DNA from: Candidatus Thiothrix anitrata
GTDB taxonomy: Bacteria; Pseudomonadota; Gammaproteobacteria; Thiotrichales; Thiotrichaceae
Reading direction: 5' to 3'
Length of the DNA stretch: 64,000 nucleotides
Assembly: GCF_017901155.1 (NCBI RefSeq)
Contig: NZ_CP072800.1
Span: forward strand, 2,135,283-2,199,282
Below, piece after piece: positions 1 to 64,000 of the stretch. The first letter of the stretch is position 1; each line of letters opens with the position of its first letter. Both the position numbers and the translations under genes were made by a program. The notes beneath the pieces were generated by a model that had not been told where the DNA came from, did no database searches, and worked only from the letters and a program-made list of their open reading frames with translations.

Positions 1-720
1 GCGGGAGCGCTGTATTCGCCACGCCGTGGCTGTTTTGTGATTACCCCACGTGGGCTGCAATTGCTCAAGGCTAATCCACACAGCATTCGCATTGCTACGC
101 TGGCAGCATTCCCCGAATTCCAAGATTTTAAAAACCGCCGCCACGTCACTAAGACCGAGAGCGGGCAAACGCTGGACATGGATTCGGACATCATTTTCGA
201 CGATACCCCCGAAGACATCCTCGCCTCCGCGCACCGTTTGTTATGCCGCAACCTTGAACAAGAAGTGCTGGAAACGGTTAAAGAAGCTTCGCCGACCTTC
301 TTTGAAAAACTGGTGGTCGATTTGCTAATCAAGATGGGCTACGGCGGCAATCGTCAGGATGCCGGTCGCGCCATTGGCAAAAGCGGCGACGGCGGCATTG
401 ACGGCATTATCAACGAAGACCGCTTGGGCGTGGATGTGCTTTACATGCAGGCGAAACGTTGGGAAGCGACGGTGGGTCGCCCCGAAATCCAGAAATTTGC
501 GGGTGCGTTGCAAGGGCAGCGGGCGAAGAAAGGGATTTTCATGACGACCTCCAACTTTTCCCGTGAGGCTAAGGAATATGCTCGCTCAATTGAGACGCGG
601 ATTATTCTGATCGACGGCGAGAAGCTCGCGGCATTGATGGTGGAATATAATGTGGGCGTGTCGGTGGTCGAGCATTACGAGGTGAAGAAGGTGGATACGG
701 ATTATTTTGAGGGTGGGTAA
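1..720 (+). CDS. Mrr-type restriction endonuclease, 5'-truncated by window edge
   Basis: Mrr-family enzymes are type IV-like nucleases that cut modified DNA. The frame is open from base 1, and the residues before the first GTG (position 37) resemble the end of the Mrr N-terminal winged-helix domain, so the true start lies outside the window. The C-terminal catalytic domain is clear: a 'FEKLVVDLLIKMGYGG' helix, then the acidic 'GDGGIDG' segment, then 'QAKRW', matching the D...QxK core of the PD-(D/E)XK-like Mrr_cat fold. The C-terminus appears complete. A small HTH gene follows 69 bases downstream on the same strand. Family assignment is firm; the DNA modification recognised cannot be told. 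Confidence 0.88.
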   Translation, partial: AGALYSPRRGCFVITPRGLQLLKANPHSIRIATLAAFPEFQDFKNRRHVTKTESGQTLDMDSDIIFDDTPEDILASAHRLLCRNLEQEVLETVKEASPTFFEKLVVDLLIKMGYGGNRQDAGRAIGKSGDGGIDGIINEDRLGVDVLYMQAKRWEATVGRPEIQKFAGALQGQRAKKGIFMTTSNFSREAKEYARSIETRIILIDGEKLAALMVEYNVGVSVVEHYEVKKVDTDYFEGG

Positions 721-789
721 TTTCCAAAGAACGTAACGATCTAGCAAAATTCACAACAACTTTGATCAAACACTATGGAGAGCAGCAAC

Positions 790-1080
790 ATGGGTAACGC
801 ATTCGCCAGCATCAAGCAAGGCTTGGAAGAAGCGATCACTTTCGCAAAGGGCAACTGCCCACAAGCAAAAGTACATCAGTTTTCACCTGTTGATGTGAAA
901 AACGTCCGCGCAAAAGTCGGTATGACTCAGGTAGAATTTGCGGCGACTTTTGGTATCAGTGTCAGCACTTTGCGCCATTGGGAACGCGGGGATCGTACTC
1001 CGCACGGTGCAGCACGGGTATTGCTGGATGTGGTTGGTAAAGAGCCGCAAGCCGTCCTACGCGCACTGACTCAGCAATAA
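790..1080 (+). CDS. XRE-family HTH regulator, NadS/HigA-like
   Basis: A 96-residue DNA-binding protein. The middle carries a typical Cro/CI helix-turn-helix ('MTQVEFAATFGISVSTLRHWERG'-type arrangement: Q-xx-FA, then S-xx-T-xx-WE-G). This is the layout of NadS/HigA-like antitoxins and small XRE regulators. An earlier ATG at 775 is possible, but GGAG at 777-780 sits 9 bases before the ATG at 790, so 790 is preferred. Antitoxins of this class normally follow a RelE-like toxin gene. Here the preceding gene is the Mrr nuclease and the 69-base gap holds no toxin, so it is either an orphan antitoxin or a regulator of the nuclease. Confidence 0.8.
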   Translation: MGNAFASIKQGLEEAITFAKGNCPQAKVHQFSPVDVKNVRAKVGMTQVEFAATFGISVSTLRHWERGDRTPHGAARVLLDVVGKEPQAVLRALTQQ

Positions 1081-1107
1081 AAAAACACAGATAGAGATTA
1101 AACAATG

Positions 1108-1135
1108 ATGCCGTCCCGAAAGACGGCATTTTCGA
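1108..1135 (+). terminator. Rho-independent terminator after the HTH gene
   Basis: A perfect 8-bp stem (ATGCCGTC / GACGGCAT) with a 6-base loop is followed by TTTTC. It lies between the HTH gene and the convergent clpB end. Confidence 0.75.
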
Positions 1136-1158
1136 TTTTGTCTCAATAGCAGAAGAAC

Positions 1159-3768
1159 CTACACTTTCTGCGCTTCCACCAACGCAGTGAACGTCAGCTT
1201 GCCCTCTTCCACTCCCACCGCAATCGTATCCCCCGGCATAAACTTGCCGCCAAGAATTTGCTGTGCCAGCGGATTTTCGACCTGCTGTTGGATGGCGCGT
1301 TTGAGCGGACGTGCGCCATACACAGGATCAAATCCTGCTTCAGCCAACAAATCCAACGCCGCATCAGTAATCTGAATCCCCAAATCCCGCGCTGCCAACC
1401 GCTTGCGCAAGTTATTAAGCTGAATATCTGCAATCTGGCGAATCTCTGCCTGATCCAGCGGATGGAAGACCACCGTTTCGTCAATGCGGTTGATGAATTC
1501 AGGGCGGAAATGCGTGCCGACGACTTCCATCACTGCTGCTTTCATGCGCTCGTAGTTGGCTTCGCCCGCCATCTCCTGAATCAGGTGTGAGCCGAGATTC
1601 GAGGTCATGATGATGACGGTATTGCGGAAATCCACCGTGCGCCCTTGCCCGTCGGTCAAACGCCCATCGTCCAGCACTTGCAGCAGCACGTTGAATACGT
1701 CGGGATGGGCTTTTTCCACCTCGTCCAGCAGGATCACGGAGTACGGGCGGCGGCGCACGGCTTCGGTCAAATAGCCGCCTTCCTCATAGCCGACATAGCC
1801 CGGAGGCGCACCGATCAGGCGAGCGACGGAATGCTTTTCCATGAATTCGGACATATCAATGCGCACCATCGCGTCGTCGGTGTCGAATAGGAAGGTCGCC
1901 AACGCCTTGGTAAGTTCGGTTTTACCCACGCCCGTAGGCCCCAAGAACAGGAACGAGCCGCTGGGGCGATTGGGGTCAGAAAGCCCGGCACGCGCACGGC
2001 GGATGGCGTTGGATACCGCGACCACCGCTTCGGTTTGCCCGATCACGCGCTTGGCAAGCACCTCTTCCATTTTCAGCAATTTGTCCTTTTCGCCTTCGAG
2101 CATTTTGCTGACGGGAATGCCCGTCCAACGCGACACGATGTCCGCAATTTCGTCTTCTGTCACCTTGGTTTTCAGCAACTTGGGTGCTTTGGATTCGGTG
2201 TGGGCGGCGGCATCGTCAGCTTGTGCCAATTGGCTTTCGAGTTCGGGGATGCGCCCGTATTGCAGTTCCGCCATGCGTTGCAAATTGCCTGCACGGCGGG
2301 CGGTTTCAAATTCGAGCCGCGCTTGGTCGAGGGCTTCCTTGATGTGGGAAGTGCCTTGCACGTCGGCTTTTTCACTTTTCCAGATTTCTTCCAGATTGGC
2401 GGATTCGATTTCCAGACGGTCGATTTCAGCCTGCAAGTCGGCAAGGCGTTTTTTGGATGCGTCGTCGCTTTCCTTTTTCAAGGCTTCGCGTTCGATCTTG
2501 AGCTGGATCAGGCGGCGATCGAGCTTGTCGATCACTTCCGGTTTGGAGTCGATTTCAACGCGGATGCGGGATGCGGCTTCGTCGATCAGGTCGATGGCTT
2601 TGTCGGGCAACTGACGGTCGGTGATGTAGCGGTGTGATAACGTGGCGGCAGCGACCAAGGCAGGGTCGGTGATTTCCACGCCGTGATGCACTTCGTATTT
2701 TTCCTGCAAGCCGCGCAGGATGGCGATGGTGTCTTCCACGGTCGGTTCGTCCACCAGCACTTTCTGGAAGCGGCGTTCGAGCGCAGCATCTTTTTCGATG
2801 TATTGGCGGTATTCGTCGAGCGTGGTTGCGCCGAGGCAGTGCAATTCGCCGCGAGCAAGCGCAGGTTTGAGCATATTGCCAGCGTCCATCGCGCCGTCGG
2901 CTTTGCCTGCGCCGACCATGGTGTGCAATTCGTCGATGAACAGGATGATATTGCCTTCGGCTTTGGCGATGTCGTTGAGCACGGCTTTGAGGCGTTCTTC
3001 AAAGTCGCCACGGTATTTCGTGCCTGCGAGTAATGCGCCAAGGTCGAGCGAGAGCAGGCGTTTGCCTTTCATGCCTTCGGACACTTCGCCGTTGACGATG
3101 CGTTGCGCCAAGCCTTCGACCAGCGCGGTTTTGCCTACGCCGGGTTCGCCGATCAGAACGGGGTTGTTTTTAGTGCGACGTTGTAGGATTTGCACCATGC
3201 GGCGGATTTCTTCGTCACGCCCGATGATCGGGTCAATCTTGCCCTGTTCGGCGCGTTCGGTAAGGTCGATGGTGTATTTGTCGAGGGCTTGGCGTTGGTC
3301 TTCGGCATTGGGGTCGTTGACGGTTTGCCCGCCGCGCATTCCTTCGATGGCTTTTTCGACCGCGCCTTTGGTTGCACCGCATTCACGCAACAAGTTGCCG
3401 AGCGTGCCTTTGTCTTCCAGTCCGGCGAGGATGAAGAGTTCGGAGGAAATGTACTGGTCTTTGCGTTGCTGGGCGATTTTGTCGGTGACGTTCAGCAGTT
3501 TGCTGAGGTCGTTGGAAACGTGCACGCTTCCTGCATCGCCACCGGAAACGGAGGGCATCCGGTCGAGGGCTTCACCCAGTTTGGAGCGTAATTGGTTGGC
3601 GTTGACATCGGCTTTGGTGAGCAAGCCGCGTGTGGAACCGCCTTCCTGATCGAGCAGCGCGATCATTAAGTGGGCGGGTTCGATGAATTGATGATCACGC
3701 CCTAACGCGAGCGACTGCGCGTCTTGCAGGGCGAGTTGGAACTTGCTGGTGAGTTTGTCCATTCTCAT
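1159..3768 (-). CDS. clpB: ATP-dependent chaperone ClpB (Hsp100 disaggregase)
   Basis: ClpB is a hexameric cytosolic AAA+ chaperone that works with DnaK/DnaJ/GrpE to dissolve heat-induced protein aggregates. The 869-residue length is normal for the family. The start '[11 protein letters not shown]' matches classic ClpB N-termini, and the Clp_N domain covers the first ~150 residues. The first AAA module has its Walker A (GEPGVGKT) near residue 205 and Walker B 'LFIDELH'. A long coiled-coil middle domain rich in K/E/R follows at about 400-520. The second AAA module has Walker A (GPTGVGKT) near residue 608 and 'LLDEVEKAH'. The ClpB D2-small domain is at the end. The gene is monocistronic, with a heat-shock promoter upstream. 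Very long antisense reading frames here are shadows. Confidence 0.98.
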
Positions 3769-3818
3769 GTGGGCTACCTATTGATTTGGGTTGGACGCGA
3801 GTGCGTCGGATGGGACAA

Positions 3819-3848
3819 ATCTGGGGTAGCAAGTGAGGGAATTCAAGG
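3819..3848 (-). promoter_or_regulatory. Sigma-32 (heat-shock) promoter for clpB
   Basis: On the minus strand, CCTTGAA (3848-3842) is followed 15 bases later by CCCCAGAT (3826-3819). This fits the sigma-32 consensus (CTTGAA ... CCCCATnT, spacer 13-15), about 50 bases upstream of the clpB ATG. Confidence 0.75.
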
Positions 3849-4015
3849 TGGGGCTGTGGATAAGTTTGATGTAGGTCAGTAAATCGGTAGCAAATGGTTA
3901 GTGAGCGTGAAAAACACACCATTCGTCTGGCATTCCCACGAAACCGAGCATGACTACCTACACTGAAAATTGAGGGCAGATGCCATCATGGATTATTTAA
4001 AAAGGAGTTTGAATA

Positions 4016-4327
4016 ATGGAAATGTCGAAAAGCTTATTTTATACAGCTAGTTCAGTTGCTGTGTCGATCGGGATGATGCTGAGTTCAACTGCGAATGCGG
4101 GTTCATACTATCATTCTCACCATCAACACCGTCCGGTTCATAAACCTTGCTCACAACTAAAGCACGAATTAACGGCTAAAGTTCATCGGTTGCGCCATAT
4201 GGCGCGGGAGCGTGAGTACCACTATGGGGATGCCTATGGTGCGCGGCGTTTGCGCAATACTGCAAATATTATCACTGCTCATATCGGTAATTTACCTTGT
4301 GTTAACAAGCAAACATGTCTGTCGTGA
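4016..4327 (+). CDS. Small secreted His-rich protein of unknown function
   Basis: A 103-residue protein with a signal peptide: basic start, hydrophobic stretch, and likely cleavage after 'STANA'. The mature N-terminus is His/Tyr-rich ('YYHSHHQHRP'), and the rest is basic and helical with four Cys in total (CSQ, PCVN, TCLS region), suggesting periplasmic location and possible disulphides or metal binding. AAAGGAG at 4001-4007 gives a strong ribosome site 8 bases before the ATG. A hairpin terminator follows, so it is probably expressed on its own. I do not recognise the family. Confidence 0.75.
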   Translation: MEMSKSLFYTASSVAVSIGMMLSSTANAGSYYHSHHQHRPVHKPCSQLKHELTAKVHRLRHMAREREYHYGDAYGARRLRNTANIITAHIGNLPCVNKQTCLS

Positions 4328-4357
4328 TTGAATAAATATACCCTTAAACGACGGCTT

Positions 4358-4390
4358 GCCAGCGTGGTCAATGTTGTCCTCGCTGGCTTT
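4358..4390 (+). terminator. Probable terminator after the small secreted protein
   Basis: GCCAGCG (4358-4364) pairs with CGCTGGC (4381-4387) across a 16-base loop and is followed by TTTCT. Confidence 0.5.
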
Positions 4391-4478
4391 CTAGCTTAAG
4401 CACTTGCGTTCCTACGGTTTTTTTCAATGCTGCGCCGCGTTACACTACGCATCTTTGCACAAGAGCATTCATACCGTC

Positions 4479-7400
4479 ATGACAGCCATGCACCCGATTC
4501 GGGAAATTCCTTACAACTATACGTCGTTTTCTGATAAAGAAATTGTCCAGCGTCTGCTTGGGACGCGGGCGTGGGAAATTCTGCAAGCCCTGCGTGAAAA
4601 GCGCGAAACCGGCATTTCCTCGCATATGCTGCTGGAAATCCTTGGTGATATGTGGATTGTACAGCGTAATCCCTACATTCACGACGATTTGCTCGAAAAT
4701 CGCGAACGCCGTCAGTCGTTGCTCGACACTCTCAATGGACGAATTGCCAAGATTGAGGAACGCGCCAAAGGCAATGCCCTGACGCTGGAAATGATGCAGA
4801 TTGCACGTGCTGCGTTGGACAAGTTTGCCGAGGATTTCCGTGCCGAATACGACTTGCGCGAAAAAACCCGCAAACGTCTGCAAAAAATTACCCGTAAAGA
4901 CAATATCCAGTTTGATGGGCTGGCTCGCGTGTCGCACGTCACTGATGCTACTGACTGGCGGGTGGAATTACCCTTTGTGGTGCTGACCCCTGATACCGAA
5001 GAGGAAATGGCGGCACTGGTCGGCGAGTGTATTGCCCTAGGTTTGACAGTGATTCCAAGGGGGGGGGGCACTGGCTATACCGGTGGGGCAGTTCCGTTGG
5101 ATGCATGTAGTGCAGTTATTAATACCGAAAAACTCGAATTTATCAGTGAAGTCCAGCACCGTAATGATTTGCCGGGGGTGGATAAGAGTGTTGCGGTGGT
5201 GCGTACCGGTGCAGGCGTGATTACCCGCCGGGTTTCGGATCTGGCTGGCCAGCATGGGCTGGTGTTTGCGGTAGATCCAACGTCGCAGGACGCTTCCACC
5301 ATTGGTGGCAATATCGCGATGAATGCGGGCGGTAAAAAAGCAGTGTTGTGGGGAACAACGCTGGATAACTTGTTGTCATGGCGCATGGTTACACCGGATG
5401 CCGACTGGCTGGAAGTTACCCGTTTGAACCACAATCTCGGCAAGATCCATGATCAGCCGACCGTACAATTTTCGGTGCAACAGTTTCAGGCGGATGGTAA
5501 AACCCACAAGGGTGAGCCAGAAATTCTCACCTTTGAGGGGCGTTATTTCCGTAAGGAGGGTTTGGGTAAGGATGTCACTAACAAGTTCCTCGGTGGTTTG
5601 CCGGGTGTGCAGAAAGAGGGCTGTGACGGGCTGATTACCTCTGGCGAATTTATCCTGCACCGGATGCCGGATCAAATTCGCACGGTTTGCCTTGAGTTCT
5701 ACGGCACGGATTTGCACGAAGCCGTCCCCGCCATTGTGGAGGTGAAAAACTACCTCGACGGGCGCAATGATGTGCTGCTTTCAGGTCTTGAACATCTCGA
5801 CGAACGCTATGTCAAGGCGGTGAAATACACCCCGAAAGGCGCACGCGGTATGTTGCCGAAAATGGTGTTGATTGCTGATATTGTCAGTGATAACGAAAAA
5901 GCCGTAGCTGAATCGGCTGCTGAAGTGGTGCGACTTGCCAATGCCCGTAATGCTGAAGGTTTCGTTGCGATCAGCCCGGAAGCACGTCGCCAGTTCTGGG
6001 CTGATCGTTCACGCACGGCGGCGATTGCGGCTCACACCAACGCTTTCAAAGTCAACGAAGACGTGGTGATTCCGCTGCACAACTTGGCGCGTTACACCGA
6101 AGGTATTGAAACCATCAATATCCGCCAGTCGATGCAGAACAAGTTGCGCATAATCGACGCATTGCTGGAGCATTTGGCAGGTGATTTGCCGGAATTGCGC
6201 ACGGTGGCTGATTATGAAGCCAGTGAGGAGCGCAGCGCGATTGTTGCCAACAAGGTGGCGCACGCTACTGCTTTCTTGCAACAGCGTAAAACCCGCTGGG
6301 AACAGATTCTAGGCTTGTTCAATGTGTCTGCTGCCGATCATCAGGATTTGCTGGATGAGACCGCACTGGCAGCACAACGCCCGCACCGATCGGGTGATTG
6401 ATTTGCTGTTGCGGCGTGATTTGCGGATTTCCTACCGCGCGGAAGTGGTACGCCCGTTACAGGATATGTTTCGTGGGCGCGAACTGGAGCCGTTGTTGCA
6501 GTCTTTGGAAGGTATTCATCGGCGCATCCGTTCCAGGCGCTTGTTTGTGGCTTTGCACATGCACGCGGGTGATGGCAATGTGCATACCAACATTCCGGTG
6601 AATTCCAATGATTATGAGATGCTGCACGAAGCCGAGCGCGTAGTGGATGCAGATTATGGTGCTGGCGCGTGACTTGGATGGGGTGATTTCTGGCGAACAC
6701 GGTATTGGTTTAACCAAATACCGCTATCTCGATGCAGCGTGAAATCGACGAATTCGCCACTTACAAGCAGCGAGGTTGACCCGCAAGGGCATTTCAATAA
6801 GGGTAAATTGATGCCCGGTTCGGGTTTGCAGCAACGCTTACACCCCGTCATTGCGTTTGGTGGAACGCGAAGCTTTGTTGCTCGAACACAATGAGCTGGG
6901 CGCGTTGAATACCGATATCAAGGACTGTCTGCGCTGCGGTAAGTGCAAGCCGGTGTGCAATACACATATTCCGCGTGCTAATCTTGCTGTATTCGCCACG
7001 TAATAAGATTCTGGCAACAGGCTTGATGATCGAGGCGTTTCTGTACGAAGAACAAACCCGCGCGGCGTTTCGATTCGCCATTTCGATGAAATGAACGATG
7101 TCGCGGATCATTGCACGGTTTGCCATAAATGCTTTAATCCGTGCCCGGTGAATATTGATTTCGGCAATGTCTCCATGCGGATGCGCAGTATTTTGCTGGA
7201 GCGCGGTAAGAAAAAGACCAGTCCGGTGACGTGGGCATCCATGCAGTTTCTCAATATGAAAGACCGGATACCGATCAAAATCATGCGGATCGGGATGATT
7301 CAATTCGGGTTTACTGCGCAACGTTGGGCGCATAAGTTGGCGAAAAAAGCCGGAATTTTGGGTGATAATAAACGCCCCGCTTCAACTTTAGGCAAACCAC

Positions 7401-8335
7401 CGCTGAAAGAGCAGGTGATTCAGTTCATTAAAAAGCCGTTGCCGAACGGAATTCCGGCGAAAACGACCCGCGCGATGTTGGGTTTGGAAGACAGCAGTGT
7501 GGTGCCGATTATCCGTGATCCCACCTTGTCCGGCGATACACGCGGTGATGCGGTATTTTATTTCCCAGGGTGTGGTTCGGAACGTTTATTCAGCCAGGTG
7601 GGTTTAGCTACCTTGGCGATGTTGTATCAAACCGGCGCGACTACGGTATTGCCACCAGGGTATTTGTGCTGCGGCTACCCGCAAAATGCAGGCGGGGATT
7701 TGAAAAAAGGCACGCAAATTTCCACGGATAACCGCGTGTTGTTCCATCGCGTTGCCAATGCGTTAAGTTACCTCGATATTAAAACGGTGATTGTGTCGTG
7801 TGGCACGTGCATGGATCAGTTACTGAAATACGAGTTTGGTAAGATTTTCCCGGTTGCCGCTTGCTGGATATTCATGAGTATTTGCTGGAAAAAGGCGTGA
7901 AAATGGACGGCGTGAGCGGTATCCAATACGTTTACCACGACCCTTGCCATTCCCCGATGAAGCAACTGAATCCGTTGAAAGTGACGCAGGCGTTGACCGG
8001 TTCCGAGGTGGTACTGAGTGAGCGTTGCTGCGGAGAAGCGGGAACTTTTGCGGTAAGTCGCCCAGACATTGCCAGCCAATTACGTTTCCGTAAAACCGAA
8101 AGCCTTAAAGCTGGGATCAAAGAGTTAACCGGCAGCGATATGGCGCAACCGGCAAGGTGAAAATCCTGACTTCGTGCCCTGCGTGCCAACAAGGTTTATC
8201 GCGTTACGCTGACGATACTGGCATGGAAACCGACTACATCGTGGTGGAAATGGCGAATCACCTGATGGGTAAGGATTGGCAGAAAAACTTTATTGATACC
8301 GCGACGCACGGTGGGATTGAGAAAGTGTTGTTATA
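4479..8335 (+). CDS. FAD-linked oxidase with Fe-S/CCG domains, DUF3683 N-terminus (D-lactate dehydrogenase-like), multiply frameshifted
   Basis: A ~1280-residue membrane-associated flavoprotein family related to GlcD/GlcF and D-2-hydroxyacid dehydrogenases; the natural substrate is uncertain. Order: DUF3683 ('[16 protein letters not shown]'); FAD-binding_4 domain with '[13 protein letters not shown]'; FAD-oxidase C domain ending '[13 protein letters not shown]'; two 4Fe-4S Cys clusters ('[12 protein letters not shown]', '[14 protein letters not shown]'); then two CCG electron-transfer motifs ('[10 protein letters not shown]', 'YHDPCHSP', 'CCGEAGTF'). The frame is intact to about 6365 and then broken near 6370, 6649, 6737, 6773, 6846, 6985, 7061, 7852 and 8150. 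Conserved sequence resumes each time, so sequencing error is likelier than decay. Start 4479 (or ATG 4488) is chosen because the upstream in-frame extension is not conserved-looking. A G10 run at 5059-5068 is read in frame. Confidence 0.85.
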
Positions 8336-8357
8336 ATTACTGCCTTTAGGGGGACTG

Positions 8358-8915
8358 ATGCCTTTATCTCAATCGGTGCGTCGTCAGGCGATGCATACCC
8401 GCGTGGTGACTTGTAACGGTTATAAACGCGAAGATGGGCTGTGGGACATTGAAGGCCATATGGTCGATACTAAACCGTATGCGTTCCAAAATACGGATAG
8501 GGGCGGTTTCATCAATGCCAACGAAGCACTCCACGATATGTGGGTAAGGCTGACATTGGACGATGCGTTTAAAATTCACGCTGTAGAAGCGGTAACAGAC
8601 TGGTCGCCGTTTAAGGATTGCCCGCAAGTGGCAGCCATTTTTCAGGGCTTGGTGGGCGTGTCGATTGGTTATGGTTGGAATCGCAAGCTCAAGGAACTGA
8701 TGGGTGGAGTCAGAGGATGCACCCATTTGACCGAGTTACCTGGCCTTATCGCTACCACGGCTTTCCAAACGATTATGAGTACTCGTTCGGATTATTGCGG
8801 CGATGTGGATGGTGCGGCGCAGGAAAAACCGCCGTATTTGGATACCTGCCAGATGTTGCGTGAAGACGGTGATGTGGTGAAAAAGTATTGGCCTAAGTTT
8901 TACCGTCCCAGTTAA
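8358..8915 (+). CDS. DUF2889 domain protein
   Basis: A 185-residue protein of the DUF2889 family. Conserved features visible are the N-terminal 'SVRRQAMHTRVVTCNGYKR', a 'EGHMVDTKPY' segment, the central 'WSPFKDCP' and the 'RGCTHLTELPG...TTAFQT' block. The function of the family is unknown. The start at 8358 is supported by AGGGGG about 6 bases upstream. It lies 22 bases after the FAD/Fe-S oxidoreductase gene on the same strand, so the two may be cotranscribed. Confidence 0.85.
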   Translation: MPLSQSVRRQAMHTRVVTCNGYKREDGLWDIEGHMVDTKPYAFQNTDRGGFINANEALHDMWVRLTLDDAFKIHAVEAVTDWSPFKDCPQVAAIFQGLVGVSIGYGWNRKLKELMGGVRGCTHLTELPGLIATTAFQTIMSTRSDYCGDVDGAAQEKPPYLDTCQMLREDGDVVKKYWPKFYRPS

Positions 8916-8917
8916 TC

Positions 8918-9289
8918 CTATGGTGCGTCGATGGGTGGGTGCTGGAAGCGTTGACGTATCCAGTTCACCGCTTTCAGCACGCCGTTGCGGGTTACGACCC
9001 ATTTTTCCAGCTCAAACTTGCCGGGAAATTCATAATTCCCAAGCCGATCATGATGGTGACTAAACCTTGCCCGGTAATACGAGCATGGCAATACCGGCTA
9101 ATAGCACCGGTAAGCCTAGTAGATTGCGCACGATAGCCCGTGGTTGCAACAATACCTGCCAGCGATGCGCATGACGTGGACGCGTAAAATAATTGCTGGA
9201 ATGCGTGCGACAAGCCAAGGTAATAGCAGCAGTGACAAGACAAACGTAGCTACAGAGATTGTGCCGAGCCAAATAAAAAGTGTATCCAA
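8918..9289 (-). CDS. Small integral membrane protein with PGxG-type motif, frameshifted
   Basis: Read on the minus strand, a ~123-residue two- or three-helix membrane protein can be assembled from three frames. It runs from 'DTLFIWLGTISVATFVLSLL' through 'IVRNLLGLPVLLAGIAMLVLPG', then 'QGLVTIMIGLGIMNFPGKFE', to a soluble tail ending 'RFQHPPIDAP'. The 'LPGQGLVTIMIGL' segment resembles the PGPGW-type putative transmembrane family. Frame changes fall near 9195, 9068 and 9023. The start is uncertain: a TTG at 9289 is the best in-frame candidate and it abuts the amtB terminator. Function unknown. Confidence 0.6.
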
Positions 9290-9291
9290 AC

Positions 9292-9321
9292 AAAAAACCC
9301 CAACGTAGTGAACGATGGGGT
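9292..9321 (-). terminator. Terminator downstream of amtB
   Basis: Minus strand: ACCCCA pairs with TGGGGT around a 13-base loop and is followed by six T residues (9297-9292). Confidence 0.65.
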
Positions 9322-9358
9322 CGATTGTAATCAAGGTAGCGCAAAAAGCGCATTACCT

Positions 9359-10551
9359 TTAGTTATCCGGGTTGGCTTTGATTTTGTGAATGCTCAAATC
9401 CGCACCGTTATATTCTTCCTCTTGGGTCAAGCGAATACCCAATGTGGCCTTGAGAATACCGTAAACGATGAAGCCCCCCGCTGTCGCAATCGCAATCCCA
9501 ATCAGCGTGCCGACGACTTGCGCCCCAAAGCTCACACCACCAACCCCGCCGAGTGCTTCTAAACCGAAAATACCCGCTGCAATGCCGCCCACGCACCGCA
9601 TAAACCATGCAATGGCCAGACACCCAATACGTCGTCGATTTTTAACTTGTTTTGCGCGAGGGTGAATGTCCACACGAATAACCCACCGGCAACCGCACCA
9701 ACCACCAACGCACCCAGTGGATGCATCAAATCAGAACCCGCGCACACCGCCACCAAACCCGCCAACGGGCCGTCGCGTACAAAGCCAGGGTCATTTTTGC
9801 CTGCGACTAACGCTGCTAAAATCCCACCTACCATTGCCATGAGCGAGTTAATCGCGACTAAACCACTTAAGCCGCCGACTTTTTGTGCTGACATAACGTT
9901 AAAGCCAAACCAGCCAACGGTTAAAATCCACGCGCCAATGGCTAAAAACGGAATACTGGAAGGTGGATGCGCTGACATCGGTTTACCGTCTTTGGTATAA
10001 CGCCCGTGCCGATGCCCCAGCATAATTACCGCGCCTAAGGCCAGCCAGCCACCCATTGCATGAACCACTACCGAACCGGCAAAGTCATGGAATGCAACGC
10101 CAAACAACCCTTTAATCCATTCCTGCACCCCGTACAAATTGTTCCAGATCATGCCTTCGTAAAACGGGTAAATGAACGCCACAATCAGGAAGGTTGCCAG
10201 CAGTTGCGGGTAAAACCGTGCCCGCTCCGCAATCCCACCGGAAATAATCGCCGGAATTGCCGCTGCAAAGGTCAGTAAAAAGAAGAATTTGACCAAATCG
10301 TAACCGTTATTTACCGCCAGTTCGCTGGCACTGCTCAAGAAGCCTGTTTGATAGGCAATCATGTAACCAATGAAAAAATAAGCAATGGTGGAAACGGCAA
10401 AATCGACAATGATCTTAACTAAGGCATTTACCTGATTTTTGTGGCGTACCGTGCCCACTTCCAAAAAGGCAAAACCTGCGTGCATCGCGAGAACCATCAC
10501 GGCTCCCATTAACACAAACAGGGTATCTAATGCGGAAACAAGTTGCTCCAT
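9359..10551 (-). CDS. amtB: Ammonium transporter AmtB, one frameshift
   Basis: A trimeric inner-membrane ammonium channel of the Amt/Mep/Rh family. The ~397-residue product has about 11 membrane segments. Family signatures visible are 'LMGAVMVLAMHAGFAFLE' at the start, 'HDFAGSVVVHAMGGWLALGA' (Amt signature), the pore His region 'CAGSDLMHPLGA' and 'DDVLGVWPLHGLCGAWGG'. No cleavable signal peptide is obvious. The frame breaks near 9590, where GGGG in the conserved GAWGG codons appears as GGG; the last ~80 residues continue in the next frame to the TAA at 9359. AGAGG precedes the ATG. No glnK (PII) gene is adjacent. The upstream region has NtrC-like dyads, suggesting nitrogen control. Confidence 0.93.
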
Positions 10552-10628
10552 AACAGTGACCTCTACAACACCAAAACGGAAAAAGATGCTCCATCATAAA
10601 TACCTTGCGCGTGCTGACTAGTGGATTT

Positions 10629-10645
10629 TGCACAAAACTAGTGAT
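10629..10645. promoter_or_regulatory. NtrC-like dyad upstream of amtB (proximal)
   Basis: TGCAC-N7-GTGAT, compared with the NtrC consensus TGCAC-N7-GTGCA; it lies 78 bases upstream of the amtB ATG. No convincing sigma-54 -24/-12 element was found between it and the gene. Confidence 0.35.
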
Positions 10646-10718
10646 TTTTGAAGATGTTGCGCGGAAATAGGCTTTAATGGGGGTAAATACTCCCTTTTAT
10701 GGTGCTTTGGTATGAATG

Positions 10719-10735
10719 TGCACTATTGTAGTGCT
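10719..10735. promoter_or_regulatory. NtrC-like dyad upstream of amtB (distal)
   Basis: TGCAC-N7-GTGCT is one base from a perfect NtrC dyad. A further half-site, TGCACCAAAATG, follows at 10741-10752. The position, 90-180 bases upstream of amtB, suits an enhancer, although the sites could equally serve the divergent gene at 10861. Confidence 0.45.
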
Positions 10736-10860
10736 TTATTTGCACCAAAATGATTTTACGAGTTGTGCCGTTGATCTGAGAAATGTTGCGCTGCATTGTG
10801 CAGGGTAGACAGACTATTCCTATACTTGTGGATTCGTCTTTTAAGGAAACGGTACAACAC

Positions 10861-11280
10861 ATGCTCATGACCGCGAAGTTACCTTTGCCTCACCTTGGCC
10901 TGTTTTTGGGGAGTTTGGTGTGGATCATTGCTTTGTTTTTGCCGGTATTCCACACCACCAATGGTGTAGTGATGGGCTATTGGGTATTGGCGACAGGGTG
11001 GATGGGATTTATGGTGTTTCAGTTCGCGTGGTATGCCAACTTATTGGAATTACTGGGTATATTGCTGATTTCACGTCGCCCGAATTGGGCAATGGGTTTG
11101 GCTGTGGCAGGTATTTTGCTGGCTGGGCAGGCATTTTGGTTTGAGGAAATTCCCCGTGATACCGGAACCATGCATGTGGTGCGTTTGGGGTTAGGCTTTT
11201 GGCTGTGGTATGTGGGGTTACTGTTGATTACATTTAGCGTGATTTTCGGGGTACACGACGACGAAAACATTGCGGGTTAA
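10861..11280 (+). CDS. Four-helix membrane protein of unknown function
   Basis: A 140-residue hydrophobic protein with four predicted membrane helices (starting near LGLFLGSLVWII, VLATGWMGFMVF, MGLAVAGILLAG and LGFWLWYVGLLLI) and a short acidic C-terminus 'VHDDENIAG'. The ATG at 10861 has AAGGAA at 10843-10848; the in-frame ATG at 10867 is also possible. An earlier in-frame ATG at 10783 would add non-hydrophobic sequence without a ribosome site. It is divergent from amtB and shares its upstream region. I do not recognise the family. Confidence 0.65.
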   Translation: MLMTAKLPLPHLGLFLGSLVWIIALFLPVFHTTNGVVMGYWVLATGWMGFMVFQFAWYANLLELLGILLISRRPNWAMGLAVAGILLAGQAFWFEEIPRDTGTMHVVRLGLGFWLWYVGLLLITFSVIFGVHDDENIAG

Positions 11281-11291
11281 CCTTGCAGGTT

Positions 11292-11319
11292 GTAGAGACG
11301 CAAAATCTTGCGTCTCTAC
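11292..11319. repeat. 28-bp perfect palindrome (GTAGAGACG type)
   Basis: A 12-bp perfect stem (GTAGAGACGCAA / TTGCGTCTCTAC) has a 4-base loop and lies between two convergent genes. Palindromes starting GTAGAGACG are known as dispersed repeats in several bacterial genomes, notably cyanobacteria. It could act as a bidirectional terminator, but no T-run follows on the plus strand. Confidence 0.7.
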
Positions 11320-11336
11320 CTTCAATGAATGATTAA

Positions 11337-11954
11337 TTAAAAGTCGCCTTCCGCGCCGCCTTTCATAATCGCAGTCATGATTTCTTGCACTTTGATGGCT
11401 TCTGCATGAAGTTCAGGTGGCAAGGTTTTGCCGCCGTAAATCATCATGTCCATGTTCAGTGAATACAGGTGATATTTACCTGCTTTGTCTTGAATCATGG
11501 AAATCCGGCAAGGGAGGAATGCTGAGAATGCATCACTGAAATCCACCATTTTCATGGCAGTCTGTGGATTACAGAACTGATAGATTTTCAGGAAACGCTG
11601 ATCTTGTCCGGTTTCCAGTTTCACCTGTTCTGATAATGGCAGTTCGCCGACCGCTTTGATGTTGAGTTTGTTAGCAACGGATTTCATCGCTTCTTCAGCA
11701 TCTTCGGGGGTAATGCCGTCTGCCAGTGAATATTTCACCACGGAAGCGTCTGCTGAATTGCCGCTTTCCTTGAGCTTTTTCCACATATCGGTGTAAACAT
11801 CTTTCGCTTTAGGGTCAAGTTGTTGCAGGGCAGCCATTTCGTTGCCCATTTCACCGGCTTTGCTCAGCATGTCGCCGTACTGGGTATAAGCGTATGCGCC
11901 GCCGAGAATAGCGACTAAACCAATCAGGGCAAGAAGGTTACGGATAAAGTTCAT
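11337..11954 (-). CDS. DUF302 domain protein, membrane-anchored
   Basis: A 205-residue protein with one N-terminal hydrophobic helix (residues ~5-25, signal anchor or uncleaved signal) followed by a periplasmic domain. The C-terminal half has DUF302 hallmarks: 'KIYQFCNPQTAMKMV' and 'SDAFSAFLPCRISMIQDKAGKYHL', with two conserved Cys. A role in sulfur or redox metabolism is often suggested for DUF302 from genome context but is not established. It lies 78 bases downstream of the SCP2-like gene on the same strand, so the two probably form an operon. Confidence 0.82.
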   Translation of the reverse strand: MNFIRNLLALIGLVAILGGAYAYTQYGDMLSKAGEMGNEMAALQQLDPKAKDVYTDMWKKLKESGNSADASVVKYSLADGITPEDAEEAMKSVANKLNIKAVGELPLSEQVKLETGQDQRFLKIYQFCNPQTAMKMVDFSDAFSAFLPCRISMIQDKAGKYHLYSLNMDMMIYGGKTLPPELHAEAIKVQEIMTAIMKGGAEGDF

Positions 11955-12032
11955 GAGTTCTCCTAAGCGTTATATTGCACATTCCGCCCATCCGTCGTCA
12001 TGAAGGTTGAGGATGGGGGAATTATCATTCGA

Positions 12033-12437
12033 TTATTGCGTGTTGATTTTTGCCATCAGTGCGAAAGACTTAACAAACGGGCCAGCCATTGCAGGGTTCT
12101 TCAGCATTGCGCCGTAGTCACCGGAGAGGAATTTCAGTTTGCCGAAGGTGTAAGCTGTGCCTAAGCCAACCATGCCCATCGGTTCTTTAGTCCATTTCAT
12201 CCAGTCCTTGCGGTCAGCACGCATATCCCAATCGGGTTTCTCATCTGCGTAATCGCCAGCACGCACGCATTCGCCGTTTTCAACGATGAAAACGCCCATC
12301 GGTTTAGCTTCGCCTTTCAGGCCGCAGGTAATAACAGAATTGAACCCAATGGCAGCAAGCTTGTCTTTAACATCAGGGTCTGCGTTCCAAAGATCCTTGA
12401 GTTCGTTCATCCAATCAGCAGAAAATAATTGCGGCAT
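12033..12437 (-). CDS. SCP2 sterol-binding domain protein
   Basis: A 134-residue single-domain protein resembling the SCP2 lipid-carrier fold: 'FSADWMNELKDLWNADPDV' at the start, a beta-rich middle with 'GVFIVENGECV', 'DWDMRADRKDWMKWTKE' and a helical end 'KFLSGDYGAMLKNPAM..FVKSF'. SCP2 domains bind hydrophobic ligands, and bacterial single-domain versions are of unknown specificity. There is no signal peptide, so it is probably cytosolic. AGGAGAGG lies just upstream of the ATG. It is the first gene of a likely two-gene unit with the DUF302 gene. Confidence 0.82.
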   Translation of the reverse strand: MPQLFSADWMNELKDLWNADPDVKDKLAAIGFNSVITCGLKGEAKPMGVFIVENGECVRAGDYADEKPDWDMRADRKDWMKWTKEPMGMVGLGTAYTFGKLKFLSGDYGAMLKNPAMAGPFVKSFALMAKINTQ

Positions 12438-12543
12438 AGTTCCTCTCCTAGTACGTGTTATGAAACGGGTTTGATTAATGAATTTTACAATGACCTATAT
12501 ATCCTTCATTCTTGTATTTCGCAACCATCAGAAAGTGATAGAA

Positions 12544-13591
12544 ATGATGCGACACTTTGGTTTACCCCAGTACGCGCTGTTTACTGGGCTGTTTTTAGGC
12601 GCAATCAACCCTGTCTGGGCTGCAACTTCGCTAGACAGCGAGCCGTTAGCAGTGACCTTAATTCCCTTGGCGAAGGTGCTGCAAATCAGTGAGCGCAGTG
12701 TGCCTGCCACCTTAGTCAGCTTAAACGACAGTACTCTAAGCGCGGAAGTGGGGGGTAAAGTCACCCGTCTTTTGGTGGATGTGGGGGCGACTGTCAAAGC
12801 AGGGCAGGTGTTAGCGAACCTCGATTGCCGCGATTACACCCACAGTTTGAGTCAGGCAAAAGCCAGCATGACCGCCGCCAAAGCGCGTCTGAGTTTTGCC
12901 CAAAGTCAGTGGCAGCGCAATCAGCAATTACGCAAAACGGGTTTGTTACCCGCCGAGCAACTGGAAAAAGCCCAAGCCGATTTTGACAGTGCGCAAGCCG
13001 ATGTGGCAGTGAATCAAACGCAAGTGGATACCGCCAGTTTAGCAGTGTCGCGTTGTGAAGTTACCGCGCCGTTTGCGGGACAAATTACCCAGCGTCACTT
13101 GCAACTGGGGCAACAAGCAACACCCGGGCAGCCCCGCGTTTCAGTTATTACAACACGATGTGCAAGAGTTGAGTGCGCAATTATCCGCCGAAGAAGTCGC
13201 GGAGCAATCTCAAGGTAAGCAATTACGCTTTGTTGCCGATGGGGTAACGCTTGCGGTGAAGCGTCGGGCGGTGGTGGGGCAAATCAGCGGTAATACCCGC
13301 ACCCAAGAAGTCCGTTTTAGCCTGCAAGAGCCGACGACGTTAGCCGCAGGGCAAAGCGGACGGTTGGTGTGGCAAAGCCCGTTACCGGCATTACCGGCTA
13401 GTTGGTTGGTGCGTCGCGATACGAGTTTGGGGGTCATGTTGGGTGAGGGGGATGCGGCTAAGTTTCACCCGTTGCCCAAAGCGCAGGAAGGGCAGGCGGC
13501 GATCGTGGATTTACCCGATACGACGTTGCTGATTGACCAAAATCGCTTGCTAGTGCAACACGGGCAGGCGATTAAGGTGGAGTCGCCGTAA
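12544..13591 (+). CDS. RND efflux periplasmic adaptor (membrane fusion protein), one frameshift
   Basis: The adaptor links an RND pump to an outer-membrane channel. A signal peptide ends near 'GAINPVWAA'. The barrel/lipoyl half-motifs 'LSAEVGGKVTRLLVDVGATVKAGQVLANLD' and 'CEVTAPFAGQITQRHLQLGQ' flank a coiled-coil hairpin (AKASMTAAKARLSFAQSQWQRN and following). The frame changes near 13135; the C-terminal beta domain continues in the next frame through 'RRAVVGQISGNTRTQEVRF' and ends at the TAA 13589-13591, overlapping the permease ATG by one base. The start at 12544 is chosen because it gives a good signal peptide; the ribosome site is weak. Length ~348 residues, normal for the family. Confidence 0.85.
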
Positions 13592-16500
13592 TGTATAAAC
13601 GCTTGCTGCAAAATTATGTGCTGGCTAATTTGACCTTTGGGCTGGTGTTGGTGATTGGCTTGATTGCCTACAATACGATGCCGCGTCAGCAAGACCCGAC
13701 GATCAATTTTAACTGGATTTCCATCATTACCGCGTTGCCGGGGGGCGAGTGCGGAAGACGTGGAAAAGCGCGTCACCGATCCGCTGGAAGAGGCGATTCG
13801 TGGCGTGCCGGATATGAAATTCGTTTCCAGCAATAGTCGTGAAAATATTTCCAGTTTGCTGGTGCGCTTTGAAGACATTGACGAGCGTATGTTCGATAAG
13901 CGTATTGCAGATTTGCGCCGCGAAATCCAAAACACTAAAGATTTGTTGCCCAGCGAAGCGGTTGAGTCAATTATTCTGGAAATTACCACGGCGAATGCGT
14001 TTCCGGCGGCAATGATTGCGGTGCAGGGCGTGGCTGACGATGAGAATTTGCGGGTACAGGCGAAAAATATCAAAAAAGCACTGGAGCAGGTTAAAGGTGT
14101 GGATCGGGTTGATACGATCGCGCTGGATGACCCGGAATTGCAGGTGCGCTTTGATGCCCATGCTTTGGAAGCCTTGGGGTTGTTACCTGGGCAGTTGGCG
14201 GATACGGTGCGGGTGTGGTTTCGGGATTTGTCCGCCGGTAGCGTGGATATTGACCGCCAGAGTTGGCTGGTACGCCTGAGCGGGAAAGACAGTGATCCGC
14301 AGGCATTGGGAGCATTGCCGATTACGGGTTTGCAAGGTGATGTGCCGTTAGCGCGGGTAGCCACGGTGGAACGCGCCCGTGAAAAAGCCACGCAAAAGGT
14401 GTCATTGGATGGCAAACCCGCGATTTTATTTGCGGTGATGAAACAGGATAAAGCGAATAGTCTGGATTTATTGGCGCAATTACAAAGCTACCTTGATACC
14501 CGCAATGCCAAACACAATCCACGGGCGTGACTCTGACGCTGGTGGATGATCAAACGGTGCCGACCCGCGAAGCGATTGCGGTGATGGAAAGCAACGCGCT
14601 GGTGGGTTTTTTATTGGTGTTGGCGGTTACTTGGCTGTTTTTAGGGTTTCGGATTGGTTTGCTGACCACGATTGGCATTCCGTTTACTTTGGCAGCGACG
14701 TTTTGGGTGTTATCGAGCATGGGAGAAACCTTGAATGTCTCGGTGTTGCTTGGGGTCGTGATTGTGCTGGGAATGCTGGTGGATGATGCGGTAGTGGTGG
14801 TGGAGTCGATTTACTATCGCTTGCAGCGCGGTATGGATGGGGTAACAGCAGCGGTGGATGCGATGCGTGAAGTTGCCTTGCCGGTGACGACGGCAGTGTT
14901 GACTACGGTGGCGGCTTTTTTGCCGTTGATGTTATTGCCGGGATTTCAGGCAAATTCATGCAAGTGATTCCGATGGTGGTGACACTGGCCTTGTTTTTGA
15001 GTTTGATTGAAGCTTTTTGGATGCTGCCAGCCCACGTCGGGGTGGGCAAAATCGACTTTTCCAAACCGTCACGCATTCAGCAATACCGCCAGCGTTTTAT
15101 CCATGTTTTGCAAGTGAAATACGCACGGTGGTTGTTGAAGGTATTGCGTTATCCGCGTGCGGCGTTGGGTGGTGTGGTACTGCTGTTTTTTATCGCCGTA
15201 GGCGTAGTCGGTGCAGGTTTGATTCCGATGAACTTTTTCGCGTCGGATAATTTGCGGATTTTCTACGTAAATGTGGAAATGCCCAGTTCCACTTCATTAA
15301 ACGAGACGATGCAAAAAACCTTGGAAGTCGAACAGCAGGTGAAACAACACTTACAGCCGCAGGATGCGCGGTCGGTGGTGGCGTATGCGGGAATGATGTT
15401 TACCGAAACTGAGCCGTTGTACGGTGCGCGTTATGGGCAGTTGGTGGTGAGTTTGCAGCCGTTATCTGCTGGTGCACGTGAAGTAAAAGCGATTATTGAA
15501 TCCATGCGTGCGGCGGTAGAAGGCGTGCCGGCGCGGTGAATATTGCGTTTTTGGAATTGGCGGGTGGCCTTCCGGCAGCGAAACCGATTAGCGTTAAGGT
15601 GCGCGGTGATGATTACGCCGAGATTCAGGCCGCAACTAACGCCCTTAAGCAAAGCCTTGCTGCGAATGCCGGATCAAAGACATTACTGATGATGCCAGCC
15701 CGGTCGGCAGGAAATGAACCTGAAATTGCGCCAGGATGCGATTCGGCAGGCAGGTATTGCGCCGGATAATGTAGCGCGAACCTTGCGCTTGTTAGTGGAT
15801 GGTGAAGTGGTCGCTGATATGCAGGATCAGGGTGAAAAACTCGCAGTGCGGGTACAAAGTCAGGCGAATGATTGGCAGGCTATCCGGCAATTGCTAGACG
15901 TGCGTTTGCCCACGCCCAACGGTGGTAGTGTGCCGTTGAGTGAGTTGGTCGAAGCTAACGAAGGGGTTTCGATTGGGAATATTCGCCATTACAACTTCCG
16001 GCGTGCGATTACGTTGGAAGCAGATTTGGTGAAACGCCCTGATGAGCCATTTTACGATTGCCGTTTAAAGCCGGTGTTTACGGCGGCTGCCCCGGATTAC
16101 AGCTTGTGTGCGCTGGATACGGTGCAGGCAAATCAGTGGTTGCTGGCGGCATGGGAACAGCGTAAAGCGGAATTTCCTAACATTGATCTGGATTTCGCAG
16201 GGCAGTTGGATGATTTGCAGGAAAGTCTGGATGCGATTGGGGTGCTGTTTTTGTTTGGTATCGGCTTGATGTATTTGATTTTGGGAACGCAGTTTAGTAG
16301 CTATTGGCAGCCGTTAATGATTTTGTCGACCGTGCCAATGGCGTTTACCGGCGTGGTACTTGGATTGTTGCTGACACAAAATCCGCTGAGTTTGTATACC
16401 TTGTACGGCGTGGTAGCGTTGGCGGGTATTGCCGTGAATGCGGCGATTGTATTGATCGCGGCAGCCAATGATCGTATTGCGCTGGGAATGAGCGTGTTAC

Positions 16501-16718
16501 ATGCCACGGTTTATGCGGCACGGCGGCGATTGATTCCGATCTTAATCACCTCATTGACCACGATGGCGGGTTTGTTTTCCTTGGCAACCGGCTTGGGTGG
16601 TAAATCGCTGTTGTGGGGGCCGGTAGCAACAGCGATTGTCTGGGGTGTGGGGTTTTCCACCGTACTGACGCTTTTTGCGATTCCGGTGCTGTATCGCGTC
16701 GTCAGTCGGCGGGGTTAA
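13591..16718 (+). CDS. RND efflux permease (AcrB/HAE1-type superfamily), multiply frameshifted
   Basis: A proton-driven inner-membrane efflux pump, about 1040 residues and 12 helices when rejoined. Visible signatures: start 'MYKRLLQNYVLANLTFGLVLV'; porter segment 'SAEDVEKRVTDPLEEAIRGV'; the TM4 motif 'GMLVDDAVVVVESIYYR' with its proton-relay Asp pair; 'PVTTAVLTTVAAFLPL'; the second porter half; and the C-terminal 'GIAVNAAIVLI' and 'RLIPILITSLTTMAGLFSL'. Frame changes lie near 13742, 14527, 14955, 15538, 15672 and 15705; conserved sequence resumes each time. It follows the adaptor with a one-base overlap. No outer-membrane channel gene follows. The substrate cannot be predicted. Confidence 0.88.
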
Positions 16719-16729
16719 CAGCAAGCGGG

Positions 16730-17173
16730 TTATGCGTCCAAAATGGAGATATTGCTAAGGAATGGGTTAATGATGGTCATGTTGCCGATTTGTTGCCCGT
16801 GCTGCATATCTTCGCTCAGGACGTAGCGGCAATCCTGAATTTGTGCCGCCGACAGGATCAGCGAATCCCACCAGGAAAAGCTATAGCGTTCTTGAATCAA
16901 CCACGCATTTTCGATAACGGTGCCATCAACCGCGATAGGATTCCACAGTAACAAGCTGCGTATATCCGCTTGTGCTTCGGGGCGGCTCAATCCGGGTTTG
17001 AGGCGTTGCGTCACGGTGACGTAAAACTCATTCAGGGTTTGGGAGCTGATTCTACCCGAACGCTGTTGCCACAATACACTGAGCCAATCTAGCGCAATAG
17101 CTTGTTTGGCTTCTTCCGATTTATCCCGTGAGTAAACCAGAATATTGGTGTCAACGAACGCCCTAACGCTCAT
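16730..17173 (-). CDS. PIN-domain toxin, VapC-like
   Basis: A 147-residue PIN-domain ribonuclease. Acidic active-site residues appear as 'FVDTNILVYSRD' at the N-terminus, a conserved Glu in 'SSQTLNEFYV', and 'WWDSLILSAAQ' plus 'VLSEDMQHGQ' in the second half. These are the four-acid arrangement typical of VapC toxins, which cleave RNA and arrest growth. The ATG overlaps the antitoxin gene by 11 bases, the usual coupling. It is convergent with the RND permease (12-base gap). Key residues look intact, so it is probably active. Confidence 0.9.
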   Translation of the reverse strand: MSVRAFVDTNILVYSRDKSEEAKQAIALDWLSVLWQQRSGRISSQTLNEFYVTVTQRLKPGLSRPEAQADIRSLLLWNPIAVDGTVIENAWLIQERYSFSWWDSLILSAAQIQDCRYVLSEDMQHGQQIGNMTIINPFLSNISILDA

Positions 17174-17393
17174 AGAGCGATTCCCGGCTGGGGTAACGTT
17201 CGGCTTTGGGCTTCAATGCCTTGGGTGTACGCGCAAGGAATTGCTGCATAGCGGCTTGGTAGCCATTTTCTTCCTGCATTCTGTTGCGTAATAAGTTGCT
17301 CAATACTTGTGAAATACTGGTGTTCTGCTTGGCAGCCCAAACCCGAACCCATTGAGCAACTTCATCTTCAAGTGAAACTGTTACGTTTTTCAT
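17163..17393 (-). CDS. Ribbon-helix-helix antitoxin, VapB/CopG-like
   Basis: A 76-residue protein. The N-terminus 'MKNVTVSLEDEVAQWVRVWAA' followed by 'SISQVLSNLLRNRM' is a ribbon-helix-helix DNA-binding domain; the basic C-terminus 'KALKPKAERYPSRESLYER' is the likely toxin-binding tail. It precedes and overlaps the PIN toxin gene. Two near-repeats directly upstream look like its own operator sites, which suggests autoregulation. Confidence 0.88.
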   Translation of the reverse strand: MKNVTVSLEDEVAQWVRVWAAKQNTSISQVLSNLLRNRMQEENGYQAAMQQFLARTPKALKPKAERYPSRESLYER

Positions 17394-17394
17394 A

Positions 17395-17426
17395 ACACAA
17401 ACTCCGTGCTACACAAATTTCGTGTA
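17395..17426. promoter_or_regulatory. Tandem operator repeat upstream of the VapBC-type pair
   Basis: Two adjacent 16-bp units, 17395-17410 and 17411-17426, match at 12 of 16 positions. Each is partly palindromic (ACACAAA...CGTG). They begin one base upstream of the antitoxin start codon and include its GGAG ribosome site, so binding would block both transcription and translation. Confidence 0.55.
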
Positions 17427-17460
17427 AATTGTAACGTAGTCGCTCTGAATGCGATAGTGC

Positions 17461-17970
17461 TTAACGGCAACTCGCGGCTTGCTGACGTAACTGATTGGCC
17501 TCGCGGAATAAGCGCATGGATGCCTGACGATCGCCGCGTTGTGAGGCAATTACTGCTTGGCTTTCGCGCTGTTTGGCTAGATTAAACAAATGTTGGCGTT
17601 GTGCGGCGCAGGCGTTAATGGGCGGGGGAGATGCAGGAGCCGCAGGAATAACCCTTACGTTGACATCCGCAGTGGCTGGAGGACGAGACGGGGCAACACG
17701 TGGGGTTGCAACGGGTTGTGGGGGCATCATCCGGCGCGGAGTGACGGGCTGTGGGGTAACGCGGGGGCGCAATCCCATAATCGCATTGTTACGCTGGGGC
17801 AAACTTCTGACATTGGGGGGAGGCAATGGCGCAGGGCGCGGCGTAACAGCTAGCGTATGGGTGCTATTACCGTAACAGTAAAATGATGTGCTGCAATTGT
17901 CGGTGCTTGCGTAGAGCGGGTTGTAAATACCGGCGAGGCTGGTGAACAGCAAGAGCAGTTGCGGTTTCAT
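17461..17970 (-). CDS. Secreted proline-rich protein of unknown function
   Basis: A 169-residue product. Signal peptide 'MKPQLLLLFTSLAGIYNPLYAS'; a short Cys-containing region 'NCSTSFYCYG'; a long Pro/Arg/Val-rich low-complexity linker (PRVTPQPVTPRR, MMPPQPVATPRVAPSRPP); then a helical, Gln/Arg-rich C-terminus 'CAAQRQHLFNLAKQRESQAV' with a final Cys. The start at 17970 is chosen over an upstream in-frame ATG because AAGGAAG precedes it and the signal peptide begins there. Probably a periplasmic or envelope-spanning protein. I do not recognise the C-terminal domain. Confidence 0.7.
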   Translation of the reverse strand: MKPQLLLLFTSLAGIYNPLYASTDNCSTSFYCYGNSTHTLAVTPRPAPLPPPNVRSLPQRNNAIMGLRPRVTPQPVTPRRMMPPQPVATPRVAPSRPPATADVNVRVIPAAPASPPPINACAAQRQHLFNLAKQRESQAVIASQRGDRQASMRLFREANQLRQQAASCR

Positions 17971-18058
17971 TGGATGCTTCCTTGAAAAAATTATCCTAGG
18001 AGTGTAGTCAATGAATTCGGCTTTTGCTGGTATGTGATTGATATTTATGCATAAAATG

Positions 18059-18083
18059 AAAAGTCCGCATGGAGCGGACTTTT
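18059..18083. terminator. Bidirectional terminator downstream of tpx
   Basis: A 10-bp stem AAAAGTCCGC / GCGGACTTTT with a 5-base loop, T-rich on both strands. It ends the slyD-tpx transcript. Confidence 0.8.
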
Positions 18084-18102
18084 CTAGCAAGGCGTAATAG
18101 CG

Positions 18103-18597
18103 TTAAATCGCTGCCAATGCCGCATCGTAATTAGGTTCTTGAACAATCTCAGGTACTTGTTCGGTATAAACTACGTTGCCATCTTTGATCACAACCACAG
18201 CGCGTGATAATAAGCCTGCCAATACGCCGCTAGTAATGGTTACGCCATAATCGTTGCCAAATGCAGGATTGCGGAAATTAGACAGGGAAACCACGTTTTC
18301 CAAGCCTTCCGCCCCGCAGAAACGCCCGTGTGCAAACGGTAAGTCAGCGGAAATACACAGCACAGCTACGTTGTCATTGCTGCTGGCGATTTCGTTGAAA
18401 CGGCGCGTGGATGTTGCGCAAACGCCGGTATCAATGCTGGGGAAGATGTTTAAAATAACGGTTTTTCCAGCGAAATCGCTTAAACCGACTTCGGATAAAT
18501 CGGTTTTAACCAAGGTAAATGCCGGAGCTGCTGTGCCAACCGCAGGCAGTGTGCCAACAGTTTCTAGCGGGTTGCCTTGTAAAGTAATCGTTGCCAT
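18103..18597 (-). CDS. tpx: Thiol peroxidase (atypical 2-Cys peroxiredoxin)
   Basis: Reduces hydrogen peroxide and alkyl hydroperoxides using thioredoxin, in the cytosol or periplasm of many Gram-negatives. 164 residues, as in E. coli Tpx. The peroxidatic Cys lies in '[15 protein letters not shown]' and the resolving Cys in '[13 protein letters not shown]', the Tpx-specific pair. The start '[15 protein letters not shown]' matches family members; a longer upstream reading adds unrelated residues. It is 23 bases downstream of slyD, so probably cotranscribed with it. Confidence 0.95.
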
Positions 18598-18620
18598 GAG
18601 TGTTTCCTTTGTGGGTGATT

Positions 18621-19115
18621 TTAGTGGGCGTGTCCGCAACTGCCGTGGCTATGCACGTGACCGTGAGCCATTTCCTCATCAGTAGCGGCGCGGACATCCA
18701 TAATAGTGACATCAAATGTCAGTGCAACGCCTGCCAGCGGGTGATTTGCGTCAATGGTAATCGTAGTCTCATCCGCTGCGGTGATGGTAATCACCTCAAT
18801 TCCACCGTTGGTTTGCGCTTGGAATTGCGCCCCCACAACCAATTGTTCGGCAGGCACATCGCCAAACATTTCGCGTGGAATTTGTTGAGTTAAACGCTCA
18901 TCCCGCTCCCCGTAAGCGTCTTCAGCAGTTACATTAACCACTGCACTATCGGTGGCTTGTTTACCCACTAATGCATTTTCCAAGCCCGGAATAATGTTGT
19001 TGGCACCGTGCAGGTACACGAAAGGGTGATCGGTATCCGCTTGATCCAGTACCACGCCCTGAGGGTTAGTAAGGGTGTAAGTCATGGTGACAACGGTGTT
19101 TACTGCGATTTGCAT
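18621..19115 (-). CDS. slyD: SlyD-like FKBP-type peptidyl-prolyl isomerase
   Basis: A 164-residue cis-trans prolyl isomerase/chaperone with a metal-binding tail. The FKBP core shows '[17 protein letters not shown]', '[20 protein letters not shown]', the inserted chaperone flap with '[11 protein letters not shown]', and '[13 protein letters not shown]'. The end '[14 protein letters not shown]' is the short His/Cys nickel-binding tail of SlyD proteins, which deliver Ni for hydrogenase or urease maturation in some bacteria. It overlaps the end of the acyltransferase gene by 16 bases. Confidence 0.93.
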
Positions 19116-20047
19116 GAAGATTCCTTAAGATAAGCGTCGTAACGGTTGCCGCCTTCGGGTCTGTCCTTAAAGCGGCGATGAGTCCACAAATATTGGGCGG
19201 GGAACTCGCGAACCTGTTGCTCAATGATGTGATTGATTAATGTCGTGTCTGCGAGCATGGAGTCGCTGGGGAAATTTTCAAGAGCGGGTAGAAAACGCAG
19301 CAAATAACCTGTTTCAGTACGCAACGTGAAAAAGGGGACAACTTGCGCGTGACCGAGTTTGCTAATGCGACTGGTGGCGGTGTTTGTCGCTGCCGGAATA
19401 CCAAAAAATGGCGCGAATACGCTGTTTTTGTGCCCAAAATTTTGATCTTGCGCGTACCACACCACATGTCCTTGGTGCAGGCTGCGTAACATGGCGCGAA
19501 TATCATCACGTGGAATGGCTTTGCCGTAACGTTTGCTCCGTAAACGGGCAGTACGCCATTCAATCAGGGGATTTTGATGCGGACGGTACACCACATGCAA
19601 TGGTAACTGTTGTGCGAGTAAACGACCACCGAGTTCCAAACTGGTAAAATGCGCACTGAGTAAGACTACCCCGCCACGTTCGTGTGCCGTCAGAACGTGT
19701 TCTAAACCTTCCAGTGTGGTGCGTTGTGTGAGTTTTTCAGCATTTCCCCACCAACTGAGAGCCGCTTCAAACACGCCTTTTCCTAAGGAAATGAAATGGT
19801 CACGATTGATTTGATAACGTTCATCGACAGTGGTGTTGGGGAAAGCCAGTTCCAAATTGATGCAGCTGATTAAACGCCGTCGCGGTAGCGCGTGGAACAT
19901 GGATAGCCCGATCATTTTGCCGAGCCACATTTGCACCGCCCAAGGCAGTTTGGTGACGAGCCATAAACATCCCAAACCGAGCCAAGTAGGCCAGAAGCGC
20001 GGGTGCATAAATTGTTTGCCAGAAATTCTTTCCACGTACAGTTTCAT
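19100..20047 (-). CDS. Lipid A biosynthesis lauroyl acyltransferase (LpxL/HtrB family)
   Basis: A late acyltransferase adding a secondary acyl chain to Kdo2-lipid IVA at the inner membrane. 315 residues, normal length. An N-terminal hydrophobic segment 'WPTWLGLGCLWLVTKLPW' anchors it. The catalytic HX4(D/E) motif is seen as 'SAHFTSLELGG'; 'VVYRPHQNPLIEW' and 'QDQNFGHKNSVFAPFFG' are further family motifs, and 'YLWTHRRFKDRP' closes the domain. LpxL and LpxM paralogues cannot be separated confidently from sequence alone. It is divergent from hldE, consistent with an LPS locus. Confidence 0.92.
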   Translation of the reverse strand: MKLYVERISGKQFMHPRFWPTWLGLGCLWLVTKLPWAVQMWLGKMIGLSMFHALPRRRLISCINLELAFPNTTVDERYQINRDHFISLGKGVFEAALSWWGNAEKLTQRTTLEGLEHVLTAHERGGVVLLSAHFTSLELGGRLLAQQLPLHVVYRPHQNPLIEWRTARLRSKRYGKAIPRDDIRAMLRSLHQGHVVWYAQDQNFGHKNSVFAPFFGIPAATNTATSRISKLGHAQVVPFFTLRTETGYLLRFLPALENFPSDSMLADTTLINHIIEQQVREFPAQYLWTHRRFKDRPEGGNRYDAYLKESSCKSQ

Positions 20048-20113
20048 GTTTGGATAAGCTGCTTATGGTAAACTTTCCAGCCTGCTTTTTCCTGTTTTTG
20101 TGTGAAAATAACG

Positions 20114-21556
20114 ATGAGTTTACAAATTCCAGCCTTTGATCAGGCGCGTGTATTGGTTGTTGGTGATGTGATGCTTGACCGCTATTGGTCGGGACAGACT
20201 TCGCGCATTTCCCCAGAAGCTCCGGTTCCGGTGGTGCATGTGAATACCAATGCGCGTGATGAACGCCCTGGTGGTGCGGCAAACGTGGCGTTAAACATTG
20301 CCAGTCTTGGTGGGCAGGTGAGCTTGCTGGGGTATATCGGCGACGATGAAGCGGGTGAGTCCTTATCACGTGTTTTGCAGCAGCGTGCGGTGAAAACCCG
20401 TTTTATTACCCTCGACAATACGCCAACGATTACCAAATTACGCATCCTCAGCCGCCATCAGCAATTGATTCGTCTGGACTTTGAGGAAGGTTTTTTGGGG
20501 CGTGACCACAGTGTGTTACTGGCACAGTTTACGCAGTTGTTGGCAGAGGTGGATGTGGTGGTGCTGTCGGATTACCGCAAAGGTACGCTGGAACACGCCC
20601 GACAATTGGTGGCTTTGGCACGGGCGGCGGGTAAGCCAGTGGTGGTTGACCCCAAAGCGCAGGATTTTGCGAGTTACCAAGGGGCAACAGTGATTACCCC
20701 GAATCTGGCGGAATTTCGGGAAGCAGTGGGTGACTGGTTGGACGAAGCAGATTTGGTGCGGCGTGGGCAGGCATTATTGCAACGCTGCGAACTCGACAAT
20801 TTATTGCTGACCCGCAGCGAACAGGGGATGACATTATTACGCCCGGATGCTGCACCGGTTAATTTGCCCACTCGTGCGCAGGAAGTGTTCGATGTGACGG
20901 GCGCGGGGGATACGGTGGTGGCGGTATTAGCCGCTAGCATGGGTGCGGGTTTAAGCGTGGAACACGCAATGGCATTGGCTAATTTGGCTGCGGGCATTGT
21001 GGTGGGCAAGGTAGGCACGGCTACGGTGAGTGTGCCTGAATTACACAAAGCGTTGCAGCAGCATAAAGCGCAGCTCAAAGGCGTGGTCTCAGAAGCGCAA
21101 TTACTGGCGGCGGTGCAAGAAGCGCGTATCCACGGCGAACGGGTGGTGATGACCAACGGTTGTTTTGATATTTTGCACGTCGGTCATGTCACGTATTTGC
21201 AAGAAGCTCGCAAATTAGGCGATCGTTTAATCGTTGCGGTGAATACCGATGCGTCGGTGCGGGCGTTGAAAGGCGAGACGCGCCCGGTCAATACGATGGC
21301 AAATCGCATGAAAATGCTGGCAGCATTGGCTTGTGTCGATTGGGTGGTGGATTTTAGTGAGGATACGCCAGAACGATTGATTTGTGCGGTTAAACCCGAT
21401 TTGCTGGTCAAGGGTGGAGATAATGATCCGCAGAAAATTCCGGGTAATCGCTGTGTGTGGGAGAGCGGCGGCGATGTGGTGGTGTTGAGTTTTGTTGATG
21501 GGGTTTCCACCACCAATACCATTGCACGGATTCAGAATATGGCGAAGGAGTCTTGA
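20114..21556 (+). CDS. hldE: Bifunctional heptose 7-phosphate kinase / heptose 1-phosphate adenylyltransferase
   Basis: Makes ADP-D-glycero-beta-D-manno-heptose, the LPS inner-core donor. The N-terminal PfkB-type kinase (to about residue 320) shows '[15 protein letters not shown]', '[11 protein letters not shown]' and the catalytic '[11 protein letters not shown]'. The C-terminal nucleotidyltransferase has '[17 protein letters not shown]' (HxGH) and ends with '[13 protein letters not shown]'. About 480 residues, as expected. The ATG at 20114 is preferred; an in-frame GTG at 20102 lacks support. It shares a TGATG junction with the next gene, so the two are coupled. The ADP-heptose it makes feeds waaC and the other heptosyltransferases in this window. 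Confidence 0.97.
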
Positions 21557-22734
21557 TGAACGTCGATGTGCTGATCGTCGGTGGCGGCATCGCAGGATTG
21601 TGGTTGCTGGCGGAATTGCGTGCGGCGGGTGTGAACGCACTGCTGGCGACGGATGAACTGGGTAAGGGTCAAACCATTGCTTCCCAAGGGATTATTCACG
21701 GTGGTACGAAATACGCGCTGACGGGTAAACTGACTGGGGCAACGCTGGCGATTGGCGATATGCCACGCATTTGGCGCAGCGCACTCAATGGCGAGGGTGC
21801 GGTTGATCTTAAGCGCGTCAATATTTTGACGGAATCACAATTATTGTGGACTTCCGGCGGTATTGGTTCACGTTTAACCGGATTTTTTGCCAGCAAAGCG
21901 ATGAAAAGTCGCATGGAAGCCGTGCCGAATCACGCTTACCCCGAATTATTTCAAACGGATGCCTTTCATGGTGGACTGTATCGTTTGGATGAGCCGGTGT
22001 TGGATGTGCCTTCGCTGTTGATGGCGTTGCGTGAACAGTTGGCGGAAGCGTTGATGCAGGTTGATGTTGCCCGTTCGCACTTGCGACTGCGGGATGGTAA
22101 GTATTATTACGAGGCTGTGTTGTCCGATGGCACGGTGGTGGATGTCATGGCACAACAGATTGTGCTGACGGCGGGAGCGGGTAATGAGGCATTGTTGGCT
22201 TCCACTGCGATTAGCCAACGGATGCAGCGTCGCCCGCTACAAATGGTGATGATGCGCGGCGATATGCCGATGGCTTATGCCCACGCGTTGGGAATGAGTG
22301 ACAAGCCACGCGCTACGATTACCTCGCACAAAGATTCGCAGGGGAAAACCGTTTGGTATATCGGCGGGCAACCAGCGGAACAGGGTGTCGGTAAATCGCC
22401 CTCCGAGGTGATTGCCGCTGCCCGTCACGAATTGACCGAGTTGTTACCGTGGGTCGATTTTAGCGATACCGAATGGGCAACGTGGGATGTTGACCGTGCG
22501 GAAATGGCGCAATCCGACGGTGGTCGCCCCGACCAGCCCGGTGTGACTCATGTGGAAAATGTGATAGTGGCATGGCCTACTAAGCTGGCTTTTGCCCCGA
22601 TGTTGGCACGTCAGTTGTTAGAATCTTTTGCTCCCTTCACCCCTTGCGGGGGAAGGGTTGGGGATGGGGGGGTATTTGCGCTTCCCCCCGTCGCCACTCC
22701 AATCTGGGATCAGGTCACATGGAACACGTATTAA
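21556..22734 (+). CDS. FAD-dependent oxidoreductase (DAO/glycerol-3-phosphate dehydrogenase-like)
   Basis: A 392-residue flavoprotein. The N-terminus '[25 protein letters not shown]' is a classic GxGxxG Rossmann FAD site, followed by 'SQGIIHGGTKYAL', reminiscent of GlpD/LhgO. The substrate is unknown. GAAGGAG lies just before the ATG, which overlaps the hldE stop. The last ~35 residues (from 'FAPFTPCGGRVGDGG') are low-complexity and coincide with a GC-rich hairpin repeat, so the natural C-terminus was probably near 'LARQLLESF' and has been extended by repeat insertion. It is followed closely, with overlap of the next start, by the aldo/keto reductase. Confidence 0.8.
   Translation: MNVDVLIVGGGIAGLWLLAELRAAGVNALLATDELGKGQTIASQGIIHGGTKYALTGKLTGATLAIGDMPRIWRSALNGEGAVDLKRVNILTESQLLWTSGGIGSRLTGFFASKAMKSRMEAVPNHAYPELFQTDAFHGGLYRLDEPVLDVPSLLMALREQLAEALMQVDVARSHLRLRDGKYYYEAVLSDGTVVDVMAQQIVLTAGAGNEALLASTAISQRMQRRPLQMVMMRGDMPMAYAHALGMSDKPRATITSHKDSQGKTVWYIGGQPAEQGVGKSPSEVIAAARHELTELLPWVDFSDTEWATWDVDRAEMAQSDGGRPDQPGVTHVENVIVAWPTKLAFAPMLARQLLESFAPFTPCGGRVGDGGVFALPPVATPIWDQVTWNTY
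22633..22680. repeat. REP-like GC-rich hairpin inside the 3' end of the flavoprotein gene
   Basis: A CCCTTCACCCC / GGGGGAAGGG fold followed by GGTTGGGGATGGGGGG. The same theme (CCCCTCC...GGAGGGGTTGGGGAGG) recurs at 50139-50255, which suggests a dispersed repeat family that here lies in coding sequence. Confidence 0.5.
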
Positions 22735-23525
22735 CTCAACGCCGCCCCGTTGCCCAAACTGGTATTACTATTAGCCCGCTGGGGTTGGGTACGGTCAAGT
22801 TTGGGCGCAATCAGGGCGTGAAATATCCCCAAGGTTTTGAGTTGCCTTCTGATAATGAAGTGCGTGACTTGTTGGCGTTGGGTTTTGATTTGGGCATTAA
22901 TCTGCTCGATACCGCACCTGCTTACGGCTTGAGTGAGGAACGTATTGGCAAGTTGTTGCCCAATTCACGCCACGAATGGGTAATTGAAACCAAAGTGGGG
23001 GAACGTTTTATTGACGGCGAGTCCAGCTTTGACTTTAGTGCCGTCGGGACGCGCACGAGCGTGGAAAACAGTTTGCGCCTGCTGAAAACCGATTATCTCG
23101 ATATGGTGCTGATCCATTCGGATGGCGATGATGTGCGGATTTTGCGTGAAGAGGCAGTGCTGGATACCTTGTTGCAGATGCGTGAGGAAGGTTGGGTGCG
23201 GGCTGTCGGGATTTCTTCTAAAACGGTCGATGGTGCGTTACTAGCGTATGAATTGGGTTGTGATGTGGTGATGGCGGCTTATAGCCCTTTATATACTGAC
23301 GAATTGCCGGTATTGGAATCAGCAGCAGCACAAGGGCGTGGGCTTTTAGTAAAAAAAGCCTTTGCCAGTGGTCATCTCGACAAACTGGGTGGTAAGAACC
23401 CGGTGGAGTACGCGCTGGATTTCATTTTTTCCCAGCCGGGTGCAACCAGTGTGGTATTGGGGACAATCAACCCAAAGCATTTGCGGGAGAATGTGGCGGT
23501 GGCAAGTGAAATACTTGCTGATAAT
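22719..23525 (+). CDS. Aldo/keto reductase, continuous in frame with the downstream glycosyltransferase
   Basis: About 268 residues of AKR fold: 'GITISPLGLGTVKFGRNQGV', 'DTAPAYGLSEERIGKLL' (catalytic Asp and Tyr), 'VIETKVGERF' (catalytic Lys), 'DYLDMVLIHSDG' (His) and 'VRAVGISSKT'. It ends at a typical AKR terminus near 'NPKHLRENVAVASEILA' but without a stop codon; the same frame runs straight into a group 4 glycosyltransferase. The start 'MEHVLTQRRPVAQTG' at 22719 is chosen because upstream in-frame residues belong to the repeat. Either a true fusion or an indel near 23515 that destroyed a TGATAA stop, which is present one frame away. The substrate is unknown; family members reduce sugar or keto intermediates. 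Confidence 0.82.
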
Positions 23526-24626
23526 GTGAAAACAGAAGAACGAAAGCTTAGGATTGTGCATACAGAGTCTTCTTGTGGTTGGGGTGGACAGGAAATTCGT
23601 ATTTTGACTGAAGCTAAAGGAATGCAGGGTAGGGGGCATTATGTGCATTTACTGTGTGTACAGGATTCTGCTATTTATAAAGAAGCGATTAAACGAAATA
23701 TACCCGTCACTGCTTTACCTATTGCTAAAAAAACATTGAATGGTATTTTTTCCATTCGGCAATGGCTGAAAAAAAATACTGTAGATATTGTTAATACCCA
23801 TAGTTCGACCGATAGTTGGTTGGTTGCATTAGCTAGGTTAGGTATAAATATTCCAATTGTGCGTACTCGACATATTTCCTCTCCAATCCCTCAAAATATA
23901 GCAACACGTTGGTTGTATACAAAAGGTTCCGATTTTATTATAACAACCGGTGAGCGATTGCGTTTGGATGTGATCAATAGCACAGGTGTTACGTCAGATC
24001 GCATTAAATCAATTCCAACGGGTGTGGATGAATATAAATTTATTCCGGGCGATAAAGTAGCAGCTCGTCAATTACTTCAGTTACCCAATAATGCCGTAAT
24101 TATCGGAATCGTGGCTACAATTCGTACTTGGAAAGGGCACGTATATCTCATTGAGGCATTAGCTAAACTCCAGTATGAGAATGTTTATCTGCTTATCGTA
24201 GATGATGCGCAACAGGGAAAATGTGAAAGATGTGGTTAATCAGTATAATTTAGCTGATAGAGTTATTTTTGCAGGACAACAAGATGATGTTGTACCTTGG
24301 TTGCAAGCGATGGATATATTTGTATTGCCATCTTATGGGAATGAAGGTGTTCCACAAACATTAATTCAAGCGATGTTGTGTGAGTTAATTGTTGTTTCAA
24401 CTCCTGTGGGAAGTATTGCAGAGTTAGTACGTCATGGAGTTACAGGCTTCTTAACTCCACCTAAAGACAGTGATGAGTTAAGTTGTTTATTGAATAGGTT
24501 GCTGCTGAATACAATAGAAAAAAACAAATTGCAACTCAAGGCCGAGAATTTGTTTTATCTAATCATGGATTTACGTCTATGTTGAATGATATGGAATATG
24601 TTTTCAAGAAGATGGTTGCAATATGA
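23526..24626 (+). CDS. Glycosyltransferase group 1 (GT4-like), frameshifted
   Basis: A probable LPS/O-antigen glycosyltransferase with GT-B fold. The N-terminus 'RIVHTESSCGWGGQEIRILTEA' is typical of stand-alone GT4 enzymes, so a separate start at GTG 23526 is likely. The C-terminal donor site is seen as 'ATIRTWKGHVYLIEALAKL', 'LADRVIFAGQQDDVVPWLQA' and 'LPSYGNEGVPQTLIQAMLC' (the EX7E-like motif). Frame changes near 24215 and 24548 split it; rejoined, it ends 'NDMEYVFKKMVAI' at TGA 24624-24626, overlapping the next ATG. The sequence turns strongly AT-rich here relative to hldE and the AKR. Confidence 0.82.
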
Positions 24627-25793
24627 CTAGACGATTGATTTATTTGCATTGTCTTTCATTTCCCTCTGAATCAGGTCAGACAATACAAGTTTTACGTGAT
24701 TATTATGCTATGCTCAAACATGATTTTGAGATTCATCTTTTTTATTTATTGGAAAAAGAAAATGTTGTTGCTGTAGATATGAAGCAGGAGTTGTCGAAAT
24801 TTGGGTTGGCAGAAAATTCAAGTTTTCATCTTCATGGCATCACAGGCAAGCATAAAAGTCGTGGTAATCTGATAGATTTAGCAACTGGTTTGTTAAGAGT
24901 CAATGATATTTTAATTGTAAGAACAATGGATCATGCATTGGATGCTTTAAAAATTCGTAATAAAGTAAAAAAGACTAAAGTTTTAATGGAATTGCATGAG
25001 ACGGCAATTCCACACCTTATTTATTTTGAAAACAAGCGTTGGCTTCGCGGGTATATTAGCTACTGGCGTGAAAGGTATATTTTTTCACGAGTTAATGCAC
25101 TGATCTGTACAGCACAACCTCAGGCTGATCTTTTAGATAAACTGTTTTCAAAACATGCAACTAAGCTTGTTTTACCGAATGCAGTGCCGGATGAATGGTT
25201 GAGCAAGAAATCAGACATTATGACGCAGTGTAATGACTCTTCGTTTCATTTGCGCTATGCCGGACAGTTTTCAAAGTGGAAAAATACAGAAATCTTATTT
25301 GAAGCATTGTCACTTCTTCCTGATAATTTTATTTTAGATTTAGCAGGTGGTAAAAGTTGCGATCAAAGTTTGACCGCAATATACATAAATGACCTTGCTA
25401 CAAAGTATAAAGTGAATGATAGAGTGAATTATGTTGGCGTTTTACAACCGACATCTGTTATAGAATTTATATCTTCTGCTAACTTATTGTTATTGCCATT
25501 GGGAAATAACGTACAATCCATGTATTTCACATCCCCAATGAAAATCTTTGAATATGCAATAAGTGGTGTTGCTGCAATAATTGCATCCCAACCAACTACA
25601 CGTAGTCTTGTTTCAAAGAGTCAGGTTGCTTTTTTTGATGGAAATTCCGCTAAATCATTAGCGGCTAAGATTAATTATTTATACTTAAATCCTGATTTAA
25701 GGTTGGAACTGGCTAAGAATTTCTTCTTATGGGTGCGTCTTTTCTTATAAAGAAAGAGCTGAGAAATTTAAAAATTTTCTTTCGATAATTTAG
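24623..25793 (+). CDS. Glycosyltransferase, GT4-like, frameshifted near its end
   Basis: About 390 residues. The N-terminal half 'LIYLHCLSFPSESGQTIQV' and the C-terminal 'RYAGQFSKWKNTEILFEAL', 'DRVNYVGVLQPTSVIEFI', 'NLLLLPLGNN' and 'SPMKIFEYAISGVAAIIAS' fit a GT-B nucleotide-sugar transferase. Near 25722 the frame is lost; in the next frame it continues 'SYGCVFSYKERAEKFKNFLSII' to a TAG at 25791-25793, a typical GT4 end, so the in-frame stop at 25750 is probably artefactual. It is coupled to the previous gene by ATGA overlap. AT-rich. The sugar specificity is unknown. Confidence 0.8.
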
Positions 25794-25812
25794 TTATTAA
25801 TGGAATGATGTT

Positions 25813-27072
25813 GTGAATATTTCCTTAAGTCGGGTTATGCTAAGATTCAGTACTGATGATGTCATCTTTGGGATTCTACTTTTTTTGGTTTTTTGTTTGC
25901 CTATTTCTGAGGCTGGTAAGAATATTGCGGCATTGCTACTGTTAGTATTTAAAGTCTTTTCTTATTTAGTACGTAAGTCATATAATTATCAATTTTATTT
26001 TGTGGATTTTTTACTTTTGTTGTTTTTTCTCATGGCAGCATTAAGTGTGATTTTTTCTTATCCCTATCCTAATGCGTGGAGAGAGTTGAAAGATGTATTT
26101 ATGTACCTTTCCCTTGCATGGGTGATTATTCACTCAATCTTCTCAAAAAAACAAATTATTATTTTACTAATAGTGTTGTTAGTGTCGACAGTTTTTGGGA
26201 TGCTAGATGGTCTTTGGAAATGGAAGGTAACTCACGAAAAAATATTTTTTGAATTACACTCTGTTGGATTTACTACGCAAACAGCTATTTATATGGCAAT
26301 AATTTCATGTTGGTCACTTGTTTTTAGTTTTGTGTTGTGGTTTAAGAAAAGTTTCCCACTTGCATTATTAGTATCAGTTTCTGCTGCATTTTCGGTTTTT
26401 GTGTTGTTAATTGGAGAGAGTAGAGGTGCTGTATTAGCCTTTTTTACTGGTTCTATTTTTGGTATGTTTTGGATATACCGGAAATTTCTTCATACGGTCA
26501 AAGCAAGAGTAATGACGTTATTTGCTTTGATTGCCTTGATTACTGTCCCATTTTTATTTAATCCTTATATTATAGATAAAACTGTATCAAAATTTCAGGC
26601 TGGAGGTATTACCTCTATTAGTTCAGGAAGAGATTTGATTGCAAATGTTTCATTAGCAGCATTTAATGAATATTTATGGTTAGGAGTTGGGGCTGGTAAT
26701 CATGGAAAAATTACAGAAGATGACGTAAAATCATGGTTCATAATTTCGGGTAGAGAATATATTGAATCTGACTATATCTATAAATATCACCCGCACAATC
26801 TTTTTTTAGGGACAATGGCTGAACGAGGTTTGTTGGGCTTTATTGCTTTGCTGGGGTTATTAATTTTTTGGGGTTGGGTAGTTTTTAGATTCTCACCAGA
26901 GTCTGATAGCAATCAAGATTACTGGGGAGCTTGGATCCTAAGCATCTCTGCGCTTTCTGTCGTTATTGTTGCGGGATTGTTTAATACAACGTTACATCAT
27001 GAGCATGGGCAACTAGCAATGTTGGGTTTTGGGGTTTTCTTCTCGATTTTAAAACGTGATGGAGTTATTTAG
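25813..27072 (+). CDS. O-antigen ligase family membrane protein (WaaL/Wzy_C)
   Basis: A 419-residue, very hydrophobic protein with about 10-12 membrane helices. The large periplasmic loop carries 'SSGRDLIANVSLAAFNEYLWLGVGAGN' and 'YHPHNLFLGTMAERGLLG', matching the Wzy_C signature with the conserved Arg and the 'HPHN' His used by WaaL ligases. It would join O-antigen to lipid A-core at the periplasmic face, or act as a polymerase. The start is uncertain: GTG 25813 gives the longest sensible protein; an in-frame ATG at 25840 is an alternative. AT-rich, within the glycosyltransferase operon. Confidence 0.85.
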   Translation: MNISLSRVMLRFSTDDVIFGILLFLVFCLPISEAGKNIAALLLLVFKVFSYLVRKSYNYQFYFVDFLLLLFFLMAALSVIFSYPYPNAWRELKDVFMYLSLAWVIIHSIFSKKQIIILLIVLLVSTVFGMLDGLWKWKVTHEKIFFELHSVGFTTQTAIYMAIISCWSLVFSFVLWFKKSFPLALLVSVSAAFSVFVLLIGESRGAVLAFFTGSIFGMFWIYRKFLHTVKARVMTLFALIALITVPFLFNPYIIDKTVSKFQAGGITSISSGRDLIANVSLAAFNEYLWLGVGAGNHGKITEDDVKSWFIISGREYIESDYIYKYHPHNLFLGTMAERGLLGFIALLGLLIFWGWVVFRFSPESDSNQDYWGAWILSISALSVVIVAGLFNTTLHHEHGQLAMLGFGVFFSILKRDGVI

Positions 27073-27076
27073 TGTT

Positions 27077-28156
27077 ATGAGAATATTAGTAATAACATTT
27101 AGAAATATTGGAGATGTTTTACTGTCTTCTCCTTTGCTTAGTAATTTGCGTTATCACTATCCTGATGCTGTGATCGATTATGTATTAAATGATTATTGTG
27201 AGGATATGATTAAATATAATCCTGATGTGAATAATTTTTATTCTTATAATAGGTCTTATGTAAAAAAATTAAATCGTGTTGATATGTTTTTTGATGAACT
27301 TAGGTTTTTGAGAAGCATTCTGAAATCCCACTATGATGTCGTGATTAATTTAACAGAAGGTATGAGAGGTGATTGCATCGCTTTTTTATCATCCTCAAAA
27401 ATAAAAATAGGGTTTTCGGGTAAGAAGAAAAGTTTCGTGAAAAAATTTTTCTTGAATCATATTGTAGATATAAAATATATGCATATGGTGGAAAATAAAT
27501 TGCTCCCATTACAATGTTTAAATAAAGAAGTGGTTACTAAGAAGGTATCGTTATATTGGAGTAATTCTGATCAGGAGAATGTCGATAAATTATTAGTGTC
27601 CTATGATCTTAATGGGAAAGATTTTGTTCATATTCATCCGGTTGCAAGATGGATGTTTAAAGCTTGGAGTGCTGAAAGTTTCGCAAATGTTATTGACCAT
27701 ATAGAAAATTGCTGTGGTAAAAAAGTGATACTAACTAGTTCAGATGACATGATAGAAAAGAATGAAATCTACAAAATACTAGCATTGTGTGAAAGTAAAC
27801 CGATTAATCTTGCGGGGCAGTTAAGCTTAACAAGTCTTGCTTGTTTATCTTCGAAAGCAGCATTTTTTATTGGCGTTGATAGTGCCCCTATGCATATGGC
27901 AGCAGCAGTTAATATTCCCGTAATTGCTTTGTTTGGGAATTCCGATGCTTTATTATGGGGGCCATGGAGTAATGATGGGATAAACTCATCTTACAATGAT
28001 TCTGGAAGATCTCAGATTAATGGAAAACATCATGTAATTCAGTATGAGAAGGGGATGATTATTAGTAATAATGGCATAAAATTGAGTTCATCTATGAATA
28101 AGATTTTGCCAAGAGATGTTAAAAATATAGTTGATCAGTATATGCAGGTGATTTAG
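27077..28156 (+). CDS. Glycosyltransferase family 9 (heptosyltransferase-like)
   Basis: A 359-residue GT9 protein. 'MRILVITFRNIGDVLLSSPLL' is the family N-terminus, with the DxL segment and 'GDVL' donor loop; the C-terminal half has 'FVHIHPVARWMFKAWSAESF' and 'FIGVDSAPMHMAAAVNIPVIALFGNSD', the classic ADP-heptose site. It resembles WaaQ/heptosyltransferase III more than WaaC, but exact specificity is not decidable. The ATG at 27077 is chosen over an upstream in-frame start because GGAG precedes it. It overlaps nothing downstream; the convergent glycosyltransferase stop is directly adjacent. Confidence 0.87.
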   Translation: MRILVITFRNIGDVLLSSPLLSNLRYHYPDAVIDYVLNDYCEDMIKYNPDVNNFYSYNRSYVKKLNRVDMFFDELRFLRSILKSHYDVVINLTEGMRGDCIAFLSSSKIKIGFSGKKKSFVKKFFLNHIVDIKYMHMVENKLLPLQCLNKEVVTKKVSLYWSNSDQENVDKLLVSYDLNGKDFVHIHPVARWMFKAWSAESFANVIDHIENCCGKKVILTSSDDMIEKNEIYKILALCESKPINLAGQLSLTSLACLSSKAAFFIGVDSAPMHMAAAVNIPVIALFGNSDALLWGPWSNDGINSSYNDSGRSQINGKHHVIQYEKGMIISNNGIKLSSSMNKILPRDVKNIVDQYMQVI

Positions 28157-28924
28157 TTATTTACAGAATTTTATTTTCCAATAGCAGATGAATGCCATGT
28201 ATTTTAAATGGAAGTATTTCTCTTTTATATATGGAAGCTTTCCTTTTGTCCATGAAGATACATCCAAAGGATTTCCCCATTTTTTTAATCCCTGTGCTTT
28301 GCGCCATTTTTTTCCTGTATCAATGACATAAGCACCTTCATTTGCTAGTCCATAAAGAAAAAATTCTGGGTGCGGGAATTTTTCCGTATCTAGTTGATCC
28401 ATAAATTGTTTTTCTGGATCTTTACTTATATCAAATTTTTTATATAAGTTTTTAATGTAAGATGATCTGAATACACAGGGATTTAGAGAGAATTTGGTTT
28501 TATTTAATATGTTTGGATTTTTCCTTAAATTTAATCTAATTGAAACTAAATTCTCATTTTCTCGAAAGCTTTGACTTATTTCTTCTAAGTCCACAGACTT
28601 CTTTAAGCACCAGTCATCTTCTAAGTGGAGAAAAAATTCACTATTTACTTGTGCCCATGCCCATTTTACAGCGCGTGGAAAAGATGGTGTAGATGGTGTG
28701 TTATATATAACGTCGTTAAAATATTCCTTACAAATATTGATGATGTCCTGTTGTGTTTTTTCCGAATCACCTATGGGGTCAATATTAATGATTATTCGAT
28801 GATTGAATATTTTTTCATATAGCATCTTATTTTTGAAGCTACTTAGCGTGATCTTTAGAATTTCAGGGCGTATTGTAGCTATCAATACTACATCAATAGT
28901 TGATTTTTGAATCAAATCATTCAT
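28157..28924 (-). CDS. Glycosyltransferase family 2-like protein
   Basis: A 255-residue protein. 'TIDVVLIATIRPEILKITLSSF' resembles the nucleotide-binding start of GT-A enzymes and 'FFLHLEDDWCLKK' supplies a D-x-D-like acidic motif for metal/nucleotide-sugar binding. The C-terminus is basic ('YMAFICYWKIKFCK'). It overlaps the upstream GT4 gene by 8 bases, indicating one operon. AT-rich. Family assignment is moderate; the acceptor is unknown. Confidence 0.7.
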   Translation of the reverse strand: MNDLIQKSTIDVVLIATIRPEILKITLSSFKNKMLYEKIFNHRIIINIDPIGDSEKTQQDIINICKEYFNDVIYNTPSTPSFPRAVKWAWAQVNSEFFLHLEDDWCLKKSVDLEEISQSFRENENLVSIRLNLRKNPNILNKTKFSLNPCVFRSSYIKNLYKKFDISKDPEKQFMDQLDTEKFPHPEFFLYGLANEGAYVIDTGKKWRKAQGLKKWGNPLDVSSWTKGKLPYIKEKYFHLKYMAFICYWKIKFCK

Positions 28925-30104
28925 GTGTATTCTCCAGTAATTCAGCGTAGAGAGCCTCTAACTGTCTGGTGGTATTTTCTAGAGTATATTGTTTAACAGA
29001 GTTATAGGCTTTATTTCCTACTTTCATTCTTATTTCTTTAGATAAAAGCTCTCGCATTGATTTTTCTATGGCTTTTGTATCGAAAGCATCACTTATATAA
29101 CCATTTTCCCGTGGGTAATTATTTCTGATGTCCCACTTTTGTAACTGGTAATTACAGGTAGGCCGCAGGCCATTGCTTCTAAGGTTGCATTAGGAAATGG
29201 ATCATATATTGTTGGAAGGATGAAAACATCTGCCGCACTGTAATATGGAATAACATTTTGTTTACCCTCAAGAAATATGACTCTATTTCTTATGTCTAGT
29301 TCATTTGATTTTTTGATAAAATATTTTTCTTTTTTATCTTTGCCAATAATTAATAAGTAAGTGTTTTTGGGAAGTTTAGATAAGGCTTTTAATGCTGATT
29401 CTAATCCCTTTCTTGAAAATCCAGAGCCGACGAAAAGAAATAAAGTATCTTCATTAGAAATATTGTGCTGAAGACGTATCTCATTTCTGTATTGATTTTT
29501 TATGCTAGGATGAAACTTTGTGAAATCTAATCCATTTCGGATTATTGTTATTTTGCTGTCTGGTATCTGATAATGAAACTTTATTTCATCTTTAACCATG
29601 TTTGAGTTACATATAATTTTTTTTAATAGCTTATTCTTGAAGAGTTTGGCTTCTTCGTTTTTTATGTATACATGATATGGATTAATTGAAATTAGTAATT
29701 TTTGCCACAATGAGGTGCTTCGGTTACGTTGATTCAACCATTCTCGATGTACGCCATCACCAGCGCGGTAAATATCACATTCACATAACCTTTCATGTGA
29801 TTGGATTAAGTTAAATTTATTTTTCTTAAGTTGTCTTTTGATGCATCTAGAAAAACTCCAATCGCGCCATAAACTTCCAATGTAAAAAGGATTACATAAG
29901 AGGATGGTATTACTTTTTGTGTCTTTAGTGTTAGGCCATTTTCTAGTAATTAATGTTATTTGGATTTTATATTTATTAGATGATTTAATAATTCTTTCAA
30001 CAAAACGCTCCGCTCCACCGAATGGATTGTAACGTTGCCTGATTAATGCGATTTTGATAGATTTTTTCGTTAATATTACGAGAGGTCATAATCATGATGT
30101 TCAT
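28917..30104 (-). CDS. Glycosyltransferase group 1 (GT4), two frameshifts
   Basis: Rejoined length ~395 residues. The N-terminus 'KIALIRQRYNPFGGAERFVE' (donor glycine loop 'FGGAERF') comes from the frame preceding 29737. The middle has 'ICNSNMVKDEIKFHYQI' and 'LFVGSGFSRKGLESAL', and the C-terminus has 'LPTIYDPFPNATLEAMACGLPVITS' (EX7E motif). This resembles WaaG-type LPS core glucosyltransferases. Frame changes occur at an A6 run near 30065 and near 29110; after the latter it continues 'ENGYISDAFDTKAIEKSMRE' to TGA 28919-28917. The ATG at 30104 overlaps the waaE stop (ATGA), with GGAGC upstream. Confidence 0.82.
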
Positions 30105-30886
30105 GCTTTTTGATTGCTCCTTACCCACAAATCCGCATACTTCGCAAATGTAAAATATGCATTTGTAATGGCAATCAAAAAACCCTGCACGCCATCTAAT
30201 AATCCACGCCGAACAATATACATGCGCAAGAAACAACCTATGCCGTGAGTAATTGCTTGACCGATAGAGCTGCTTTTACCTTCATGCGCTTTTTGTTCTG
30301 CCCACAAATTTGAATATTGGCTCATCTTCGCAAGGTATTGCGGCATATCGCGGTAAGTGTAATGCAGTAAATTTGTTTTCAGTGTTTGAATTTTGCTATT
30401 AGGTGGCAGCAGAACCTTCTCATGCACCAACGAATCATCATACTGCGTCAGTTGCGTAGGATATAACCGCAGCACATAATCAGGATACCAACCTGAATGC
30501 CGGATAAAACGTCCAAATGCCCAAGACAAACGCGGCATAGCAAATACCGTATCCGCAGGTGGATTTTGCAATACCGCTAAAATTTCGTCACGTAATTCCG
30601 GTGTTACCCGCTCATCTGCGTCAAGCCAAAGTACCCAATCCGCTTGCACATGGCTTTGCGCAAGCTGGCGTTGTTTTCCGAAACCCGGCCAGTCAGCATT
30701 GATGAATACCCGCGCATTCAATGACTCGGCAATACTGACGGTCGCATCGGTACTCCCGGAATCCAACACCACGATTTCATCGACCCAATCAGCAACGCTA
30801 GCAAGGCACGCAGCCAAGTTGTCCGCTTCATTTTTGACAATGAGCGCGACAGCAAGCGTAGGGCGTTGTGGGTGCGTGTTTGTCAT
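30101..30886 (-). CDS. waaE: LPS core glycosyltransferase family 2, WaaE/KdtX-like
   Basis: A 261-residue GT2 enzyme. 'LAVALIVKNEADNLAACLASV' and 'DEIVVLDSGSTDATVSIAES' form the nucleotide-sugar site; 'WVLWLDADERVTPEL' provides the DxD. 'WAFGRFIRHSGWYPDYVLRLY' and 'VHEKVLLP' are features of the WaaE (beta-1,4-glucosyltransferase of the inner core) group. The end is membrane-seeking. It overlaps waaC by 4 bases (ATGA), so it is translated in the waaA-waaC-waaE order. Confidence 0.85.
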   Translation of the reverse strand: MTNTHPQRPTLAVALIVKNEADNLAACLASVADWVDEIVVLDSGSTDATVSIAESLNARVFINADWPGFGKQRQLAQSHVQADWVLWLDADERVTPELRDEILAVLQNPPADTVFAMPRLSWAFGRFIRHSGWYPDYVLRLYPTQLTQYDDSLVHEKVLLPPNSKIQTLKTNLLHYTYRDMPQYLAKMSQYSNLWAEQKAHEGKSSSIGQAITHGIGCFLRMYIVRRGLLDGVQGFLIAITNAYFTFAKYADLWVRSNQKA

Positions 30887-31854
30887 CCAATATCCAATAA
30901 ATCTGCAAAGCGTTGCACAACAATCGCGGCATCATTCACTTCCGCACCAGCCAACGTAATCATTGGGTGAGGGGCGTTGCTATTACCGACAATGCCAGTC
31001 AATTGCGCAGCGGTAACAGGATACAACGCCACGCCGCGTTGGTCGAGTGCGGCAGCAATGTGCATTAAGCCCGTATCCATGCCGATTACGCCTTTAGCTC
31101 CTTGCAGGATCGCCGCTAATTCACTTAATCGGCAACGCGGCAGGCAATGGGCGTAAGGGTGTTGTGCCAAACGGTTGGCTCGTGCTTGCTCTCGCGCATT
31201 GCCCCACGGTAATAGGGTGTGAATGCCGCGTTCCGCCATGTTTTGAATCAGCATTTGCCAGTGGGATTCTGCCCATTCTTTCGCGGGGCGACTCGTGCCG
31301 TGTAACGCGACGATATAAGGTTGTGGTAACGCGCTGTCAGTCTTGGCAAAAGTATGCTGGGCAATGCCGTAATCCAGCGGCAAACCTTCCAGCGTATAGC
31401 CCAACGCCGCCGCCGTCAGCAAGCGATTACGTGTAACCGCGTGTTGGGTGCGCGAAACCGTATGGCGGTGCTGGTAACACAAGCTCGCCAGTGGTTCTCG
31501 AATGCTATGCCAGTCATACCCGTGGCGTGTGCCGTGAGCAAAACACCCTGCCAGGGCACTTTTTAATAAACCTTGGGTATCTATTACCAGATCATAATTT
31601 GTTTGCTGCAAGGTTTCGCGCCATGCCTGAATTTCTGCGCGGGTTGTGGCAGAAAATAAGCTCTTGCGCCAACGACGGATCGCCAGCGGAATGACACGCG
31701 ATACTCCCGAATGCCACACGGGCACTTCCGCAAAACCTTCTTCCACTACCCAGTCCACGCTTAAATCAGGGATGCGGGCATGAGCATCGCTGATGGCGGG
31801 GAGCATGTGTACCACGTCACCCAACGAAGAGGTTTTGACGACGAGGATTTTCAT
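30883..31854 (-). CDS. waaC: Lipopolysaccharide heptosyltransferase I
   Basis: Adds the first L,D-heptose to Kdo2-lipid A, using the ADP-heptose made downstream of HldE. 323 residues, GT9. N-terminus 'MKILVVKTSSLGDVVHMLPA' is diagnostic for WaaC; 'VIDTQGLLKSALAG' and 'GYDWHSIREPLASLCYQHRH' follow; the donor site is 'GVIGMDTGLMHIAAALDQRGVALYPVT'. The start at 31854 is chosen because it overlaps the waaA stop (ATGA) and begins the conserved sequence; the in-frame upstream extension lies in waaA. Confidence 0.95.
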   Translation of the reverse strand: MKILVVKTSSLGDVVHMLPAISDAHARIPDLSVDWVVEEGFAEVPVWHSGVSRVIPLAIRRWRKSLFSATTRAEIQAWRETLQQTNYDLVIDTQGLLKSALAGCFAHGTRHGYDWHSIREPLASLCYQHRHTVSRTQHAVTRNRLLTAAALGYTLEGLPLDYGIAQHTFAKTDSALPQPYIVALHGTSRPAKEWAESHWQMLIQNMAERGIHTLLPWGNAREQARANRLAQHPYAHCLPRCRLSELAAILQGAKGVIGMDTGLMHIAAALDQRGVALYPVTAAQLTGIVGNSNAPHPMITLAGAEVNDAAIVVQRFADLLDIG

Positions 31855-33143
31855 GCGCTTGCCCCTTGTGACGCTAGGTTGGGGGAGAGCAACGCGCTGA
31901 TAGGCTGCATGATGCAGGCTAATACACCTTGTTGCTGGGCAAAAAATTGTGCTGCATTTGCGCCAACTTGCTGCCGCTGTTGCAGATTTTGCAACCAGTT
32001 CAAACACTGTGAGTACAACGTATTTTCATCGCTGATTTCGACTGCACCACCTGCTGCGTACAATGCGGGAAATATGTCGGGAAAGTTGTGAGTGTGCGTA
32101 CCGCTGACGACTGGCACACCAAACGCCGCCGCTTCCAACGGGTTATGTCCACCGTGCGCAACAAGACTGCCACCGATAAAGGCGATGTCCGCCACCGCAA
32201 ACCACAATAACATTTCGCCCATGCTATCACCGAGGAGTACGGCGGTATTGGGGGTAACTATCTGTGCGGCACTGCGCCGGATGGTGGTTAATCCTGCATT
32301 GCTGCATTGTTGGTAAACATTGTCGAAACGTTCCGGGTGGCGTGGCACGAGGATTAATAAAGCGTTTGGTACAGTTTGTTGCAAGTGGGTGAAGACCCGT
32401 AACACGATTTCATCTTCCCCCGCATGAGTGCTGGCGGCGACTAATACCGGGCGTTCGCCCCATTGTTGTTTCAGCTCATGTGCCGTTTCGCGCAATCCGG
32501 CTGGGATTTGCAGGGCGAATTTGAGGTTGCCGCAGGTTCCGATTTGCGCGGGTGTTGCGCCGAGTTGCTGGAAATAGTGCGCATCTTGCGTGCTACGTGC
32601 GCCAATCCAGCGGATACAGCGTAGCGTGTCGCGGGTTAATGCCCCCAGTTTGCGGTAACGTTGGAAAGAGCGTTCCGACAGCCGCGCATTCAGTAACAAC
32701 AACGGTATGCCGCGTTGCTGGCAAGCTGCATACAAGTTCGGCCAAATTTCGGTTTCCATCACTAGTAACAGTTGTGGTTGGACACGTTGTAAAAACCGCG
32801 CCATCGCATCCGGCAAATCGTAAGGGAAGTAACTGTGCTGTACTCGTGCGCCGTATAAACGTTTGACCGTATCCGAGCCGGTCGGCGTGGTGGTGGTAAT
32901 CCAAATGCGGTGCGCAGGGTATGTTTGTAACAGGTGCTCGACTAATGGGCGGGCAGCAAGGGTTTCCCCGACCGAAACGCTGTGTACCCACACACACGGT
33001 TGCTGCGAAGGGTTGCGCACAAAGCCAAAACGCTCTGCCAGTCGTTGCCGATACGCTGGATTGCTACGCCCACGCCACCAAAGCCGCAGCACCAACACGG
33101 GCAGTAATAGGTAAAAGGCAAGGCTGTAGAAAAAACGTGTCAC
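31851..33143 (-). CDS. waaA: 3-deoxy-D-manno-octulosonic acid (Kdo) transferase
   Basis: Inner-membrane GT30 enzyme transferring Kdo from CMP-Kdo to lipid IVA. 430 residues, standard length. An N-terminal membrane anchor 'RFFYSLAFYLLLPVLVLRLW' precedes 'VWVHSVSVGETLAARPLVE' (catalytic Glu), 'ITTTTPTGSDTV', 'LLLVMETEIWPNL' and the donor site 'FIGGSLVAHGGHNPLEAAAFGVPV'. It is the first gene of the minus-strand LPS operon (waaA-waaC-waaE-GT4-GT2). Confidence 0.97.
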   Translation of the reverse strand: MTRFFYSLAFYLLLPVLVLRLWWRGRSNPAYRQRLAERFGFVRNPSQQPCVWVHSVSVGETLAARPLVEHLLQTYPAHRIWITTTTPTGSDTVKRLYGARVQHSYFPYDLPDAMARFLQRVQPQLLLVMETEIWPNLYAACQQRGIPLLLLNARLSERSFQRYRKLGALTRDTLRCIRWIGARSTQDAHYFQQLGATPAQIGTCGNLKFALQIPAGLRETAHELKQQWGERPVLVAASTHAGEDEIVLRVFTHLQQTVPNALLILVPRHPERFDNVYQQCSNAGLTTIRRSAAQIVTPNTAVLLGDSMGEMLLWFAVADIAFIGGSLVAHGGHNPLEAAAFGVPVVSGTHTHNFPDIFPALYAAGGAVEISDENTLYSQCLNWLQNLQQRQQVGANAAQFFAQQQGVLACIMQPISALLSPNLASQGASA

Positions 33144-33218
33144 GGGTGCAGGATTTCGTTTCAGTCAAGATTTGCGGCATACTACAGGGCGTTTATCTGA
33201 AATGGAATGGAGAATTCT

Positions 33219-33553
33219 GTGCCTAAAGTGTTTTTACTGGCGTTATGTGCTGCAATGTTGACATTAACTGCGTGCGGCGAAAAACAACCCGCTGCCACCT
33301 CGCCCACGCGCCGCCCACGGCAACCATGCAACCTGTCAGCGATTTATCCGGCAAAGCCTTGCACGATGCGAATTGCATCAGTTGCCATGATTCGGCGGTG
33401 TATACCCGTGCGGAGCGTAAAGTGCAGGATTTGGCAATGTTGGGTGCGCAGGTGCGGCGTTGCAATGCGAATTTGGGGACGCAGTTATTTGACGAAGACC
33501 TCGACAAAATCGTTGTTTATTTGAACGATTCCTTCTACAAATTTCCGAAGTAA
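33219..33553 (+). CDS. Lipoprotein cytochrome c, one frameshift
   Basis: A ~110-residue class I cytochrome. A lipoprotein-type signal 'VFLLALCAAMLTLTAC' ends at a lipobox Cys. After a frame change near 33310 the protein continues 'ATMQPVSDLSGKALHDANCISCHDSAVYTRAE' with one CxxCH heme site. A Met in 'VQDLAMLGAQVRRC' is a possible distal ligand; the C-terminus 'DKIVVYLNDSFYKFPK' is the final helix. GTG 33219 is chosen because GGAG sits 6 bases upstream; ATG 33207 is an alternative. It ends at TAA overlapping the next ATG, so it is coupled to the ferredoxin. Confidence 0.8.
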
Positions 33554-33864
33554 TGACGATGGCTTATAACGTTAAGATTAAAAATACTCCGTATCACTTC
33601 ACGGTTGATGCGGGTGAAAGCCTGTTGCAGGCGGCATTGCGCCAAGATATTCCCGTGCCGTGGGGTTGCGGCGGTGGGGTTTGCGGGGTGTGTATGTCGC
33701 AACTGGTGAGCGGCACGTTGAGTTACCCCGACGGCGATCCACTGGCACTGTTTGAAGAAGATGCAGCAGCGGGCAAATGTTTATTGTGCGTCGGCTACCC
33801 GCAATCCGATGTGGTGTTGGAAGTGCCGGAAATGGGCGAAAACTGGGAGCCTTTTGCGTCGTAA
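33553..33864 (+). CDS. 2Fe-2S plant-type ferredoxin
   Basis: A 103-residue electron carrier. The iron-sulfur site is 'WGCGGGVCGVCMSQL' plus the fourth Cys in 'GKCLLCVGYP', the CX5CX2C...C plant-type spacing. The N-terminal 'YHFTVDAGESLLQAALRQDI' is the beta-grasp. Cytosolic. The preferred start overlaps the cytochrome stop (TAATG); ATG 33559 is two codons further. Co-occurrence with a periplasmic cytochrome c in one transcript suggests an electron-transfer role, but the partner enzyme is not in the window. Confidence 0.9.
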   Translation: MTMAYNVKIKNTPYHFTVDAGESLLQAALRQDIPVPWGCGGGVCGVCMSQLVSGTLSYPDGDPLALFEEDAAAGKCLLCVGYPQSDVVLEVPEMGENWEPFAS

Positions 33865-34362
33865 CTATTCGCTGGTGAGCGCGTCCCGCCAAGGTTTGCC
33901 ATTAATCAGCAAATCTTTAATGACGGCATTGCCTTGCGCATTGACGGCTAATACCAGTGAGCCTTGTTTATCGCGGACTTTGCTATCCAGCACCGCAGCA
34001 TGTTCTTCGGGAATATAAAAACGGTTCAGGTTTTCCACCGAAAATCCTGTGTTGGTGTCGCAGTACCCGCGTAAAAACAAACGGCAATCGTCCGGGCGTT
34101 GGTTGTGGGGGTAAACAGCGCGGGTTGGCTCTAGGCATAAGTCAGCCTGCGTTTCGTACATCTCACCGCAACTCGTTGGTATGCCGTAATCCACGCGGTA
34201 CGTCAGATAATGCCCGGATAACAAATCACGCGGATCAAAGCCCTCAATGGGTAATACGACCTCTACGCCGCTGGCACGTTGTTGCGCTTTCATGCCCGCC
34301 ACAGCAATCAGTGCCAAGATCGGAATAGCTAAAGCGATAGCCAGTAAGACACGCTGGTTCAT
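33865..34362 (-). CDS. GDYXXLXY-family membrane-anchored protein
   Basis: A 165-residue protein with an N-terminal membrane helix ('LLAIALAIPILALIAVAGM') and a periplasmic domain containing 'DPRDLLSGHYLTYRVDY', which is the GDYxxLxY-type motif of this family (here GHYLTYRVDY). It also has 'GFSVENLNRFYIPEEHA' and four Cys in the middle. These proteins are nearly always encoded with DUF2157/DUF4401 membrane proteins, as here. Function unknown. It overlaps the DUF2157 gene stop by 4 bases. Confidence 0.82.
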   Translation of the reverse strand: MNQRVLLAIALAIPILALIAVAGMKAQQRASGVEVVLPIEGFDPRDLLSGHYLTYRVDYGIPTSCGEMYETQADLCLEPTRAVYPHNQRPDDCRLFLRGYCDTNTGFSVENLNRFYIPEEHAAVLDSKVRDKQGSLVLAVNAQGNAVIKDLLINGKPWRDALTSE

Positions 34363-35558
34363 GCTTGCGCCCCCTTGCTCCAGTTGCGTAAACGTTCGCG
34401 CCACGAATGCCAAGCCCATGCCACGCCAATAATCAGTAACCCGGAAAGGATTAAACCGACTCCGGTTGCCGCTAACCCGCCGACCGCTTGAAAGTACAAC
34501 ACCACAAAGCGCAGCCCAATCAAAAATGTCACCAAGTTAAAAGTACGCTGATGCCCAATATTGCCTGCATGAATCGCGTATAAAAACAAAATGGTTAAGG
34601 TCAACAATGCCGCACGAATATCATCACCCAGCCACCAGCTAATCCCCGCATCCGCACCCAACGTGGTGTAATGTTCGCCGCTAAACAGTCCGCCCGGTTG
34701 GTAATACAGCAGTAATAATCCCAACGCGCTCAGCAGTAAGATTTTATTTAGCCAGCGATAAGTGGGGTGCGTCGCAACGCCTACCACCAATAATCCCGTA
34801 ATGATGTAAGTTAACGTCATGCGCCATGCATTGCCTAAACCGCTGGTTTCACCCATTGAGCGGCTACCATCAATGAAAACGAGCGAAGCTACTGCACTGA
34901 TTTGAAACCAGAAAAACAAGCTGCCCGCAAAATCCAGCAGCTTATGCACGCGATTACTCAAGCCGTACAACACTGCGACGAATAACGGCGCGAGCAGAAA
35001 GAAAGTCGGTAAGATTTCCGCATCGCTGTAAAAATCCACGTTATTGAAATGCAGTTTCACCATGCTCCACAACGCCCCGTGCAGAAACAGCGTGACCCAA
35101 AAGAAGCGGGTAAACACGTGACGCGCAAACAGACTCAAGGGTAGGGTAATACTCGCCCAGAACAGCAAAGCGTGATACCACGCGCCACCAGTGTGGAAGA
35201 TTTGCGCAATCAGCCCAATGCTTGCCAAACATAACAACAAGAAGCTGATGGTTAATACTTCAAATCCGACACCGTGTAGCCGCTGCGGGTATTGGCTATA
35301 AATGCCCCCGGCAAGCAGGGTTAACAACGCAAAGTCGCTTCCCAATTTGACGCTATCCGGGATTTCCGACCAATTCGCCGCAATTAAAGAGATAATCCCT
35401 AAGCCAATAATGACTGCGCCGAGAATCATAAAACTGTACAGCCACCAGCTTGCGCGTTGCGGTTGCTTGGCTTCAAATTCGGTAATCGCTACTTGTTGTT
35501 CCGGGGTGATCAACCCTGCCTGAACCCAGCGTTGTAAATACAGGGATACGTTTTTCAT
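34359..35558 (-). CDS. DUF2157 multi-pass membrane protein
   Basis: A 399-residue protein. The cytosolic N-terminus 'LQRWVQAGLITPEQQVAI' is the DUF2157 start, followed by about 11-12 hydrophobic helices (first 'YSFMILGAVIIGLGIISLIA'). The family function is not known. It is translationally coupled at both ends, to LysR upstream and the GDYXXLXY gene downstream, so the three form an operon. Confidence 0.88.
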   Translation of the reverse strand: MKNVSLYLQRWVQAGLITPEQQVAITEFEAKQPQRASWWLYSFMILGAVIIGLGIISLIAANWSEIPDSVKLGSDFALLTLLAGGIYSQYPQRLHGVGFEVLTISFLLLCLASIGLIAQIFHTGGAWYHALLFWASITLPLSLFARHVFTRFFWVTLFLHGALWSMVKLHFNNVDFYSDAEILPTFFLLAPLFVAVLYGLSNRVHKLLDFAGSLFFWFQISAVASLVFIDGSRSMGETSGLGNAWRMTLTYIITGLLVVGVATHPTYRWLNKILLLSALGLLLLYYQPGGLFSGEHYTTLGADAGISWWLGDDIRAALLTLTILFLYAIHAGNIGHQRTFNLVTFLIGLRFVVLYFQAVGGLAATGVGLILSGLLIIGVAWAWHSWRERLRNWSKGAQA

Positions 35559-36468
35559 AACATCATTCTAGCCGCAGATAAGCAGCATTGTTGCAAATGT
35601 TCGCGTAGACGTACAACCGTGGGCGATAATTGGCGACGATCCGCACACACCAACCACAGCGGCGTGGTTTCACCTTCCCAATCTTGGCAAAGCCGCACCA
35701 GTTCGCCTGAACGCAAGCTGGGGGCTACGTCCAAAAAAGATTTGTAAGCAATACCTTGCCCGGTTAATGCCCAGCGGTGTACTGCATCGCCGTCATTGGC
35801 GCGGCGATTACCTTTGACGATGACGCTGACAGTTTGCCCGTCACGGTAAAAATGCCACTGTTCATGGACGCTATCATCCAAATGAAAACGCAAGCAATTG
35901 TGTTGAGCAAGTTCATGCGGTGAAGTCGGTTGCCCGTATTTAGTGAGATACGTAGGGCAGCGCACAACACCCGCCGATTTTGCGGAAGCAGCGGTAATGC
36001 AATCAGGTTAGAGTCGGGTAAATCCCCGTAGCGGATGGCAACATCCACCGGCTGCCGATACAAGTCGGTGATGCTATCGCTCAAATGCAGACGTATTGTG
36101 ACTTCGGGGTGTTCGTTTTGGAACGCATCTAACCAACTCAGCACTTGATTGCGCCCCAAATCCGAGGGAATCGAAATTTGTAAGTGTCCCCGGATGACTT
36201 GCTTGCCTGTGCTTAACTCTTCCAGCGCGTCTTGCAATTCTTGTAACGCCAGTTTTGCAGCGGGTAACAGGCGTTGACCTTCCGGTGTCAGGCGCAGGCT
36301 GCGGGTCGAGCGCACGAACAACATCAGCCCTAAATCCGTTTCCAAGCGTTTGAGTGATGCACTGGTAGATGCGGGGGAAGTATTCATCTCGCGGGCAGCC
36401 CCGGACAAACTGCCACTTTCGGCGGTCAACACGAAGACCTCCAAGTCATTAAGGTTTTTTATTTTCAT
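35555..36468 (-). CDS. LysR-family transcriptional regulator, one frameshift
   Basis: A ~304-residue regulator. The N-terminal winged HTH 'KIKNLNDLEVFVLTAESGSL' with 'SGAAREMNTSPASTSASLKRLETDLG' and 'LFVRSTRSLRLTPEG' is typical. The ligand-binding domain follows, with 'GHLQISIPSDLGRNQVLSWLD' and 'DVAIRYGDLPDSNLIALPL', features of the CrgA/DsdC-like LysR branch. The frame breaks near 35955; the C-terminal half continues in the next frame to the stop at 35555. ATG 36468 is chosen as the start. It heads the operon with the DUF2157 and GDYXXLXY genes, which it may regulate. Confidence 0.85.
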
Positions 36469-36662
36469 GGTTTCTTTGAAAGTCATTCTGCAATTAGCCT
36501 GTTTATCCGTTGTTCAGAATCAAGGATAGTGAGCCTTGGAAAAACTGGCAGTTACGCCCTCGCACTGGGCGGTAATTATAGTACGGTTTGCTCCATTGAT
36601 TGAGTGAAATAAAACAGATCTATCATCGCTGGTTGTAAACGGTGTTAGGTGAGGGAAATACC

Positions 36663-39600
36663 ATGTGTCAGTCCACCCGTTCGTTATTTTTTGTCCTGCT
36701 GTGGCTCGTTGTGTCGAGCTTGTTTGCAGCCAATGCCGCGAATGCAGCTCCAGCGATCACCTCACCCACAGTCAATAGTACGCTGCCGGGCGTTTCCCAA
36801 ACGTTTACTTGGGATGCGGGGGGCAGTGAGGTTACGCAGTGGTGGTTGTATGTGGGCAGCAGCAAAGGGGGTACACAGTATTACAACAGCGGTAATGTGG
36901 GTACGGCGACCAGCAAAACGGTGACTTTGCCAGCCGATGGCAGTGCCATTTATGTGCGGCTTTGGTACTACCTCAATGGTGGTTGGGGGTATGCTGATAG
37001 TACCTACACGGCAGCCAAACTTGCCAACAGCGGTTTGCCACAAATTTTGTCACCACAGGCGGGGGCGCAATTGTCAGGTTCGAGCTCGCTCATTAGTTGG
37101 ACGAGTAACAGTACGGCTGTTACCTCTTGGTGGATATATGCGGGTAATAGTCTTGGCAGTGCTTCCTATTTCAACAGTGGGAGCATTTCCGCCGCGACTA
37201 CCAGCAAAACCATTACGGGTTTGCCAGCCGATGGCAGCACGGTTTACATCCGGCTCTGGTACTACATGGGGGGATGGAAATCAGTAGATGGCACCTATAA
37301 AGCGGTTTCTCCGATAGTAAATCATATCCCTGAAATTACGGGCACACCCGCTACAACAGTCAATGTTGGTGAAAGCTATAATTTTACCCCAACAGCCAGC
37401 GATGAAGACGACGACACCAAGACCTTTGCTATTACCAACAAGCCTGCATGGGCAGAGTTTGATGAAACCACTGGTGTCTTGAGCGGAACGCCTGCGGGTA
37501 CAGATGTTGGTACAAGCGCAGGTATTGTAATCAGTGTCACGGACGGCAAATCTACCCCAGTTAGTTTGGCTGCTTTCAATATCGAAGTAATCCAGCCGAA
37601 CCGTGCACCAGCGATTGAAGGCACACCCGCCACCGCCGTGAACGTGGGTGAAGGCTACAGCTTTACCCCAACAGCCAGCGATGAAGACGGCGACACCAAG
37701 ACCTTTGCCATTACCAACAAGCCTGCATGGGCAGAGTTTGATGAAACCACTGGTGTCTTGAGCGGAACGCCTGCGGGTACAGATGTTGGTACAAGCGAAG
37801 GTATTGTAATCAGCGTCACAGATGGCAAATCTACCCCTGTTAGCTTGGCTGCTTTTAATATCGAAGTAATCCAGCCGAACCGTGCGCCAACATTGGAAGG
37901 CACACCAGCAACAGCAGTAAATGCTGGTACAAGTTACAATTTCATCCCAACTGCCAGCGATGCGGATAACGACACGCTTACTTTTAGTATTGCCAATAAG
38001 CCAGCATGGGCAACGTTTGATACTGCAACTGGTGCGTTGACTGGTACGCCTGCTGCTACCGATGCCGGAACAACCAGCGACATCGCGATTACTGTCACCG
38101 ATAGCAAAGCCGAAGCGGTGAGCTTGTCAGCATTTGCTATCACCGTAACTGCCCCGGTTAATCTTGCCCGTCAGTACGGCGTAGCTACTCAAAGCACGAC
38201 CTATTCCAGCAGTTACCCCGCATCCAATGTGATTGATGGCAATGCTTCAAACTTTAACCATACGAACAAATCAACAGGCGGCGACTGGTGGCAGGTCAAG
38301 CTGCCTGCGACAGCGAGCCTTTCCAGCATTGTGGTTAAAAATCGCAATTCGACCAGTAATTACGGACGTTTGGCAGGCGCAACCGTTTATGTAAGTAACC
38401 AGCCTGCCACGGTCGGTATCAACGAGGCGGATAAAGTGGCGACGCTGGAAGGCATTGCCACCAACACCATCACCTTGAATCCGCAACGCCAAGGTATGTA
38501 CGTCATTGTCAAAGCGGGTAGTTCTTACTTGCACATGGCAGAAGTAGAAGTTTTTGGTTTCGCGTCCGCAGCCCCAGCATTTGAACAACCGGCTTACAAT
38601 TTCAATCTGAACTACAAAGCAGCACAAGGCGCAGCAGTAGGCACAACCAAGGCTGGTGATTTCCAAGCAGATGCCCTGACTTACAGCATTGACGGCAATG
38701 TACCGTTTGCGATTGATACACAAGGCAATATCTCGCTGATGGGTACGCTTAAGGAACAGTCTTATAGCTTCAATGTGAAAGTCAGCGATGGTGCAAACAC
38801 CACTAGCGTTCCTGTAACCGTTGCTACACCGATCAACTTTGCGCGTGAATTTGGTATTGCAACCGAAGGTGGCACGTATACTGCGAGCCGTTTGGCTTCA
38901 CTGACTATTGATGGGAATACCACGACAGCTAACCATACCTCCTGCGATGCTAGGAACTGGTGGCAAGTCAGCCTGCCTAACCCGATGCAGATTAATAAAA
39001 TTGTCGTTAAAAATGCTACGTCGTGGCAGGGTCGTCTGAATGGTGCGGTAGTGTATGTGACCGATGCGCCTTACACGGTAGCCGTCCCGACCGATGCCAA
39101 TAAAGTGTCGACTTTAACAGGGTCATCGGCTGACCAAATCATCACGTTTGCCACACCTAAAACGGGCAGTTACGTGATTGTGAAAAATGCGGGGGTAGAA
39201 TGCCTGCACATGGCAGAAGTGGAAGTATACGGTCAAGCACCTGCTACTCCAGCGTTTGCCCAAGCGAGTTACCCGTTCTACCTCAGCGAAAAAGCGGCAA
39301 TAGGCGCAGCAGTTGGTACAACCAAAGCGGTTGACTACCAGTTTGATGCCTTGGCTTACAGCATTGAAGGCAATGTCCCGTTTGCTGTCGATGCACAAGG
39401 CAAGCTCACCCTGACAGGTGCGTTGAACCACAACCTGACACAGCGTTATGACTTCAAAGTGCTTGCCAGCGATGGCGTGAACAGCACGAGCACCAATGTT
39501 GCGGTGGTACTTGGTAAAGGCAACGGTGCATGGCTGCAACGCTGGGAAGGTATTAGCGGAAGCAGCGTAGACAGCCTGTTGCAGGCAGCACATTACAAAA

Positions 39601-42600
39601 ATGATATGCCGGATTACGCAGGTTCGGCAGCAGCGTTGGATGTGAAAAGCATCAGTAAAGACAACTACGGTCAGAAACTGACGGCTTACCTCGTGCCAGC
39701 CGTATCCGGCAATTACCAGTTCGCCATTGTGGGGGATGATGCAAGCCAGTTGAAACTGTCTCCAACTACCGATGCGGGTCAAGCCAGTAAGATTGCTGAA
39801 AATGGTTATGGCGCGTATCAGGATTGGAATGCAGCCGGTAAAAGTGCCGTGATTGCACTGGAGGCTGGCAAATCTTATTACATCGAAGTGCTGCACAAGG
39901 AAGGTGGCGGCGGCGATTACATCAGTGTGGGCTGGAAACGTGAAGGTGAAACCAGTTTTACCCTCGTGCCAAGTAACCAACTGTATCAGGATGCGCTGAG
40001 TGTCGGGTTGGTGAAACCTGCGTTTGCGGCTACTGCACTGGATTTGCGGCTTGAACCCAATACGCCAGTCAATACCGTTATTGGCAAAGCTCCCGCATCT
40101 GACCCGCAAGGCGATACTTTGACTTACCGCATTGCCGAATCCGTCCCGTTTGCGGTGGATGCACAAGGCAGTATCAGTGTCACGCAAGCGATTAACCACA
40201 ATGCATTGCCATCGTATGCCTTCACCGTGAAAGTGGCGGATGGTGTGTATGAAGCAACCTTGCCTGTCACCGTAACCATGGGGAAAGGTGTGGGTGTATT
40301 GCTGCAACGTTGGGATGGCATTACTGGCTCAAGTATCAGCGCGTTGACCAGTTCCGCGCACTACCAAAACGATGCGCCGGATTATGCCGCAACGCTGGGT
40401 AACTTTACCGCGCCTGATTCCGGTAAGGATAATTTTGGTCAACGCTTGACAGGTTTCATCAAACCAACCCAAAGCGGCAAATACCAGTTTGCGATTATTG
40501 GTGACGATAATACGCAGTTGCGCTTGTCCACTAATGCCGTGCTGGAAGGTGCGCCCGTGATTGCCAGCCAGAATAGCTGGGGCAATTATCAGGAGTGGGC
40601 GAGTGCGGGTGTGAGTGCTTTGATTGATCTGGAAGCAGGTCAGGTTTACGCCTTGGAAGCCTTGCACAAAGAGGGTGGTGGCGCAGATCACGTCAGTGTG
40701 GCCTGGAAGCGGCAAGGTGACAGTGATTTCAGCAGCCTTCCTGCGGATGCTGTGTATCAAGATGCGCTGAGTGCGGGTGTGGCACAGCCTTTTTTTACTG
40801 CACACCAAGCGCGTTACTTGTTGCCGTGGAATGTGGGGATGGGTACGCAAGTGGCGCAAATCCAAGCGATTGACCCGCAAGGTGATGTGCTGACTTATGT
40901 CCTGTCTGGTAGCGATGCCTTTGCGGTTGATGCGACAGGAAATGTTACTTTAAGTGGCAGTATTCAACCGAATACGGATTACGCGTTGACCCTGACCGTC
41001 AATGATGGCGTATTCTCGGTTGCTACCAATATCGTGGTTCACACCAATTCTGACCAAGCCGTGCAAGAGGCTATTCAGTCCGGCAATGCCGATGCGGTAA
41101 CGACGGATGAATTGTTAGATACTGCCATTGCCAAGATTCAAGCTAATAAAGACAGTTGCCAAGCGACCGTGAGCGGCTTGTACCCGAATGGTTTGGATAC
41201 AGCGGCTTTCCCTTCCCGTTCTGCTTACTTCAAAACCACGACCCAGCGCAATATGCCATTGCACGTATCCAACGACAGAAATCCGCCGAAGGTGTATTCA
41301 TGGATTGGTGCGAAAGAGTCCGGCGCACGTTACGCGGTATTGGGTACGGATGTGTTCAGTTTCAGTGGAGTGAATGTTGCGCTGAAGGACAATACCTTGA
41401 ATGTCCTTAACTGGTTGTTGAAGCAAAGTGGTTCCACCGACATCCTTAATCAGCCGTTGACACTGCTCGTGCCAGATTATTGGGATCGGGAAGGGCTGAA
41501 AACCTGGGTTGCTGCCAACGGTTTGACGCACCAATGGACGATTGCCTCCGATGCCAACCTGCTGAATACCGGTGCATTCGATGTGTATCTGGGCAGTTTT
41601 TCCCAGCCGCTCAATCATATACAAAGCGTGTTGGCACAAGGCAAACCGATAGCGATGTTCAACAGTTGGTATGAGCCGAGTGCTGACCGTTTGGCGGAGT
41701 TTGGTCTGGCATGGGAGTGGTACGGTGCTGCTGCGATTGGCAATCTGGAATCGGTTGACGATCTGTGTAACCGCACCAACCCTTACAGCCAAGTACAAAC
41801 AACGCTGAAATCACTCAAAAACGGTTTGCCAGATTTCATCTACGAGGCAAGCGATTGTCCAGTGAGTGATGGCGGTAATACCAACTGTGACGAAACACGG
41901 GTGACTGATGCAGCGGGCAATAGCATTGCCACCCTGTTTAATAACGGTGCGAGTGTGTTGCGTAGCCAAATTGCCGCTTTGGATGCTAAAGGTATCAATG
42001 CCTTCAATGGTAGCAACGAGGATGTACTCAAACTGGCGATTCTGTTAGGTGACAAGTACCGCGCTGCGGCACGTTTCCCGATGGATAAGGAAACCACGGA
42101 TGACACCGCATTTTTCCGTTCCTTGTTTGCCGATTTCACCGTGCATTATTCACGCCCGAATAATGCTTACCAGCCAGACATGGGGCGTTTCACTACCGGG
42201 CAAGCGGCGTTGCATAATGCTGAAACCTTGAGCAAGAGCTTGACCTATACCCCAACAACGTTTGGTGAATGGACTAGTACAGGTTTGTATGTGCCACCGG
42301 GTAAAACTATTACGGTGCGTCGCACGGATAGCAGCACGTCAAAAGCTAAATTGCGTTTCAATATGCTCGGTGATTCGATGGTGCATATTTGGGAGCCGAA
42401 TGCGTATAACCGCCCGCGTTACCTTTCTAGCACCGTGCTGACGCTGGAAGTTGGTAAGACTTACACACTGTCTACCCCACGTGGTGGCCCGGTATACATC
42501 GGTTGGGAAGGTGTTGCCAGTGGTGCGACTCCATTCACTGTAGAAATCAACGGCGTGTTGGAAAACCCACTGCTGGATGCGTTTGATGAACTTTCCGTGC

Positions 42601-43739
42601 AGTCCTTCTTACAGGATATGGAATTGAGCAACAGTGACTGGGTTGACATCAAAACCCCGTATGCCGAAGTTCACGTGCCAAAGTCGTATATGCGCACATC
42701 CTTTGCACAGCAGGATGGGGATAAAGCCAACGGTTACACCCCGGAAGATGTGCAAGCCTATGTTGACGACCTGAACAACTACCTGATTGCGGGGAACTAT
42801 GCCTTTGCTGGGTTTAGTGGGGCAGGTTTGCCAGCCTTGTCGGACGAGGTACGGCAGTTCTGTGATATGCAGGGTTTGAGCAACGCCTTGTATGACGGTA
42901 ACGATACCAATCTGTGTGCCGACAGCAAAATCCACCTTAAGCCAAAAATCCAGCATATCAATGCGGATGCAGCGGCAAGTTGTGGGGCATTGTGTTCCGG
43001 CAACCCGTTTGATTCCGGTAGCCCGATCATGCCGCTGGATTGGGGCGAAAACCATGAAATGGGTCATAACCTGCAACGTGGTCGCTTGAACATTTACAGT
43101 TCACGTAGTGGCGAAACCTCCAACAATATCTTCCCGCTGCATACCCAGTGGGCATGGACTGTGGCGCAAGGTTTGAGCAAACACCCTAGCCAAACCAGAC
43201 CTAGCCACCAAGAGGCGTTTAACCAGTTACAAGCCGCCATTGCTGCTGGCACAGCGGCAAACAGTAACCATCCGATGTGGTTTGACGGCTCAGATATTTA
43301 CGCCAACGGTGGCGCACGTTTGTCCTTCTACATCCAGTTGGCGTACAGCCAGCAGTCGTGGGAGGTCTACACCAAACTGTACCTGATGGAGCGTATTTTC
43401 AGCGATGCGATCAAAACCGACGCGAAGTGGGCAGCGGCAAAAGACTTACTCGGCTTTGGCAGCTACACCCGCACTGAAGCGGCAGCTATCAATACGGGTA
43501 ACGACTTCATGTATGTCGCCGCCTCGAAGATTGCGGGTAAGGATTACAGCAATTACTTCAGCGCGTGGGGTATCGAAGTCAGTACCAAGGCAAAAGCGCA
43601 AGTGGCTGCGAACGGGTTTGTGGAGCAAGTGCCTGCGTTGTTCTACTACGTGCATAAGGAACTGCCAGCGGTAATGCCAAGTGCGTTGGATGCGATTCCG
43701 TTGGATGGGGTGCGTGCTTGGGTTGATCCAACACCGTAA
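36663..43739 (+). CDS. Giant secreted ImpA/M60-like metalloprotease with adhesion and carbohydrate-binding modules
   Basis: 2358 residues. Signal peptide ends near 'AANAANA'. Order by nucleotide position: two Trp/Tyr-rich beta repeats (36740-37310); three Ig-like (He_PIG-type) repeats of 93 residues (37341-38160); an F5/8 C/galactose-binding-like domain (38160-38570); a cadherin-like unit; a second F5/8 C (38830-39235); a cadherin-like unit; PA14 (39525-39995); a cadherin-like unit; a second PA14 (40285-40780); a cadherin-like unit; and the protease (41140-43735). The zinc motif is 'HEMGHNLQ' (first His residue 2131), followed by 'GETSNNIF' with the third ligand, matching M60-like/ImpA enzymes that cleave O-glycosylated proteins. 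GAGGGA lies 7 bases before ATG 36663. Probably acts on extracellular glycoproteins or mucin-like matrix. Confidence 0.88.
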   Translation: MCQSTRSLFFVLLWLVVSSLFAANAANAAPAITSPTVNSTLPGVSQTFTWDAGGSEVTQWWLYVGSSKGGTQYYNSGNVGTATSKTVTLPADGSAIYVRLWYYLNGGWGYADSTYTAAKLANSGLPQILSPQAGAQLSGSSSLISWTSNSTAVTSWWIYAGNSLGSASYFNSGSISAATTSKTITGLPADGSTVYIRLWYYMGGWKSVDGTYKAVSPIVNHIPEITGTPATTVNVGESYNFTPTASDEDDDTKTFAITNKPAWAEFDETTGVLSGTPAGTDVGTSAGIVISVTDGKSTPVSLAAFNIEVIQPNRAPAIEGTPATAVNVGEGYSFTPTASDEDGDTKTFAITNKPAWAEFDETTGVLSGTPAGTDVGTSEGIVISVTDGKSTPVSLAAFNIEVIQPNRAPTLEGTPATAVNAGTSYNFIPTASDADNDTLTFSIANKPAWATFDTATGALTGTPAATDAGTTSDIAITVTDSKAEAVSLSAFAITVTAPVNLARQYGVATQSTTYSSSYPASNVIDGNASNFNHTNKSTGGDWWQVKLPATASLSSIVVKNRNSTSNYGRLAGATVYVSNQPATVGINEADKVATLEGIATNTITLNPQRQGMYVIVKAGSSYLHMAEVEVFGFASAAPAFEQPAYNFNLNYKAAQGAAVGTTKAGDFQADALTYSIDGNVPFAIDTQGNISLMGTLKEQSYSFNVKVSDGANTTSVPVTVATPINFAREFGIATEGGTYTASRLASLTIDGNTTTANHTSCDARNWWQVSLPNPMQINKIVVKNATSWQGRLNGAVVYVTDAPYTVAVPTDANKVSTLTGSSADQIITFATPKTGSYVIVKNAGVECLHMAEVEVYGQAPATPAFAQASYPFYLSEKAAIGAAVGTTKAVDYQFDALAYSIEGNVPFAVDAQGKLTLTGALNHNLTQRYDFKVLASDGVNSTSTNVAVVLGKGNGAWLQRWEGISGSSVDSLLQAAHYKNDMPDYAGSAAALDVKSISKDNYGQKLTAYLVPAVSGNYQFAIVGDDASQLKLSPTTDAGQASKIAENGYGAYQDWNAAGKSAVIALEAGKSYYIEVLHKEGGGGDYISVGWKREGETSFTLVPSNQLYQDALSVGLVKPAFAATALDLRLEPNTPVNTVIGKAPASDPQGDTLTYRIAESVPFAVDAQGSISVTQAINHNALPSYAFTVKVADGVYEATLPVTVTMGKGVGVLLQRWDGITGSSISALTSSAHYQNDAPDYAATLGNFTAPDSGKDNFGQRLTGFIKPTQSGKYQFAIIGDDNTQLRLSTNAVLEGAPVIASQNSWGNYQEWASAGVSALIDLEAGQVYALEALHKEGGGADHVSVAWKRQGDSDFSSLPADAVYQDALSAGVAQPFFTAHQARYLLPWNVGMGTQVAQIQAIDPQGDVLTYVLSGSDAFAVDATGNVTLSGSIQPNTDYALTLTVNDGVFSVATNIVVHTNSDQAVQEAIQSGNADAVTTDELLDTAIAKIQANKDSCQATVSGLYPNGLDTAAFPSRSAYFKTTTQRNMPLHVSNDRNPPKVYSWIGAKESGARYAVLGTDVFSFSGVNVALKDNTLNVLNWLLKQSGSTDILNQPLTLLVPDYWDREGLKTWVAANGLTHQWTIASDANLLNTGAFDVYLGSFSQPLNHIQSVLAQGKPIAMFNSWYEPSADRLAEFGLAWEWYGAAAIGNLESVDDLCNRTNPYSQVQTTLKSLKNGLPDFIYEASDCPVSDGGNTNCDETRVTDAAGNSIATLFNNGASVLRSQIAALDAKGINAFNGSNEDVLKLAILLGDKYRAAARFPMDKETTDDTAFFRSLFADFTVHYSRPNNAYQPDMGRFTTGQAALHNAETLSKSLTYTPTTFGEWTSTGLYVPPGKTITVRRTDSSTSKAKLRFNMLGDSMVHIWEPNAYNRPRYLSSTVLTLEVGKTYTLSTPRGGPVYIGWEGVASGATPFTVEINGVLENPLLDAFDELSVQSFLQDMELSNSDWVDIKTPYAEVHVPKSYMRTSFAQQDGDKANGYTPEDVQAYVDDLNNYLIAGNYAFAGFSGAGLPALSDEVRQFCDMQGLSNALYDGNDTNLCADSKIHLKPKIQHINADAAASCGALCSGNPFDSGSPIMPLDWGENHEMGHNLQRGRLNIYSSRSGETSNNIFPLHTQWAWTVAQGLSKHPSQTRPSHQEAFNQLQAAIAAGTAANSNHPMWFDGSDIYANGGARLSFYIQLAYSQQSWEVYTKLYLMERIFSDAIKTDAKWAAAKDLLGFGSYTRTEAAAINTGNDFMYVAASKIAGKDYSNYFSAWGIEVSTKAKAQVAANGFVEQVPALFYYVHKELPAVMPSALDAIPLDGVRAWVDPTP
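37341..38160 (+). repeat. Three tandem 279-bp (93-codon) Ig-like repeats
   Basis: Units begin at 37341, 37620 and 37899 ('GCACACC' markers, exact 279-bp period). The first two are nearly identical at DNA level and the third is clearly diverged, which suggests a recent duplication and potential for copy-number change by recombination. Confidence 0.9.
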
Positions 43740-43765
43740 CGCATGAAAAGTTAGGATACAACACC

Positions 43766-43797
43766 GGAACAGGGCACAATAAGCCTTGTTCCCTTTT
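43766..43797 (+). terminator. Terminator after the metalloprotease gene
   Basis: GGAACAGGGC (43766-43775) pairs with GCCTTGTTCC (43783-43792) with one mismatch and a 7-base loop; CTTTT follows. Confidence 0.65.
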
Positions 43798-43812
43798 GTG
43801 TATTGCTCATTC

Positions 43813-44922
43813 ATGCCACATTTTGACCAGACACAACACGACGAAATGCTGCACCTCAGTTTGCAGGGGTGTTGGGTATTGGCTGAGTCTGTCGCTATCC
43901 ACAACGCTTTAAATGCCATCAAACCCGCGACAAATAACGTATTAGTGCTGGATGCCAGCCGCGTAGAAAGCGTGGATGTCAGTGGTGCATGGTTGGTTTA
44001 CCAGCAGGCACAACGCTGGCAACAGCAGGGAATCAACGTCCAGTTTGAACAGTTTCCCGCCGAATATCTTGCTTATTTCACTGCCACTTCCTCTGCACCC
44101 TCTGAAACGGGAAAATCGGGCGGGGTTGTTTCGATGATTCAAGGCTTAGGCAAGCGAGTCTTCGGTTTGGGCAATACCCTCCATTCTGCTATTAGCTTTT
44201 TAGGCCACAGTGTCATCGCGCTGTTCCAGAGTTTGTTTGCGCCGCGTGAATTCCGGTTGCGCTCGGTATTGCATCACGTTTTTGCCACAGGAATTACCGC
44301 AACGCCGATTGTGGGGCTGATTGCGTGCCTGATTAGCATTGTGATTACCTACCAAGGCGGGGGGCAGTTGCGCGAATTAGGGGCAGAAATTTATACCGTG
44401 GATATGGTGGCGATTTCGGTGTTGCGTGAATTAGGCGTGTTGTTGACGGCGATTATGGTGGCGGGGCGTTCGGGCAGTGCGTTTGCGGCGGAAATTGGTT
44501 TGATGAAAACCAATCAGGAAATTGACGCGCTTGAGGTATTAGGTAAAGACCCGATCCTGATTTTAGTCGTGCCGCGTTTGGTGGCATTGGTGATTGCATT
44601 GCCGTTGTTAACCATTATTGCCGATATTATGGCGTTGGTAGCGGCAGCGTTGATTGCATCGACGATTTTGGATATTTCCTTTACCCAGTTTTTTGCGCGG
44701 GTGGCGGCGAATATTGAGTTTAAAACCTTTGCCGCTGGATTAATCAAAGCACCATTTTTTGCGGTGGGTATCGCCCTGATTGCGTGTTGGCAGGGAATGC
44801 GCGTCACCGGTTCTTCGGAAAGTTTGGGTAAACACACTACCAAAGCGGTGGTGGATGCGATCTTTTTGGTGCTGGTGTTGGATGCGTTGTTTTCCATGTT
44901 GTTCTATCGGTTGGGATTTTAG
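43813..44922 (+). CDS. MlaE-family lipid ABC transporter permease with N-terminal STAS-like domain
   Basis: A 369-residue inner-membrane permease of the MCE/Mla/Ttg2 type that moves lipids between membranes. The first ~100 residues ('LHLSLQGCWVLAES...VLVLDASRVESVDVSGAWLVYQ') are a STAS-like, MlaB-type domain; the rest is the MlaE fold with 'YQGGGQLRELGAEIYTVDMV', 'VLLTAIMVAGRSGSAFAAEIG' and 'EIDALEVLGKDPI'. ATG 43813 is preferred; an in-frame TTG at 43786 lies inside the preceding terminator. It is the first gene of a four-gene operon with the ATPase, MCE protein and lipoprotein. Confidence 0.92.
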   Translation: MPHFDQTQHDEMLHLSLQGCWVLAESVAIHNALNAIKPATNNVLVLDASRVESVDVSGAWLVYQQAQRWQQQGINVQFEQFPAEYLAYFTATSSAPSETGKSGGVVSMIQGLGKRVFGLGNTLHSAISFLGHSVIALFQSLFAPREFRLRSVLHHVFATGITATPIVGLIACLISIVITYQGGGQLRELGAEIYTVDMVAISVLRELGVLLTAIMVAGRSGSAFAAEIGLMKTNQEIDALEVLGKDPILILVVPRLVALVIALPLLTIIADIMALVAAALIASTILDISFTQFFARVAANIEFKTFAAGLIKAPFFAVGIALIACWQGMRVTGSSESLGKHTTKAVVDAIFLVLVLDALFSMLFYRLGF

Positions 44923-44924
44923 GC

Positions 44925-45692
44925 ATGGAAACGCTGATCAATATTAAACACCTTGTCAATCAATTTGGCACGCAACGGGTACACGACGATTTGAATCTGG
45001 AGATTTATCGCGGGGAAATTCTTGGCGTAGTGGGCGGCTCTGGTTCGGGTAAATCAGTGTTGTTACGCACGATTTTAGGCTTACATCGCGCTAACAGTGG
45101 CGAGATTTATTTTGGTGAGCAAGAAATTACGCGCTTGTCAGCCGTGGAGTTTGCGCGATTAAAGCAGTATTGGGGGGTGATGTTTCAGCGTGGTGCATTA
45201 TTTTCCTCATTGAGTGTGGCGGATAATATTCAATTTCCGTTGCGCGAATTTTCCGGTTTGAGTGAGCGTGAATGCCGTGAATTGATGTACGTGCGCTTGC
45301 AGATGGTGGGCTTGGATCGTGGCGTGGCGCAAAAATTTCCGGCGGAATTATCCGGTGGCATGGTGAAACGGGTGGCGTTAGCGCGTGCGTTGACACTGGA
45401 TCCGGTAGTATTGTTTTTGGATGAGCCGACTTCGGGGCTTGATCCGGTGTCGGCGGAAGCGTTTGATAACTTGATTGCCAGCTTGCATCGGCATCTGGGC
45501 TTGACGGTTGTCATGGTGACGCACGACATGAATAGTCTATTCTCTTTGTGTGACCGCATTGCGATGTTGGTTGATAAACACATTGTGGCGGGTTCGCTGG
45601 AAACATTACTGGCGCATCCGCACCCACAAATTCAGCAATATTTTAGCGGGGGGCGTGCGCAAGCCTTGACAGGAAATCGGCATGGAGCGTGA
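44925..45692 (+). CDS. MlaF-like ABC transporter ATPase
   Basis: A 255-residue ATPase energising the MCE lipid transporter. Walker A 'GGSGSGKSVLLRT', Q-loop region 'WGVMFQRGALFSSLSV', ABC signature 'ELSGGMVKRVALARAL' and Walker B 'VLFLDEPTSGLDP' with the switch His in 'MVTHDMNSLF' are all present. The FQRGALF segment is characteristic of MlaF-type subunits. It starts 2 bases after the permease stop and overlaps the MCE gene by 11 bases. Confidence 0.94.
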   Translation: METLINIKHLVNQFGTQRVHDDLNLEIYRGEILGVVGGSGSGKSVLLRTILGLHRANSGEIYFGEQEITRLSAVEFARLKQYWGVMFQRGALFSSLSVADNIQFPLREFSGLSERECRELMYVRLQMVGLDRGVAQKFPAELSGGMVKRVALARALTLDPVVLFLDEPTSGLDPVSAEAFDNLIASLHRHLGLTVVMVTHDMNSLFSLCDRIAMLVDKHIVAGSLETLLAHPHPQIQQYFSGGRAQALTGNRHGA

Positions 45693-46581
45693 TACACATT
45701 ATTTAATCGTCGGCGTGTTTGTATTGCTTACCTTGGTGGGAGGATTTCTCTTTGCGGGGTTGTTCTACGATAAGCCAGTGTTGAATACGCAACGTTACGC
45801 GATTCACTTTGAGCATTCGGTCGAGGGTTTAATGCGTGGTAGTGAAGTACGTTATATGGGTTTGAAAGTCGGTGAAGTAGCAGCTATCGCGTTACCGGGT
45901 GCGGGCGGGCATTATGTTGAAGTGCAAATCAAGGTGGATAGCAACACGCCTGTGGATACGGCAACGGTCGCCAGTTTACGCCAGCAGGGTTTAACCGGTG
46001 TGCCGTTCGTGAATTTGACCCAAGATAGCCAGCGCAAAGGGCAGCCACTCTCACCGTCCACGGATGTTTTAACCGTGATACCCAGCCAATTGTCAGATAT
46101 GGATGCGTTAATGCAACGCCTGCCACTGTTGAGCGCGAAATTGGACAGTTTATTAGACGCAGCCAATCAAGCTTTGAACGCTGAAAATCGTGAAAATCTC
46201 AGCGGTTTATTGGCGAATTTGCGTGAAACCAGCGATGGTTTGCCGGATTTGGTGGGCAGTTTACAAAGCACCAGTCGGGCGATTGGCACGTTGACTCAGC
46301 ATTTAGATGGTGTTTTGGGGCGCAATGAAAAGGGTTTGAATGCCACCGTGCAACAAGTCCAGACGACGTTATCCGCGTTGCAACAAACCGCAAAAAGCAT
46401 CGACACGCTGGCGCAAAACCTTGATCAGGTGGTGGTGGATAACGAGGGCAGCATTCAAAGTTTGCTGTCAGAATCGCGCACAATGGCAGCAAGTTTGCGT
46501 GAGTTGGGCGATAGTTTGAAACAAAACCCGTCGCAAATTATTTACCAACCTGCACCGCAGGGAACGGAGTTGCCGCCATGA
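45682..46581 (+). CDS. MCE/MlaD-family substrate-binding protein
   Basis: A 299-residue protein. One N-terminal membrane anchor ('YLIVGVFVLLTLVGGFLFAGLFY') is followed by a single MCE domain ('RYAIHFEHSVEGLMRGSEVRYMGLKVGEV', 'DTATVASLRQQGLTGVPFVNL'), then a long helical, Gln/Leu/Ser-rich C-terminus (about residues 140-290) likely to form the trans-periplasmic tube or coiled coil. It binds lipids and works with the adjacent permease, ATPase and lipoprotein. Overlaps at both ends indicate tight translational coupling. Confidence 0.92.
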   Translation: MERDTHYLIVGVFVLLTLVGGFLFAGLFYDKPVLNTQRYAIHFEHSVEGLMRGSEVRYMGLKVGEVAAIALPGAGGHYVEVQIKVDSNTPVDTATVASLRQQGLTGVPFVNLTQDSQRKGQPLSPSTDVLTVIPSQLSDMDALMQRLPLLSAKLDSLLDAANQALNAENRENLSGLLANLRETSDGLPDLVGSLQSTSRAIGTLTQHLDGVLGRNEKGLNATVQQVQTTLSALQQTAKSIDTLAQNLDQVVVDNEGSIQSLLSESRTMAASLRELGDSLKQNPSQIIYQPAPQGTELPP

Positions 46582-47177
46582 AATACTTGTGGTTATGGTT
46601 AAGTTTGGTGGGTTTATTGGCGGGGTGTAGCGCACCGTTGAAAAGCGATTTACCCGCTGAACAGGTGTACCGCCTTGCACCAGTGATTGATATTTCCGCA
46701 CGACGTTTGCCGCTGACGCTGTATGTGCCGCCGCTTACTGCAACACCCGCGCTGGATTCCGCACGGATTAGCCTGATTAAACCGCCGTCACAACAAGATT
46801 TCATTGCACAAAGCCGTTGGCCTGATGAGTTACCTAGCTATTTACACGCGCTGATTTTGGAAGGGTTGGCGCGTAGCGAAGGCTTTCAAGCGGTCTCGGA
46901 ACAACGTTTGGGACACGACGCATCACTGAAATTGTTGTTGCGTGTCACCGATTTTCAGGCCGAATATTCAGCCGATGGCAAAGAGGAAGCGACGATTGTG
47001 GTCGGCATTACCGCAACGTTATTAACCGGAAAAGACTCGCACTTACTGAAACAGCAACATTACGAAGCCCGCCAAACGCACGTCGCGTTACGCACTGGCA
47101 GCATCGTGGCGGCAATGAATCAGGCATTGGGCGAGGTCATGGCGGCGTTGCTGGTGGATTTACAGCGGGCGTTGTAG
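46578..47177 (+). CDS. PqiC-like ABC transport auxiliary lipoprotein
   Basis: A 199-residue outer-membrane lipoprotein of the ABC_trans_aux family. Lipobox 'LVGLLAGCSAP'; 'VYRLAPVIDISARRLPLTLYVPPL' and 'LDSARISLI' are the usual start of the domain; 'DFIAQSRWPDELPSYLHALILEGL' and 'LLLRVTDFQAEYS' follow. It completes the MCE transporter, probably docking the MCE tube to the outer membrane. It overlaps the MCE gene by 4 bases and, tail to tail, the convergent hypothetical gene by 18 bases. Confidence 0.87.
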   Translation: MKYLWLWLSLVGLLAGCSAPLKSDLPAEQVYRLAPVIDISARRLPLTLYVPPLTATPALDSARISLIKPPSQQDFIAQSRWPDELPSYLHALILEGLARSEGFQAVSEQRLGHDASLKLLLRVTDFQAEYSADGKEEATIVVGITATLLTGKDSHLLKQQHYEARQTHVALRTGSIVAAMNQALGEVMAALLVDLQRAL

Positions 47178-47540
47178 AGCCGATTGCAGTGCGGATTCCG
47201 CCACCGGATAGCGCAATACCTGATGAATCGGGAACAATTCCAGCAATTTATCCACATACTGCACTTCGCTTGGATGTACAAACACCAGCACTTTGGTGCA
47301 CGGTGAAAAACGTTGTAATGCCCGCAGCGTCACGTCCAGATTGCACACATTCGCCCCGGCGTAGTTGTTGCCAAAGCCGTAGATAAATTCCCCCACCAGA
47401 AAATCCGGCTGCTGCGTTTGCAACGCTTTGTGCAGCTTGCGGGCAGCGGTAAAGCGTTCTTCTGTTAGGCCAAGTTGCTGATACAACGCACTGAAGTTGG
47501 GGTGCATCGGTGATTCGATCAAAGAAAAAAGTGTCGGCAT
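47160..47540 (-). CDS. Small hypothetical protein
   Basis: A 126-residue soluble protein with no recognised domain. It begins 'MPTLFSLIESPMHPNFSALY' and contains a Gly/Asn-rich turn 'GEFIYGFGNNYAGANVCNLD' and a Rossmann-like strand 'KVLVFVHPSEVQYVDKLLELF'. ATG 47540 is chosen; an in-frame ATG at 47579 would overlap the toxin gene. It sits 10 bases downstream of the DUF3368 gene on the same strand and may be cotranscribed with it. Function unknown. Confidence 0.55.
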   Translation of the reverse strand: MPTLFSLIESPMHPNFSALYQQLGLTEERFTAARKLHKALQTQQPDFLVGEFIYGFGNNYAGANVCNLDVTLRALQRFSPCTKVLVFVHPSEVQYVDKLLELFPIHQVLRYPVAESALQSALQRPL

Positions 47541-47550
47541 GAAGGCTTCG

Positions 47551-48036
47551 TTAACGTTGCAATTGCAGGAGAAAGTCATTTTCTAAGGTGATAGATAGAC
47601 GAAAACCCATCTGTTTTAGCTGCGCTAACAAGTCGATGGCTTCGGTTTTCAGGATATGCCCACGTCGGTAGTTCAGCAGCAATACACCCAGCAAGCCGAT
47701 AATTTTCAAGCCCATATTTTTGGCAATCTTGCGCCCCTTTTTCTCGTCAATCAGCAACAGCCATTGTTTTTCTTGGGCGAGTGCCACGGCTTCCGCTTCG
47801 CCATAGTCGAGCGTTCCATCCAATAATGCCAGCAGGCTGTGATTGGTGGTGGCAACAACGGTGAAGGTGGGATTTTCCAGCAACAAATGGATAGCAGCAT
47901 CTTCCTTTGCCATGATTTCTTGTCGTACCCGCTGGGGCACATGAATTTGTTGGAAAAGATTGCTGAGCAAGTCCAAACGCCCCAGTCGTGCCGCCATAAT
48001 CAGGCTACTGCTGTCACTGATAATGGCTTGGCTCAT
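47551..48036 (-). CDS. DUF3368 PIN-like putative toxin
   Basis: A 161-residue protein of the DUF3368 group, a PIN-fold family found next to UPF0175 antitoxin-like proteins. 'IISDSSSLIMAARLGRLDLLSNLF' provides the first acidic residue, 'LDYGEAEAVALAQ' the second pair, and 'LLIDEKKGRKIA' the third: the PIN acid set is intact. It is predicted to be an RNase toxin. Its ATG overlaps the stop of the UPF0175 gene by 4 bases. Confidence 0.85.
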   Translation of the reverse strand: MSQAIISDSSSLIMAARLGRLDLLSNLFQQIHVPQRVRQEIMAKEDAAIHLLLENPTFTVVATTNHSLLALLDGTLDYGEAEAVALAQEKQWLLLIDEKKGRKIAKNMGLKIIGLLGVLLLNYRRGHILKTEAIDLLAQLKQMGFRLSITLENDFLLQLQR

Positions 48037-48356
48037 GCAAGGGTTTCCAACGTGTCCAATTCATCCGCTAAGTCGTAGTCCAATACGGGGATGTTCAATA
48101 GCGCAAGTAACTTCACCGTATCGGAATAAGATTTGTCCAAAGCACGGGCAAGCTGCCCCAATGACAATCCACTGTCAGCATACGCACGGGTCAAAAGCCA
48201 TGTTTTTAAACCCAAATCAAACAAAGGATCATCCAGCGCGGTGGTGAGTGCGAAGGGCTTGCCACGTTTGGAAATCAGTAAGTATTCCTTAGCATCCATT
48301 GCTTTGGTTAAGACGGAAGGGTTCGTTTTCAGTTCTTTAATGCCGATAGTCTGCAT
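48033..48356 (-). CDS. UPF0175-type putative antitoxin with Phd-like N-terminus
   Basis: A 107-residue protein. The first half 'IGIKELKTNPSVLTKAMDAKEYLLISKRGKPFALTT' looks like a Phd/YefM DNA-binding domain; the second half 'WLLTRAYADSGLSLGQLARALDKS' with 'DTVKLLALLNIPVLDYDL' matches UPF0175. Partner of the downstream DUF3368 toxin. ATG 48356 is preceded by AAGGAA. A small inverted repeat just upstream may be its operator. Confidence 0.82.
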   Translation of the reverse strand: MQTIGIKELKTNPSVLTKAMDAKEYLLISKRGKPFALTTALDDPLFDLGLKTWLLTRAYADSGLSLGQLARALDKSYSDTVKLLALLNIPVLDYDLADELDTLETLA

Positions 48357-48373
48357 GGGAAATTCCTTAAGTG

Positions 48374-48387
48374 CTACCATTAGGTAG
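48374..48387. promoter_or_regulatory. Candidate operator for the UPF0175/DUF3368 pair
   Basis: Inverted repeat CTACC-N4-GGTAG, 17 bases upstream of the antitoxin ATG, placed as expected for autoregulation. Confidence 0.4.
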
Positions 48388-48485
48388 AACTTTAGCAGTT
48401 TTGGCACACGATTGCTTCAGTCGCTGCCAATTATTGTCTGATAGGGCATAATGCCCCAATCCAAGACAACCGGAGAATAATAAAG

Positions 48486-48716
48486 ATGCAATACAGGTTG
48501 AGTGATCATGCTAAGAAACGCCTTCAGCAGCGGGGTATCAAGCTGGAGTGGATTAGTGCCGCGCTGGCGTTTCCTGATCAGACCGAAAATGATCCCGAAG
48601 ACGGTACACTTGCCCATGTGCTGAAAGAAATTCCAGAGAAAGGTTTCAAGCGGCTGCGGGTCATTTACAATGAATCCATTGAGCCTGTTACCATTGTGAC
48701 AGCCTATTTTGAATAA
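48486..48716 (+). CDS. DUF4258 small protein
   Basis: A 76-residue protein: 'YRLSDHAKKRLQQRGIKLEWI' is the DUF4258 signature (HAxxRxxQRGI), and 'RLRVIYNESIEPVTIVTAYF' the closing strands. The fold is RelE-like in related families, so a toxin role is often proposed but unproven. GGAG at 48471-48474 is the likely ribosome site. Eleven bases separate it from the DUF2283 gene, its usual partner. Confidence 0.85.
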   Translation: MQYRLSDHAKKRLQQRGIKLEWISAALAFPDQTENDPEDGTLAHVLKEIPEKGFKRLRVIYNESIEPVTIVTAYFE

Positions 48717-48727
48717 AGGGTGACACC

Positions 48728-48913
48728 ATGAAAATCGAATTTGACCCAATGGCGGACGCGATGTACATCCAGCTTGCCGACGGTGACGTGGCAAAAACCG
48801 AAGAAGTTAAACCTGGCATGATGTTTGATTATGATGCAGCGGGTAATGTGCTGGGTATCGAAGTCCTTTATGTCAGCAAACGTGCTGAACTCCCTCTGAA
48901 ACAGGCAGCATAA
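48728..48913 (+). CDS. DUF2283 small protein
   Basis: A 61-residue protein with the DUF2283 pattern: '[20 protein letters not shown]' then '[24 protein letters not shown]'. It commonly pairs with DUF4258 as a putative antitoxin. It is followed 4 bases later by ispG, so the housekeeping gene may be read from the same transcript. Confidence 0.87.
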
Positions 48914-48917
48914 CAAC

Positions 48918-50138
48918 ATGGCAAACAATCACCTTATTCCACGCCACCGCACCGTTCCTGTGAAGGTTGGCAATGTCACCGTTGGTGGCGATTATCCGGT
49001 CGTGGTGCAATCCATGACCAACACCGACACGGCGGATGCTATCCGCACCGCAGCACAATGTGCGGAACTGTTTCACGCAGGCTCAGAGTTGGTACGTATC
49101 ACCGTCAATTCCTTGGAAGCCGCGCAAGCCGTCCCCGAAGTGCGTGAACGCCTCGATAAAATGGGCTGTAATGTACCGCTGATTGGCGATTTCCATTTCA
49201 ACGGACACAAGCTGCTCACCGCCGTGCCCGAATGTGCGCAAGCCCTCGCCAAATACCGCATCAATCCCGGCAATGTCGGGCGCGGCAAAAAGCGGGACGA
49301 GCAATTCGCGCAAATGATCGAATTCGCCTGCCGCTATGACAAGCCGGTGCGCATCGGCGTGAATTGGGGGTCGCTCGATCAGGAATTGCTGGCAAGAAAG
49401 CTCGACGAAAACAACCAACGTGCGCAACCGCTGGAACTCTACGATGTGATGCACGCCGCGCTGATCGAATCCGCGCTGACCAGTGCTGCCAAAGCCGAAG
49501 AATACGGTTTGCCGCACGATCACATTATTTTGTCGTGCAAACTCAGTGAAGTGCAGGGTTTGGTGCGTGCCTACCGCGATCTGGCGAGCCGTTGTGATTA
49601 CCCGTTGCATCTCGGTTTGACCGAAGCAGGCATGGGTAGCAAAGGTATCGTGTATTCAACAGCGGCACTCGCGCTGTTATTGCAAGAAGGGATTGGCGAT
49701 ACTATCCGTATTTCCCTCACCCCTGAACCGCACGCCAAACGCGAAAAAGAAGTGATCGTTGGGCAAGAAATCTTGCAGGCACTCGGCTTGCGTTCGTTCA
49801 CGCCGCAAGTGGTGGCTTGCCCCGGTTGCGGGCGTACCTCCAGCGACTATTTCCAGCGACTTGCCGAACAAATCCAAAACTGGCTGCGCGAACAAATGCC
49901 GGTATGGAAAGACCAATACGCAGGCGTGGAAAGCATGTCGGTCGCGGTGATGGGCTGTGTGGTTAATGGCGGGCGAAAGCAAACACGCTAACATTGGCAT
50001 CGGTTTACCGGGCAGCGGCGAAGTGCCAGTTGCCCCGTTTACGAAGACGGACACAAAACCGTTACGCTGAAAGGCGACAATATTGCACAAGAGTTTCAGG
50101 CGTTGGTCGAAACTTACGTGCAACGAACTTATAGCTGA
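48918..50138 (+). CDS. ispG: 4-hydroxy-3-methylbut-2-en-1-yl diphosphate synthase, with two compensating frameshifts
   Basis: The [4Fe-4S] enzyme of the MEP isoprenoid pathway, essential in most bacteria using it. Conserved blocks: '[22 protein letters not shown]', '[15 protein letters not shown]', '[18 protein letters not shown]', '[14 protein letters not shown]' and '[17 protein letters not shown]'. Cluster Cys residues are in '[14 protein letters not shown]' and 'VMGCVVNG'. Near 49972 two bases are missing in the conserved NGPGE codons, giving a false stop at 49991; near 50038 one more base is missing, restoring the original frame to the TGA at 50136-50138. Rejoined length ~407 residues. 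Because the gene is essential, these are almost certainly sequence errors. Confidence 0.95.
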
Positions 50139-50255
50139 AAATCCCCCTCAGTCCCCTTTTTCAAAGGGGAGGCAAGACCACTTCGATGCTGCTGAGCGGC
50201 CGTTGTTGTCTGACTCCCCTCCTTTGCAAAGGAGGGGTTGGGGAGGATTTTCTTC
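50139..50255. repeat. Inverted-repeat intergenic element (REP/MITE-like)
   Basis: Outer arms AAAATCCCCCTCAGTCCCC... and ...GGGGTTGGGGAGGATTTT are imperfect inverted repeats of about 38 bp, and each arm contains its own small hairpin around a CTTT..AAAG core. No coding capacity. It resembles the element at 22633-22680. Confidence 0.65.
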
Positions 50256-50273
50256 AATCCAAAGGAGTACAAC

Positions 50274-51053
50274 ATGAAAAAACTATCACTGCTGGCAATC
50301 GCTGGCTTATCCCTGCTGGCAAGCAACGTCATGGCAGCCGTCAAAAGCGAAGCCGTATCCTATGAACTCGATGGCACAAAATTCGTCGGTCAGATGTATT
50401 ACGACGATGCCGTAACGGAAAAACGCCCAGGCGTGTTAGTCGTCCACGAATGGTGGGGTTTAAATGACCACGCGAAAAACCGTGCTGAAGAACTGGCGAA
50501 AATGGGCTACGTGGCATTTGCGGCGGATATGTACGGCGAAGGCAAATCCACCGACAAACCAGAGCAAGCCAAGGAATGGATGACGGAAATCACTTCCGAC
50601 GTTGATGCATGGCGAGCAACAGCGAATGCAGGTCTGGAACAGCTCAAGAAAAGCGACAAAGTAGACGCGGAAAAACTCGCGGCGATTGGCTACTGCTTCG
50701 GCGGCGGCACGATGATGCAAATGGCTTACGGCGGTACGGATATTGACGGCGTGGTGAGCTTCCACGGTTCCTTGCCGTCAGCACCGGATGGCACCGAAAT
50801 CAAAACCAAAATCCTCGCGTTCCACGGCAATGCTGACGGCATGGTTCCACCCGCAACCGTGAACAAGTTTACCGAGCAGATGGAAAAAACCGGCGCGGAC
50901 TGGCAGTTTGTCGCTTATGGTGGTGATGTGCGCCACGGTTTCACCAACCCAAATGCAGGCAAATACGGCATTGACAACCTGAAGTACGATGAAAAAGCTG
51001 ACCAGCGTTCATGGGCAGCGATGAAAGCGTTTTTTGACGAAATCTTCAAATAA
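50274..51053 (+). CDS. Dienelactone hydrolase family protein, exported
   Basis: A 259-residue alpha/beta hydrolase with a signal peptide ('KLSLLAIAGLSLLASNVMAA'). 'PGVLVVHEWWGLNDHAKNRAEELAKMGYVAFAADMYG' is the family N-terminus; the nucleophile is Cys in 'AIGYCFGGGTMM', as in dienelactone hydrolases; the acid is in 'AFHGNADGMVPP' and the catalytic His in 'VRHGFTNPNAG'. AAAGGAG at 50261-50267 fixes the start at 50274. The substrate is unknown; the signal suggests periplasmic action. Confidence 0.92.
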   Translation: MKKLSLLAIAGLSLLASNVMAAVKSEAVSYELDGTKFVGQMYYDDAVTEKRPGVLVVHEWWGLNDHAKNRAEELAKMGYVAFAADMYGEGKSTDKPEQAKEWMTEITSDVDAWRATANAGLEQLKKSDKVDAEKLAAIGYCFGGGTMMQMAYGGTDIDGVVSFHGSLPSAPDGTEIKTKILAFHGNADGMVPPATVNKFTEQMEKTGADWQFVAYGGDVRHGFTNPNAGKYGIDNLKYDEKADQRSWAAMKAFFDEIFK

Positions 51054-51056
51054 GCG

Positions 51057-51842
51057 TCATAACGAACGTGCCACGCGGAAGCCACGGAAGATCTGGCGAC
51101 CGCTGGCATAATCCTTGACCCGATAGGCTGCGCGTAAATAGCGCGGTCTGTCGTTCCAAGAACCGCCACGTAGCACCCGCTCGTGGCAGTTACCATCTTC
51201 CTCCCAAGGTTGTGCGCTCATCGGTGCGCCCTGATAGGAATCGTGCCAGCAATCTTGCACCCACTCCCATACATTACCCACCATATCGTGCAGGCCAAAA
51301 GCATTGGGCGGGTATTGCCATACGGGGCTGGTCATGCCGACTTGCATCGCGTAATTTGCGTATTGTTTGTCCGCGCTATTGCCCCAAGGGTAGGCACTGG
51401 GGCGGCTAGCACGTGCACTGTATTCCCACTCCGCCTCGGAAGGTAGCCGATAACTGCGTCCATCCATCTGGCTAAGCCACTGGCAATACGCTTGTGCATC
51501 TTCCCAACTGACGTTAATGACCGGACGGCTGCCACGCCCCCAGCCCGCATCATCGGGTAACGGTGTGTAAGTGGCGAGGCAAAACGCATCGTATTCTTCA
51601 AAGGTGACCGGGTATTTACCCAGCTCAAACGCGGGAATATACAGGGTGCGCGGCGGGCGTTCGTGTGCTTGATTGCCGCCTTCCACGTCGTCGCGTCCTT
51701 CTTGCGCACCCATCAGGAAACGTCCGGGGGGAATAGTCACCATTTTGGGAAAATTCCACTCGTGCGCGTGTTCACGCAAGTACACTTGGTGGCGTTGTTG
51801 CTGCGCGTGCATTTCCACCGGAGGTTTTAGCTCGGTATACAT
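51057..51842 (-). CDS. FGE-sulfatase (SUMF1-like) C-type-lectin-fold protein without catalytic Cys
   Basis: A 261-residue protein of the formylglycine-generating-enzyme family, without a signal peptide. 'MVTIPPGRFLMGAQEGRDDVEGG', 'VTFEEYDAFCLAT', 'PVINVSWEDAQAYCQWLSQ', 'YRLPSEAEWEYSARA', 'NAFGLHDMVGNVWEWVQDCW' and 'RGGSWNDRPRYLRAAYRV' are family blocks. At the position where active FGE has a Cys (GFRCA) this protein has 'GFRVARS', so sulfatase activation is unlikely. The C-terminal block has the layout seen in FGE-type targets of diversity-generating retroelements. Convergent with the hydrolase gene, with 3 bases between stops. Confidence 0.85.
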   Translation of the reverse strand: MYTELKPPVEMHAQQQRHQVYLREHAHEWNFPKMVTIPPGRFLMGAQEGRDDVEGGNQAHERPPRTLYIPAFELGKYPVTFEEYDAFCLATYTPLPDDAGWGRGSRPVINVSWEDAQAYCQWLSQMDGRSYRLPSEAEWEYSARASRPSAYPWGNSADKQYANYAMQVGMTSPVWQYPPNAFGLHDMVGNVWEWVQDCWHDSYQGAPMSAQPWEEDGNCHERVLRGGSWNDRPRYLRAAYRVKDYASGRQIFRGFRVARSL

Positions 51843-51929
51843 ATTTTTTATAACTATAGATAAGTTCGATTCCTCATCTTAATAATTTATAAGAGCTGCT
51901 GCCCGTTTGCCTGACAAGCTGTCAGTGCC

Positions 51930-53444
51930 TCACCCTAAAAACCGCTGATATGCCTGATTTTCGGTTTCATCCCAATACTCATAACCCAACTTGTCTAAAA
52001 ACTCACAAAATGCCCCGCGATCTTCCGGTAGTACTTGTACCCCAACCAACACCCGTCCGAAGTCCGAGCCGTGATTGCGGTAATGGAACAAGCTGATATT
52101 CCACCCCGCGCTCATGCTGGTGAGGAAATGCAGCAACGCGCCGGGGCGTTCCGGGAACATGAAACGGTACAACACCTCATTTTGCGCACCGTTGGCATGA
52201 CCGCCAACCATGTAGCGCAAATGGATTTTCGCCACTTCATTGTCGGTTAAATCGCTGACGGAATAGCCTTTGGTGCGTAAATCGTTTAGCAACAGCTCAC
52301 GCTCTTGTTTGCCCCCGGAGATTTTGACCCCGGCGAATACTTGCGCATCCCGCGAATCGGCGTAGCGGTAATTGAATTCGGTAATCGTGCGGTTGCTAAT
52401 ATCGTGGCAAAACTCGCGGAAACTGCCCGGACGCTCAGGAATCGTCACCGCCAGTAACATCTCGCGGCCTTCGCCCAATTCCGCACGTTCGGCAACGTGG
52501 CGCAAGCGGTCAAAGTTAATGTTCGCGCCGCTGGCAATCGCAACTAGATGTTTGTTTTGCAGTTTGTGTTGCGCTACGTATTTCTTTAAACCGGCGACAC
52601 CTAACGCGCCAGCGGGTTCTAATAAAGTGCGGGTGTCTTCAAACACGTCTTTGATGGCGGCACACGTTTCGTCAGTAGTGACTAAAATCACTTCATCGAC
52701 GATGTGACGGGCAATTTCAAAGGTTTTTTCGCCGATTAATTTGACCGCCGCGCCATCTGCAAAAGTGCCGACTTGCGCCAGTTGCACCCGTTCGCCAGCC
52801 TGCAACGAGGTGTACAGGGTGGGGGCTTCTTCGTGTTCCACGCCGATAATTTTAATGTCGGGGTAAAGGTACTTGAGGTAACTTCCGACCCCGGCAATCA
52901 AACCGCCGCCGCCAACGCACAAAAATACCGCTTCGATAGCCCCGGAATGTTGTCGTAGGATTTCCATACCGATCGTGCCTTGCCCTGCGATAACATCCAG
53001 ATCATCGAAGGGATGCACAAACGTCATACTGTGCTGTTGTTCCAATTCACGGGCGTGGGCGTAAGCTTCGTCGTAGGAGTTGCCGTGTAAAACTGCCACT
53101 CCGCCGAAGGCTTGCACCGCTTTCACTTTAATTTCCGGGGTGGTTTTGGGCATGACAATGGTGGTGTTAATGCCGAGTTTTGAACCCGACAATGCCACAC
53201 CTTGCGCATGATTACCGGCGGAAGCAGCGACTACGCCGTGGGCGCGTTCTTCCGGTGTCAGCGAAAACATTTTATTGAATGCGCCGCGCAGCTTGAAGGA
53301 AAACACCGGCTGTAAATCTTCGCGCTTGAGGTAAATCTCATTCCCAAGGCGGGTGCTGAGACTGCGGGCGCGTTCCAGTGGGGTTTCGATAGCCACATCG
53401 TAGACGCGGGCAGTGAGGATGCGTTTGATCAGTGAGTTGCTCAT
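51930..53444 (-). CDS. ilvA: Threonine ammonia-lyase, biosynthetic
   Basis: The first enzyme of isoleucine synthesis: L-threonine to 2-oxobutanoate, PLP-dependent, cytosolic. 504 residues, the length of the regulated biosynthetic form. The PLP Lys is in 'PVFSFKLRGAFNKM'; 'ASAGNHAQGVALSG' and the phosphate loop 'CVGGGGLIAGV' follow. The last ~180 residues are two ACT-like domains ('MLLAVTIPERPGSFREFCHDI' and 'VLYRFMFPERPGALLHFLTSM') for isoleucine/valine feedback. Monocistronic, divergent from rpiA. Confidence 0.97.
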   Translation of the reverse strand: MSNSLIKRILTARVYDVAIETPLERARSLSTRLGNEIYLKREDLQPVFSFKLRGAFNKMFSLTPEERAHGVVAASAGNHAQGVALSGSKLGINTTIVMPKTTPEIKVKAVQAFGGVAVLHGNSYDEAYAHARELEQQHSMTFVHPFDDLDVIAGQGTIGMEILRQHSGAIEAVFLCVGGGGLIAGVGSYLKYLYPDIKIIGVEHEEAPTLYTSLQAGERVQLAQVGTFADGAAVKLIGEKTFEIARHIVDEVILVTTDETCAAIKDVFEDTRTLLEPAGALGVAGLKKYVAQHKLQNKHLVAIASGANINFDRLRHVAERAELGEGREMLLAVTIPERPGSFREFCHDISNRTITEFNYRYADSRDAQVFAGVKISGGKQERELLLNDLRTKGYSVSDLTDNEVAKIHLRYMVGGHANGAQNEVLYRFMFPERPGALLHFLTSMSAGWNISLFHYRNHGSDFGRVLVGVQVLPEDRGAFCEFLDKLGYEYWDETENQAYQRFLG

Positions 53445-53536
53445 GGAATAATCTTGTGTCGCTGTGCTTTACGTGCGGGCTAGTATATTGCAAACTCAGG
53501 CACGAAAACTAATTTTGCACATCACAGGAATTATTT

Positions 53537-54193
53537 ATGAGCCAAGACGCTATGAAAAAAGCGGCTGCTGAAGCCGCCCTCGCTTTTGTTGAACCCGGTA
53601 TGATCATCGGTATCGGCACCGGTTCCACCGCGAATCACTTTATCGACCTGCTGGCGGGAATCAAAGGCAAGATTGATGCAACCGTGGCGAGTTCTATTGC
53701 CAGTGCCGAGCGTCTGAAAAGCCACGGCATCCGCGTGCTGGATCTCAATGAAGCAGGGCAGTTGTCGCTGTACGTGGATGGCGCGGATGAATCCACCGAA
53801 CATTTACACCTCGTTAAAGGCGGCGGCGGTGCATTGACCCGCGAAAAAATCGTTGCGGGCGCGAGTGATAAATTCGTGTGTATTGCCGACGATTCCAAGC
53901 TGGTACGCACTTTGGGTAAATTCCCGCTGCCGATTGAAGTGATTCCGATGGCGCGTGCTTTAGTGGCGCGTGAAATGGTGAAAATGGGCGGCAATCCAGT
54001 GCTGCGCCAAGGTTTTACCACCGATAACGGCAATGTGATTTTGGATATTCACAACTTAACCATTATGAATCCGGTAGAAATGGAAGATCGCATTAACCGC
54101 ATTCCGGGCGTGGTAACGAATGGTTTGTTCGCGATTCGTCCGGCGGATGTGCTGATTTTGGGCGGTGTCGGCGGGGTGCAGACGTTGATTTGA
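53537..54193 (+). CDS. rpiA: Ribose-5-phosphate isomerase A
   Basis: Interconverts ribose 5-phosphate and ribulose 5-phosphate in the pentose phosphate pathway; cytosolic. 218 residues, as in E. coli. '[16 protein letters not shown]' (phosphate-binding), 'YVDGADEST' (catalytic Asp), '[14 protein letters not shown]' (Lys, Glu) and '[20 protein letters not shown]' are all present. AGGAATT precedes the ATG. A ilvA/rpiA divergent arrangement is common in gammaproteobacteria. Confidence 0.97.
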
Positions 54194-54212
54194 TCAGTGT
54201 GCGCTGAATGTT

Positions 54213-54264
54213 ACTCTCGTCAGGGATGAGAATGGTGTGATTTCTTTTCCTTCCTTGACGAGGG
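54213..54264 (+). terminator. Possible terminator after rpiA
   Basis: CTCTCGTCAGGGA pairs with TCCTTGACGAGGG (11 of 13) across a long loop. A second perfect hairpin, GTGTAAA / TTTACAC followed by TTTTG, lies at 54294-54317 and may be the real stop signal. Between here and 54580 nothing else convincing was seen. Confidence 0.4.
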
Positions 54265-54580
54265 TCATAAAATTTTTCAATTTTTTTGAGGATGTGTAAA
54301 CCGCTCTTTACACTTTTGTTGGTATGCTCGTACATGTGCCTGTAATTCACGAAGATGTCTCAGTGACTTTCGCGTGTTTGGTTTCTCCAAATTTGGGCGG
54401 TATACATGCCTAAAACTTTTGTTCGTCGTCATATAGGGGCTTTTCCATGACTTCCTTATCCATCCAAAAGTGATGGCTATTCTTCAAGGCAGTGGTTGGT
54501 TACATTGCTGGTATCTTTTCAAGTTTACTTAATTATCAATGACTTATTGATTTTAAAGAAACCGAATTTTCAATTGCCGA

Positions 54581-54589
54581 TGGTATAAT
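54581..54589 (+). promoter_or_regulatory. Extended -10 promoter for the large secreted protein
   Basis: TGG-TATAAT (TGn-TATAAT) lies 28 bases before the ATG at 54617, with no good -35. The surrounding DNA is AT-rich. Confidence 0.5.
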
Positions 54590-54616
54590 TGGCGTAAGGT
54601 TTAGGTGGGGTGGGTT

Positions 54617-57600
54617 ATGCGGGTACAATGGCGCTGGTTCGGCTTAGGGAGGCAGCATTTCTTCTTGTCGTTATGCTTCGTGTTAGTGGTGCTGATTTCT
54701 CGTGCGGAAGCTGCGGATGCTTCCCATGCTGCCCGACTTGTGACGGTGGCTGACTACCAAATTGGGGTGGATGGCTTGCCATCGTCAGTACCTGCTAGGC
54801 AGTTGGGTGCTGCCGTACAGCAACCTGATGTTCAGATTAAGCGGGAGTTGGTCTCCTTATATGGAGGTGAGCATGGGGCAAGTATCCCGTCACGCGGCTA
54901 CCTGAGTGATGTCATCTGGGGTGAGCAAATTGTTTATCCGGCTGAAACGGTGGGCAACAGATCTGCGGCTGTAATGTCGGGCAACGCCCTTTCTAGTGCC
55001 GAACGTATTATTTATTACGGTTTTAACATCGGTCAATGGAAATGGCGGTTGGATTCTGAAACTACAGTTCTTACCCGCGCCTTTATGACTCAACCGTTGC
55101 TGGTATTTTTACAGGATGTGGACAAGGTGAAAATTGCGGGGCAGATGGTCAATTCCCCTTTCTTTGCGCAGGCGCTTGCAGAGCATAAAAAATATGTCCT
55201 TGACCCGTTATGGACAAACAACACTGTGTTGGATGATTTGCTGGAAGGGTTGGGCGAGTACGGGGTTTCCCAGTTGACGGAGGTTCAAAAACTAGGTGGT
55301 GCGCAGGCATTTAATACCCGTCTTGCTCAGCCTGAAATTACCGCAGCACTGCAATCCACGCAACCAGGAATCAACTTTGCCGACAAAAGTAAGACCTTTG
55401 AAATTTTTAAGGGCATGAGTGTGTCCGGTAGCCGGGAAATCACGACCCAAAAAGAGCAAATGGATTTTACCAGTTATTCTACGCTGACCTATGGGGTACA
55501 GGAGGTCGTAAACTTTGAGAATATCAGCGGTGGCTTCTGGGATAATGTTGACCGACACTTTTTCAAAGTGCCATTGCTTAAGCCCGTCACGGGTTGGTTA
55601 GACAAAGATTTAGTCAAAAAAACAACGCTTGGTATTTCTAAAATTCCGGTGCTGCAAACAGTGGGTGGTTCTGCCCAAGTAGCCTTATTCCGCAATAACC
55701 CCTATACACCGTATGATGCCCCGATGGCAATGAATCTCGTGACGGCAGCAGCAGTCACTGCGGAAGTGGTGGGGACGGCAGCAGCGGTATTTAAACCGGA
55801 ATTGATTAACACCCTGATGACGGAGGTCAAGGCATTTTCAGACAAGGCACAGCCCTACGTTGAATGGACGGCACTCATCTATTCAGTTGCTAAATCTGGT
55901 CAAGATTTACTGTGTACGGCTGCGGATGCGAAGGAGGGTATTTGTGGCGACTATTTCAAGAAAATAGACAAGCTCATGAAACTGGTGCCAAGTGGGGTAA
56001 TTGATTCGGTACAAGGTGCATTGAAAGCAGGTGAAGCAAGCAAGCCGTTTGATGAAAATACATTTTGTGGCACAGCCATTTTGGCTGGGCGTTTTACCGG
56101 AAATGTCCGCAAGACCCCGATGGACAAGAGGAGCAATAACACCAAGCTTGCCGTTTGTGCATTCAATGAGCTTATAACCAAGCCTATCATCAGTAACATA
56201 AAGGACTATCTCCCCACAACCTATGGGAGGATAAAAGATGTCAAGTCTATTAAACTGACAGCCGACTTTTTCAAACGGGCAGGGTGGAAAATCAATGTAA
56301 CGGGAGTTCCTGCTGATATAAGGTTGGAATCACTGGTGGCACAGCTTGCAACCACCAAGGTGGGCATTAAGGATTCCCTTAAAGTGCTGTCAGGGGTGAT
56401 GGATGTCAGTAACGGTACGCTGGAATTCACCCGCGCTGTTATGGATGGCAAAGTACAAATGTTACCGTTGCTTATACAATTGCGCGATGCCTTAATGGAT
56501 TATCTTGAGGAAAATGGAAATGCTTATGCCTCTGCCGCATTATACGATGTATTCAAAGCATTGACCCCCGCAAAGTATGTGCAACTTGCGTATGCGGCGG
56601 GGAATAAAGGTACAGCTTTAGCATGGGATTGGATGACTGACCCGTCGGTGGTTAAACTGGCAATGAGACGCAGAACGAAGAATGCTTTGGACATCAGTTA
56701 CCAGATACCGGAAATGAGGGCTGTCCGTTATCTGAAAGTCCCCTTTAATGATAAAAAAATGGTTAGCCATACCCTGACAGGCACTTATTACCGTGGCAAG
56801 GATGATAGCTATATTTATCCCGTTGCGAATGATAAGGGGTCTAATAACCTACTGGTCATGCCAGGGTTTTCTGCCAGTATCGAAAATCAGAGTGTTTTTG
56901 ATGTGGTCGATAAGGGAACTATCAAGCAACTATTGGCTAAAGGTAATGTGAATTTATTGCTTGATGTTATAAAGTTTAATAGTTCATCTGAGGTGAGGGA
57001 CGTACCATCAACTGAGCGTAAGCAAGGCGACTATCGGTATTTCACAACAACAGTCCAAGATAGTTTTTTTCCATGGTGGAATCCGATTGTTGGTCTTGAT
57101 GCACAGGATGTACTTAACCAGAAAATATTTGGTAAAGATATGAGCAAATATCAGGCTATTGATTTCACTGAAATCTATCTGAACCAACTCAAGGGTAAAG
57201 CGAACTTCACCTTAAGGCACAAAACGTCGGGGATTTATTCGGATTACACCCATATTGCTTTTAAAAGTGGTGCGAATGAAAAATTGTTTGCCAATACTTT
57301 TAGTGTGTATGTGCTGAATAATCTAAAAGCGTGGGCGACAAGCTTGAATAAATCTTCACTCGTTTACCGTGAGCAAAAATCGGGGAGCTTTACGGGAGTT
57401 GGTGAGGTTCAACTGAAATTCAATAAAGATGTAACTTGGAGTGGAGTTGGCAATAACGGCCTTTGGGCTGTCTGGCATACTGTCCAAAACGGTAAGTATG
57501 TGTGGTCTGACCCAGTGTCACTCGGTTCTATTTTGGGTGGGGAGACAAAGGTGTTAGCCTTCCCGCCGGGTATTGATGTTAAGACATCTGAGCTGGTAGT

Positions 57601-59311
57601 TTATGATGATATTCTGAGTGGTTACCTTGCACGCTCTAAAGTCAGCAGAAGTCAAGTATTAAATAATCTTGTTTCGGCCACTTATTATAGCCAATATCCA
57701 CTGATTCGTGTGCCATTGCCCAGTTTGGCTTCAACGAATAGTTCACTATTGAAACCTATTGATACTGATAAGGACGGTGTGCCTGATTATCTGGATGCCT
57801 TCAAAAGTGACCCCAAGTGGGCATATGATACGGACAAGGACGGGATGCCGGATGGGTGGGAAATCCAATACGGGTTGAACATTTATGGCCCAGCCGATGC
57901 GGTAAAGGATAAGGATGGCGATGGTTACAGCAATCTATACGAGTTTAAAAGCAACACCAGTCCTGCTGATAAAAACAGCAAGCCAGTCCCGGTCATCGCC
58001 AAAATAGTCCCGCTTACCGGAAAGGTGGGGCAGACTGTTACGCTCAACGTGTCCGGCAGCAATCTACCCTCTACCATCGTGGCGAACATTGCCAAGCAGA
58101 CGGTGGGTTGCTCCACGGCTACGAAATCAGCCACCGCTGCGACCTTCACCTGTCCACTGAGTGTGGTAGGCAGCCAAACCTTGGCGGTCAAAACCAACAC
58201 GCAGGCAAACGGCGGCACGGTTATTAGCGGCGGTACGGCTACGTTCGTGGTGTCTCCAGCTCTTACCGCCCCAAAAAACCTTAAAACTATCCCCGGCACT
58301 AGCAAGGTTACGCTTTCTTGGGATGCTGTTACTGGGGCAGTAGGATATGGCATTTGCCGTGCTACAGTCAGCATCACCGATGTTGGCAAGTGCGCATCTT
58401 ACGCAGGCGGGGCGTGGACAGGAGCAACGAATACACAGACAGAATTGTCAGGCTTGGTGAATGGTACGAAATACTATTTTCGGGTAATCGCTTTGGATGC
58501 AAAGGGAAACAAAAGTTCCGCTAGTGCCGAAGTCACCGCTACCCCACAAAAAATAGTCGGCGTAACCAGCAAACTCAACGACACCGGCATCACCACTTGC
58601 AGTAACAGCACTCAAAACGGTCAGCCCTGCCCACTGCTGACCCATCCGAGGCAAGACGCTGATCACGGGCGCGATGTTACCCATAATGACAATAGCGATG
58701 GTCATGCGGGTTTCAGCTTCACCAAAATCGGTGCGAATGGCGAAACTTTGCCTAACAGTGCTACCGATTGGTATTGTGTTAAGGATAATGTCACCGGGTT
58801 AATATGGGAAATCAAACAAGGCACCCCGAATAATGTAAAGGGTGATTCCGGTCTGCATGATCCCGATGATACTTTTACTTGGTACGAGCCTGATAACACC
58901 AAAAATGGTGGCAATGCGGGTGATCCCGCCGGTATTCCGGGTTCGATAAATGTTAATTATGGAAAAACTTGCTACGGACATGATCACAAGACTGTCGCTA
59001 CTTGGTGCAATACTAAAGCCTATGTTGACCGAGTGAACACCGATGGCTTGTGTGGGGCGAAGGATTGGCGGCTGCCGAGTAAAGAGGAACTGCTTTCCAT
59101 CGTCAGTTATGATCGTGATAATCCGGCGATTGATACAGATTGGTTCCCGGATACACCGTCCGAGTCGCCTGCGTTGTTTTGGTCAATATCTTCCTATGCC
59201 TATTATTATTTTGATTACTACGCTTGGCGTGTTGACTTTGGAGGCGGTGGTGCCAGCTCGTATTTTAAGAGTAGTGGTAGTCGAGTCCGTTTAGTTCGTA
59301 GCCTACAGTGA
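54617..59311 (+). CDS. Large secreted protein: unknown N-terminal region, Ca-binding repeats, FN3, C-terminal DUF1566
   Basis: 1564 residues. A signal peptide ends near 'ISRAEAADA'. The first ~1030 residues match nothing I recognise. They are followed by thrombospondin-type-3/calcium repeats ('DTDKDGVPDYLDAF', 'DTDKDGMPDGWEIQYG', 'DKDGDGYSNLYEF'), an Ig/IPT-like stretch ('KIVPLTGKVGQTVTLNVSG'), a fibronectin type III domain ('APKNLKTIPGTSKVTLSWDA'), and a DUF1566/Lcl C-type-lectin-like domain ('DNVTGLIWEIKQG', 'DWRLPSKEELLSIV', 'RVRLVRS'). The protein is probably cell-surface bound or secreted. ATG 54617 is preferred because AGGTGG precedes it. The C-terminus has features of a retroelement-diversified variable region. 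Confidence 0.8.
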   Translation: MRVQWRWFGLGRQHFFLSLCFVLVVLISRAEAADASHAARLVTVADYQIGVDGLPSSVPARQLGAAVQQPDVQIKRELVSLYGGEHGASIPSRGYLSDVIWGEQIVYPAETVGNRSAAVMSGNALSSAERIIYYGFNIGQWKWRLDSETTVLTRAFMTQPLLVFLQDVDKVKIAGQMVNSPFFAQALAEHKKYVLDPLWTNNTVLDDLLEGLGEYGVSQLTEVQKLGGAQAFNTRLAQPEITAALQSTQPGINFADKSKTFEIFKGMSVSGSREITTQKEQMDFTSYSTLTYGVQEVVNFENISGGFWDNVDRHFFKVPLLKPVTGWLDKDLVKKTTLGISKIPVLQTVGGSAQVALFRNNPYTPYDAPMAMNLVTAAAVTAEVVGTAAAVFKPELINTLMTEVKAFSDKAQPYVEWTALIYSVAKSGQDLLCTAADAKEGICGDYFKKIDKLMKLVPSGVIDSVQGALKAGEASKPFDENTFCGTAILAGRFTGNVRKTPMDKRSNNTKLAVCAFNELITKPIISNIKDYLPTTYGRIKDVKSIKLTADFFKRAGWKINVTGVPADIRLESLVAQLATTKVGIKDSLKVLSGVMDVSNGTLEFTRAVMDGKVQMLPLLIQLRDALMDYLEENGNAYASAALYDVFKALTPAKYVQLAYAAGNKGTALAWDWMTDPSVVKLAMRRRTKNALDISYQIPEMRAVRYLKVPFNDKKMVSHTLTGTYYRGKDDSYIYPVANDKGSNNLLVMPGFSASIENQSVFDVVDKGTIKQLLAKGNVNLLLDVIKFNSSSEVRDVPSTERKQGDYRYFTTTVQDSFFPWWNPIVGLDAQDVLNQKIFGKDMSKYQAIDFTEIYLNQLKGKANFTLRHKTSGIYSDYTHIAFKSGANEKLFANTFSVYVLNNLKAWATSLNKSSLVYREQKSGSFTGVGEVQLKFNKDVTWSGVGNNGLWAVWHTVQNGKYVWSDPVSLGSILGGETKVLAFPPGIDVKTSELVVYDDILSGYLARSKVSRSQVLNNLVSATYYSQYPLIRVPLPSLASTNSSLLKPIDTDKDGVPDYLDAFKSDPKWAYDTDKDGMPDGWEIQYGLNIYGPADAVKDKDGDGYSNLYEFKSNTSPADKNSKPVPVIAKIVPLTGKVGQTVTLNVSGSNLPSTIVANIAKQTVGCSTATKSATAATFTCPLSVVGSQTLAVKTNTQANGGTVISGGTATFVVSPALTAPKNLKTIPGTSKVTLSWDAVTGAVGYGICRATVSITDVGKCASYAGGAWTGATNTQTELSGLVNGTKYYFRVIALDAKGNKSSASAEVTATPQKIVGVTSKLNDTGITTCSNSTQNGQPCPLLTHPRQDADHGRDVTHNDNSDGHAGFSFTKIGANGETLPNSATDWYCVKDNVTGLIWEIKQGTPNNVKGDSGLHDPDDTFTWYEPDNTKNGGNAGDPAGIPGSINVNYGKTCYGHDHKTVATWCNTKAYVDRVNTDGLCGAKDWRLPSKEELLSIVSYDRDNPAIDTDWFPDTPSESPALFWSISSYAYYYFDYYAWRVDFGGGGASSYFKSSGSRVRLVRSLQ
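59177..59311 (+). other. Variable-region-like 3' end (DUF1566 domain, first copy)
   Basis: From the 'FWS' codons to the stop. By my count 27 of 31 codons between the first Ser and the constant tail end in T or C, with runs of Tyr, Phe, Asp, Gly and Ser. The tail 'RVRLVRSLQ' is shared with the next gene, and similarity continues past the stop (TGATTTT). Confidence 0.4.
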
Positions 59312-59414
59312 TTTTGTCTTTTGGTTGTTTATCATGCAGCGGCATTATGCAGAGAAGATATATGTTCATCTGATATGACATCAAATGTCTGTTGCTATAA
59401 GTGGAGCAGGCGGT

Positions 59415-59443
59415 TTGACACTTTCTCGTTACTTGTGTGTAGT
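59415..59443 (+). promoter_or_regulatory. Sigma-70 promoter for the small DUF1566 gene
   Basis: Perfect TTGACA (59415-59420), a 17-base spacer, and TGTAGT (59438-59443, 4 of 6), 34 bases upstream of the ATG. Confidence 0.55.
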
Positions 59444-59476
59444 TTACTGATTAGTATTTCAATCTGGAGTAGAGTT

Positions 59477-60007
59477 ATGCCTAACCCAATTCAAACAGTA
59501 TTATTAAGTTATCTGTTGGCAGTATTACCTCTGATAGCTAACGCTCAGACTTGTCAATCTAACACCATCCCTGCTTCAACACGTCACCTTATTATTAATA
59601 ACAACAATGGCACGGTAACGGACAATAAAACCGGTTTGATGTGGAAGCAGTGCATCGAGGGGCAGGATCCGTTTACATGTAGTGGTAATGCTGGTGAGTT
59701 CAATTGGGAGGAAGCCCTACGACATGCAGATGATGTTAATAACGGACTAGCAGGAAATAACGTTGGCTATACCGACTGGCGTCTGCCTAATATCAAAGAG
59801 CTAGATTCTATTATTGAAGGGCAATGTGTTGAGCCAGCCATTAATGCGTTGGCATTCCCGAATACGCTATCTGAATGGTTCTGGTCGGCATCTCCTTTTG
59901 CCTCTAATACTAGGAGCGCATGGGGTGTTAACTTTTATTACGGTCACAACGGTGCGGCTCGTAAATATTATGATTATCGAATTCGTTTAGTACGTAGCGT
60001 ACAGTGA
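59477..60007 (+). CDS. Secreted DUF1566 (Lcl C-type-lectin-like) protein
   Basis: 176 residues. Signal peptide 'MPNPIQTVLLSYLLAVLPLIANA', then a single DUF1566 domain: 'NNGTVTDNKTGLMWKQC', 'FNWEEALRHADDVNN', 'YTDWRLPNIKELDSIIEG' and 'LVRSVQ'. GGAG 7 bases upstream fixes the start. Its C-terminus aligns with that of the preceding large protein: scaffold residues (FWS, AW, V-x-F, RLVRS) are kept while the residues between differ almost completely. Likely a surface ligand-binding protein. Confidence 0.85.
   Translation: MPNPIQTVLLSYLLAVLPLIANAQTCQSNTIPASTRHLIINNNNGTVTDNKTGLMWKQCIEGQDPFTCSGNAGEFNWEEALRHADDVNNGLAGNNVGYTDWRLPNIKELDSIIEGQCVEPAINALAFPNTLSEWFWSASPFASNTRSAWGVNFYYGHNGAARKYYDYRIRLVRSVQ
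59879..60007 (+). other. Variable-region-like 3' end (DUF1566 domain, second copy)
   Basis: From the 'FWS' codons to the stop. About 24 of 29 codons end in T or C and include Tyr, His, Asn, Ser and Asp at putative ligand-facing positions. It ends with the same constant block and TGATTTT as 59177-59311. Confidence 0.4.
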
Positions 60008-60105
60008 TTTTACTGTTGGGCTTTGGCTGCCTCAGATTTCGGGATGGCTGGCTCGTGCCCATTGTCCCAGCGTGGGCGAAGGCAACAGCCGTGCTGTACT
60101 CCCGG

Positions 60106-60619
60106 CATAGAAACAATGACATCATCAGCAAATCCGTACTCGGTCACTTGGCAGCCGATATCACCAATCTTTTGCTAGGTTTGGACATAGAAATGGACAG
60201 CGTAGAGCTGCTAGACACCCGTACAAGAAATGGTCAATCACATCGTCCTGCGCCTGCGTGAATTCATGGGCGACGACGAAAGCGGTTTCCGCAACTACTT
60301 CGAGATGCTTGAAACCCTCGCTGAAAACCGCGACCTGCAACCCAATATCAAAGAGGCTGAAGAAATGTTGACACAAGTGGACGTAACCAAATTTGCCTCC
60401 TATAGCTGGGGCATGAGGGATGGCATGGAGAAGGGGCGCTTGGAGGGTGAATTGAAGAAAGCCCAAGAAGTCGCCCGTGGTTTGCTGCAACTGGGTGTTA
60501 TCCCCGAAGCCGACATTGCCCGCATTGCTGGCCTGCCGCTGGAGGCAGTCCAGAAGCTGCGGGTGCAGCAACCCACCCTACGGGCTGTTCCAATATCTGT
60601 ATGTTGTATGTATAGTTGA
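60106..60619 (+). pseudogene. Rpn-family putative transposase/nuclease, internally deleted
   Basis: Two remnants of one gene. 60106-60220 encodes the N-terminal 'NNDIISKSVLGHLAADITNLLLGLDIEMDSVELLDT' block, typical of Rpn/PD-(D/E)XK nuclease family putative transposases. 60230-60619 encodes the C-terminal block ('MVNHIVLRLREFMGDDESGF', 'NRDLQPNIKEAEEML', 'LGVIPEADIARIAGLP') in another frame. The several hundred bases that normally join them, including the PD-(D/E)XK catalytic motifs, are missing, and the first block has no good start codon. Dead gene. Confidence 0.75.
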
Positions 60620-60622
60620 AAC

Positions 60623-60901
60623 ATGAGAATCGAATACGACCCACGCAAAGCCGCTTCCAACCTGAAAAAGCACAAAGTCAGTTTTGAGGAGGCAGTTGAA
60701 AGCCTGCATGACCCGTTGGCGCGGGTGATTTCCGACCCCGATTGCGAAGGGGAGGCGCGTTATATCCTGATTGGAATGAGCAACAGCCGCCGGATTTTGT
60801 TGGTGATTTATGCGTATCGTGACGAGGATGATGTGATCAGATTATGCGTAACGAATACGATTTCAGCCAGTCCAAACCCGCCAGCGAAGTTCCCCACTTA
60901 G
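60623..60901 (+). CDS. brnT: BrnT-like toxin (DUF497), C-terminus damaged
   Basis: A 92-residue reading frame. 'MRIEYDPRKAASNLKKHKVSFEEAVESL' and 'LIGMSNSRRILLVIYAYRDEDDVIR' are typical BrnT (RelE-fold RNase toxin). In normal BrnT the sequence after 'IR' continues into a conserved ISAR-x-AT...ER..YE segment; here it changes abruptly to unrelated residues, which read the start of the antitoxin gene in the wrong frame. A small deletion has joined toxin and antitoxin genes, so the toxin is probably inactive. Confidence 0.75.
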   Translation: MRIEYDPRKAASNLKKHKVSFEEAVESLHDPLARVISDPDCEGEARYILIGMSNSRRILLVIYAYRDEDDVIRLCVTNTISASPNPPAKFPT

Positions 60902-61128
60902 TAAAGTTACAAGCACAAGGCGGAAAAACCCGCATCACCATGTATGTGGATGATGACGTATTGGCAGCTTTCCGCACACAAGCCGAGGAGCAAGGCATCG
61001 GCTACCAGACCGCCATTAATCAGGTTCTGCGTGATTACCTGCACCAAGGTGAATCCACGTTGGAAAACCTGCTACGCAAAGTTATCCGTGAAGAGATGCA
61101 ACTGTCTGACACAACACACTGTCGGTAA
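60844..61128 (+). CDS. brnA: BrnA-like antitoxin (ribbon-helix-helix)
   Basis: A 94-residue antitoxin. 'MRNEYDFSQSKPASEVPHL' is the BrnA-type N-terminus; 'GGKTRITMYVDDDVLAAFRTQAEEQGIGYQTAINQVLRDYL' is the ribbon-helix-helix domain, which normally represses its own operon. It overlaps the damaged toxin gene by 58 bases, an abnormal amount that reflects the deletion. The antitoxin itself looks intact. Confidence 0.82.
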   Translation: MRNEYDFSQSKPASEVPHLVKLQAQGGKTRITMYVDDDVLAAFRTQAEEQGIGYQTAINQVLRDYLHQGESTLENLLRKVIREEMQLSDTTHCR

Positions 61129-61149
61129 TCAGGTTGTGTCGTGTTTTTT
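61108..61149 (+). terminator. Terminator overlapping the end of the antitoxin gene
   Basis: GACACAAC (61108-61115) pairs with GTTGTGTC (61133-61140), followed by GTGTTTTTT. The antitoxin stop codon lies in the loop. Confidence 0.65.
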
Positions 61150-61176
61150 AGCTAATGCCTAGTGCGATGTCATGCG

Positions 61177-62787
61177 TCAAGCTCCACAAGCCGCGACCAT
61201 CGCCGTTGCTACCGCTTCCGCCACCTTAATGCCGTCCACGCCTGCCGATAATATGCCGCCCGCGTAGCCCGCGCCTTCGCCCGCCGGATAAAGCCCTTTG
61301 ACATTGACGCTTTGCAAATCCTGTCCGCGTGTCATGCGCAGTGGCGACGAAGTACGGGTTTCCACCCCGGTCAACACCGCGTCATATAGCGAAAAGCCCT
61401 TGATTTGGCGTTCAAACGCAGGCAATGCTTCACGGATCGCACCAATCGCGTAGTCGGGTAAACTCGTGGCAAGGTCGGTTAACTGCACGCCCGGTTGGTA
61501 AGACGGCTCGACCGTGCCGAGTTGGGTTGACGCTTGGCCTTTGATGAAATCGCCGACCAGTTGCCCCGGTGCGTGGTAATTGCAGCCGCCTAATTCGTAG
61601 GCGCGTGACTCCCATTGGCGTTGAAATTCCAACCCCGCTAACGGGCCGCCGGGGAAATCTTCGGGGGTAACACCGACCACAATACCCGCGTTGGCGTTGC
61701 GTTCGGCACGCGAATACTGGCTCATGCCGTTAGTGACTACGCGCCCGATTTCTGAGGTTGCTGCCACCACCTGCCCGCCGGGGCACATACAAAAGCTGTA
61801 CACCGCCCGCCCGTTGTTGGCGTGATGCACCAGTTTGTAATCTGCCGCGCCGAGTTTTTCATTACCCGCGTGTTTGCCAAAGCGTGCTTGGTCAATCAGG
61901 CGTTGTGGGTGTTCGATACGGAAACCCAGCGAAAACGGTTTCGCTTCCATAAAAACACCGCGTTGGTGCAGCATGGTGAAAGTGTCCCGCGCACTGTGTC
62001 CCAACGCCATAATGATGTGATCGGTACGGATTTGTTCGCCACTGGCTAATACCAAACCGCGCACTTGACCGGCTTCAATCACAAGGTCGGTGACTTGCTG
62101 CTGAAAGCGAATTTCCCCGCCCAATTGCTCAATCTGGTGGCGAATGTTTTCCACCATCTTCACCAAACGGAACGTGCCAATGTGCGGTTTGCTCAGATAA
62201 AGGATTTCTTCTGGCGCACCGGCTTTCACAAATTCAGTTAAGACTTTGCGCCCATAGTGTTTGGGGTCTTTGATTTGGCTGTAAAGTTTGCCGTCGGAAA
62301 ATGTCCCCGCGCCGCCTTCACCAAATTGCACGTTGGATTCGGGGTTTAACTCGCTTTTACGCCATAAACCCCAAGTGTCTTTGGTGCGTTCCCGTACTTT
62401 TTTGCCTCGTTCTAAAATCAACGGGTGAAACCCCATTTGTGCCAGCAATAACCCCGCCATAATCCCGCACGGGCCAAAGCCGACAATGACCGGGCGTTGT
62501 TCAAGGTTTTCAGGGGCTTGCGCGACGGGTTGATAACGGGTGTCGGGGCTGGGGTTAATGTGCTGATCGGTGTTAAACCGCGCCAACACTGCCGCTTCCG
62601 CTGCGATAGTTACGTCGATGGTGTACACCAGCACAATTGCGTCACGTTTGCGGGCATCGTAGCCGCGTTTGAAAATCGTGAAAGCGAACACTTCATCAAG
62701 GGTAATGCCCAAGCGTTGCGCAATTGCCGCAGGTAAAGCGTCAGCAGAGTGTTCCAGTGGGAGGCGCAATTCAGTAATGCGTATCAT
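61177..62787 (-). CDS. FAD-dependent oxidoreductase, COG2509 type
   Basis: A 536-residue conserved flavoprotein of unknown physiological role. An N-terminal ferredoxin-like region 'MIRITELRLPLEHSADALPA' precedes the Rossmann FAD site 'PVIVGFGPCGIMAGLLLAQMGF', then 'ERGKKVRERTKDTWGLWRKS', 'NVQFGEGGAGTFSDGKLYS', 'IIMALGHSARDTF', 'YSFCMCPGGQVVAAT' and 'GLYPAGEGAGYAGGILSAGVDGIKVAEAV'. These are the standard COG2509 blocks and the length is normal. It is monocistronic, convergent with brnA. Confidence 0.92.
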   Translation of the reverse strand: MIRITELRLPLEHSADALPAAIAQRLGITLDEVFAFTIFKRGYDARKRDAIVLVYTIDVTIAAEAAVLARFNTDQHINPSPDTRYQPVAQAPENLEQRPVIVGFGPCGIMAGLLLAQMGFHPLILERGKKVRERTKDTWGLWRKSELNPESNVQFGEGGAGTFSDGKLYSQIKDPKHYGRKVLTEFVKAGAPEEILYLSKPHIGTFRLVKMVENIRHQIEQLGGEIRFQQQVTDLVIEAGQVRGLVLASGEQIRTDHIIMALGHSARDTFTMLHQRGVFMEAKPFSLGFRIEHPQRLIDQARFGKHAGNEKLGAADYKLVHHANNGRAVYSFCMCPGGQVVAATSEIGRVVTNGMSQYSRAERNANAGIVVGVTPEDFPGGPLAGLEFQRQWESRAYELGGCNYHAPGQLVGDFIKGQASTQLGTVEPSYQPGVQLTDLATSLPDYAIGAIREALPAFERQIKGFSLYDAVLTGVETRTSSPLRMTRGQDLQSVNVKGLYPAGEGAGYAGGILSAGVDGIKVAEAVATAMVAACGA

Positions 62788-62848
62788 AAATCAACAGTGT
62801 CATTGTCAGCAAAAATGCGATTGTATAACAGCACTGCGGGGGGCGCAT

Positions 62849-62947
62849 AAAAAAGGCGTGATGAATGATCACGCCTAAAGACTGTAACAGTGACCATGAC
62901 GAGCCACTTCACAATGTCCAACAAATCCTCTCGTAAGGGCTAGGGAC
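62849..62947 (-). ncRNA. Candidate small RNA divergent from lepB
   Basis: On the minus strand TATAAT (62959-62954) is followed by ~100 bases with no reading frame and a strong terminator: AGGCGTGAT / ATCACGCCT (9-bp stem, 5-base loop) then six T residues. No minus-strand coding gene lies between this promoter-like element and the terminator, so the unit looks like an independent RNA gene. It contains two GGA motifs but I do not recognise it as 4.5S, 6S or tmRNA. The -35 is weak (TAGATT). Confidence 0.5.
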
Positions 62948-63033
62948 GCTTGAATTATAACCAACATGGACTGATAAATCTATTTAATCTCCGAGGATTA
63001 GGTTCAGGTTTCCCAGCGTAATCGCCCTGTTTT

Positions 63034-63042
63034 TGGTATAAC
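63034..63042 (+). promoter_or_regulatory. Extended -10 promoter for lepB
   Basis: TGG-TATAAC (TGn-TATAAC), 28 bases upstream of the lepB ATG; no strong -35. Confidence 0.4.
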
Positions 63043-63069
63043 ACCGCATCGCCATCAAATAGCACTACT

Positions 63070-63975
63070 ATGGAATATTCTATCAAACGTCGTAAACCGT
63101 GGCTCGCGCTGCTGCTGTCGTTGCTGTTGCCCGGTTACGGACAGCTTTATAACGGTGAAGTTAACAAAGCCATTTGGTTCTTTTTGTGCCTGTCGCTGTT
63201 ACCGATAGTGGTGGTGGTGACGATTGCGCTATACGTGCCGGGTCAGTGGTTATTGGCGAGTGGGGCAGGGTATTTGCTGCTGGCTGGTAGTGGGTGGTTG
63301 TATGGCGCGATTGATGCTTTTCGTAGCGCACGGCGGCAGCCAGATTACGTTTTGCAGCCTTGGCAGCGCAGCGGGGTGTATCTGCTGGTGTTTATTGCCT
63401 GTGTGTTAGTGGCAGTACCGGCATTAAATGCTTACGCCCGCGATCATTGGGTGGAAACTTTCCGGGTGCCATCCGGCAGTATGGAACCCACGGTCATGAC
63501 TGGCGACATGTTGTTTGCGGATAAACGCTATAACTGCCCAGGTTGCGGCAAAACGTTGAAGCGTGGTGATTTGGTGATTTTTGCGCATCCGAATACCCGC
63601 AGTCATTATTTCATTAAGCGCGTGATTGGTTTGCCGGGTGAGCATTTGCGCATCGAAGGCACGGCAATTTATATCAACGGTAAATCGCTCAGTGCCGGAC
63701 AAGCCCCGCAAGCTAAGGGGGTACAAGTGACCGAAACCGATGGTAAAGCGACTTGGCAAGTGATTTGGGAACAACCTAACGCGGCGTTACCGCAAACCGA
63801 TTTACAGATTCCGACGGGGCAGGTATTCATGATGGGCGACAATCGCACTGCCAGTAATGATTCGCGCTTTTTTGGCGTAGTGCCATTGGATGGCGTGATT
63901 GCACAGGCGAAAGTAGTATGGTTATCCGTCAAAGGCAATCAAGTGCGTTGGGAACGCATGGGCTTGGCATTGTAA
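63070..63975 (+). CDS. lepB: Signal peptidase I
   Basis: An inner-membrane Ser/Lys protease that removes signal peptides from exported proteins. 301 residues. A multi-helix N-terminus ('PWLALLLSLLLPGYGQLYNG' and two more hydrophobic stretches) precedes the catalytic domain: Ser in 'FRVPSGSMEPTVMTGDMLF', Lys in 'HYFIKRVIGLPGEHLRIEG', and 'FMMGDNRTASNDSRFFG'. Unusual is a CxxC pair 'NCPGCGKTLKRGD' between the Ser and Lys boxes. The N-terminal extension differs from the two-helix E. coli enzyme but matches other DUF-fused S26 proteases. ATG 63070 follows the extended -10 closely; the ribosome site is weak. Confidence 0.93.
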   Translation: MEYSIKRRKPWLALLLSLLLPGYGQLYNGEVNKAIWFFLCLSLLPIVVVVTIALYVPGQWLLASGAGYLLLAGSGWLYGAIDAFRSARRQPDYVLQPWQRSGVYLLVFIACVLVAVPALNAYARDHWVETFRVPSGSMEPTVMTGDMLFADKRYNCPGCGKTLKRGDLVIFAHPNTRSHYFIKRVIGLPGEHLRIEGTAIYINGKSLSAGQAPQAKGVQVTETDGKATWQVIWEQPNAALPQTDLQIPTGQVFMMGDNRTASNDSRFFGVVPLDGVIAQAKVVWLSVKGNQVRWERMGLAL

Positions 63976-64000
63976 TCCTGTCGTAATACACGGCTATGGC

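Follow-up and report, generated by a model that had tools for sequence, protein, structure and literature searches.

Our analysis indicates that two adjacent Lcl_C genes of Candidatus Thiothrix anitrata are very probably a fossil diversity-generating retroelement (DGR) with orphan, probably frozen targets. They lie in a 64,000-nt stretch of the single contig of the assembly, hereafter the window. In a DGR, a reverse transcriptase (RT) copies a template (TR), adenines are randomised, and the cDNA replaces a variable region (VR). The pair would be the remnant of an arrangement in which a big Lcl_C gene with VR1 and a homing site was followed by TR, RT, Avd, and a small Lcl_C gene with VR2 and a homing site.

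Gene 1, the big target (54617-59311, forward strand), encodes a 1564-aa protein with a C-terminal Lcl_C domain, and gene 2, the small target (59477-60007, forward strand), encodes a 176-aa Lcl_C protein. Pfam placed Lcl_C (DUF1566) at the C-terminal end of both products (1.9e-27 for gene 1 and 1.9e-35 for gene 2); N-terminal to it, gene 1 gave weaker fn3, TIG, and TSP3-like matches, all under the Pfam cut-off. The structure model of gene 2 (pLDDT 85.7) matched the C-terminal domain of Legionella pneumophila Lcl (PDB 8q4e; Foldseek E = 3e-5; Z 13.2 over 115 residues), which has its domain family and fold in common with gene 2. TvpA (Z 9.4) and Mtd (Z 8.8) were also matched, although unrelated C-type lectin-like proteins score equally high. 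Gene 2 has a VR at its 3' end and, according to this model, a C-type lectin-like fold, and both genes appear to persist as secreted C-type lectin-like proteins.

A first, sequence-only reading of the window had proposed DGR-type variable regions at both gene ends, and our comparison supports this through position-specific divergence and a stop-spanning homing site. VR1 (59177-59311, forward strand) matches in length the template of a related cassette (G029) from AW onward, and VR2 (59882-60007, forward strand), the final 41 codons and stop codon of gene 2, is equal in length to the frame of the same template. As had been described, the scaffold residues FWS, AW, VxF, and RLVRS-x-Q are common to both ends; the length from AW to the stop codon is equal in both tails, and gene 1 has two additional residues in the FWS-AW interval. 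When the two genes are compared, third positions differ in 7 of 29 VR codons versus 45 of 63 codons upstream (P = 3e-5), and 25 of 58 VR codon positions 1 and 2 differ; the contrast within the VR between positions 1 and 2 and position 3 is not significant by itself (P = 0.10). Such divergence is what AAC/AAT templates would produce if third bases are conserved. At the 16 AAC/AAT codons of a related template, the two genes keep 0 and 2 residues, versus 14 and 17 at the remaining 25 codons. Because the genome under study (G000) supplied no template, adenine specificity of VR1 and VR2 is deduced from the templates of other genomes, which have diverged from VR1 and VR2 at non-adenine sites too.

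The excess of codons ending in C or T, also raised in the sequence-only reading, is present at the template AAC/AAT positions (15/16 in each gene, 30/32 pooled; P = 3e-6 versus 0.56), against a background of 0.55 in the two genes, but as evidence for a DGR it is only partly diagnostic. Among 44 control Lcl_C-like ORFs chosen by motif, the 15 with a homing-site-like end exceed their own background by 0.39, versus a mean of 0.17 for the 29 without such an end (P = 1e-4). Since the latter also show an excess, the third-base count is a weak signature, and position-specific divergence, in which third positions are kept but the first two vary, carries more weight. The same data bear on the view that the genes are ordinary paralogues whose tail is the Lcl_C core, with diverged loops and 3' similarity maintained by gene conversion or duplication. 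The RLVR core and the C/T excess do occur in Lcl_C ends without a homing site; however, conservation in our pair extends past the stop codon and includes third positions, although the first and second positions of the codons vary. This pattern is absent over the final 59 codons, a stretch longer than the VRs, of five Lcl_C pairs whose two genes do not both have a full homing site, and intact TR-bearing cassettes exist in the family. Ordinary paralogy is therefore already disfavoured and seems highly improbable.

The reported similarity beyond the stop codons (TGATTTT) was confirmed and is part of a conserved homing site. The sequence CAGTGATTTT lies across the stop codon of both genes and corresponds to the homing site of a whole DGR in an uncultured Thiotrichaceae MAG (G062). 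The shared 3' module covers 59288-59316 in gene 1 and 59984-60012 in gene 2 (both forward strand), with the homing-site core across the stop codon at 59306-59316 (CAGTGATTTTG) and 60002-60012 (CAGTGATTTTA), respectively. This stop-spanning module is common to many Lcl_C gene ends and equals the VR end, not the TR end, of the G062 and G029 cassettes; CAGTGATTTT is found in the VRs of the window, G062, and G029, whereas the TRs of the latter carry GAGTGA and a different flank. We infer that CAGTGATTTT acts as the homing site (IMH). Another pair, L152, has loose variants at both ends (CAGTAATTCT and CAGTAATTTTG), and neither an Avd trace nor third-position conservation was found there.

The closest parallel in organisation is the G062 cassette (G062:C391; CALHAO010000391.1), which is whole and runs big Lcl_C, TR, RT, Avd, and small Lcl_C. 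Like the window, it has the big and small Lcl_C genes on one strand and VRs at both 3' ends with the stop-spanning site, and the position of Avd, 5' of the small gene, would be a further likeness; however, its intergenic region contains TR, RT (IGNLTSQ, YVDD), and a full Avd gene, whereas the two genes of the window are separated by 165 nt in which probably no more than a scrap of Avd is left. G029 and G037 have the order TR, RT, and small Lcl_C. Over the best-matching 60-nt stretches, TR and VR of these cassettes differ at template adenines only, with 16 and 15 adenine mismatches and 0 others in G062. A congener (G012) has a partly eroded cassette at the same place, in which the TR is kept, the RT is reduced to a stump, and Avd is incomplete. 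Since big and small Lcl_C genes are often paired in the genus with no cassette at all, the pairing by itself is of little diagnostic value. The DGRs of congeners G003, G009, G010, G011, and G012 (with a TR also in G007) were rejected as the source of VR1 and VR2, because their TR/VR pairs lie in FGE-sulfatase-type genes, an assignment based on ORFs in G012 and G003 and on VR sequence in the others. The RTs at L204 and L205 (G003 and G008) also accompany TR/VR-like pairs. One VR is equal in G012 and G013 at 126/126 bases, which says nothing on freezing since the gene body is as unchanged (773/774). The gene at 3179636 and its syntenic G015 counterpart share 74% identity, with a 24-nt gap in the tail, between flanks at 95-97%.

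The spacer between the two genes (59312-59476, forward strand) occupies the interval that contains TR, RT, and Avd in the intact G062 cassette. Positions 59368-59424 (forward strand), 19 codons with three in-frame stops, are likely a short remnant of an Avd gene, from its 5' end. Of the four Avd queries used, two match the spacer: the match was reached by 0/1000 and 0/300 shuffles with the Avd stump of a Methylobacter MAG and by 0/1000 and 1/300 with G062 Avd, but by 157/1000 with BPP-1 Avd and 161/1000 with L204 Avd. The DNA score of the spacer was 23, versus a shuffle maximum of 13. No trace of an RT (277/300 shuffles) or of a TR was detected in the spacer. Elsewhere, L227 matched the L228 Avd stump (0/300) but not G062 Avd (99/300), and the DNA match to the window spacer was reached by 8/500 shuffles for L227 and 37/500 for L170. 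The leader at 59440-59479 matches L228 (0/500), with a control nearly equal (16/500). In the Avd scan, short spacers scored 17-26 where the two Lcl_C genes did not both have a full homing site (L152, L153 9495/10075, L164, L174, L183, and L208); the L342 pair 3339/3940 scored 22 and 37, and long spacers reached 41 from length alone.

In the sequence-only reading, the genes were taken as possible targets of a DGR located elsewhere in the genome. Their ends are DGR-type variable regions, but our search of the 3.55-Mb contig of G000 yielded neither a DGR-type RT ([I/V/L]GxxxSQ) nor a template, which, by the refuting condition set in that reading, counts against an active element there. Its three RT genes belong to other classes (a CRISPR-associated RT, an RT-Cas1 fusion, and a UG13a DRT). 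The top DGR-profile match was the CRISPR RT, at 88 bits, and an Lcl_C-type RT query gave 23 bits. L001, initially a candidate DGR RT, was rejected: it adjoins direct repeats, its motif reads QGAILSP, and the models that it matches are those of RT and type III Cas1/RT. L002 is the RT-Cas1 fusion and L003 the UG13a DRT. Four DNA queries (VR1, a G007 VR, the G062 TR, and the G029 TR) returned no template, the matches being either Lcl_C gene ends or short and fortuitous; a weak VR1 match at 2284828 (E = 3.8), inside a TIR-type gene approximately 6.5 kb from L003, was attributed to chance. Pfam bAvd had no match in G000 at E <= 0.1. Diversification of the targets could still continue in trans, driven either by a mobile DGR that arrives from time to time or by an unassembled replicon with an RT and TR: both genes keep their homing sites, DGR loci of Thiohalocapsa are reported to act in trans in the portion of PMC10907252 consulted, and a plasmid could be missing from a one-contig assembly. 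We consider this unlikely, since no DGR-type RT or TR was found in the contig and the seven third-position differences between VR1 and VR2, versus 0-3 in other homing-site pairs, suggest long inactivity.

Given the intact cassettes in the family and the likely Avd vestige between the genes, the locus still reads as a putative former DGR. While it worked, its RT would have copied an AAC/AAT-rich template with random bases at adenines, and the cDNA would have replaced both gene ends as far as the stop-spanning homing site. TR, RT, and nearly all of Avd, which are absent from the assembly, would then have been lost, either in this lineage or in a donor. Because the engine is gone from the genome and only a broken gene scrap seems left, the orphan VRs are most likely frozen and presumably erode through ordinary mutation. 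There is some chance, though a minor one, that the pair arrived by horizontal transfer already engine-less, which is a form of the fossil-DGR reading with the loss placed in another organism. The Methylobacter MAG has similar engine-less Lcl_C pairs, one with a truncated Avd, and G015, the closest congener by RpiA (100%), aligns with the window only to 54200 (18 kb compared) and has its two Lcl_C matches elsewhere. However, identity between gene 2 and its Methylobacter relative is only 51%, which does not show a recent transfer involving these two. With the Lcl_C-type RT as query, no RT of its kind was recovered from the Methylobacter and UBA6146 MAGs; G063 gave a single match, of 24.5 bits, and G064 gave none.

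The fossil-DGR reading places the locus in a decay series of one kind of cassette, from whole in G062 through partly eroded in G012 and an Avd stump in the Methylobacter MAG to an Avd scrap in the window. The series suggests that loss of the diversifier does not entail loss of the hypervariable lectin genes, which makes the lifetime of programmed diversification accessible to comparative study. In addition, a DNA signature of conserved third positions and a stop-spanning homing site could serve to find orphan DGR targets that RT-first searches would miss. More speculatively, and with rather low probability, Lcl_C pairs with homing sites may constitute a lasting pool that survives the loss of its engines: DGRs would come and go, write the repertoire, and be lost once useful variants are fixed, and the kept sites would allow renewed diversification in trans by an incoming DGR with a matching template.

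Among the open-access papers searched, we found none containing both 'diversity-generating retroelement' and 'Thiothrix'; degenerate DGR loci as such are already known elsewhere. The DGR of Bordetella phage BPP-1 (mtd-avd-TR-brt) is the reference for the parts considered here, namely RT, Avd, TR, and a C-type lectin variable protein, and its Mtd is one of the fold matches of gene 2; however, it is phage-borne and whole and targets a tail protein, whereas RT and TR are both missing from the window. In Thiohalocapsa PB-PSB1, targets likewise remain at degenerate DGR loci after key components have gone or become pseudogenes, but a complete locus per class is kept and trans action is seen, according to the sections of PMC10907252 drawn on here, whereas our search of G000 yielded no complete DGR, whatever its class. 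In cyanobacteria, the excerpts used from PMC7517822 describe remnant TR-VR homology and remote variable proteins of the C-type lectin kind that are not located near an RT, and suggest removal of diversification components; no Avd vestige appears in these excerpts, and those cases concern other bacteria and other targets than the Lcl_C pair of the window.

The adjacent genes at 54617..59311 (+; gene 1) and 59477..60007 (+; gene 2) both encode proteins with a Pfam Lcl_C domain at the C-terminus, which confirmed the DUF1566 identity given in the sequence-only reading. The common scaffold of their 3' ends, with differing residues in between, and the shared TGATTTT were likewise present in the sequence. 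Their products may be secreted, judging from the hydrophobic N-termini. The genome of Candidatus Thiothrix anitrata (G000) has six Lcl_C matches, and three of these genes (gene 1, gene 2 and a gene at 3179636) end in CAGTGATTTT. The structure model of gene 2 (pLDDT 85.7) shows a C-type lectin-like fold and is most similar to the C-terminal domain of Legionella Lcl (Z 13.2); the next matches include the variable proteins TvpA (Z 9.4) and Mtd (Z 8.8) of diversity-generating retroelements (DGRs), with unrelated C-type lectin-like proteins scoring level. By analogy, the variable residues could form a ligand face. G000 also carries a second big/small Lcl_C pair (1974500-1979500), lacking a full homing site and an Avd trace, and an Lcl_C gene (L210) whose flanks are 95-97% identical to those of its syntenic counterpart in G015 (L179), the gene itself being only 74% identical. 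An FGE-sulfatase domain gene lies at 51057-51842 (-; Pfam 8.3e-59); the same family is a DGR target in congeners.

The differing stretches had been proposed to be retroelement-type variable regions, served by an element elsewhere in the genome; however, no DGR-type reverse transcriptase (RT), match to the accessory protein Avd or template (TR) was found in G000, a single contig of 3,546,315 bases rated 99.56% complete. An RVT_1 search detected three RTs, of which two are CRISPR-associated and the third is of type UG13a. With a profile built from BPP-1 brt and nine viral relatives, DGR-like RTs scoring at least 139.8 bits turned up in 7 of the 16 congeneric genomes (G003, G007-G012), but the best match in G000 was a CRISPR RT (88 bits). 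An Lcl_C-type RT query reached 23 bits in G000, Pfam bAvd gave no match, and four DNA queries found no TR. A plasmid could be missing from the assembly. As to the three RTs, one stands alone beside CRISPR repeats (3098351-3101962), one is a 997-aa RT-Cas1 fusion (3084531-3088100), and the UG13a-type RT (L003, 586-2400, -; PADLOC 1.4e-230) lies about 6.5 kb from two TIR-like genes.

Across the loci compared, a module, CG(T/G)TTAGT(T/C)CGT(A/T)(G/C)C...CAGTGATTTTG, recurred at Lcl_C gene ends. It occupied 17 distinct sites among the matches listed, with no more than four mismatches at 14, and continued past the stop codon into the 3' flank; the protein sequences ahead of it differed. Exact matches in public genomes fell at five loci (two Methylobacter MAG contigs, one uncultured Thiotrichaceae MAG contig with two loci, and one Methylococcaceae MAG); a slightly shorter pattern had no match in viral contigs. 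By comparison with known DGRs, the module most probably represents the homing site (IMH). Directly before the gene 2 site is a small inverted repeat, GTACG-TAG-CGTAC (59990-60002), with about one terminator-like site expected by chance in the stretch scanned. In G002, an Lcl_C gene start is joined to GGACAGTGATTTTGC (L219, 1251-1520), as if the body had been deleted and the homing site kept. The Methylobacter locus L228 has a third module copy behind non-Lcl_C sequence (minus strand, site at 2064).

An intact cassette was found in the family of the window genome, on contig CALHAO010000391.1 of an uncultured Thiotrichaceae MAG (G062). All on one strand and in this order, it comprises a 572-codon Lcl_C frame with a variable region (VR), a TR rich in adenine, a 507-aa RT containing IGNLTSQ and YVDD, an Avd and a small Lcl_C gene that also has a VR. 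The Avd scores 50 bits with NCBIfam, short of the cut-off (80), and 48.6 bits with Pfam bAvd, which exceeds the cut-off (40). The best 60-nt windows of the TR against its VRs had 16 and 15 adenine mismatches and no others. The VRs carry CAGTGATTTTG where the TR, which runs into the RT gene, has GAGTGAGAAATG. G029 and G037, from two other genera of the family, each carry a TR and an RT (in G037 split over two frames) together with a small Lcl_C gene; the best TR/VR window of each has 15 adenine mismatches and no others. Simple inspection of their short contigs showed no Avd. Elsewhere, two G013 contigs (C1 and C2) hold many near-identical RT copies, and a frame in G008 (L285, minus, 4204-4821) fuses an N-terminal portion of a DGR RT with a template-like tail rich in asparagine, apparently what a deletion left of an FGE-type DGR.

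The interval that holds TR, RT and Avd in G062 is a 165-nt spacer between gene 1 and gene 2. A frame at 59368-59424 reads IxYDIKCLLLxVEQAVxHF, where a truncated Avd lying between the L228 gene pair has DANRLLLEVEQAVRHF and the G062 Avd has IQRDMEILLLHLEQAVRSF. Shuffled spacers reached these match scores in 0/1000 and 0/300 cases for L228 and in 0/1000 and 1/300 for G062; the BPP-1 and L204 Avds gave no match (157/1000 and 161/1000 shuffles). At the DNA level, 59 nt aligned with the L228 spacer at a score of 23, the maximum among 500 shuffles being 13; the G062 region scored 16 (shuffle maximum 14), and two control spacers did not match. No Avd is made from the spacer because it has three in-frame stops, and the short Avd-like stretch is likely a vestige. 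Another decay stage is seen in the congener G012, whose big and small Lcl_C genes enclose a TR sharing 84% identity with the G062 TR, then the initial 49 codons of an RT (73%), some other sequence and the terminal portion of an Avd. The window pair may have lost its engine in place or have been acquired without one.

Codon-level comparison, with one genome per species, relied on the TRs of other genomes, G000 being without its own. The G029 template frame (WSSSPNANNSNNAWNVNFNNGNDNANNKNNNRYVRLVRSGE) matches the end of gene 2 in length (41 residues) and, counted from AW, that of gene 1 as well. Of its residues at the 16 AAC/AAT codons, gene 1 kept 0 and gene 2 kept 2, against 14 and 17 at the other 25 codons (P=1.4e-4 and 1.0e-3). 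C/T-ending codons occupied 30/32 of the AAC/AAT sites, a weak sign, as Lcl_C ends without a homing site are also C/T-rich. Third positions differed between gene 1 and gene 2 in 45/63 codons of the aligned upstream part and in 7/29 of the VR, where 25/58 first and second positions differed; the position contrast inside the VR alone was not significant (P=0.10). Six other module pairs showed third-position differences of 0/42 (G007 and L228), 3/42 (Methylobacter L227), 1/42 (UBA6146 L231), 2/32 (G062) and 0/32 (G012). For five pairs in which the two genes do not both carry a full module, compared across their final 59 codons, variation was greatest, or tied for greatest, at third positions. The window pair falls in between, which fits an end of diversification in the distant past. 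Two separate Lcl_C genes of G007 (L151 and L171) have VRs differing at 25 sites, none a third position; one VR query found no Lcl_C template in that assembly. At locus L152, the module occurs in loose variants at the ends of both genes, with neither an Avd trace nor third-position conservation.

Mutagenic retrohoming is the established mechanism of DGRs. In the whole cassette, it would have rewritten roughly the final 40 codons of both genes, and after loss of the engine each protein would have kept one variant. We class this locus as a known kind of fossil and not as an active DGR. DUF1566 is a common DGR target (PMC4159848, PMC6642488), and both degenerate loci and remnant variable proteins have been described in Thiohalocapsa and cyanobacteria (PMC10907252, PMC7517822); our analysis adds a decay series of one Lcl_C cassette within a family, with orphan target pairs.
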